A stretch of 33,754 nt of DNA from Owenweeksia sp. GTDB lineage: Bacteria; Bacteroidota; Bacteroidia; Flavobacteriales; Schleiferiaceae. Each line of letters starts with the position of its first letter. The stretch's first letter is position 1. The stretch spans positions 1-33,754 of the forward strand of contig JANQHO010000041.1 in assembly GCA_028277105.1 (NCBI GenBank). The letters run 5' to 3'. The notes beneath the pieces are model-generated. The model worked only from the letters and a program-made list of their open reading frames with translations. It did not search any database and was not told where the DNA came from. Below are positions 1 to 33,754 of this stretch, piece after piece. Made by a program: the position numbers and the translations under genes.

Positions 1-147
1 AGATAAGCGCTGAAAGCATATAAGCGCGAAACTCACCCCAAGATGAGATTTCTTTTAAGGGTCGTTCGAGATTAGGACGTTGATAGGCTACAGGTGTAAA
101 GGCGGTAACGTCAAAGCCGAGTAGTACTAATTACCCGTTAGCTTTCT
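1..147 (+). rRNA. 23S ribosomal RNA, 3' end (partial)
   Basis: The first ~147 bases match the conserved 3' terminal part of bacterial 23S rRNA: the stretch with 'gctgaaagcat', 'aagcgcgaaactcacccca', 'agatgagatttc' and, near the end, 'gagtagtactaatt' before a pyrimidine-rich end. The gene starts outside the window. The exact 3' end is estimated from the usual 'gctttct' ending. It is followed after about 60 bases by the 5S gene, with no tRNA between, as is usual at the end of an rrn operon. Confidence 0.93.
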
Positions 148-206
148 AATGAGGAGATTAATTTATGTATTCGCTTTCTCTCAATATGTTGACCTTATTA
201 AAGATT

Positions 207-316
207 TATGGTGACTATTGCAGTGGAGATCACCTTTTCCCATTCCGAACAGAGTAGTTAAGCCCACTAGCGCAGATGGTACTGGAGTAACATCCGGGAG
301 AGTATGTCGTTGCCAA
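207..316 (+). rRNA. 5S ribosomal RNA
   Basis: About 110 bases with the universal 5S core 'cccattccgaacagag' followed by 'gttaagccca' and 'gatggtactg'. The ends pair as helix I: TGGTGAC at 209-215 pairs with GTTGCCA at 309-315 with two G-U wobbles. It lies downstream of the 23S end and directly before a strong intrinsic terminator, so it is the last gene of the rRNA operon. Ends are accurate to a few bases. A spurious reading frame crosses this gene and is not coding. Confidence 0.95.
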
Positions 317-323
317 TTTTCAG

Positions 324-347
324 AAGCCCCCGTAAGGGGGCTTTTTT
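324..347 (+). terminator. Intrinsic terminator of the rRNA operon
   Basis: Perfect 8-bp stem AAGCCCCC (324-331) / GGGGGCTT (336-343) with loop GTAA, running into a T tract to 347. It ends the 23S-5S transcript. The porin start codon is only ~37 bases further on, so the porin promoter must lie within or just after this element. Confidence 0.92.
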
Positions 348-383
348 ATTTTAATTTTGGCTCAGATTTTGTCAAAGTTGGGC

Positions 384-2276
384 ATGCTCAGAAAACTTTT
401 GTTGTTTCTTTTTTTTGTACTGTTTCTTTCGGTGAGTTACTCCCAAGAGCCAAGTTTCACTTTACCTTCCAAAGAACCGGTTTTTAGCCATCAATACACG
501 AACTACCGCTCGGGTATTTATCATTTCATAGATACTTCTTTTAACTCCCTCAGATTTTATCATCAAGGAAATAATACACAAAAAGACCTTTTTTATTATT
601 CGCCTTTAGGCAATATGGGAGCTCCTTTGAATTCCCTCACTACTTTTTCAGAGAATAACCTTTGGAGCTATTATGATTATAGATCTTTTACACCCTACTT
701 TCTGAACCAAAACAATATACCTTTCTATTATACTACTTCTCCTTTAACGGAAGCTACTTACTGGAGAGGATACGATCTTGGTCAACTCTTCAGCATCTAT
801 CATACCCAGAATGTTAATGAACATTGGAATTTTCTAATTAAATATAAACGACTTAACTCGCTGGGCTTTTACAATAATAACCGCAATAAGCAGGCGAGTT
901 TTTTAGCCAATACTCACTACAAAAATGAGGAGACTGGATATGAAGCTTATGCCTGGTTTATTAGCGAGAAAATGGATGTTGAAGAATTTGGGGGAATTGT
1001 CAATGATTCAATTTTCGAAGAAAATCTTGAAAGCAACCGTATTTTATACGAAGTAAATCTGGGAAGCGACCTGAGGGTTATGCAAAAGCGTGAATTTTTT
1101 GTGGATCAGAAAATCGGGCTGGATAGACTCTTTAGTTCTTTTACGCCAAAGGATACGGTGGATTCAGCGGTAACCAACGTTTCACAAAATCAATTTTTAT
1201 CTGTTGGCCATTCTTTTCAGTTCACCAGAAAGATCAATCTGTACAACGGAGCGGTAGGTGATGCTTTTTACGATAATTATTTTCTGGATCAAGAGAATGA
1301 ATACAGGGATAGTAGCGGGTACAGAGAATATGTCAATACTTTTTACATTGAAAGTAAAATAGGGAAAGAGAGCGGCTTAGATCTGAGAGCCGGTTTGAAG
1401 AATTTGATTACAGAATACGGTGGGCCTAATTTTCAATTTATTACCAATAACTGGGGAGTAGTTAGTGATATCAGAGGCTTTATCAGGGATAGAATAAAGG
1501 TAAGCGGAAAACTGGATTATATATTAACCGGTAATTTAAGGGAATCTTTACTGGCCCAGGCCAAAGCGGAATTAAGGTTTTATAAAGAATTACACGGTTT
1601 TGGTGGTTATCAGCTAAGTGTAAAGTTTCCCGACTTTTTGGATCAATTCTATTACTCCAATAATTTTATTTGGCAGAATGATTTCAGAAGGATAACAGCC
1701 AATGAAATACATTTTGGTGCTAGGTGGAAAGAAAATACCAAATTGACCATAACTAACCAGACGTATTCTAACTATTTGTATTTTAATGCAGAAGCATTAC
1801 CCACCCAAACAGATGAAGTAGTAAATGTTTTTAAAGCGGAACTCACACAAAATTTCACCTTTTGGGATCTCATTCATTGGGATAACCGGGTAATCTATCA
1901 AAATGTGGGAGGTAATAGTGGAGTACTTCCCTTACCAGAATGGGTTAGCCGTAATGCACTATATTTTTATTTTAATCGCTTCTTCAATCTCCCTTTAAAA
2001 TGTGTGATAGGGGCTGAAGTGAAATATTTTCCCAGTTATTTTTCTCCTAGTTATATGCCAGCCACCGGGGCATTTTACATAGCCAATGAGAAAAGGATAG
2101 GCGATTACCCTTTTATTGATGTTTTTGCCAATTTTAAGATCAAAAAGGCCCGTATTTATTTGAAATACGAACATGTTAACGAAGGGCTCAATGGCTTTAG
2201 TTATTTTGCCGCTCCTAATTATCCTTTACCCGACCGGGTATTCCGAATAGGGATAAGTTGGCGGTTCTTCAATTAA
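384..2276 (+). CDS. Outer-membrane porin, Porin_10-like
   Basis: Predicted 630-residue outer-membrane beta-barrel. The upstream in-frame TTG at 357 would add nine residues before the signal peptide. ATG at 384 gives a clean one (MLRKLLLFLFFVLFLSVSYSQ), so that start is preferred. The mature part is rich in alternating aromatic and polar strands (YYSPLGNMGAPLNSL, WSYYDYRSFTPYFL, FNFLIKYKRLNSLGFY-type segments) and ends with FRIGISWRFFN, a barrel-like terminal strand. The length and the 'GNMGAP' region near the N-terminus fit the putative porins (Porin_10) of Bacteroidota. Substrate is unknown. It sits alone after the rRNA terminator, and its stop overlaps the convergent gene by four bases. Confidence 0.82.
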   Translation: MLRKLLLFLFFVLFLSVSYSQEPSFTLPSKEPVFSHQYTNYRSGIYHFIDTSFNSLRFYHQGNNTQKDLFYYSPLGNMGAPLNSLTTFSENNLWSYYDYRSFTPYFLNQNNIPFYYTTSPLTEATYWRGYDLGQLFSIYHTQNVNEHWNFLIKYKRLNSLGFYNNNRNKQASFLANTHYKNEETGYEAYAWFISEKMDVEEFGGIVNDSIFEENLESNRILYEVNLGSDLRVMQKREFFVDQKIGLDRLFSSFTPKDTVDSAVTNVSQNQFLSVGHSFQFTRKINLYNGAVGDAFYDNYFLDQENEYRDSSGYREYVNTFYIESKIGKESGLDLRAGLKNLITEYGGPNFQFITNNWGVVSDIRGFIRDRIKVSGKLDYILTGNLRESLLAQAKAELRFYKELHGFGGYQLSVKFPDFLDQFYYSNNFIWQNDFRRITANEIHFGARWKENTKLTITNQTYSNYLYFNAEALPTQTDEVVNVFKAELTQNFTFWDLIHWDNRVIYQNVGGNSGVLPLPEWVSRNALYFYFNRFFNLPLKCVIGAEVKYFPSYFSPSYMPATGAFYIANEKRIGDYPFIDVFANFKIKKARIYLKYEHVNEGLNGFSYFAAPNYPLPDRVFRIGISWRFFN

Positions 2277-3562
2277 GTTTTTTGCTTTTGCTTGCGGGCT
2301 GCCGGAAATAGGATGTTATTAAGGATAAGGCGATAACCGGGAGAGTTGGGGTAAAGAGCAAGCTCGGTTTTGGGATCTCCTACCCGGTGCTGGTAATCTT
2401 CGGGATCGTGTCCTCCGTAAAAAGTCCAGGTTCCCTTACCCAATTCGCCATGAACATAACGCGCTTCCCCAGCTGATTTGAGTTCGCCCAAGATAAGCAC
2501 ATCAGATTTGATAAGGCTTTTGCGGAAAGCAGTAGTTTGCCCCATAAATCCTTTTACCACCCGGGTGTGGTTCTGGCATAACATGGTGGGGATAATATCC
2601 CATTTAGCTGAAAAGTCGAACAGAGTAAAAAAATCATTTTCAGCTATTACCTTACGGGTTTGGGTGACATCTATATTGGAAAACTCGTACTCGAGAGGAT
2701 TTTGACTGAGTTTATAATTTTTGAAGGCCAGGGTTTTATTATAGTTCAGTTTGTTTTGGTAGTTGGGCTCTGCCGGATCACCGTCAAACATGGGTTCACA
2801 TATATCAACCCCATCTGCGGAAAGAGCTATGTCGTAACTATCGGTAGCAGAACACATAGCAAACAGAAAACCTCCACCGATAACATACTCTTTGATCTTT
2901 TTAGTAACTGCCAGCTTTTGCTGACTAACTTTTTGGAAACCCATTCTAAGAGCTTCCTTCTCGGACTCGTTCTTTTGTTGAATATACCAGGGGGCATTAC
3001 GAAAAGCAGCATAAAAACGACCGTATTGCCCGGTAAAATCTTCGTGGTGCAGGTGCAGCCAATCATATAAAGGTAATAGGTCATTTAATACCTCCTCGTC
3101 ATAAACGATGTCGTAGGGGATTTCAGCATAAGTCAATACCAAGGTAACGGCATCATCCCAGGGCTGATTGGACTTGGGCGAATACACAGCAATTTTAGGG
3201 GCTTTCTCCAGTTTGATGACTTCCATATTAACAGCCGGGCTGCTGATATCCTTTCTTATCTGCATGGCTGAAGCATCAGAGATCAATTCGAAAGAAATAT
3301 TCCTGACCTGACATTCAATTTTAAAGGATTGTTGAAAAGGGATCAAAAAACTCCCCCCCCGGTAATTGAGCAACCATTCGAGATCAACCTCTTGTTGCAG
3401 CACCCAGTACGCCAGTCCATAAGCCTTAAGATGGTCGGTTTGGTTTTCTTCATCCATAGGAATGAGAAGATATTCGGCATAATGTTTATAGGGTAAAAAA
3501 GCCAGTAAGAGAATAAAAATATATCTAGAAAGGACGGTCGTCCGGAAATTCCTCTTCATCAT
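2273..3562 (-). CDS. Exported GATase1-like protein ('asparagine synthetase B' family of Bacteroidota)
   Basis: 429 residues. The IPMDE...DHLKAYGLAYWVL...WLLNYRGGSF opening matches a Bacteroidota family commonly labelled asparagine synthetase B. The label is doubtful: the protein begins with a signal peptide (hydrophobic RYIFILLLAFLP near residues 13-24) and lacks an N-terminal nucleophile cysteine and the AsnB synthetase motifs. Residues ~123-260 instead read like a class I glutamine-amidotransferase-like fold. That region has IAVYSP, then TYAEIPYDIVYDEEV, then a glycine-rich turn GGGFLFAMCSATD in which Cys237 sits where an elbow nucleophile would be. The C-terminus has YGGHDPEDYQH and a conserved-looking RLILNNILFP. 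Start at 3562 overlaps dnaB by 38 bases. Substrate unknown. Confidence 0.72.
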   Translation of the reverse strand: MMKRNFRTTVLSRYIFILLLAFLPYKHYAEYLLIPMDEENQTDHLKAYGLAYWVLQQEVDLEWLLNYRGGSFLIPFQQSFKIECQVRNISFELISDASAMQIRKDISSPAVNMEVIKLEKAPKIAVYSPKSNQPWDDAVTLVLTYAEIPYDIVYDEEVLNDLLPLYDWLHLHHEDFTGQYGRFYAAFRNAPWYIQQKNESEKEALRMGFQKVSQQKLAVTKKIKEYVIGGGFLFAMCSATDSYDIALSADGVDICEPMFDGDPAEPNYQNKLNYNKTLAFKNYKLSQNPLEYEFSNIDVTQTRKVIAENDFFTLFDFSAKWDIIPTMLCQNHTRVVKGFMGQTTAFRKSLIKSDVLILGELKSAGEARYVHGELGKGTWTFYGGHDPEDYQHRVGDPKTELALYPNSPGYRLILNNILFPAARKQKQKT

Positions 3563-5024
3563 CTAAAAAGCTGTCAGTATTCATTTTTGATTCCAAAACT
3601 ATAGGCTCAAAGCCTCCGCTTTCTTCCAGATCGGAGAATTTGGCCAGAGTATTCTGGAACCTCAATTTAATGTTTTCCAAGCTACCATTACGGTGTTTGG
3701 CAATAATAAATTCAGCCTGCCCTTCGCAGGGGGAACCGTCCTCCCATTCGGTGATATCGTAGTATTCGGGCCGGTATATAAAAGAAACAATATCGGCATC
3801 CTGCTCAATGGCACCTGATTCTCTTAGGTCAGAGAGCAAAGGCCTTTTATTACCGCCTCTTGTTTCCACTGCCCGGCTCAATTGCGACAGCGCGATAACG
3901 GGAACATCCAGTTCTTTGGCTATGCTCTTCAAAGAACGTGAAATAGTACTGATTTCTTGTTCGCGGTTACCGCTGGATTTACCCTGACCCCCAACGGTCA
4001 TTAACTGCAGGTAATCAATAATGATGAGCTTTACATCATTCTGAGCAACCAGTCTGCGGCATTTAGCTCTTAGATCAAAAACACTAAGGGCCGGGGTATC
4101 ATCGATGAAAAGAGGCGCTTTTTCCAGGCTTTTTACTTTGGTAAGCAACTGCTGCCACTCATGGTCATCGAGATTTCCCTTGCGGAGTTTTTCAGAGGAT
4201 AAACCGGTTTCACTGGAGATCAAACGGGTAATCAATTGCACCGAAGACATCTCCAGGGAAAATATGGCAACCGGGCGTTGGTGGTCAATAGCCATGTTGC
4301 GCGCCATGGATAATACAAAGGCTGTTTTACCCATACCGGGACGGGCAGCCAGAATAACGAGATCAGAGGGTTGCCAGCCAGCAGTTACCCGGTCAATTTT
4401 AGTAAAGCCCGAAGGAACCCCGCTCAAGCCTTCTCTTTTTGAGATCTCCTCTATGCGGTGGATGGCTTCTTTGATGAGCTGATCGGCCGACTCGTAATTT
4501 TTCACAATGTTGCCGTGGGCTACCTCAAAAAGTTCCTGTTCCGATTCATCCAGCAACTCAAAAACATCAGTCGTTTCATCAAAGGCTTTATTGATAATAC
4601 TGCTGGCCACCCTGATCATTTCGCGTTGGATATGCTTTTGTACAATAATGCGGGCATGAAATTCTGAGTGGGCCGATGAAGAAACTTTCTGACTTAGTTG
4701 CACCAGGTAATAATCTCCTCCTGAAGCTTCTAGCAAGCCATTAGAACGCAGTTCGTTGGCTACGGTTAAAATATCTACCGGCTGACTGTTGCCAAAAAGG
4801 TCTTTGATTGTTTTAAAAATGACCTGGTGTTCTTCCCGGTAAAAACTAGTGGGGTTAAGGATATCGATGACGGCATTTATAGCAGAGTTATCTATCAGCA
4901 TGGCTCCCAGTACAGCTTCTTCAAAATCCAATGCCTGGGGAGGTTTTCTACCACTCTGGAGGTCAATTAAATTGTCGCGTTTTTTTTTTCTCGTGATTAC
5001 TGATTGATTTTCTGCACTATCCAT
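3525..5024 (-). CDS. dnaB: Replicative DNA helicase DnaB
   Basis: 499 residues, the usual length. The N-terminal DnaB domain starts at about residue 29 (PPQALDFEEAVLGAMLID). The RecA-like ATPase domain has Walker A ARPGMGKTAF (~227-236), H1a-type FSLEMSS (~255-261), Walker B LIIIDYLQLM (~333-342) and the DLRESGAIEQDAD motif further on. It unwinds DNA at the replication fork as a hexamer and loads with primase. No intein or insertion is visible. The C-terminal tail is acidic (SFLDDEEEFPDD). The downstream exported protein begins inside its last codons, so the two are probably co-transcribed. It is divergent from the lipoprotein gene at 5089. Confidence 0.97.
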   Translation of the reverse strand: MDSAENQSVITRKKKRDNLIDLQSGRKPPQALDFEEAVLGAMLIDNSAINAVIDILNPTSFYREEHQVIFKTIKDLFGNSQPVDILTVANELRSNGLLEASGGDYYLVQLSQKVSSSAHSEFHARIIVQKHIQREMIRVASSIINKAFDETTDVFELLDESEQELFEVAHGNIVKNYESADQLIKEAIHRIEEISKREGLSGVPSGFTKIDRVTAGWQPSDLVILAARPGMGKTAFVLSMARNMAIDHQRPVAIFSLEMSSVQLITRLISSETGLSSEKLRKGNLDDHEWQQLLTKVKSLEKAPLFIDDTPALSVFDLRAKCRRLVAQNDVKLIIIDYLQLMTVGGQGKSSGNREQEISTISRSLKSIAKELDVPVIALSQLSRAVETRGGNKRPLLSDLRESGAIEQDADIVSFIYRPEYYDITEWEDGSPCEGQAEFIIAKHRNGSLENIKLRFQNTLAKFSDLEESGGFEPIVLESKMNTDSFLDDEEEFPDDRPF

Positions 5025-5088
5025 CTACCTGATTCGTTATATGTTATTGATCTAACCCGCTTTCCAAATTTATTAACTTGCTCTATTC

Positions 5089-6366
5089 ATGAAGCACCTG
5101 CGCGCATTAATTTATCCACTAATTGCAACAGTAACCATTTTGCAGCTTTCCTGCAAGGAAGAAAAAGTATATCCCAAAGTCGATATTTTGTCACCTGATC
5201 AGGGCCATTACCGTTATGGAGATACCATATTAGTAAGGGCTACAGCGAGTGAGGTAAACGGCAATGTATCCGTTTCAGTGCTTAAAGGGGCCAGTATTGT
5301 AAACCTGCCTTCCAGCCTGGTTTACCAGGATGGGGATGAATATGAATTTGAGATCTATTTTGATGATAAATATTTAGAATCAGGGGAGTATGACATCAGA
5401 GTTAGAGCTTTTAATGAAGGTAACGGAACCAGCAAATTTGTAAAGGTTTTTTTAGAGGAACTGGAGAAAAGGGTAAGAGGGGTTGTAGCTCTTTCAGTTA
5501 ACTGGAATACGGCAACATTATTAAAGCGCGACAGTGCCTCAGCCATTACTTCCCTAAGTCTGGAAGGGGATTACCATTACCTGAGTTTCAGCGGAAGGTT
5601 TGATCAGATCGTAGTGGCCCCTCGTGAGGAAGGTGAGCTGACATCGTTTTCTTTTAACGATCTGTCGGAAAATTACACTATACCATTATTCACTTCAAGC
5701 GGAATAAGGCTTTATGACGGATTGATTGATATTAACGGTTATCCGAACGTCCTTACCTCTGACGGAAGAATAAAATCTTACGGTGAGCAAGGCAATCAGA
5801 TAAAGTCAAATTTGGTGGATGACCTACCAGCGCTAGATGCAGGCAGGGAACTGGATTTTTACGGAGATAAGATCGCTGTTTTGAGTAAACAAGAAACAGA
5901 CGGATTCTGGAAGTTATCTGTAATAGGGGAGAGTAACCGCAATGTGATGAGGTGGTCTCGATCGTCAGGCGAAGGAATAGATGTGGAATGGTACAGCAAT
6001 AATAATTGTATAATAGCATACAGTAAACAAAACAATACTATTATTGCGCGTTATGATGTAGAAAGCAGAACCTTAACCCAGCTATCAGAGTTGGCGAACA
6101 CGAAGGGGGTTGACCTGGAATGGATAGGAACAGGAATGCTGCTTTCCACTGATAATGAGATTTATGTTTTTGATCCTTTCATATTACAAACACCTTCATT
6201 ACTGTATAGTCAGGGAGCCAATAAAATGACTTATGAAGCATTAAGCGGAGAGGTATATTACGCTTCTGATAATACGGTTTACAAGGCAAAACCAGGATCG
6301 CCCTGGCAGTACGTAATGGCTTATGGCGGTAGTATGGTAGACGTGGAAATAGCTTATAATAAATGA
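5089..6366 (+). CDS. Lipoprotein with Ig-like domain and propeller-like body
   Basis: 425 residues, function not recognised. The N-terminus (MKHLRALIYPLIATVTILQLSC) is a lipoprotein-type signal with Cys22 as the likely lipidated residue; the -3 position is Gln, so the lipobox is imperfect. Residues ~30-125 look like an Ig-like or cadherin-like beta-sandwich (VDILSPDQGHYRYGDTILVRATA ... GEYDIRVRAFNEG). The remaining ~300 residues have repeated short beta segments, such as DGRIKSYGEQG and NEIYVFDPF, that suggest a beta-propeller. Its stop overlaps the nuclease start as ATGA at 6363-6366, so the two are probably translated together. A surface partner or substrate binder for the nuclease is possible but is inference. 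Confidence 0.72.
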   Translation: MKHLRALIYPLIATVTILQLSCKEEKVYPKVDILSPDQGHYRYGDTILVRATASEVNGNVSVSVLKGASIVNLPSSLVYQDGDEYEFEIYFDDKYLESGEYDIRVRAFNEGNGTSKFVKVFLEELEKRVRGVVALSVNWNTATLLKRDSASAITSLSLEGDYHYLSFSGRFDQIVVAPREEGELTSFSFNDLSENYTIPLFTSSGIRLYDGLIDINGYPNVLTSDGRIKSYGEQGNQIKSNLVDDLPALDAGRELDFYGDKIAVLSKQETDGFWKLSVIGESNRNVMRWSRSSGEGIDVEWYSNNNCIIAYSKQNNTIIARYDVESRTLTQLSELANTKGVDLEWIGTGMLLSTDNEIYVFDPFILQTPSLLYSQGANKMTYEALSGEVYYASDNTVYKAKPGSPWQYVMAYGGSMVDVEIAYNK

Positions 6367-7946
6367 TAAAGAACTACTTGTTGTTTCTCTTGGCAGGAAC
6401 AATTACTACCGTTAATGCCCAAAACATTGAAGTGATCAATTCCAGCTTGAATTTTCCCGATGCCACGGAGTTAACCGCTTCTTACGACACCCTGCTTATT
6501 TACAATCCCGGAATGTATACCATAGAGGTGGAAGATATAGACCTGTTTACGGTTTACGGGGATTATCCTTTTACGGTAGTTGATACCGCTTTTCAGGTAC
6601 TCCCCAAGGATACTCACAAAGTAGAGGTGACTTTTTTACCTGAACACAATATCACACACGAGCTGATACTGATTGTAAAAACCAATACGGGTTTCGGGCA
6701 TGTTGTAGCAGAACTCAAAGGGCAGGGTGAATATTCCAATCCCTACTACAGCAGTACGGAAAACTTGGCGGAAGAAAATCTGAAAATGGCTCTCAAAACG
6801 AGGTTAGCTCAGGGTTACAACTCTTTAGGATATAATACTGCAAGGGATAATATGTATGCTACTATTGACAACAGAGGAGGCGATGTTACTTGTGTTTACA
6901 CTGCGCGAACAGCTACCTTTAATACCAGGGCCGGGGCCAATACCAATGGTTTTAATACGGAACACACTTTTCCGCAAGGTTTCTTCAACCAGAATGAGCC
7001 TATGCGTAGCGATATTCACGCGTTGTTTCCTACTGATGCTACAGCCAACAGTACCAGGAGCAATCATCCCTTTGGAATAGTATCTAATCCGAGCAATGTG
7101 TTGCCGGGAGGTTCCAAATACGGCAGTAGTACTTTTGAACCGCGCGATCCGCATAAAGGAGCCTGCGCCCGGGCTATGATGTATTTTGTAATTCGCTACC
7201 AGGATTACGCCAATCACTTTTCAGGACAAGAAAATATTCTAAGGCAATGGCATAAGGGTTTTCCGGTGGGCAATATAGAAGTGGCGCGCAATGATGCCAT
7301 TGCTACCTTGCAGGGTAACCGCAATCCCTTTGTAGATTATCCTCAATTGGAAGAACGCATTACTTCTTTTGTGAGTACTTCATCCACACCGTCAATTGAT
7401 AAGTTTTATTTGAGTGACGACACTATTTATTTAGCCAACCTGAATAGCGGATTACAGGAATACAGTTTTGTTTTTTACAATGAGGGGAATACTGATATCA
7501 ATCTATCTAATTTTGCTTTGAATGATCCCGGTTTGAGTTTTAGCCAGGGACCGTTAACCACTTTGCTGGTACAGCCAGGTGAGAACTTGATTATTCGTAT
7601 TACCTACGACTCGCAGAAAAACTACAGTGCTACACTGGATTTCAGTACCGATGTCAGTGGTCAGGGCAACCTGTCTATCCCGATCCGTAGCGGAGGGAGT
7701 TTAGGTCTGGCTAACATGGATGATATCTTGTTCGAAGTTTACCCGGTACCGGCTACAGATCAATTAACCATCCGTACAGAAAAGGAAATACAGGAAGTTT
7801 TACTTATAGATATGTCTGGAAGGAGTTACCCCGTAAAACTCAACAATGGCAATATTGATGTGGGTAGTTTTTCCAGAGGAATTTATCTCTTACAGCTCGA
7901 GATGCCGGATGGCAGTATGGAAAGTGTGAAAATAGAATTGAACTAA
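6363..7946 (+). CDS. Secreted endonuclease I family nuclease with T9SS sorting domain
   Basis: 527 residues in three parts. A signal peptide (~1-19, ending VNAQ) is followed by a beta-rich N-terminal domain (~20-125) of the type seen before Bacteroidota nucleases. The endonuclease I (EndA/BsnI-like, PF04231) domain is at ~130-335, with the catalytic-type segments NTEHTFPQ (~198-205), MRSDIHALFPTD (~214-225), NSTRSNHPFG (~229-238) and WHKGFPV (~296-302). A second beta-sandwich (~345-445) leads to a T9SS type A tail from ~455 (FEVYPVPATDQLTIR ... GIYLLQLEMPDG). It should cleave DNA outside the cell, for nutrition or biofilm turnover. Translation is coupled to the lipoprotein through ATGA. Confidence 0.9.
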   Translation: MIKNYLLFLLAGTITTVNAQNIEVINSSLNFPDATELTASYDTLLIYNPGMYTIEVEDIDLFTVYGDYPFTVVDTAFQVLPKDTHKVEVTFLPEHNITHELILIVKTNTGFGHVVAELKGQGEYSNPYYSSTENLAEENLKMALKTRLAQGYNSLGYNTARDNMYATIDNRGGDVTCVYTARTATFNTRAGANTNGFNTEHTFPQGFFNQNEPMRSDIHALFPTDATANSTRSNHPFGIVSNPSNVLPGGSKYGSSTFEPRDPHKGACARAMMYFVIRYQDYANHFSGQENILRQWHKGFPVGNIEVARNDAIATLQGNRNPFVDYPQLEERITSFVSTSSTPSIDKFYLSDDTIYLANLNSGLQEYSFVFYNEGNTDINLSNFALNDPGLSFSQGPLTTLLVQPGENLIIRITYDSQKNYSATLDFSTDVSGQGNLSIPIRSGGSLGLANMDDILFEVYPVPATDQLTIRTEKEIQEVLLIDMSGRSYPVKLNNGNIDVGSFSRGIYLLQLEMPDGSMESVKIELN

Positions 7947-8200
7947 ACTGAGGAGGCTTCGCTCACAGATAGTTTTGTAGGCTTGATTGATCCTGCAATT
8001 ACTGGGTCGTACCTGCCTTCTGAAGGTCCGGCATGAACGCCTTTATAATTACGTTAAACATCGGGGGTTGTAGACTCGCGACCTCATTCTAATGACACGA
8101 ATTTGAGATTCTGGGTCTTCGCCCGGAATGACACTTACAAAAAAGTACAGTGTTAAACATTAATTGTAGCCATCCTGAGTTATACCGGACTTGGGTTAAG
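7947..8200. other. Intergenic region between nuclease and accA
   Basis: The 254 bases hold no credible gene. They contain a degenerate copy of a short palindromic repeat (separate entry at 8083-8134) and a possible second half-copy near 7949-7972 ('gaggaggcttcgctcaca'). I see no strong hairpin followed by a T tract for either of the two convergent genes. Confidence 0.6.
8083..8134. repeat. Degenerate REP-like palindromic element
   Basis: The segment 'agattctgggtcttcgcccg' followed by 'gaatgacac' (8106-8134), preceded by 'tcattctaatga', is recognisable as a worn form of the short interspersed element whose usual core in many Bacteroidota is GTCATTCCGAnCGAAGnGAGGAATCT. A better preserved copy lies at 33011-33070. 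Its position in a convergent intergenic space is typical of such elements. The relationship is by eye, and this copy is diverged. Confidence 0.5.
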
Positions 8201-9154
8201 CTATTCTTTGTAATAACCCATTTTACTGAATTTGGTTATTCTACGGTTGATCAGTTTATCAGCCTCTACCCCTTTGAGTTTGCCCAGGTGTTTTAATATC
8301 TCATCTTTCACCATGACAAACATTTCTTCGGGATTGGTATGAGCCCCGCCCAGAGGTTCTTTAATGATGCCATCTATGAGTTTGTTGCTGTACATATCTT
8401 CAGCAGTGAGTTTAAGGGCACTGGCCGCTTGTTCTTTGTAGTCCCAGCTACGCCAAAGTATAGAGGAGCAACTTTCAGGAGAGATAACGGAATACCAGGT
8501 GTTTTCCAGCATCAATACTTTATCGCCTATAGCTATACCAAGGGCACCACCAGAAGCACCTTCACCAATAATGATGCAGATCACAGGTACTTTGAGCATT
8601 GACATAACATAAAGATTATGGGCAATAGCTTCACCCTGCCCACGCTCTTCAGCCTCCAGACCGGGAAAAGCTCCCGGGGTATCGATAAAAGTGACAATGG
8701 GTTTATTGAACTTTTCCGCCATTTTCATAAGTCGCAAAGCCTTGCGGTAGCCTTCGGGATTAGGCATGCCAAAATTGCGGAACTGGCGCATTTTGGTATT
8801 CACTCCTTTCTGCTGTCCGATAAACATAATCGATTGCCCGTTGACCATGCCCCAGCCACCAACCATAGCTTTATCGTCTTTTACGGTACGGTCACCGTGC
8901 AATTCCAGGAAGTTACCTTCGGTAATAGCTTCAATGTAGGCTAAGGTATAAGGGCGCTGTGGATGCCTTGATAATTGTACCCTTTGCCATGGAGTGAGGT
9001 TTTTCTGGATATCTTTTTTAGTACTGACCAGCTTTTTTTCAATTTCCCGGATAGTTTTACCCATGTCCACTTCGGTTTCCTTTTCCAGCTCTTTTGTTCT
9101 TTGTAGCTGTTCTTCTAACTCCTTGATGGGCTGTTCAAAATCCAGATATTCCAT
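8201..9154 (-). CDS. accA: Acetyl-CoA carboxylase carboxyltransferase subunit alpha
   Basis: 317 residues, the full length of AccA. It opens with the helical segment [17 protein letters not shown] and continues with [33 protein letters not shown], the carboxyltransferase core [10 protein letters not shown]-type region ([15 protein letters not shown]), [11 protein letters not shown] and [13 protein letters not shown]. With AccD it transfers CO2 from carboxybiotin to acetyl-CoA to form malonyl-CoA, the first step of fatty-acid synthesis. It stands alone on the minus strand with a probable promoter just upstream. Confidence 0.97.
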
Positions 9155-9178
9155 AAATCAATATTTGAAAATGGAGGC

Positions 9179-9186
9179 GCAAGTTA
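9179..9186 (-). promoter_or_regulatory. Probable -7 box for accA
   Basis: On the minus strand the sequence TAACTTGC lies 25 bases before the accA ATG. It is one base short of the Bacteroidota -7 consensus TAnnTTTG. A TTGC-type element lies roughly 19 bases further upstream. Assigned by position and motif only. Confidence 0.4.
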
Positions 9187-9206
9187 CAATTTTTGCAAGA
9201 TGAAGT

Positions 9207-10106
9207 TTAAATTGTATTGGTCTTAAGTTTTCTGCGTTTTCTTCTTTTTATGATGGTGTCGGCAAAAACAGTAGAGAGGATAATGGCTGCCCCAACAAAG
9301 AAATAAGGATTGAGTTGCTTACCCTCACCAAAAAAGATAAAGGCCATGATAATTCCGTATACCGGTTCCAGATTGATGGCCAGCAGGAAAGTGAAGGGAG
9401 AAATAGTTCTCATTAACCTCACTGATTCGATAAAGGCGTAAGCAGTACATATACTCCCCAGAATAAGCAGGTAAGTCCAATCGGAACCTGAAAGGCTCAG
9501 TATTGAAGCATTCAGTTGACCGGTGAAAAACAAGTAGAGGGTACAGGCCAGCCAACCACCTGATAATTCGAGGAAAGTTATGCGATAAGGACTGTTATTT
9601 TTAGCCAGTTTACCATTGATGACCGAGAAACAGGCACTTAAAAAAGCACTGATGAGAGCGGTAATAATACCGGCTGTATACTGTCCTTCAAAACGGAATA
9701 TCAGATAGAGACCTCCTACTACCATAAGTCCCAATATAATTTCACTGCCGTCAATTTTGCGCCTGTAAGCAATGGGCTCTATAATGGAGCCGAAGAAAGC
9801 CCCGGTTGCCACACATGAAAGAGCAACCGAAACAGTAGAAATTTTAATAGCGTGAAAAAAAGTGATCCAATGAGCAGCAATAAGAACACCGGCCAGAATA
9901 ATGATCCAGCCGTTTTGCGCCAATCTGAAATCTGTTCTCCTGGTAAAAAGTAAAAAGAGCAGGATGAGGCCTGCAGCGATCCACATGCGGTACCATACCA
10001 GAGGGGTGGCTCCCACAGAGATCAACTGGCCCAGTATTCCTGTAAAGCCAAATATGAAAACAATGAAATGTAACCTTAAATAAGTGGATAGCTTGCCGGC
10101 TTTCAT
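9207..10106 (-). CDS. EamA/DMT-family transporter
   Basis: 299 residues with about ten hydrophobic spans arranged as two EamA repeats. The first begins LRLHFIVFIFGFTGILGQL and the second begins near residue 145 with YTAGIITALISAFLSACFSVINGKLA. A Lys/Arg-rich tail (IKRRKRRKLKTNT) marks a cytoplasmic C-terminus. The family exports or exchanges small metabolites and the substrate cannot be inferred. It starts one base after the stop of the glycosyltransferase gene and is the last gene of the tgt operon. Confidence 0.88.
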   Translation of the reverse strand: MKAGKLSTYLRLHFIVFIFGFTGILGQLISVGATPLVWYRMWIAAGLILLFLLFTRRTDFRLAQNGWIIILAGVLIAAHWITFFHAIKISTVSVALSCVATGAFFGSIIEPIAYRRKIDGSEIILGLMVVGGLYLIFRFEGQYTAGIITALISAFLSACFSVINGKLAKNNSPYRITFLELSGGWLACTLYLFFTGQLNASILSLSGSDWTYLLILGSICTAYAFIESVRLMRTISPFTFLLAINLEPVYGIIMAFIFFGEGKQLNPYFFVGAAIILSTVFADTIIKRRKRRKLKTNTI

Positions 10107-10107
10107 A

Positions 10108-11589
10108 TCAGTATCCGGGAAATTCTATCACCTGGTATTTACCGTAGTAATCTTTGGGCAAAGGATTTCCGGGATGATTTACAAAAACCGGAACATAACC
10201 TTTTTGTTCAGTTAGTTCCAATTGTTGCGCGCTGGGAATAGTTTCATAGACAATCCTATCAGTATAAAACATGAGCTCCGGGTGCTCAAAAACGGAGGTG
10301 TTAAAAAGAACGGCATTTTGGGGTAGGCTGTTCCGCAAAGGAGCGTAAAAATTCTTTTGTTTGAGGGCATTCTTCTCGTAGTCAGTCAGTGGTTTGGCCC
10401 TTATCAAATTAAAAAAATGCAGAGCGCTAACCACTACAAAAAGAGCAATGCCACCCCTCACGAAAGCATTGTTCAGGTTTAATTTAACAGAAACAGAAGC
10501 AATAGCCAGTAGTGCCGGAGGCAAAGCAATTATGGAATAAACGGGGAGTTTGGTTTGGGCCAGGGAGAACAATATGATGACAAAAAGAGCGCTGCCAAAA
10601 AGAGCCAGGGTATAGGCTTTTTTATCACTTTTTATTACAACTATGAAAAAGGCCAGCAGTATCAGTAAGCTGATAATACGGAAATTTTCCCACCAAATTT
10701 TCAAATGGTAATACCAGGGACCGGCATGGCCTTCCAATACTTCAAACAGGTGTTTGCCATTATACTCCCATTCATAATGGGCTATGTCATAATAATTGCT
10801 GAAGATATAGAGCTGCCAGGGCAAAACAACAGCTATAGTGATCAGAAAGGCTGTTCCCATGAGCAGCCAGGCTTTCAATTGTTTTTCCCTCTTGAAAATG
10901 AGGTAAAGCCCCCAGGCCCCGTACACTAAAAATCCACCCATCCACTTGGTGAGCACTGCAATACCACAGCCAATAGCGATCATCAACAAGCCTCTTATTT
11001 TGTAGGGGCTACTCACATATTCGGTAAGCCCCCAAAATGAAAAGGCAATCCAGGCTATGAAAGCTATGTCATTATGCTCCATGCCTGTTTTTCCGTTGAT
11101 GAGGTTAAAAAGGAAGGGTTGAAAAGCGGCAATCAGGGCCAGCCAAAAAGCAAAACGGGGATTGAGCCTTCGGGTAGCAAAATAAATACTGAGGGTAAAT
11201 AAGAGCAGCATAGCCACACTGGCGCCCCGCATAGCATAAACACTGTCGCCAAATATGGACATAACAAAAGCCATTTGCCATAAGAACCAGGGTTGCTTAT
11301 GCAGCCAGATATGAGCTTTATACCAGGGTTTATAATCGAATTCAGTGATGATCATATCGCGGTAGAGTTTGGGTTCCAAAGGGGTTTCTACCATATTTTT
11401 AGCCACCAGGGCATGAAAGCGTTCATCCCAGGGAAAAAGGAAATCGTATTGAAAAATGGCAAAGAGGCCAAATGAAAGAATACTGATCATCAATAAGGCA
11501 AAGGCCGGAATCTCCTTTTGCCTGATCCTTTGCCATACGGCAAAGAGTAGAAAGACAATACCAAAAAAGTAAAATATTCCTTCGTTCAA
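10108..11589 (-). CDS. ArnT-like GT-C glycosyltransferase (GT39/PMT superfamily)
   Basis: 493 residues with ten or more membrane spans. The first periplasmic loop carries the acidic motif FPWDERFHALVAKNM (~55-68), the catalytic DE-type signature of the ArnT/PMT family. A second loop (KPWYKAHIWLHKQPWFLW) resembles the H/KPP-type region of these enzymes. They move a sugar from a polyprenyl phosphate donor onto lipid A, protein or another envelope acceptor, and which acceptor is used here is unknown. It lies between the LptF/G-like gene (11-base gap) and the EamA gene, so an envelope-modification role fits the neighbours. Confidence 0.85.
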   Translation of the reverse strand: MNEGIFYFFGIVFLLFAVWQRIRQKEIPAFALLMISILSFGLFAIFQYDFLFPWDERFHALVAKNMVETPLEPKLYRDMIITEFDYKPWYKAHIWLHKQPWFLWQMAFVMSIFGDSVYAMRGASVAMLLLFTLSIYFATRRLNPRFAFWLALIAAFQPFLFNLINGKTGMEHNDIAFIAWIAFSFWGLTEYVSSPYKIRGLLMIAIGCGIAVLTKWMGGFLVYGAWGLYLIFKREKQLKAWLLMGTAFLITIAVVLPWQLYIFSNYYDIAHYEWEYNGKHLFEVLEGHAGPWYYHLKIWWENFRIISLLILLAFFIVVIKSDKKAYTLALFGSALFVIILFSLAQTKLPVYSIIALPPALLAIASVSVKLNLNNAFVRGGIALFVVVSALHFFNLIRAKPLTDYEKNALKQKNFYAPLRNSLPQNAVLFNTSVFEHPELMFYTDRIVYETIPSAQQLELTEQKGYVPVFVNHPGNPLPKDYYGKYQVIEFPGY

Positions 11590-11600
11590 AATTTAAACAA

Positions 11601-12686
11601 CTATTTGGGAGCAATATAATACAAGTAAGCGGCAACAAAAGTAAAAATGATGTTAGGGAACCATACGGCCAATAAAGGAGGGAAACTACCTACCGTGGCA
11701 AAAGTGGTAGATATCTGCATAAAGAAAATGTAACTTACACAGATGCCCAACCCAATAGCGATGTTAAGCCCCAGCCCCCCGCGGCTTTTTTTGGAGGAAA
11801 TACTCACTCCTATCAGTACCAATACGTAAGTAGCTACCGGCCAGGAAGTGCGTTTGTGTTTTTCGATCAGGTAAAAGTTGATATTTTCTGAGCCGCGGAG
11901 CTTTTCCGCTTCAATAAACTCATTGAGTTCAGGAGTATTCATCATCTCTACGGTAAAAAGTCGGGGTACGATGTCGTCATCGTTAAAATCAAAAACAGTA
12001 TCCTTTCTCCGGCCGCTGGTGATGTTTTCCGTTCCGTCAGGCATGATCTTCCGGATAGAATAATTATCCAGCATCCAGCGGTTGTTAGAGGTGTCCAGGC
12101 GGATAAAATCCGATTTGAGTTTAAGGGCCAGGCGGTTTTGCTCGTCAAAAACCTCGTAAGTAAAATGGTAACCGGTTTTGCGGGTAGTATTGTAGTTCTC
12201 AAAATAAATGATGTGACCTGGTTTGATCTGGCGGTGGATGTTCTTAAAGCGGTCGTCCTGCTTGCGGTCGATATAGGTATGCTGAAAATCGAGGCGTTTG
12301 ACATTGGTTTTGGGAATAACAAAATGACTTAAAACCAGGCTGATCAATGCAACAATAGTGGCGGATACGAAATAAGGCCACATCATACGTCTGAAGCTAA
12401 CCCCCCCGGTGAGTATGGATACGATCTCGGTATTGCCCGTCATGCGGGAGGTAAAAAAGATAGTAGCAATAAAAACGATCATGGAGCTGAAAAGGTTGCC
12501 GTAAAACACCAGGAAATTGATGTAGTAGTCAATAATAATTTCTTTGGCCGAAGCGCCTTTAGTGATGAAGTCCTCTATTTTTTCTGAAATATCAAAGACG
12601 ATGGCAATAGAAAGAATAAGGGTAATGGTGAGAAAAAAAGTTCCCAGGAATTTACCAATAATATAGCGGTCGATGATCTTTAGCAC
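11601..12686 (-). CDS. LptF/LptG family permease
   Basis: 361 residues. It opens MLKIIDRYIIGKFLGTFFLTITLIL, the family's characteristic first segment. Three N-terminal membrane helices, a soluble beta-jellyroll-like region (~130-260, with HIIYFENYN and RWMLDNYSIRKI) and three C-terminal helices give the LptF/G layout. These subunits with LptB extract lipopolysaccharide from the inner membrane. Whether this is F or G cannot be settled, and a second family member would be needed elsewhere. It begins immediately after the tgt stop codon, so the two are co-transcribed, an order that I recall as common in Bacteroidota. Confidence 0.92.
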   Translation of the reverse strand: MLKIIDRYIIGKFLGTFFLTITLILSIAIVFDISEKIEDFITKGASAKEIIIDYYINFLVFYGNLFSSMIVFIATIFFTSRMTGNTEIVSILTGGVSFRRMMWPYFVSATIVALISLVLSHFVIPKTNVKRLDFQHTYIDRKQDDRFKNIHRQIKPGHIIYFENYNTTRKTGYHFTYEVFDEQNRLALKLKSDFIRLDTSNNRWMLDNYSIRKIMPDGTENITSGRRKDTVFDFNDDDIVPRLFTVEMMNTPELNEFIEAEKLRGSENINFYLIEKHKRTSWPVATYVLVLIGVSISSKKSRGGLGLNIAIGLGICVSYIFFMQISTTFATVGSFPPLLAVWFPNIIFTFVAAYLYYIAPK

Positions 12687-13817
12687 CTATAACCTTTTTT
12701 GCAGTTTTTCAACCATACTGTTTTTCCAGGAGGCAAAAGTGCCTTCTTTGATCTTTTCATGGGCTTCAGTTACCAGCCAAAGGTAAAACGACAAATTGTG
12801 AACCGAGGCAATTTGCCGGGCCAGGTATTCATTGGCCACAAACAAATGGCGCAGATACGCTTTGGAATATTGCTCGTCTACAAAGGACGTGCCGTTAGAG
12901 TCGAGAGGCGAAAAATCGTCTTCCCACTTTTTGTTTTTGATATTGATAATGCCCTCTGAGGTAAAGATCATGCCGTTGCGCCCGTTACGGGTGGGCATTA
13001 CACAATCAAACATATCTACACCCAAAGCGATGTTTTCCAGTATGTTGGCCGGAGTGCCCACCCCCATTAAATAACGGGGCCGGTCTTTTGGCAGGTAGGA
13101 GCAAACCAATTCGCTCATGGCGTACATATCCTCGTGAGGCTCCCCTACAGAAAGGCCGCCAATGGCATAACCATCACAGGGAAATGAGGCGATGGTCTCG
13201 GCCGATCGCTGGCGCAAATCTTCAAAAACAGAACCCTGTACAATGGGAAATAAACTTTGAGTATAGCCGTAATAAGGTTCGTTCTGCTCCACCCAATCCA
13301 CACAACGCTTTAACCAGCGGTGGGTGAGTTCCATGGAATTCAAGGTATATTCATAGCTGCTGGGGTAGGGCGGACATTCGTCAAAAGCCATAATGATATC
13401 TCCCCCGATATGGTATTGGATCTCCATGGATTTTTCCGGGCTGAAAAAGTGAGTGGAGCCATCAATGTGGGATTTAAAAGCTACCCCTTCTTCGGTGATC
13501 TTGCGGTTTTCGGCCAGGCTGTACACCTGGTAGCCGCCACTGTCGGTGAGGATAGGGCCTTCCCAACCCATAAAGCGGTGCAGTCTGCCTGCCTGTTTCA
13601 AAATGGCAGTACCGGGCCTTAAATAAAGGTGGTAGGTATTGCCCAAAATGATCTGTGCCTTAATATCGTCTTTCAACTCCCTTTGGTGCACCGCCTTTAC
13701 GGAAGCCACTGTACCAACAGGCATAAAAATAGGAGTGTTGATGGTTCCGTGAGGGGTCTCCAGGATTCCGGCCCGGGCTTTACTTCCGGGGTCTTGGGCC
13801 AGCAGCGTAAACTTCAT
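12687..13817 (-). CDS. tgt: Queuine/preQ1 tRNA-ribosyltransferase
   Basis: 376 residues, full family length. Motifs include TDSGGYQVYS with Asp92, MAFDECPPYP, IGGLSVGEP and VDMFDCVMPTRNGRNG with the nucleophile-type Asp271. It exchanges guanine-34 for preQ1 in GUN-anticodon tRNAs. Unusual point: the zinc-site cysteines (CxCxxC in the E. coli and Zymomonas enzymes) are replaced in PLDSNGTSFVDEQYSKAYLRHL (Gly309, Ser311, Asp314), while the fourth ligand position His340 in SVHNL remains. First gene of a minus-strand operon with LptF/G, glycosyltransferase and EamA genes. The ATG lies only five bases after a -7 box. Confidence 0.96.
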   Translation of the reverse strand: MKFTLLAQDPGSKARAGILETPHGTINTPIFMPVGTVASVKAVHQRELKDDIKAQIILGNTYHLYLRPGTAILKQAGRLHRFMGWEGPILTDSGGYQVYSLAENRKITEEGVAFKSHIDGSTHFFSPEKSMEIQYHIGGDIIMAFDECPPYPSSYEYTLNSMELTHRWLKRCVDWVEQNEPYYGYTQSLFPIVQGSVFEDLRQRSAETIASFPCDGYAIGGLSVGEPHEDMYAMSELVCSYLPKDRPRYLMGVGTPANILENIALGVDMFDCVMPTRNGRNGMIFTSEGIINIKNKKWEDDFSPLDSNGTSFVDEQYSKAYLRHLFVANEYLARQIASVHNLSFYLWLVTEAHEKIKEGTFASWKNSMVEKLQKRL

Positions 13818-13839
13818 GGCGGCAAAAATAAGTTATTAG
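13805..13839. repeat. Imperfect direct repeat, copy 1 (tgt start and promoter)
   Basis: Thirty-five bases spanning the first codons of tgt and its promoter match 20089-20124 at 31 positions plus one inserted A. All four mismatches are transitions. Shared parts are 'gcgtaaa', 'tggc', 'gcaaaaa' and 'taagttattag'. The two copies bracket the whole accessory block of exported proteins. Confidence 0.75.
13823..13830 (-). promoter_or_regulatory. -7 promoter box of tgt operon
   Basis: Minus-strand TATTTTTG fits the Bacteroidota -7 consensus TAnnTTTG and is followed by CCGCC and then the tgt ATG. With transcription starting a few bases after the box, the message would have almost no 5' leader. No convincing TTTG is seen at -33. 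A near-identical copy of this box and start lies at 20089-20124. Confidence 0.6.
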
Positions 13840-13927
13840 AGCGGGCTGCTGATACCCGAGCCATAATACAGGTAAGGTTTACGTAAAAATCATTATACAA
13901 TTCTGATAAAAAAATATAATATTTTTT

Positions 13928-13935
13928 TAGCTTTG
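13928..13935 (+). promoter_or_regulatory. Probable -7 box for the accessory operon
   Basis: TAGCTTTG matches TAnnTTTG and lies 31 bases before the ATG at 13967, within a very AT-rich stretch ('aaaaaaatataatattttttt'). No good -33 TTTG is seen. It would drive the operon starting with the fibre-like gene, divergent from tgt. Confidence 0.45.
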
Positions 13936-13966
13936 AATTAAAATATATTAACAAACCTTATTCAAT

Positions 13967-15487
13967 ATGAAAAACCTACTTTTTTTCTTTTGTCTTTTTT
14001 TAATCACAAATATTTACCTGAAAGCCCAGATCCAATTGCCCAATACACAGGGTGCTTCCGGTACGGAAACTACGGTATTGGGCAATGGTGTTTCCACCTC
14101 TTTACAAAATTCAAAAGTATTGGTAAATACTCGAAATAGTGGCTATTCCAATACAACGGCTTTGGAATTGCACTCTAGCGTCAATAGTTCTCTTTACCCA
14201 ACCCCAACCACTTACCCCGTTTTTAATATAAAGCAATACAATCACCATGTTCCAGGTGGCCAGGACCCCTGGTATGATGCCTTTAGCATTTGGCCTGGCG
14301 GGCAAACTTTTGTAGGGACTACCCAAGGAAGCTCCAAACTTAATATTGGTGGAGGCATTGAAGGCTTTAGCACCTTTATTGATTACAGTATTGATGTAAG
14401 CACCAGAAGTTTTTCCTGGAAAGCCAATACCGCCTTCCCCAACTCACAGAGCTTTATTTTTAAATACGCGGGCGATGGCACTTTCAACGCCCGCAACATT
14501 ATCAGCTTGCACCGCGATGGTAAAGTAGTTTTTGGCAATAATATTGCAACTCCCGAAGCTTTTGTACAAGTAGACCACGATGGTAATAGTGCTTCCAATT
14601 CTACCTTAAAAATAAATTCGGGCGCGGGTACTATTTTTAACCTAAGTGATAAAGGAAATTTAACCTTAAAGCGCTTTGGCGTACCTAATAATGTTGGGTA
14701 TGAAACTTATGGGCTTACCATTGAAAATGACGGTTGGTTGCCTCAAGACTTTGCCTTAGAAATAAAAACGGCTCAAGGCCGCGTATTTACAGTAGGCAAT
14801 AAAGGGCACGTACATATCGGTCCCGGTTTAAATTATAATATTCCAGGAGGCGATGACTTTTTTCTCTACGTGGCCAAAGGCATCCGCACCGAGAGGGTAA
14901 AAGTAGATGTAGCGGCTGACAATGGTTGGGCCGATTACGTGTTTGAGGAAGGCTACGAATTGAAAAGCCTGGAAGAAACCGAAGCTTACATTGAAGCAAA
15001 TGGGCATTTGCCCGGGGTACCTTCGGCCGAAGAAGTGAGCCGGAACGGGCTGGACCTGGGGGAGATGAACAAGACACTGCTGGAAAAAATAGAGGAACTG
15101 ACCTTACAGTTGATCGAGGTGAATAAGGAGTTGAAAAGGCTGCAGGATCATGAGAAATTAATTGGAACATGGGTTTTCAAAAAGGAAAAAGAAGGAAACG
15201 CTATAAGAGAGTATCCGAATTCAGAAAAAGAAAAAATTACCTTTAATAGTGATCATACTTTTATTAGAAAAATTCCCTCCAACAACATCATTAAAGGTAA
15301 TTGGGTACTGGAGGATAATGAAATAAAGCTCTATGTTACTTCCTTCAACGGAGAAACCCGTAATCCACGTGGCGAACCTTCTCATACTTTTAAATTAATT
15401 TCTGTTACTGACAAAGAGTTAGTGCTACGGGATAGGGGACGGCATGGTTTTATTACTATTACCTATCTAAAAGAAAGTATGAGATGA
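13967..15487 (+). CDS. Exported fibre-like protein fused to a lipocalin-like domain
   Basis: 506 residues. A signal peptide (MKNLLFFFCLFLITNIYLKA) precedes a long beta-rich region with Asn/Gly turns. Residues ~305-390 (GIRTERVKVDVAADNGWADYVFEE, then YELKSLEETEAYIEANGHLPGVPS, then a leucine-zipper-like helix) match the tail that ends many secreted Bacteroidota fibre-like proteins. Those normally stop after the coiled coil. Here the chain continues from about residue 392 (KLIGTWVFKKEKEGN ... GNWVLEDNEIKLYV ... HGFITITYLKES), which reads as a lipocalin-like calycin barrel. Base composition drops in GC at the same point (~15150). The stop overlaps the metalloprotease start as ATGA. Function unknown; surface adhesion or ligand binding is inference. 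Confidence 0.75.
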   Translation: MKNLLFFFCLFLITNIYLKAQIQLPNTQGASGTETTVLGNGVSTSLQNSKVLVNTRNSGYSNTTALELHSSVNSSLYPTPTTYPVFNIKQYNHHVPGGQDPWYDAFSIWPGGQTFVGTTQGSSKLNIGGGIEGFSTFIDYSIDVSTRSFSWKANTAFPNSQSFIFKYAGDGTFNARNIISLHRDGKVVFGNNIATPEAFVQVDHDGNSASNSTLKINSGAGTIFNLSDKGNLTLKRFGVPNNVGYETYGLTIENDGWLPQDFALEIKTAQGRVFTVGNKGHVHIGPGLNYNIPGGDDFFLYVAKGIRTERVKVDVAADNGWADYVFEEGYELKSLEETEAYIEANGHLPGVPSAEEVSRNGLDLGEMNKTLLEKIEELTLQLIEVNKELKRLQDHEKLIGTWVFKKEKEGNAIREYPNSEKEKITFNSDHTFIRKIPSNNIIKGNWVLEDNEIKLYVTSFNGETRNPRGEPSHTFKLISVTDKELVLRDRGRHGFITITYLKESMR

Positions 15488-17514
15488 GAATAATAGTAAT
15501 TGTCATATTGTCCCTATTGTCATCACTATTTACCTTTCTATTCTCACAAGATGGGAGATGTTCTATTAATGAAGTGGAACAGTTTATTAGAGATGTATAC
15601 CCTGAATATGAAATTACTAATCAGGAGTACAGCGAACGTATGTTTCAATATTTATCGGAGAGTCAAAGAAACAAAAAGCAAAATGAGCCGGGTTCCTCTG
15701 TAGCCAGGATACCGGTAGTGGTGCACCTTATAAGCGATGAAGTGATCGATCATTGCCAGTCCCTCAGTTTTCAAAACGTTTTTGATCAGATAAGGGTACT
15801 GAACGAGGATTTTCGTAGAAAGGCCAACACCAACGGCTATGGCAGCGGGGTGGATACAGAGATTGAGTTTTGTTTAGCTGCCAAAAAACCAAATGGGGAT
15901 TCCTTTCCCGGCTGGACGTTGAATCCCGATCCTGACGGTTCTCCTTATCCGGTTTGGAATTCTTCAATAGACCAACAACTTAAATCTGTCATACACTGGA
16001 ACCCTGATAGGTACCTCAACTTGTACGTAGTTAAAATGGGCATGGGCAATTTAGGATATGCTTATAAGCCTTCCATTATGGTGGATCATCCCGAATTAGA
16101 TGGCGTAGTTATCAATCATATAAATTTCGGGGATCTAAGTGACCCAGAGTATGGTTTAGGCCGTACTACTACCCATGAAGTGGGGCATTGGTTTGGGTTG
16201 TGCCATACCTTTGGCTGTAATGCTAGAGATTACAGTTGCTCGGATGATGATGGGATTTATGACACACCTGTATGTCAAGGTTCAAGATCAAGTGGAACAT
16301 ATCCAAATTGTAATAAAGATATACAATGCCAAACTGAGAATGATCTGAACGGTACCACCAGCGCCCGGCAGATTGAGAATTACATGGATTACAGCCATGA
16401 TTATTGTATGAATATGTTTACCCAGGGGCAAAAAGACCTGATGTGGCAAAACATAAATTTCGGACAAAGAGGTGTTATCGTTTTTGCTCCTTCAGTAGCC
16501 AGTTGCCCTACCCCGGAGCATTGTAATAACGGGGTGAGAGATTATGATGAACTGGATGTGGATTGTGGTAGTAGTTGCCCTCCCTGCTTACCAGGTTACG
16601 GCCCTGCAGAAGGAACGTATTGCTTAAATCCCGAAACCTCGGATAAAATGCATAATATCACCTTGAAGATTAACGGTCAAACAAATGATATAAATTATGT
16701 GTGTGAAGGATCAAGGATAAGATTAGGCTTTTCCAAATGCCCGGTAAACGGAGACGGCAATTACAAATGGTTAGGCTTAAGCGAAATGGATATTGATGGT
16801 AACATCTTAAAGGATGATTTCATGACTTACACTAATGATACTAGGGATGATTATCATTATGCAATAGGTAATTTATACAATTTAGCCAGTTCGCTTAACT
16901 TTGATTTAAGACCTGGTTATGTATATAAAATAAAAGATGCCAGAGTTTATAATGGCAATTGGTCTGAGGCTAATACTTATTTTTTGATTTATCCTAATGA
17001 GCTGAATTTTAATTGGTGGACTGATACTAGTAGGTTTCATGCAGCCAGGGGAATATATTTGAAAGACGGTGCTATGATCGAGAGTGAAGAAATGGTTTAT
17101 GAGGCACAGGATTTTATAGAGATGCAACCGGGTAGTGAATTAAGACCAGGTGAAAGCTTTGATTTAAAAATTGACAGAGAAGCTGCCTGTTCTATTTATT
17201 CGTCCAAAACTAGTGATGAATTAAGCTATCATGTGCCCACAAATGGCTATGAAGATATTGTTATGGAAGAACAAGCTTTTGAGCCTGATTCTAAAGTAGA
17301 AGTTTATCCTACCATTGCCGATAATAGACTGGTTTATGTTTCGTTACCTGATCGCCTGGTTACTAGCAAGTATTCCATCTTTAATAGTATAGGCTCCATT
17401 TTAAAAGAAGGCTTTTTTAGTTCAAATTTTAATGTAGTCAATCTTGACTATTATGAAGCTGGCACTTATCTAATTCTAATTGATCATAAACCTTATAAAA
17501 TAATAGTTCCTTAA
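15484..17514 (+). CDS. M43-family metalloprotease (cytophagalysin type) with T9SS sorting domain
   Basis: 676 residues. Signal peptide ~1-21 (ending LFSQ) and a short propeptide-like region. The M43 catalytic domain runs ~75-330, with zinc motif HEVGHWFGLCH at residues 231-241 and Met-turn ENYMDYSHDYCMNMFT further on. A cysteine-rich linker CNNGVRDYDELDVDCGSSC follows. The middle region (~385-570) is beta-rich with no recognised family, and a T9SS type A tail runs from ~605 (VEVYPTIADNRLVYVSLP ... AGTYLILIDHKPYKIIVP). Family members are secreted calcium/zinc metzincins that cut proteins. It overlaps the previous gene by ATGA and abuts the next, so it is the centre of the operon. Confidence 0.92.
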   Translation: MRIIVIVILSLLSSLFTFLFSQDGRCSINEVEQFIRDVYPEYEITNQEYSERMFQYLSESQRNKKQNEPGSSVARIPVVVHLISDEVIDHCQSLSFQNVFDQIRVLNEDFRRKANTNGYGSGVDTEIEFCLAAKKPNGDSFPGWTLNPDPDGSPYPVWNSSIDQQLKSVIHWNPDRYLNLYVVKMGMGNLGYAYKPSIMVDHPELDGVVINHINFGDLSDPEYGLGRTTTHEVGHWFGLCHTFGCNARDYSCSDDDGIYDTPVCQGSRSSGTYPNCNKDIQCQTENDLNGTTSARQIENYMDYSHDYCMNMFTQGQKDLMWQNINFGQRGVIVFAPSVASCPTPEHCNNGVRDYDELDVDCGSSCPPCLPGYGPAEGTYCLNPETSDKMHNITLKINGQTNDINYVCEGSRIRLGFSKCPVNGDGNYKWLGLSEMDIDGNILKDDFMTYTNDTRDDYHYAIGNLYNLASSLNFDLRPGYVYKIKDARVYNGNWSEANTYFLIYPNELNFNWWTDTSRFHAARGIYLKDGAMIESEEMVYEAQDFIEMQPGSELRPGESFDLKIDREAACSIYSSKTSDELSYHVPTNGYEDIVMEEQAFEPDSKVEVYPTIADNRLVYVSLPDRLVTSKYSIFNSIGSILKEGFFSSNFNVVNLDYYEAGTYLILIDHKPYKIIVP

Positions 17515-18150
17515 ATGAGGCTCCTTTGGATTACCAATACTATTTTAATCAGTGTTTCGCTCTCGGCTCAAAAGGTAAGAAACAACGGTATTTGTATCTC
17601 TGGAGGAGTAAATATGTATGGACAGAATTATTTTACAGATCATGATATAAGATTACTAGAAAAAAGCAGTGATGAATCTTATTTTTTTGACTTAAATGCT
17701 CAGTATAGTTACGGCTTTACCAGGTCTTTTTTGTTAGGCATTAGCTTATCCTATGAATATAAACCTTTGGAATACAAATTCAACTTTCCTCCCAGGGATG
17801 ACGCGTTTTCCCCTGTAGATCCAGTTTTTGACCCACACTTTATTTCTTTTGGTTTGTTTAGTGAGCACCGTTTAATCCAAACGAAGTCTTACTTCTTCGG
17901 CCTCCAACCTTTATTACAATATCACTTAACTAGCTATGAAGTATTTCTAAACCACTATTATTTTTCAATAAGCCTGGGTTTACCCAATGAGTTCTTTATT
18001 CACAAAGACTTTCGCAAAGCTTTTTCTATAGTCATTAACCCTTCTTTTTCTACTTACTCTACTCCCGCTATCTCCAGGGAGTTGGGAGAGCACTTTCAAG
18101 GCTTTTATTATTCTTTTAATATTAATATTGGTGGAAGGGTATATTTTTAA
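17515..18150 (+). CDS. Small outer-membrane beta-barrel protein
   Basis: 211 residues. Signal peptide MRLLWITNTILISVSLSA, then about eight predicted beta-strands (YSYGFTRSFLLGISLSYEYKP, FISFGLFSEHRL, YFFGLQPLLQYHL, YYFSISLGLP), ending NINIGGRVYF with a terminal Phe typical of barrel insertion signals. The ATG follows the metalloprotease stop with no gap, so it is very likely translated from the same message. The family is not identified precisely. Three further barrel-like genes of similar size lie downstream, which suggests a local paralogous set. Confidence 0.75.
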   Translation: MRLLWITNTILISVSLSAQKVRNNGICISGGVNMYGQNYFTDHDIRLLEKSSDESYFFDLNAQYSYGFTRSFLLGISLSYEYKPLEYKFNFPPRDDAFSPVDPVFDPHFISFGLFSEHRLIQTKSYFFGLQPLLQYHLTSYEVFLNHYYFSISLGLPNEFFIHKDFRKAFSIVINPSFSTYSTPAISRELGEHFQGFYYSFNINIGGRVYF

Positions 18151-18574
18151 GGCATTTTTGTTCTATCTATTTTTAGGTTTGCTCCCAAAGGTTGTTTGCT
18201 CACAAGAAGTTCAATGTGATTCTTTAGATATTAAATGCACCCAATTGAGGCATGGAGAATATGTTATCACTAATAAAACCGACTATTTAGCACTATTGGA
18301 AGGGCGCTCCCCTCACCCCAACTGTCAGGCATATCAATTGCCCGAGATAGATTTTTCCCGATATACTCTAGTCGGCTTAAAAACATCGGTAAGAGGCTGT
18401 GATTTCCCTGTGGTAACCTATGACTGTTCTAGAGAAAATGATGATTATGTAGTTTCCATATTGATTGAGCGAAAGGGACTTTGCAAAAGGAACAATACTA
18501 TAAATCTATGGCTTAAACTCTCAAAAGTAGTTGATCCTTCCAGGGTAAAACTAGAGGTAACCCGTAAAGGCTAA
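18131..18574 (+). CDS. Small exported six-cysteine protein, unknown function
   Basis: About 147 residues from GTG at 18131. There is no ATG, and TTG at 18128 or 18158 are alternatives. All give a signal peptide of the form KAFLFYLFLGLLPKVVCSQ. The mature part has six cysteines (in VQC, IKC, PNC, RGC, YDC, GLC), an even number compatible with three disulfides. A segment LPEIDFSRYTLVGLKTSV followed by strands ending WLKLSKV suggests a small beta domain. The outline recalls PrcB-like domains, but this is weak. It overlaps the barrel gene by 20 bases. A regulatory or protective partner of the metalloprotease is speculation from context. Confidence 0.6.
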   Translation: MEGYIFKAFLFYLFLGLLPKVVCSQEVQCDSLDIKCTQLRHGEYVITNKTDYLALLEGRSPHPNCQAYQLPEIDFSRYTLVGLKTSVRGCDFPVVTYDCSRENDDYVVSILIERKGLCKRNNTINLWLKLSKVVDPSRVKLEVTRKG

Positions 18575-19246
18575 GAGTGTGAAAAAAAAATAATCATTAT
18601 AATTTCTGTACTTTTCAGCCACAATGCAACCAGTCAGCACTTCTTAAAGATCAATGCTACTTACAACCTCAATTCGTTGGAACTATTTGAAGATCCTCAA
18701 GTGCTCGAATATGTAAAGGAATGGAATAGTGACTATATCAGTTCTACCGGAGTCAATTTCAACCTGGCCTATAAATATTTGTTTAGGAGAAATCTTGGTT
18801 TTACCGTGGGTTTATCCTACGGCTTTAATCAGGTTTCCTATACCAATTTTTCAGATGAAAGTACCTTAACGGCAACTGAATCTTTTCCTTTAGTGTCGGC
18901 TAACCTTGCCTTTTTATACGAACACCGCCCTCAATACGATGCTGTTTTTTCTACCTCCTTAGGCTTGGCGGTTTACAACTGCATAAGGGATTTTAGGACA
19001 GAAGTAAAATCAGATGGCAGATCGATAAGCGAATTCAACTATCCTTTTTTAGGATATTGTAAAGACTTTTTGGTCCTGTAATGGTCATTTGATTATTATC
19101 TATTTCATTGGTCAATAAATAAAAAGAAAAAAAGCGAGATAAGAATACCTCTTATACTGGCCACTCAATTATTAATGGATATGGCACAGTCTGATGATAT
19201 CTTCTACTCCATCGGCTTGGGTAGTGGAATAGAGCTTAGATTTTAA
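18575..19246 (+). pseudogene. Broken outer-membrane beta-barrel gene
   Basis: One frame stays homologous-looking from 18575 to 19246 (about 223 codons). It reads as a signal peptide (KKIIIIISVLFSHNATSQ), barrel strands (GVNFNLAYKYLFRRNLGFTVGLSYGF, SANLAFLYEHRP, STSLGLAVYN) and, after a TAA at 19079-19081, WSFDYYLFHWS ... SEIRIPLIL and a proper barrel end YSIGLGSGIELRF. The lesions are that in-frame stop and the lack of a start codon. GTG at 18579 is out of frame by one base at a run of nine A's; one more A would restore it. A short stretch after it (19248-19337, ending DTFSTVNFGIK) may be a scrap of another barrel. Confidence 0.68.
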
Positions 19247-19356
19247 TGAAGCAGTTGAATACTGTTTGGAAACTTTCGATATAAGGGCATTTATTTTAGA
19301 AGATACCTTTAGTACCGTCAATTTTGGAATAAAATAATAGCAAGAAAACGTTTTAA

Positions 19357-20030
19357 ATGAAAAGATCAATAATTTTATCCTTGCTTTAACCCTGCAAATA
19401 GCCGATGCGCAAACTGTGCTGTCTATCCGCGCTGGAGCGGGCCTAAAAAGCAGGGATTTTGGTTTTGCCAATGAATTCGCCTACAATTTTTACGAGGAAA
19501 ATGTAAAGACCAATCTTTCTTTTCAGTATGGTTTGGATTATCAGCAAGGGCTGAGTACGAGATCATCCCTTTGGGCAGCCGCCAATTTCGCAGTGAGGGA
19601 TATTTATTATGAAGATATTATTCTGATGGATGTATCGGGACAAATCGCTGGTAGTTATGAAAAGGACATCCTGAGATTTATAGATGTATCCCTGGGTTAC
19701 AGCTACAAAATAATTGATAAGGATTTCGATCTGTACCTGAGAGCAGGAGGTTTTATCGCCTTTCCGGTCGATTTCCGGGCACAATACGATTTTACAGATA
19801 ACAGTATTCAGCAGAATACCTTTAAACCGGTTCTTCCCGAAGAAAACAACTACGGGGTAATAGTAGAGCCTCTCATTTCATGGAAACCCTGGCTCAAAAG
19901 AAATACAGGTTTTTCATTGGGTATTCCCGTTCAATTGTTTTGGGTAGAAAACCCCAATTCCGGTGTAGCTGATCTCAACCCGCGTTATACAGTTTCATTA
20001 CTGATAGGAGTAAGTACCTTTTTACAATAA
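19357..20030 (+). CDS. Outer-membrane beta-barrel protein with frameshifted signal peptide (possible pseudogene)
   Basis: The body from GTG 19416 gives 204 residues of barrel-like strands (AGAGLKSRDFGFANEFAYNFY, NLSFQYGLDYQQGL, SLWAAANFAVRDIYY, VSLGYSYKI) ending RYTVSLLIGVSTFLQ. A barrel needs a signal peptide, and GTG 19416 gives none. Just upstream, ATG 19357 reads MKRSIILSLL then stop, while the body's own frame reads ILALTLQIADAQTV. Restoring one G at 19383/19384 would join them into MKRSIILSL-ALTLQIADAQ, a complete signal peptide. So either the gene is freshly inactivated or a base is missing from the sequence. It is related in size and layout to its neighbours. Confidence 0.6.
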
Positions 20031-20088
20031 ATTTTTTGCACGCTCTTTGATTTCCATCCGTATACTTCTGTTATACCTTCAACAAATG

Positions 20089-20124
20089 GCGTAAATCTCG
20101 TGGCAGCAAAAAATAAGTTATTAG
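20089..20124. repeat. Imperfect direct repeat, copy 2 (vestigial tgt start and promoter)
   Basis: Near copy of 13805-13839. Read on the minus strand it holds the tgt promoter motif with an extra T and then ACG AGA TTT ACG where tgt has ATG AAG TTT ACG, so the start codon is lost. Beyond four codons there is no resemblance to Tgt. It marks the far side of the accessory block, just before the last barrel gene. Confidence 0.72.
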
Positions 20125-20209
20125 TATGGGCCGTTAATACCAAACTAGTCGGTCAGGATAAAGCAAAAGTATTTCATTTTCCATTTTTAAATAAAAACAT
20201 AATTTTCAG

Positions 20210-20929
20210 ATGAATTTATTGAAGTATCTTTTTTCTATCAGCCTTATAAGTTTATTCCTTTCTGAAGCTGTAGCCCAGGAAAAAATATTAGAGCTAGGCT
20301 TTGGGTTATATGATCATTCCCGGGATTTTGTACACACTTCTGAAAGTAACGCGGAATTTTATAATTCCTACGCGAAAAAGAGAGATATTATCAAAGAATT
20401 GTCCTTGAAGTACTCTTTTATAAATGAGCAGGGATTATTGCTAGGTCTGTCACTGTCATATCTTACTACGGAAATTGAATTTTCAGAAAACTCACTGGAC
20501 AATCCAATCCATCCCTATTACGGGTTTGTAGTTTCTGACCTGGAAACGATTAAAAGAAACTACGTGTTTGTTACACCCGCTATAGGTTTTTCAAAAAGGG
20601 TAGAAATTTTTAACGTAAGCGGGTTCAGGTTGAATCTCCCATTAGGGTTGCGGTTAGGCTTGCCCGTAAATTGTTATGATGAGCTCTTGCCCAGAGGGAG
20701 GGAAAGTGTTACTAAAATTGAAAGATACAGAGGAGAAAATTTTTCAAAGGGTTTGCTCTACGGGCTTTCGGTTAGTCCGTCTTTAGCTTTTTACCCTTGG
20801 GAAAAAAAGTGGATGAAACAGCTAAGTTTAAACCTTGGATTGGAGGCCAACCTGCTTTTTCAGCATGAAGCGGAGTTAAATCCAAAATATCTTTTAGGTT
20901 TCAATGCGGGAGTCGGGTATGATTTTTAA
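20210..20929 (+). CDS. Outer-membrane beta-barrel protein
   Basis: 239 residues. Signal peptide MNLLKYLFSISLISLFLSEAVAQ, then amphipathic strands (LELGFGLYDHSRDFVH, KELSLKYSFINEQGLLLGLSLSYLTTEIEF, YVFVTPAIGFSKRVEIF, LPLGLRLGLPV, LYGLSVSPSLAFYPW, LSLNLGLEANLLF), ending LGFNAGVGYDF with terminal Phe. It is intact, unlike the two barrels before it, and lies beyond the distal direct repeat with a 179-base gap upstream, so it may have its own promoter. The precise family and ligand are not recognised. Confidence 0.75.
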   Translation: MNLLKYLFSISLISLFLSEAVAQEKILELGFGLYDHSRDFVHTSESNAEFYNSYAKKRDIIKELSLKYSFINEQGLLLGLSLSYLTTEIEFSENSLDNPIHPYYGFVVSDLETIKRNYVFVTPAIGFSKRVEIFNVSGFRLNLPLGLRLGLPVNCYDELLPRGRESVTKIERYRGENFSKGLLYGLSVSPSLAFYPWEKKWMKQLSLNLGLEANLLFQHEAELNPKYLLGFNAGVGYDF

Positions 20930-20991
20930 TCTTAAGTAATTAGGAGTTACCTGTATTCCGCGGATCAGCCTTAGCCCTCTTTTTTCTGTTT

Positions 20992-20999
20992 TACCTTTG
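20992..20999 (+). promoter_or_regulatory. -7 promoter box of the glycosyltransferase-rsmG operon
   Basis: TACCTTTG matches TAnnTTTG exactly and ends seven bases before the ATG at 21007 (TCCGCCT between). As at tgt, the message would be nearly leaderless. Confidence 0.55.
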
Positions 21000-21006
21000 T
21001 CCGCCT

Positions 21007-22095
21007 ATGGAGGTTTTAATACTAATATGGCAACTGGCCACGGCTTTTCTCCTGCTGTATTACCTGATCTTTTACGGCCGATTTTTACTGTATAAATCAC
21101 CTGGAGACGAGGAGGAGGTTTTTTCGGAATCTATTTCCGTGATCATTTGTGCCCGCAACGAAGCTGGAAATCTCCGGGAAAACCTCCCGCTGGTACTGCA
21201 GCAAGAGCACCCACATTTTGAAGTATTGGTAGTAAACGATCGCAGCAAAGATGAAAGCAGCAGTATTTTAAGGCAGTTAAGAAAGGAACATCCTAACCTT
21301 AGAATATTGGAAATTGAAGATGGTGATAACTACCAGGGCAAAAAGAAAGCCCTGGCCCGGGGGATCGAAGCGGCTAAGTACGACTATGTGGTATTGACCG
21401 ATGCCGATTGCCAACCCGCCAGTGAACAGTGGCTCAGCCTGATGGCTTCCCATTTTAAAAGCAAAGAGATAGTATTGGGCTTTGGATCTTATGAAAAACA
21501 GAAAGGCTGGGTCAATAAGCTGGTGCAATGGGAAACCCTGCACTCAGCTGTGCAGTATTTTTCCATGGCCTACAGTGGCTTGCCCTATATGGGGGTGGGG
21601 CGTAACCTGGCCTACAAAAAGTCTTTATTTACGAAATCTAAAGGTTTTGAAGAGCACCTTGACCTGCCTTCAGGAGATGACGATCTTTTTATCAGTTCGG
21701 TAGCCCGGGTCGATAATGTGGCGCTGGAATACCGGAAAGAAGCTTTTACTTATTCTGAAGCTCCCCTTACATTAAGACAATGGTGGAGACAAAAAAGAAG
21801 GCATCTTTCTACCGCTAATCGCTACAGGTTTTTACCTAAAACCGCACTGGCTTTATACGGCACTAGCCAGTTGTTGTTTTATTTATTGCTTCCCTTGGCA
21901 TTAAAGGCAGGTTTATGGGCTTTGATCGGGGCCAGGTTTGTTTTACAGTATGTCTTTTTTTTGCTTTTTTCCCGCAGGTTCAAGACTGACGGCTTATGGC
22001 TGACCTACTCGTTATGGGAATTTTTACAGATCATTTTTACTGCTCTTATTCATCTGCAAAATACTTTTACCGGTAAACCCCGAACATGGAAATAA
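21007..22095 (+). CDS. Membrane-anchored family 2 glycosyltransferase
   Basis: 362 residues. One N-terminal membrane helix (LILIWQLATAFLLLYYLIFYG) is followed by a GT-A catalytic domain: ISVIICARNEAGNL (~44-57), EVLVVNDRSKDES, then the DxD-type TDADCQP, an acidic GDDD, and RQWWRQKRRHLS, resembling the QxxRW acceptor motif of processive or lipid-linked GT2 enzymes. Two or three C-terminal membrane helices follow. It transfers a sugar from a nucleotide donor to an envelope or extracellular acceptor that cannot be named. Its last ten bases overlap rsmG. Confidence 0.9.
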   Translation: MEVLILIWQLATAFLLLYYLIFYGRFLLYKSPGDEEEVFSESISVIICARNEAGNLRENLPLVLQQEHPHFEVLVVNDRSKDESSSILRQLRKEHPNLRILEIEDGDNYQGKKKALARGIEAAKYDYVVLTDADCQPASEQWLSLMASHFKSKEIVLGFGSYEKQKGWVNKLVQWETLHSAVQYFSMAYSGLPYMGVGRNLAYKKSLFTKSKGFEEHLDLPSGDDDLFISSVARVDNVALEYRKEAFTYSEAPLTLRQWWRQKRRHLSTANRYRFLPKTALALYGTSQLLFYLLLPLALKAGLWALIGARFVLQYVFFLLFSRRFKTDGLWLTYSLWEFLQIIFTALIHLQNTFTGKPRTWK

Positions 22096-22718
22096 TACTG
22101 AAATATTTTCCGGATCTAACAGCAGAGCAGATACAACGCTTGTCTGCCTTGGGGAGGCTGTACGAAAAATGGAACAGCCAGATCAACGTGATCAGCCGTA
22201 GGGATATGGATCATTTTTACGAAAGGCATGTGTTGCATTCCCTGGGCATTGCCAAAGTACTTTCCTTTCCTGCTGGAACAGATATATTGGACATAGGTAC
22301 CGGGGGTGGCTTTCCTGGTATTCCCCTGGCCATCCTTTTTCCCGGAAGTGAGTTTATGCTGGTTGACAGCATTGGCAAAAAAATAAAGGTGGTTGAGGAG
22401 GTGGCAAAAGAACTAGGTTTGGATAATGTAACGGCCCGGCATCAAAGGGCGGAAAAAATTAAAAACCGATTTGACTTCATCATTTCGCGGGCGGTTACTC
22501 AAATGCCCCGTTTCTTACCCTGGACTAAAGGAAAATTTAAGTCTGATACTAAAGAAACCACGGGTTTGGCCAAGGGCATTTTATACCTCAAAGGCGGTGA
22601 TCTTACGGAAGAATTAGAGGGGGTTAAAAATTACCAGATATTTAACCTCAAAGATTATTTTGCTGAAGTTTTTTTTGATACTAAAAAGGTGTTATATATA
22701 CCGGTTCATTTAAGATGA
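22086..22718 (+). CDS. rsmG: 16S rRNA (guanine-527-N7)-methyltransferase RsmG
   Basis: 210 residues, normal length. It carries the family opening with YEKWNSQINVISRRD, ERHVLHSLGIAKV, the SAM-binding motif DILDIGTGGGFPGIPLAILFP, and FDFIISRAVTQMPRFLPW. It methylates N7 of G527 of 16S rRNA in the 30S subunit. The start overlaps the glycosyltransferase by ten bases, so translation is probably coupled. A weak AT-rich terminator follows. Confidence 0.96.
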   Translation: MEIILKYFPDLTAEQIQRLSALGRLYEKWNSQINVISRRDMDHFYERHVLHSLGIAKVLSFPAGTDILDIGTGGGFPGIPLAILFPGSEFMLVDSIGKKIKVVEEVAKELGLDNVTARHQRAEKIKNRFDFIISRAVTQMPRFLPWTKGKFKSDTKETTGLAKGILYLKGGDLTEELEGVKNYQIFNLKDYFAEVFFDTKKVLYIPVHLR

Positions 22719-22722
22719 TTTT

Positions 22723-22743
22723 AACGAAGGATTTTCGTTTTTT
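22723..22743 (+). terminator. Weak intrinsic terminator after rsmG
   Basis: A 6-bp stem AACGAA (22723-22728) / TTCGTT (22734-22739) runs into TTTT to 22743. The stem is AT-rich and short, so termination may be partial. It separates the GT2-rsmG operon from the 80-residue gene. Confidence 0.4.
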
Positions 22744-22759
22744 GGGCGCAGAATTAATC

Positions 22760-22784
22760 TAAATTTGGCTATCTTCATAGCCAA
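22760..22784 (+). promoter_or_regulatory. Promoter -7 box with overlapping hairpin before the 80-residue gene
   Basis: TAAATTTG (22760-22767) fits TAnnTTTG. Starting within it is an 8-bp perfect inverted repeat TTGGCTAT (22765-22772) / ATAGCCAA (22777-22784) with loop CTTC. Transcription would begin inside the repeat, so it could be an operator or a 5' cap hairpin on a short leader of about 20-30 bases. Confidence 0.5.
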
Positions 22785-22801
22785 CTAAAAATCAAACCTG
22801 T

Positions 22802-23044
22802 ATGATTCTCAACAACGCAACAAACGAAGCGGCAGAGTGGTCTGTAGCTACTGACGGTGAAACAATTGACGGCACCAAGGGAGCAGAGACCTGGGGTTAC
22901 ATCACCCCTCCGGCCGGTCCTTATTTGTATACTGTAACTTTCAAAGGGCCTCAGGGGACTGCTACGGCAGAAAATGTGAATAATCCCGATGCCTGCGCTA
23001 CGTATACCGGTAAAGAGATTTTGATCACTTATCCCGGTGCTTAA
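22802..23044 (+). CDS. 80-residue orphan protein, unknown function
   Basis: Small protein without signal peptide, membrane span or recognised family. It is slightly acidic, with many Thr, Gly and Ala, and its short strands (AEWSVAT, YLYTVTFKGPQG, EILITYPGA) suggest a small beta-sandwich. There is one cysteine (in DACATY). Evidence that it is real: ATG with its own -7 box and hairpin upstream, a strong terminator 33 bases after the stop, higher GC than the flanks, and a frame that fills exactly that transcription unit. A structural or binding role is only a guess. Confidence 0.65.
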   Translation: MILNNATNEAAEWSVATDGETIDGTKGAETWGYITPPAGPYLYTVTFKGPQGTATAENVNNPDACATYTGKEILITYPGA

Positions 23045-23076
23045 AAATTTGATTGAAAAATCGTAAAGAATTTTAT

Positions 23077-23112
23077 CCCGCATTAATCTAATACAGATAA
23101 TGCGGGTTTTTT
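23077..23112 (+). terminator. Intrinsic terminator of the 80-residue gene
   Basis: Perfect 9-bp stem CCCGCATTA (23077-23085) / TAATGCGGG (23098-23106) followed by six T's. It closes a single-gene transcription unit on the plus strand, just before the convergent end of the S41 peptidase gene. Confidence 0.9.
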
Positions 23113-23118
23113 ACGGGA

Positions 23119-24688
23119 TTATTGCTTTTCAGACTTGATTAAATCTATAGCTTTATCCATTACAAAATCTACCTGCTTTTTTATTAGTTCTTCTTTTGTG
23201 GGAGGAATTATCATATCAGGCACCACCCCTTTAAAGTTTTTGCTATTACTCACGGCATAAGTGTATTCAGCCGTACTGATGTTGAGTTCTATACCGCTGT
23301 AAGGCAGCCGGATGGCAACCATCATGGGAAGTCCCACAGCGGGCTCCACCTGTTTCCATTCCCATAAAAACAGCATCGGTGTTTTCCCGCATCAAAGAGG
23401 AGAACACAGCAGAACAGGAGCGGGTATAACCGTTGGTAAGGATATAAACTTTGCCTTCAAAACGATTTTTTGGGGCGGGTTTGGCCAGGAGCGAAGGATA
23501 ATTTCTCCATTCATAGTGGTGCAAGCTATTTAACTTCAAGTCAAAAGTGTCCAGGTAAGCGGGATGGGAGAATACGATAGGCTCAAAAGAGAAATCCCGC
23601 TATTTTTGGGTTTCCACTTTTTGCATATATGGTGTTTCTCCATCAATGAAATACGAGAAAAGATATTTGCCGTAAGCTGTCCAGCCACCTGTATTATTGC
23701 GAATGTCGATGATAAGGTTCTTCACTTTATGGTCTGCCAAACAGGCAAAAACAGAATCGGTGAATTTTTCAAAATCCTGCCCGTGGTTTTTGGTGTAGTC
23801 CTTTCTGAACCATTTTATGGTATAGACCCCGGTATTTATTGAGTCGATCATTCTAAACCGGAGGGGAATGCCCATTTTTTCTTCAGGAGGGTAACGCTGG
23901 GCCCTGATAGAATCTATCTCAGCTTTTAGCAAAGCTCGTATGTGATATTCCTTCTCTTCAGAATTATTGGTAACAACCCGAATTTTAAATTCTTCAGGAT
24001 TATCTATAAAATTGGAATAGGCCATGCTGAAATACTTTTCAATATCGATCAAGTCTTCATTACTGCAGCGCCCATCGCGATAGGTATGTTTTCTTAGCTG
24101 AGCGGTAATTTGGTCTACGGGTTTTCCGTTTATGTGAGTGATTTCACTTAAGAGCTCAATGTTGTTCTCTATCGAGTTGTTGTGTAACAGATAATATCGC
24201 CCATTGTAAATTTTGAGGTCAAAGGGAAAGATCTTCACATTGAGCTTGCGGTATTCCATGTAGTCGGCAGAATGCCGCCAACGGCTATGACCGCAGGCGA
24301 TCAGGTTTTGAATACGGGTAATACTGCGCAGTAATTCCAGATAGGTCATGAAATTACAATTCACGAAAGCATTATTAAAAGCGCTGTCTATCTTACTTTT
24401 AGAAGTATAGCGGTAAATTGAGGTTTGTACTTCTTCTAAAACCCTTTTGAGTATTTTCAGGTCAGCTTTGCAGTATTCGGGATTTAGTTTAGCGTTGAAG
24501 TCTTTTGCCGGCTTTAAAGTATCGTTAACTAGTTGTTGAAGATAAGCTGTGAACTCACCTTTACTCAGGCTATCTGACAGATGAGTTGATGTTTGAGCTT
24601 TGCCAGAGATAAGCAGCAAGAAACATCCGACAGTAAAACAAAAAGATGTGAAATAAAATTTCAAAATATCAGCAGATTGGCAAGGCAA
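23119..24688 (-). pseudogene. Broken S41-family peptidase gene
   Basis: Joined, the pieces give about 515-520 residues of an exported S41 (C-terminal processing/tricorn-type) peptidase. The N-terminal part holds DSINTGVYTIKWFRKD and NLIIDIRNNTGGW. The next holds KVYILTNGYTRSCSAVFSSLMREN, where a serine of TRSCS is the likely nucleophile, and METGG. The last holds GLPMMVAIRLPYSGIEL ... GVVPDMIIPPTKEEL. Lesions: an in-frame TAG at 23600-23602, after which the same frame continues into the catalytic region, and one extra C in the CCC at 23341-23343 that shifts the final 75 or so codons. The start is also poor: no ATG; TTG 24664 gives the signal peptide LKFYFTSFCFTVGCFLLLISGKAQ. The frame can be opened to TTG 24688. 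Confidence 0.82.
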
Positions 24689-24756
24689 TTTAGCTGAATA
24701 GCAGCAAAAAGCATGGTCTCTTCAGCACATTAACAATTGTTTGTGATTGACATAAA

Positions 24757-24785
24757 TAAAAAAGTCCCGCACAGGGGCGGGACTT
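24757..24785 (-). terminator. Intrinsic terminator of the LPP20-like lipoprotein gene
   Basis: On the minus strand a perfect 9-bp stem AAGTCCCGC / GCGGGACTT (24777-24785 with 24762-24770, six-base loop) is followed by a T-rich run. It lies about 20 bases after the stop of the gene at 24804. Confidence 0.9.
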
Positions 24786-24803
24786 CCAGAGAGATCAATA
24801 GGG

Positions 24804-25364
24804 TTAGCTTCCCATCTTTTTCATCTCTTCGTCAAAAGTCTTTTTGAACTTCTCAAAATTGTAGTCAATTTTCAGCGACTGGTCATTGCTCAAGGTTTTG
24901 TAATAATTGTCTACCAACTCATCACCAGATAGTTCCACAGCAATGTAATATTTGTATTTATTAGAGCCGTTTACCTGGGTAAGACGATCGCAAACGGGTT
25001 TCACACCATTGAGCTTTTGATTGATCACAGTGCGGGCGTTTTCCTCAAAACGTTCCAGCAATTCTTCGGTATTGTTGTACTCGGAGGATTTCACGTAATT
25101 ATCGCCCACTACTTTCATAACAGTAGATATCTGTCCTGCCAGTTCAGCTTTGGCGTTACTCAGCGCTTTTTTCTTGGCTACGTTAGCGTCCATGCTTTCG
25201 CCAAAAGAGTAGGAACGGAAATATTTTTTATCGGATTTGTATTGAGAGCAGGGTAAAACTATTTCAACTTCACCCTTGGGAGCTTCAATGGTCTTTTTCT
25301 TGCTTTTGCAGGCGGTAAAGGCGAAGATCGCGGCACCGGCTAAAATGAGATATGAATTTTTCAT
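24804..25364 (-). CDS. LPP20-like lipoprotein
   Basis: 186 residues. Lipoprotein signal MKNSYLILAGAAIFAFTAC with Cys19 as the likely lipidated residue, then a Lys-rich linker. The body matches the LPP20-like pattern: FRSYSFGESMDANVAKKKALSNAKAELAGQISTVMKVV, a helix rich in Ala that in this family follows a fresh-start beta-strand, then KYKYYIAVELSGDELV. Family members are outer-membrane or periplasm-facing lipoproteins of unknown role. It has its own terminator and lies downstream of the cytochrome c peroxidases, separated by 73 bases. Confidence 0.75.
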   Translation of the reverse strand: MKNSYLILAGAAIFAFTACKSKKKTIEAPKGEVEIVLPCSQYKSDKKYFRSYSFGESMDANVAKKKALSNAKAELAGQISTVMKVVGDNYVKSSEYNNTEELLERFEENARTVINQKLNGVKPVCDRLTQVNGSNKYKYYIAVELSGDELVDNYYKTLSNDQSLKIDYNFEKFKKTFDEEMKKMGS

Positions 25365-25437
25365 GGCATGGAGGTTTTAATTGCTACTGCTAATTTGCGA
25401 TAATTAAAACAAAGCCTGTGCCAATTCTGATCAGTAC

Positions 25438-26565
25438 TTACTGAAAGGGGTCAGAATAGTTGGTGTCACGGAGAAGTTTAAAATCGACCAGGGTCCCTAA
25501 AAAGGCTAGTAGGTCCTTTTTTTCCCAGGGTTCCCAGTTTCTTATTACCCCGCCATTATTATGAGTCATGTCGCTGGAAAGATTAGGGGACTCTATATTT
25601 ACCCCGGAATTGTAAAATTCGATCACGTCTGCCAATTCCGCTATACTACCATTGTGCATGTAGGGCTTAGAGTACCAGACATTGCGCAGACTAGGTACTT
25701 TGAATTTGCCATCATCAAAAGGATTATTGGTAACTGCTCCCAGGCCTACATCTTTGGAATGATTGGGATTGAGCCCATTATTTTTGAATTGATCATCAAC
25801 GCCAAAAGCCCCAAACAGGTATTGAGTATTTTTCCCGCCATGACAATGAAAGCAATCGCCTCTTTCGGAGTTGAAAAGATTCATGCCTGACCTGGGATTG
25901 CCATCAGTGAACTTGCTGGGGCCAAAATCGGCTTTAAGCCCCATGCGGATCACACTGTCATATTCCGAATTGGCAGAAATTATGGTTCTTTCGAATTGGG
26001 CGATGGCTTTGGCAATGCGCTCTTCGGTAACCGCTTCACTTCCAAAAGCAGCTTTAAATAAAGGGGGGTATAAAAGATCAGTTTCCAGGCGGGAAATAAC
26101 AGTAGCTATATCGTTGTCCAATTCTACCGGGTCGAGGATGGGCATGATGGCTTGTTGTTCCAGGCTCATGGCGCGGCCGTCCCAAAAGAATTTTTCCTGG
26201 AAAGCCAGGTTGAACAAAACCATGGCATGCCTGCGGGTTTGCATTCCCCTGATACCGGTAGATTTAGGCTCAGGGTCGCTCATGGCTATGCCCTGTAAGT
26301 GACAGGAGCCACAAGACATGGTCATATCCCGGGATAATTTTTTTTCGTAAAAGAGAAAGCGTCCGAGCCTAATTCCTTCAACTGTAAGAGGGTTATCTGC
26401 CGGAATATTGGGGTCGGGAAAACCCTGGGGAACTTCCAGTTTATAAGGGGTCCCTATAGGAGTAGAAGGATCACCGGGATCTTTGTGATCCGGTTTGCAG
26501 CGGTTTAAAGTCAATAAAAAAATCGCTACAGTTATCATTAAACAAGACCTGCCTTGCCGTTTCAT
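25438..26565 (-). CDS. Diheme cytochrome c peroxidase (DHCCP/MauG family), copy 2
   Basis: 375 residues. Two heme c sites: SCGSCHLQ (CGSCH ~85-89) and GDCFHCHGG (CFHCH ~238-242). Between them are the family segments STGIRGMQTRRHAMVLFNLAF, FWDGRA and PILDPVEL, and after them KVPSLRNVWYSKPYMHNGSIAEL. The N-terminus has a hydrophobic export segment with a cysteine (LLTLNRC), perhaps a lipoprotein signal although Arg precedes the cysteine. The family reduces hydrogen peroxide in the periplasm or acts in related oxidations. The start shares one base with the stop of the upstream paralogue (TAATG), so it is translationally coupled. It is very similar to that paralogue at DNA level. Confidence 0.92.
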   Translation of the reverse strand: MKRQGRSCLMITVAIFLLTLNRCKPDHKDPGDPSTPIGTPYKLEVPQGFPDPNIPADNPLTVEGIRLGRFLFYEKKLSRDMTMSCGSCHLQGIAMSDPEPKSTGIRGMQTRRHAMVLFNLAFQEKFFWDGRAMSLEQQAIMPILDPVELDNDIATVISRLETDLLYPPLFKAAFGSEAVTEERIAKAIAQFERTIISANSEYDSVIRMGLKADFGPSKFTDGNPRSGMNLFNSERGDCFHCHGGKNTQYLFGAFGVDDQFKNNGLNPNHSKDVGLGAVTNNPFDDGKFKVPSLRNVWYSKPYMHNGSIAELADVIEFYNSGVNIESPNLSSDMTHNNGGVIRNWEPWEKKDLLAFLGTLVDFKLLRDTNYSDPFQ

Positions 26566-27689
26566 TAATCAAAGGGGTCGGAATAATTCGTGTCGCTGAG
26601 GAATTTAAAATCAACTAGGGTCTCCATAAAAGCCAGGAGGTCTTCTTTTTGTTGGGTGGTCCAGTTGCGGCCGATCCCCGCAGCTTTCATATTGGGATCG
26701 ATATTGGGAGAATTGGCGTGTCCTCCAAAATTATAAAACTCGATCAGGCTGTCCAGTTCGGCTATACTGCCATCGTGCATAAAAGGCTTGGAAAATCTAG
26801 CATTGCGCACACTGGGTACTTTGAATTTACCATCGTCAAAACTTCTACCGGTAACTTCACCCAAACCCCGGTCGTTAACATGGGTTTCTTTAAGGCCATT
26901 GTTTTTAAACTGATCATCAACCCCAAAAGCCCCGAATAAAAACTGCGATTCTACTCCACCGTGGCAGTGGAAGCAATCCCCTATTTCGTTGTTAAAGATC
27001 TCCATTCCTCTTCTGGGGTTACCATTGTTGATCCTGCTGGGGCCAAAATCGGCTTTAAGCTCCATGCGGATCACACTGTCGAATTCCGAATTGGCTGATA
27101 TGATCGTTCTTTCAAACTGGGCAATGGCTTTGGCGATGCGCTCTTCGGTAACCGCTTCACTACCAAAGGCATCTTTAAACATAGTAGGATACACGGGATC
27201 GACTTCCAGGCGGGATATAACAGTAGCTATATCATTATCCAGTTCTACGGGATCGAGTATGGGCATGATAGCCTGTTCTTCCAAGCTCAAGGCGCGACCG
27301 TCCCAAAAGAATTTTTCCTGGAAAGCCAGGTTGAACAGCACCATGGCATGTCTGCGGGTTTGCATTCCTCTTATTCCAGTAGATTTAGGCTCGGGATCGC
27401 TTAAAGCCACTGTTTGTAAATGACAAGAACCGCAGGACATGGTCATGTCCCGCGATAATTTTTTATCGTAAAACAGAAAGCGTCCCAGTTTAATGCCTTC
27501 TACCGTAAGGGGGTTGTCAGCTGGTATGTTGGGCTGTGGAAAGCCCTGAGGTACTTCCAGGTCATAGGGAGTTCCTATTGGAGTGGAGGGAGGGTCGACC
27601 CCATCATCTTCATCGGGTTTACAGCGATTGACAGTGACCACAATCCCCGCAATAATTATCAGTAAATAAAATTTGTTTTTTCCTTTCAT
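26565..27689 (-). CDS. Diheme cytochrome c peroxidase (DHCCP/MauG family), copy 1
   Basis: 374 residues, closely parallel to the downstream copy. Heme motifs are CGSCH (~86-90) and CFHCH (~239-243), the hydrophobic start ends VTVNRC, and the core segments STGIRGMQTRRH, FWDGRALSLEEQ and VPSVRNARFSKPFMHDGSIAEL are shared. The two proteins differ mainly in the N-terminal linker, around residues 90-96 and in the last third. The product is an exported diheme enzyme, probably handling peroxide. First gene of the pair. The gap to rluD is 48 bases, so the pair may be part of a longer minus-strand transcript or have its own promoter there. Confidence 0.92.
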   Translation of the reverse strand: MKGKNKFYLLIIIAGIVVTVNRCKPDEDDGVDPPSTPIGTPYDLEVPQGFPQPNIPADNPLTVEGIKLGRFLFYDKKLSRDMTMSCGSCHLQTVALSDPEPKSTGIRGMQTRRHAMVLFNLAFQEKFFWDGRALSLEEQAIMPILDPVELDNDIATVISRLEVDPVYPTMFKDAFGSEAVTEERIAKAIAQFERTIISANSEFDSVIRMELKADFGPSRINNGNPRRGMEIFNNEIGDCFHCHGGVESQFLFGAFGVDDQFKNNGLKETHVNDRGLGEVTGRSFDDGKFKVPSVRNARFSKPFMHDGSIAELDSLIEFYNFGGHANSPNIDPNMKAAGIGRNWTTQQKEDLLAFMETLVDFKFLSDTNYSDPFD

Positions 27690-27737
27690 CTCAATCTATA
27701 AAGATACAAAAGGGCTCTGTATAAATATATAACGTTA

Positions 27738-28778
27738 TCATTCCAGTTTATGTTGGGCATAATTACGCCATTTTTCAGTGAGCCTTAGCATATCTTCGGG
27801 AAGTTCAGAATCAAAACTTATCCATTTACCAGTAGCGGGATGGGTAAATCCCAGGGTTTTGGCATGCAGGGCCTGACGTGGACAAAGCTCAAAACAATTG
27901 TTTACAAATTGCCTGTATTTGGTAAAGGTAGTACCCTTTAAGATCTGATCCCCTCCGTATTCCTTATCGTTAAAAAGGGTATGGCCCAGGTATTTCATAT
28001 GTACCCTTATCTGATGGGTACGCCCGGTTTCCAAACGGCATTCTACCAGGGTAGTGTAGCCAAAACGCTCCAAAACTTTATAATGGGTTACGGCATGTTT
28101 ACCGTAGTCCCCTTCGGGGAATACCTGGAACACTTTGCGATTTTTCAGGCTGCGGCCTATGTGGCCGGTGATGGTTCCTTCATTTTCTTTAACATCGCCC
28201 CAAACTAAAGCCTGGTAAGTGCGGGCAGTAGTGCGTTCAAAAAACTGACGGGCCAGGTGGGCCATGGCGTATTCATCTGCTGCAATAACCATAATACCAC
28301 TGGTATCCTTATCCAGGCGGTGCACCAGACCGGGACGGGTTTCATCTTTGCCGGGCAGATTACTGAAGTGATGGATCAGGCCATTTACCAGAGTGCCGGA
28401 ATAATTGCCATAGCCTGGATGCACTACTATACCGGCTTGCTTATTCAATACGATCAAATGATCGTCTTCATAAATGATATCGAGAGGCATGTCCTCCGGA
28501 ATAAGCTCAATTTCCCGTGGTGGATAAGAAAGAACTACCTGTACCACATCTCCTGCCTTTACCTTATAGTTGCTTTTTACAGCAGTACCATTGGCCAGGA
28601 TATTGCCGGCCCGGGCAGCCATTTGTATTTTATTACGGGAGGTGTTGGGAAGCAGGTTGCCTAAAAATTTGTCTACCCGCAAAGGCTTTTGACCTTTATC
28701 GGCTAATAAGCGGTGATGCTCGTAGAGTTCTTCGTTTTCTTCAGCTTGAGAAATATGGTTTTCATCTGTACCGTTCAT
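27738..28778 (-). CDS. rluD: RluA-family 23S rRNA pseudouridine synthase (RluD type)
   Basis: 346 residues. An S4 RNA-binding domain (~32-90, LRVDKFLGNLLPNTSRNKIQ) precedes the synthase domain with YEDDHLIVLNKQAGIVVHPG and the catalytic motif HRLDKDTSG at ~153-161 (Asp156). RTHQIRVHMKYLGH and HAKTLGFTHP complete the family pattern. It converts uridines to pseudouridine, in RluD the positions 1911/1915/1917 of helix 69 of 23S rRNA; specificity among RluA, RluC and RluD is not proven by sequence. It overlaps the upstream T9SS gene by ATGA (28775-28778). Confidence 0.9.
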   Translation of the reverse strand: MNGTDENHISQAEENEELYEHHRLLADKGQKPLRVDKFLGNLLPNTSRNKIQMAARAGNILANGTAVKSNYKVKAGDVVQVVLSYPPREIELIPEDMPLDIIYEDDHLIVLNKQAGIVVHPGYGNYSGTLVNGLIHHFSNLPGKDETRPGLVHRLDKDTSGIMVIAADEYAMAHLARQFFERTTARTYQALVWGDVKENEGTITGHIGRSLKNRKVFQVFPEGDYGKHAVTHYKVLERFGYTTLVECRLETGRTHQIRVHMKYLGHTLFNDKEYGGDQILKGTTFTKYRQFVNNCFELCPRQALHAKTLGFTHPATGKWISFDSELPEDMLRLTEKWRNYAQHKLE

Positions 28779-30625
28779 CGGCTTATCACAAACTTTTTAC
28801 TCACCGGGGCAAATTTACCCGAGGCAGCCGAAAGAGTGATCAGGTAAAATCCTCCTTTTAATTTATCTACTGATAATCGATTCTGAGCGAGACCTGTTGC
28901 TACAGGTTTACCACTTATATCGCGTATGGTATAAAAATACTGCTCTCCCTCTTCCTGTTGCCAGTCTAAATTTATGACGGATTCAGCCGGATTGGGGAAA
29001 AGCGCAAAGTTCAACTGGGGTTTTGTTGTTTCCGGTAATTGCAGGTCTTTGGGTAAATAGCGGAAAAAAGGCCGCATCATCATATTGCCATTGCGAGAAG
29101 ATTCAATATAGGGCGGTTTGCCGTAGAAGATGGTAGTGCGGCTGTCGTAATTAATATCAAAACCGATGGTCATATTAGTAATGGTTCTTTGCTTGATCCC
29201 GATAAACACACTTCCGGTTATCTGAATACCTGAGGTATCAAGCACATAAGGGGTGAAAAAATTAGTAGCGACAAAAAGTGGTGTGTAAACAGAATCGGAA
29301 AGGTAGATGAGGTTACCGGGTTCCCCTAAATTATTTTCAAAAACTGCGATCTGGAAATCATTATCAGAGGCATCGGTTTCGCCCTTTAGAAAGTGAATGT
29401 ACAGCCCTTTTAATTCATCTGCCTGACGTACATCGTATTTCACCAGGATGTATCCTCCGGCATTACCATCTACTGTATATATTTTTTCGGCACTGCCATC
29501 ATCATAAGCATAATAGTTCTTAAAAATTTGCCGCCTTACAATGGAATCATTTGGGCCTTTATTGGCCAGAGCGTTACCGGTATAAGTGTTAACTGATTGA
29601 ATTTCAAACTCATCGACAGGTGGTGCGGGGAGTAAAAAGTCTCCTACAGGGCAAACATAAAATTCATCACGGTTAGGTTGGTGGAGATCGTCTTTAGTAA
29701 TATCGCCTAAATTATCCTCAACCAGAGTATTACCCTGATGAGTGACACGATAAACGCACAGGTTGAGAGGGGATGATGCCCCCGCCAGCAGATTTTTGCG
29801 GTAAAAAAGCGTTACCTCGTCAACATTGAGCACACTAGCCAGAGTATTGTCGTAGTGAAACCAGGGCACAGCTTCATAGCCCTTAAGCAGGCTTGGATGG
29901 GGGCGGTTAAAAGCCACATCGGTAAAAAGGGTATCGGCAAAAGTTCTTTGATCGTCTAAAAGAACCCGGTCAATATGCCAGTGGTCGAAAGCTCCTACCT
30001 GGCTGCCGTAGGAAATAAAGCGGAATTGAAACTCATTGAGATGGAAAGTATCGGCAACTGGAATCATCACCAGTTCAAAAGGTGCAGCATTATTACCGCC
30101 AAAAGTCCGCCATACCGAAGTCCATGTACTATCTATGGGATGGTAAAAATACAATGCCAAAGAGTCAACAGTTTGAGGCCTTTCACCCAGGCCTTCGGTC
30201 TGATAGTAAAACGAGAGATAAACGGAATCGGTTACAGAAGAAAGGTCTATCGGGCAAGAAGTAAGCATATCAGCCGTATCGGAAGCTTTGGGGTTCCGGC
30301 TTGGATCATAGGGTAAACCAAATTCATCCAGACCGTCAAAAGTGGCAACCCCCAGGGTAGGAGGAGAAATAGCAAGAGTTTGATTGACATATACAAAGCG
30401 GTCAGTCCAAATGGTTTGGTCAGGCCAGATCCCGTCATAGCTAAAGTCATCAATCACCGGTAAATTGAGTACAGTAGTCGTTTTAAATTCAGGTGCCTGA
30501 TAAACCGGTAACGGGCGTTGGGTAATTCCGGTTAAACGGTCAGCAGGTTGTTGTCCTTTGAGGTTAAAAAAACTCAAAAAGCACAATAAAATATTAAGCG
30601 TCAGTAGTGTCGGGTAAGCTTGCAT
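28775..30625 (-). CDS. Secreted protein with T9SS sorting domain, unknown function
   Basis: 616 residues. Signal peptide (LLTLNILLCFLSFFNLKGQ). A beta-rich region (~60-230) contains VIDDFSYDGIWPD, DSVYLSFYYQTEGLG, FRFISYGSQVGAFDHWHIDRVLL, a MAM/jelly-roll-like arrangement. A second beta domain (~370-500) has YYAYDDGSAEKIYTVDGNAGGYILVKYDV. The T9SS type A tail starts at ~540 (FALFPNPAESVINLDW ... GGFYLITL). No catalytic motif was seen. The start lies 32 bases inside the PASTA gene and the stop overlaps rluD by ATGA, so the three form one operon. Confidence 0.82.
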   Translation of the reverse strand: MQAYPTLLTLNILLCFLSFFNLKGQQPADRLTGITQRPLPVYQAPEFKTTTVLNLPVIDDFSYDGIWPDQTIWTDRFVYVNQTLAISPPTLGVATFDGLDEFGLPYDPSRNPKASDTADMLTSCPIDLSSVTDSVYLSFYYQTEGLGERPQTVDSLALYFYHPIDSTWTSVWRTFGGNNAAPFELVMIPVADTFHLNEFQFRFISYGSQVGAFDHWHIDRVLLDDQRTFADTLFTDVAFNRPHPSLLKGYEAVPWFHYDNTLASVLNVDEVTLFYRKNLLAGASSPLNLCVYRVTHQGNTLVEDNLGDITKDDLHQPNRDEFYVCPVGDFLLPAPPVDEFEIQSVNTYTGNALANKGPNDSIVRRQIFKNYYAYDDGSAEKIYTVDGNAGGYILVKYDVRQADELKGLYIHFLKGETDASDNDFQIAVFENNLGEPGNLIYLSDSVYTPLFVATNFFTPYVLDTSGIQITGSVFIGIKQRTITNMTIGFDINYDSRTTIFYGKPPYIESSRNGNMMMRPFFRYLPKDLQLPETTKPQLNFALFPNPAESVINLDWQQEEGEQYFYTIRDISGKPVATGLAQNRLSVDKLKGGFYLITLSAASGKFAPVSKKFVISR

Positions 30626-31448
30626 TTAATGAATCGGGAATTTCATTAGAAAGAAATAGTAACGAATCGTTAGGGATTTTAGTGTAATCATTTGTTAACC
30701 AAATATCTATTTGTTGCCCCGGATTAATACTAGGTTTTAAAGTAGGAGCCGGATATTGACGGTATACGAGGACTGTGGCACTATCACTTATTTCTTCATC
30801 GTAAGTAACAGCACCCAAATTAAGTGAATAAGTAAGTAATTTGGCTTCGGCTTCCTCCAGGCTCAGCCAGCGCAGATAGGGGACTTTAATACGGGTGTCG
30901 CCCAAACCCTGGCCCAGCACGAGGTCAATCACCGTTCCTTTATCGAATTTATCGCCTGCCTTGACCGAGCGGTCCTTTACTTTTACGTCAACTACCACGT
31001 CTTTTCCTATATAGGGTACGTATTCCAATTCCCCTACTTTCAGCCCTTTGGATTGGATATCGTAAACGGCCCTGCGCTTGGTTTTTTCTATCAGTTCCGG
31101 TAAAGCTATTTTGCGAGGCTTGAGGGGGTTGAGCGTAAGGCGTATTTCACGTCCTTCTTTTACTAAAGAACCGGGTTCCGGATACTGACCTAAAACACTG
31201 CCCCGGGGAAAATCGGGATTAAACTCCGCAGAGTCGAGTATTAATGCTACTAATTCCAATTCCTCCAAAGTCTTTTGGGCTTCCGTATAGGATAGGCGCT
31301 TTAGTTCCGGTACCTTGATGTTTTCTCCGTGGCGGGTGTATGCATCCAGAGCAGCCGAGATACCCCACGACAGAAGCGCCATCAGAATTACGGCTATGAT
31401 GAGATTGGCCCAAAAGGTTTTACTCTTAAAAAAGCGGATGATCTTCAT
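30594..31448 (-). CDS. PASTA-domain membrane protein
   Basis: 284 residues. One N-terminal membrane helix (FWANLIIAVILMALLSWGISAAL, ~12-34) is followed by three extracytoplasmic PASTA domains: ~44-110 (IKVPELKRLSYTEAQKTL), ~115-183 (IALPELIEKTKRRAVYDI) and ~188-254 (IKVPYLRWLSLEEAEAKL). It has no kinase domain. PASTA repeats bind peptidoglycan fragments or anchor proteins at the cell wall. The C-terminal tail is Ser/Asp-rich. First gene of the PASTA, T9SS-protein, rluD operon. Confidence 0.9.
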   Translation of the reverse strand: MKIIRFFKSKTFWANLIIAVILMALLSWGISAALDAYTRHGENIKVPELKRLSYTEAQKTLEELELVALILDSAEFNPDFPRGSVLGQYPEPGSLVKEGREIRLTLNPLKPRKIALPELIEKTKRRAVYDIQSKGLKVGELEYVPYIGKDVVVDVKVKDRSVKAGDKFDKGTVIDLVLGQGLGDTRIKVPYLRWLSLEEAEAKLLTYSLNLGAVTYDEEISDSATVLVYRQYPAPTLKPSINPGQQIDIWLTNDYTKIPNDSLLFLSNEIPDSLNASLPDTTDA

Positions 31449-31541
31449 GCGAGGTCAGTTGGGGCTTCAAATATAATTATTGGTTGTTTAGTTGATTGGT
31501 GAATTGGCTAACTAGCTAACTAGTTCATAAAGTTTATTGAG

Positions 31542-32600
31542 TTACACAGTTCTAAGGAATTTTACAATATCCAGATTATCGGCATAATCCCATAATTGAG
31601 GTTTTTGGGTTTGGCCAAAGGGAACTGCAGGAATAGAAAGCCCTTTTGCTCCTACTATACATTGTAGCTCATTTTCCAGGCTTTTTAATTGTTCTTCTAC
31701 CTCGTCTTTTTTATCGTAAAACTCATAATGCATCATAGAGACCGGAGCATGTAATTCGGGTTTTTCTTTCATGATGAAAAAACCGTTCTCGTAAAAATCC
31801 TGCTTTTCCATCATCAATATAGCACGGTTGTAATCGTAATTGTTGCTATACTTTTTGTTGTCGATCACCTCCTTAAAATCAAAGAAAGCTTTGAAGAGGC
31901 GATCCAGATCAAAACCTTGAGGGAGGTAAACTTTAGATACGTTTCTGCACCCTAATCCGTAATAGCGGAAAACATCTTCGCCCAGCAATTTCAGGTCGTC
32001 TTCGGTTTCTTCACCATTCAATACTGCTACCGAGCTTCTGTTTTTACGGATAATGTGGGGGTATTTGCTAAAGTAGTATTCAAAATAACGGGCGGAATTA
32101 TCACTACCGGTGGCGATAACCGCTTTAAAATCCCTGATATTCCCGTCTGCAAAAACAATGCGTTCGGCAAAGCGCTTGTCAATGGCAACCAGCACCTGAG
32201 CCAGAAAAGGTAATAGTCTTTTGTCATCGGAAGAAGGTTTCACCATCACTTTGTGGCCGCTCATCAAAACAGTAAGGAAATCATGGAAGCCGACCAGCGG
32301 AATGTTACCGGCTGTGATCAGGGCAATAAAATGCTGACTATTGTTCTCGAAATGATCGGGAGAATAACGGTTTATCCATTCTTCCAGTTTTTCTCTTTTC
32401 AGGGCCTGGCTCCACTCCTGCAGGGCATATTCTACATTATTGCGGGTAAACCAATTATTGAAGGCTGCGGCTTCGTCTATGCTTTTTTGCAAATCTTTCC
32501 CAAAGTAGTTGTTTAGTTTTTCAAGACCCTCATCCTGGTGTTGGCCCACAAAGCGACCCAATTTTTCAAAAGCGGCTATCCTTTCTTCAATTCCGAACAT
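31542..32600 (-). CDS. LuxC-like acyl-CoA reductase
   Basis: 352 residues from ATG 32600 (MFGIEERIAAFEKLGRFVG). The frame stays open to 32717, but that would run across the divergent promoter and into the ferredoxin gene, so it is rejected. Core segments: FIALITAGNIPLVGFHDFLTVLMSGHKVMVKPSSDD, ATGSDNSARYFEYYF and YYGLGCRNVSKVYLP, where Cys218 is in the position of the LuxC catalytic cysteine. LuxC-type enzymes reduce acyl-CoA to aldehyde; the natural substrate in non-luminous Bacteroidota is not established. It is divergent from a ferredoxin gene over a shared palindromic promoter, an arrangement I recall as recurrent in the phylum. Confidence 0.88.
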   Translation of the reverse strand: MFGIEERIAAFEKLGRFVGQHQDEGLEKLNNYFGKDLQKSIDEAAAFNNWFTRNNVEYALQEWSQALKREKLEEWINRYSPDHFENNSQHFIALITAGNIPLVGFHDFLTVLMSGHKVMVKPSSDDKRLLPFLAQVLVAIDKRFAERIVFADGNIRDFKAVIATGSDNSARYFEYYFSKYPHIIRKNRSSVAVLNGEETEDDLKLLGEDVFRYYGLGCRNVSKVYLPQGFDLDRLFKAFFDFKEVIDNKKYSNNYDYNRAILMMEKQDFYENGFFIMKEKPELHAPVSMMHYEFYDKKDEVEEQLKSLENELQCIVGAKGLSIPAVPFGQTQKPQLWDYADNLDIVKFLRTV

Positions 32601-32618
32601 TAGCGTTTCTCTGTTTGT

Positions 32619-32638
32619 TACTTTTGCGCAAAAGTAAG
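32619..32638. promoter_or_regulatory. Perfectly palindromic back-to-back promoter
   Basis: The 20-bp perfect palindrome TTACTTTTGCGCAAAAGTAA contains the -7 box TACTTTTG on both strands (32620-32627 plus, 32630-32637 minus). Predicted starts serve the ferredoxin (ATG 32647) and the acyl-CoA reductase (ATG 32600). The two polymerases could not occupy it at once. It could equally be a dyad operator. Confidence 0.6.
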
Positions 32639-32646
32639 AACGAAAT

Positions 32647-32994
32647 ATGGCTATTAAGATAACGGATGAATGTATTAATTGTGGCGCTTGTGAGCCGGAA
32701 TGTCCTAACAATGCCATTTATGAAGGAGCGCAGGAATGGCGTTTTTCAGACGGAACAGGCCTTAACGGCCAGGTAGCTCCCAAAAGTGGCGGTACTTATG
32801 ATGCGGACGAGGCTCAGGAACCGGTAGATTATGACGTGTACTATATAGTTACCGATAAATGCACGGAATGTGTAGGTTTTCACGAAACCCCTCAATGTGC
32901 CGAGGTTTGCCCGGTAGATTGTTGTGTGCCGGATGAGGATAACGTGGAAAGTGAAGAGGAACTGCTGGAGAAAAAGGATTTTCTGCACTTATAG
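32647..32994 (+). CDS. 2[4Fe-4S] ferredoxin
   Basis: 115 residues. The first cluster motif is [11 protein letters not shown] (Cys9, 12, 15, 19). The second is [17 protein letters not shown], the CxxC-x8-CxxxC form with an eight-residue loop, as in Allochromatium-type ferredoxins. A ~45-residue insert rich in Gly and Asp lies between the clusters, and an acidic tail ([15 protein letters not shown]) ends the protein. It is a cytoplasmic low-potential electron carrier. It diverges from the acyl-CoA reductase gene; whether it serves that enzyme is unproven. Confidence 0.95.
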
Positions 32995-33010
32995 CAATAT
33001 AATACTACTA

Positions 33011-33070
33011 GGACATTCCGAACGAAGTGAGGAATCTAAAAACAGATGTCTCACGCTGTTCGACATGACT
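33011..33070. repeat. REP-like imperfect palindromic element
   Basis: The left arm 'ggacattccgaacgaagtga' then 'ggaatct' (33011-33037) pairs imperfectly with the right arm 'agatgtctcacgctgttcga' then 'catgact' (33044-33070) across a six-base spacer. The core GACATTCCGAACGAAGTGAGGAATCT is the short interspersed element scattered through many Bacteroidota genomes. It sits just after the ferredoxin stop and can form a long hairpin, so it may also limit read-through or protect the message end. Confidence 0.7.
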
Positions 33071-33134
33071 TTTAATGTTCAATCAAAGGCTAATTTTAGA
33101 GACAATTAAAGTTTTCAGCTCTCGTTTTTGGAGT

Positions 33135-33754
33135 ATGCGCTTTTGTTCACTCATATTGTTGTTCCTCTTCTTTCCTAGGCTTCAGGGACAAAAGCTGGCT
33201 AAAGCTGAGAAAGAACTGTACGAAGCAGGGCGTATGATCCTGGAACATCAGGAATATACCCAACGCGATTCAGCTAATCAATTCTTTACCGCTAAGCTCA
33301 GTGAACTGCTAGCTACAGAAGAGGGTTTTGACTATCCTTTTACCAAGGTTAATAATATGCTGGGGTTGGCAGATGAGGATAGATTTTTCCGCATTTTTAC
33401 CTGGCAGATCCCCGATTCATCTTTTCAATACGTCAGGCAGGGGCTAGTAGCGGTAAAAACCCGTAAAGGAATCAAAATTACTTTGTTGGAAGATCACCTC
33501 AAAAGCCTGGAAGAACCTGAATTCCGGCAGTTAAAACCCGAAAACTGGTACGGAGCCTTGTATTATAAAATGATCCCGGTAAAAAAGGGAAAAAAAACCC
33601 TTTACACCTTGCTGGGCTATGCCCCGGGACAGGATCTCAATCGCAAAGTGGTGGATGTTATTGAGGTGCGTAAGAACGGCAAAGTACGCTTTGGGGCTAA
33701 AGTGTTCTACATTGAAAAATTTATGGATAAAGTATTGCGCAAGCCACCTATGCG
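33135..33754 (+). CDS. Exported protein of unknown function (3' end outside window)
   Basis: ATG at 33135 opens a frame that runs to the window edge, at least 206 codons. A signal peptide (MRFCSLILLFLFFPRLQGQ) is followed by a helical segment (KLAKAEKELYEAGRMILEHQEY) and a mixed region (FDYPFTKVNNMLGLADEDRFFRIFTWQIPD, WYGALYYKMIPVKKGKKTLYTLLGYAPG). The pattern is of a conserved Bacteroidota periplasmic protein, but I do not recognise a named family. The gene lies after the ferredoxin and the REP-like element. Confidence 0.75.
   Translation, partial: MRFCSLILLFLFFPRLQGQKLAKAEKELYEAGRMILEHQEYTQRDSANQFFTAKLSELLATEEGFDYPFTKVNNMLGLADEDRFFRIFTWQIPDSSFQYVRQGLVAVKTRKGIKITLLEDHLKSLEEPEFRQLKPENWYGALYYKMIPVKKGKKTLYTLLGYAPGQDLNRKVVDVIEVRKNGKVRFGAKVFYIEKFMDKVLRKPPM

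What the first reader, a model, noticed from the sequence alone, without database searches (positions are those of the whole stretch)
13967..18574. Possible four-gene surface protease module: fibre/lipocalin protein, M43 protease, barrel and six-cysteine protein
The genes are joined by ATGA (15484-15487), zero spacing (17514/17515) and a 20-base overlap (18131-18150), so they look like one coupled unit. It would yield a T9SS-exported metzincin, an outer-membrane barrel and a small exported protein with six cysteines. Protease operons that also encode a barrel and a small disulfide protein suggest anchoring plus inhibition or folding, but no such set is known to me for M43 enzymes. The module is a testable candidate for a new system.
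Basis: partly seen in the sequence, partly recalled or inferred. Interest (0 to 1): 0.62.

Follow-up and report, generated by a model that had tools for sequence, protein, structure and literature searches.

The report
Fibre-led protease operon with PrcB-like partner
A Bacteroidota genome carries an inserted gene cluster that makes a fibre-like surface protein, an exported protease and a small cysteine-containing protein distantly related to PrcB, a known protease partner; similar clusters in other Bacteroidota keep the fibre and the small protein but change the type of protease, which suggests that the small protein is a general partner of exported proteases.

Summary
The four genes are real and tightly packed, but they are part of a larger island. 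In 19 relatives tgt and the glycosyltransferase gene lie 53-260 bp apart; here 7.2 kb separates them, with a degenerate second copy of the tgt 5' edge at the far end. A second genome (G027) has an equivalent island elsewhere: fibre, metalloprotease (M10, not M43), two Cys proteins, a free-standing lipocalin and orthologues of three barrel-like genes.

The recurring core is fibre + Cys protein + exported protease, not M43 + barrel. Of eleven fibre operons with a Cys protein, ten carry a secreted protease (seven trypsin-like S1, one S8, one M10, one M43), against 4 of 26 other fibre operons (Fisher p = 3e-5). The Cys protein is a remote relative of PrcB_C (PF14343), named after PrcB, which the spirochaete protease PrtP needs in order to accumulate. 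A stabilising or maturing partner is therefore more likely than an inhibitor, although T. forsythia potempins (inhibitors paired with T9SS proteases, mirolysin M43 included) are a close precedent. Barrel folds and T9SS export of this M43 remain unproven. Two distal barrel-like genes are broken. New variant of a known kind.

The parts
12687..13817 (-). tgt (queuine tRNA-ribosyltransferase), left flank of the island
   Evidence: ORF; 67-82% identical full-length tgt lies next to the glycosyltransferase gene in relatives
13805..13856 (.). tgt 5' edge plus leader, copy 1 (with a TATTTTTG -7-like box reading towards tgt)
   Evidence: 79% identical over 53 bp to copy 2, E 2e-7; only these two copies in the genome; -7-like box
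13967..15487 (+). exported tail-fibre-like protein (506 aa), leader gene of the operon
   Evidence: ORF; fibre C-terminal family, 9 copies in this genome; 45% identical over 261 aa to the G027 island fibre
15158..15427 (+). lipocalin-like domain fused to the fibre
   Evidence: PF13648 E 7.8e-5; 30% identical to the free-standing lipocalin-like gene of the G027 island
15484..17514 (+). M43 (pappalysin-type) metalloprotease, 676 aa, with signal peptide and Cys26 just behind it (candidate cysteine switch)
   Evidence: PF05572 E 1.6e-15; mirolysin E 6e-37; motif positions
16174..16206 (+). zinc-binding motif HEVGHWFGLCH
17515..18150 (+). 211-aa exported strand-rich protein, candidate outer-membrane barrel
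   Evidence: ORF; orthologue of the same length in the G027 island, 34-36% identity over the full length; fold not established
18131..18574 (+). exported cysteine-containing protein (148 aa from the TTG, 147 from the GTG), remote member of the PrcB_C superfamily
   Evidence: 44% and 40% identical to two copies in the G027 island; family HMM finds a PF14343 protein at E 1.6e-12; hhalign probability 92%, E 5.9e-7
18579..19081 (+). broken barrel-like gene (PorP/SprF-like N-terminal part, stops early)
   Evidence: PF11751 E 3.4e-5 for the N-terminal part; sequence
19358..20030 (+). barrel-like gene with a frameshift in its signal-peptide region
   Evidence: 32% identical over 205 aa to a barrel-like gene of the G027 island; sequence
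20089..20141 (.). degenerate copy 2 of the tgt 5' edge, marking the far end of the insertion
20210..20929 (+). intact 239-aa barrel-like gene
   Evidence: 30% identical over 188 aa to a barrel-like gene of the G027 island, E 8e-14
21007..22095 (+). glycosyltransferase, right flank; 53-260 bp from tgt in relatives without the island

Best explanation
An acquired surface-protein island whose core is a fibre-led operon carrying an exported protease and a dedicated PrcB-superfamily partner. Inferred working: the fibre protein is exported and forms a surface fibre; the protease crosses the outer membrane, probably by T9SS, as a zymogen held by a cysteine switch; the Cys protein binds the protease in the periplasm or at the outer membrane, and folds, stabilises or matures it, as PrcB does for PrtP in Treponema denticola; the strand-rich proteins are outer-membrane barrels that anchor or display the complex. 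Shown here: the genes, the island insertion, the recurrence of fibre + Cys protein + secreted protease with exchange of protease class, and the remote homology of the Cys protein to PrcB_C. Inferred: co-transcription, protein contact, direction of the effect (stabilising rather than inhibiting), and the role of the barrels.
For: Insertion: tgt-glycosyltransferase spacing 53-260 bp in 19 relatives against 7,189 bp here, with a 53-bp partial duplication of the tgt 5' edge. Second island in G027 with orthologous fibre, Cys x2, lipocalin and three barrel-like genes, but an M10 protease. Cys-protein fibre operons: secreted protease in 10 of 11 (M43 window; M10 L055; S1 L092, L097, L125, L126, L132, L136, L198; S8 L096; none in L095) against 4 of 26 other fibre operons in eight of these genomes; Fisher p 2.7e-5, 6.6e-5 without the window. 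PrcB homology. PrcB is required for, and interacts with, the protease PrtP; with a non-polar prcB deletion PrtP protein is not detected (PMC8167434). One partner family next to four catalytic classes fits a general stabiliser better than a class-specific active-site inhibitor.
Against: No transcript or contact data. The window's own Cys protein does not match PF14343 directly, and the profile of close relatives only gives 12% in hhalign. The AlphaFold2 model (pLDDT 77) has no convincing PDB match; best VIA-align Z 3.9 to NigD-like proteins. In T. forsythia the analogous small genes next to T9SS proteases are described as inhibitors. In L095 the Cys protein sits in a fibre operon without a protease. 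In L156 an unrelated lipoprotein sits between a fibre and a homologous S1 protease, so the partner slot is not exclusive. The operons are not fully independent, several coming from one genome or family.
Confidence: 0.45

Rival explanations
1. The Cys protein is a dedicated inhibitor (potempin-like) that keeps the exported protease inactive inside the cell or protects the cell surface, with the fibre and barrels as display parts.
For: In T. forsythia every T9SS KLIKK protease (M10, M43, S8 classes) is preceded by a small lipoprotein gene (PMC4404884), described as specific inhibitors, potempins, of the co-expressed protease (PMC7296668). The window M43 is closest to mirolysin among solved structures. 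Many Cys-family members end their signal peptide in a lipoprotein-like Cys, and the Cys gene usually lies between fibre and protease.
Against: The six potempin genes share no significant sequence similarity with one another, whereas here one family serves S1, S8, M10 and M43. The Cys family is related to PrcB_C, whose namesake is needed for its protease to accumulate. No match of the Cys protein or profile to any potempin among PDB chains, with the caveat that the presence of potempin chains there was not verified.
Confidence: 0.28
2. Loose assembly: fibre-led operons collect unrelated surface cargo, and protease, Cys protein and barrels have no shared function beyond joint expression at the surface.
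For: The genome has 9 fibre genes, most heading operons with varied cargo: RHS/YD giants, T9SS paralogues, lipoproteins. Most relatives of the Cys protein outside fibre operons stand alone, without protease. Two distal barrel-like genes are broken.
Against: Proteases are rare in other fibre operons (4 of 26) but nearly constant in those with the Cys protein (10 of 11), p 3e-5.
Confidence: 0.22
3. The four-gene M43-barrel-Cys unit is a specific new M43 system.
For: Overlapping genes in the window.
Against: The G027 island has the same partners with an M10 protease; M43 loci of relatives lack the partners; barrels vary in number and kind.
Confidence: 0.05

Closest known systems
Dentilisin complex of Treponema denticola (prcB-prcA-prtP)
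   Same: A small exported protein of the PrcB_C superfamily encoded in one operon with a surface protease.
   Different: Dentilisin is S8 in a spirochaete, PrcB is a lipoprotein and PrcA is present; here there is no PrcA, a fibre leads the operon, the protease is M43 (S1, S8 or M10 in other loci), the window partner has an SPase-I-like rather than a lipoprotein signal, and four core cysteines are conserved. Homology was shown to PF14343 proteins of Bacteroidota, over about 98 profile columns at 12% identity, not to PrcB itself.
KLIKK protease-potempin pairs of Tannerella forsythia (mirolysin-PotD, karilysin-PotA and others)
   Same: T9SS proteases of the M10, M43 and S8 classes, each paired with a small exported protein; mirolysin is the closest solved relative of the window M43, and both have a Cys just behind the signal peptide.
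   Different: Potempin genes precede the protease, are not similar to one another and are described as inhibitors; no fibre or barrel genes are reported in the papers read; no sequence or fold match of the Cys protein to a potempin was seen.
Fibre-led cargo operons of Bacteroidota (RHS/YD, T9SS paralogues) in the same genomes
   Same: Same fibre C-terminal family as first gene, with short gaps to exported cargo.
   Different: No PrcB-like gene and, as a rule, no protease.

Membership tests
Peptidase M43 (pappalysin/cytophagalysin type) | Catalytic domain with HExxHxxGxxH and Met-turn | tested here: met
   PF05572 E 1.6e-15, motif at residue 231, NYMDYS at 299; mirolysin E 6e-37
Peptidase M43 (pappalysin/cytophagalysin type) | Proteolytic activity | not testable with these tools
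   needs expression
T9SS cargo | C-terminal sorting domain (Por_Secre_tail or CHU_C) | tested here: inconclusive
   Window M43 not matched by Pfam; own tail HMM E 0.003 against 0.48 for the reversed protein. Proteases of the related operons mostly match
PrcB_C superfamily (PF14343) | Direct match to the Pfam model | tested here: not met
   Window protein: no match up to E 10 or E 1. It is therefore filed as a remote relative, not as a PF14343 member
PrcB_C superfamily (PF14343) | Homology through intermediates | tested here: met
   Family HMM finds L091, a PF14343 protein, at E 1.6e-12; 2 of 14 aligned proteins match PF14343, best 1.1e-13; hhalign 92%, E 5.9e-7
PrcB_C superfamily (PF14343) | Encoded in an operon with a surface protease and needed for its accumulation | tested here: inconclusive
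   Genomic linkage met; requirement not testable here
Potempins (T. forsythia inhibitors) | Small exported protein gene directly upstream of a T9SS protease | tested here: inconclusive
   Typical order in other loci is fibre-Cys-protease, but in the window and L055 the Cys gene lies downstream of the protease
Potempins (T. forsythia inhibitors) | Inhibition of the paired protease | not testable with these tools
   needs an assay
Potempins (T. forsythia inhibitors) | Sequence or fold similarity to a potempin | tested here: inconclusive
   No potempin recognised among PDB sequence matches or Foldseek/VIA rows; presence of potempin chains in the library not verified
Outer-membrane beta-barrels (211-aa protein) | Barrel fold | tested here: inconclusive
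   No Pfam match; AlphaFold2 pLDDT 41, about 11 strands
Lipocalin_4 (PF13648) | Pfam gathering score | tested here: met
   23.9 bits against a cut-off of 22.4 for the fibre C-terminus

The most novel reading that the evidence does not exclude
A PrcB-superfamily protein is a universal partner for exported Bacteroidota proteases: one scaffold that works with S1, S8, M10 and M43 enzymes, carried in a fibre-led cassette in which the protease is exchanged while the partner and fibre are kept. It would act through something the proteases share (sorting domain, secretion or surface anchoring) rather than through their active sites.
Probability: 0.3. Interest if true: 0.7.

Novelty: new variant of a known kind. 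Interest (0 to 1): 0.5.

Why it matters
It gives a testable genomic rule (fibre + PrcB-like protein predicts an exported protease of any class) and extends the PrcB type of protease partner, described for T. denticola as without homologues outside oral treponemes (PMC8167434), to Bacteroidota operons. If the partner acts independently of protease class, it points to a shared step in the maturation or surface display of exported proteases that is not yet described.

Tried and rejected
Direct Pfam, NCBIfam and PHROGs assignment of the Cys and 211-aa proteins: no useful match. Structure route for the Cys protein: model of moderate confidence, no PDB match by Foldseek (best E 0.23) and only Z 3.9 by VIA-align, so no fold claim is made; a family not listed there is not excluded. 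Structure of the 211-aa protein: too poor to search. Potempin homology through the PDB: no hits for the Cys protein, the 262-aa gene upstream of the M10 protease, the L156 lipoprotein or the lipocalin-like protein. Promoter and terminator scans: no more sites than in shuffles, so transcription units are not defined. A phage-derived reading was considered because of the fibre: only weak PHROG matches to parts of fibres and no phage genes were seen in the island. Free-standing lipocalin-like neighbours in other loci (L093, L096, L091) looked suggestive by eye, but the lipocalin HMM did not find them, so only the window and L055 are counted as sharing that domain. A further sample in the order of G364 added one more fibre-Cys-S1 operon (L198) and otherwise stand-alone members.
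Full report
OBSERVATION. The first gene is a tail-fibre-like exported protein with a C-terminal lipocalin-like domain (PF13648 at 23.9 bits). The second has an intact M43 catalytic domain; its closest solved relatives are mirolysin and ulilysin, and a cysteine (C26) follows the signal peptide, in the place where mirolysin has its cysteine switch (PMC8259862). The third is a 211-aa exported strand-rich protein without family match. The fourth has six cysteines after its signal peptide, of which four form the conserved core. Two claims are weaker than stated: the M43 protein has only a marginal T9SS tail, and the barrel fold could not be established.

THE UNIT IS PART OF AN ISLAND. Downstream lie a truncated barrel-like gene (18579-19081), a barrel-like gene with a frameshift in the signal-peptide region (19358-20030), and an intact 239-aa one (20210-20929). 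The flanking genes tgt and a glycosyltransferase are divergent neighbours 53-260 bp apart in 19 relatives of the same family but 7,189 bp apart here. The first bases of tgt plus its leader (13805-13856) recur in degenerate form at 20089-20141 (42 of 53 identical) and nowhere else in the genome. The simplest reading is insertion of about 6.3 kb upstream of tgt with partial duplication of the target; the mechanism is not known.

A SECOND ISLAND. Of 60 relatives only G027 has close relatives of the Cys protein (two copies, 44% and 40%) and of the 211-aa protein (34-36% over the full length), all within one locus, L055. L055 reads: fibre, 262-aa protein, M10 metalloprotease with T9SS sorting domains, barrel-like, Cys, free-standing lipocalin, Cys, then five barrel-like genes. 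Three window barrel-like genes (17515, 19358, 20210) have orthologues there; the protease does not, M43 being replaced by M10. L055 lies in another chromosomal setting (next to purC-like and dnaQ-like genes). The same region is held under the name of an uncultured Cryomorphaceae metagenome assembly, so the window probably comes from a related bacterium.

THE CONSERVED CORE. Profiles of the Cys protein were run over 88 genomes of the family, 395 of the class and 87 of a second order, and 33 neighbourhoods were examined. Eleven of the 33 loci lie in a fibre-led operon; the rest are stand-alone, mostly lipoprotein-like genes without a fibre seen. Of the eleven fibre operons, ten hold a secreted protease: M43 (window), M10 (L055), S8 twice in L096, and trypsin-like S1 in L092, L097, L125, L126, L132, L136 and L198. 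The S1 enzymes first compared are homologous to one another (26-49%); the weakest single Pfam call, L136, is 33% identical to L092 over 905 columns. L095 has no protease. A further locus, L135, starts at a contig end with two such small genes followed by a broken S1 gene and was not counted among the eleven.

CONTROL. Fibre genes of eight genomes with such operons were located and their operons read. Of 26 fibre operons without a Cys protein, four encode a protease (two tandem M43 units in L148, one S1 in L156, one M2 in L077). Ten of 11 against 4 of 26 gives p 2.7e-5, and 6.6e-5 without the window. The operons are not fully independent, so these values describe the strength of the pattern and are not exact probabilities. 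In the other direction, the M43 loci of relatives that were checked have no Cys, barrel or fibre neighbour within about 1.5 kb.

WHAT THE CYS PROTEIN IS. The window protein matches no Pfam model. A model of 31 family members finds L091, a PF14343 (PrcB_C) protein, at E 1.6e-12 among 252 proteins; the next two hits (1e-8, 1e-6) are small genes next to family members that look like second copies, and the remaining proteins lie above 1e-3. Two of 14 aligned proteins match PF14343 themselves. Profile-profile comparison gives 92% and E 5.9e-7 over 98 columns, through the shared IDF and 'PK' motifs; with only the three closest sequences it gives 12%. Remote homology is therefore well supported for the family and indirect for the window member. 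In T. denticola, PrcB interacts with PrtP, and PrtP protein is not detected when prcB is deleted (PMC8167434).

MECHANISM. Most likely: exported fibre, protease exported as zymogen, and a PrcB-like partner that stabilises or matures it, with barrel-like proteins as outer-membrane anchors. That one partner family accompanies four catalytic classes speaks for an action outside the active site. The main rival is inhibition: T. forsythia pairs each T9SS KLIKK protease with a small lipoprotein (PMC4404884) described as a specific inhibitor (PMC7296668), but those six genes are not similar to each other. Locus L156, in which an unrelated lipoprotein takes the slot between fibre and S1 protease, fits either.

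VERDICT. It is a new variant of known protease-partner operons. Function remains untested.

Noticed in passing
G000 contigs C47, C1, C45, C106, C8, C15, C35 (L072-L078): Nine fibre genes in one genome; most head operons with different surface cargo (RHS/YD giants, T9SS paralogues, lipoproteins). This looks like a general cargo-operon layout that I did not find described.
   Followed up: partly
L140:481-954 (IMG/VR 3300034152_000626): A phage contig with terminase and portal-like genes encodes a lipoprotein-like member of the Cys/PrcB-like family.
   Followed up: no
L055:7067-7855: The 262-aa protein upstream of the M10 protease has, by eye, an NTR/OB-like pattern; no Pfam or PDB match. If real it could be an inhibitor-like second partner.
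   Followed up: partly
L148:5913-12096: Two tandem copies of a fibre / 253-aa / M43 / T9SS-tail unit, a protease-bearing fibre operon without Cys protein.
   Followed up: partly
L156:8-4893: Fibre, unrelated 191-aa lipoprotein and an S1 protease homologous to those of the Cys operons: a different small protein in the partner slot.
   Followed up: partly
window 18579-20030: Two distal barrel-like genes are broken by a premature stop and a frameshift while the upstream genes are intact, as if the tail of the island is decaying.
   Followed up: partly
L122:7889-9606: In G222 a stand-alone PrcB-like lipoprotein gene also lies next to a tgt-like gene; probably coincidence.
   Followed up: no
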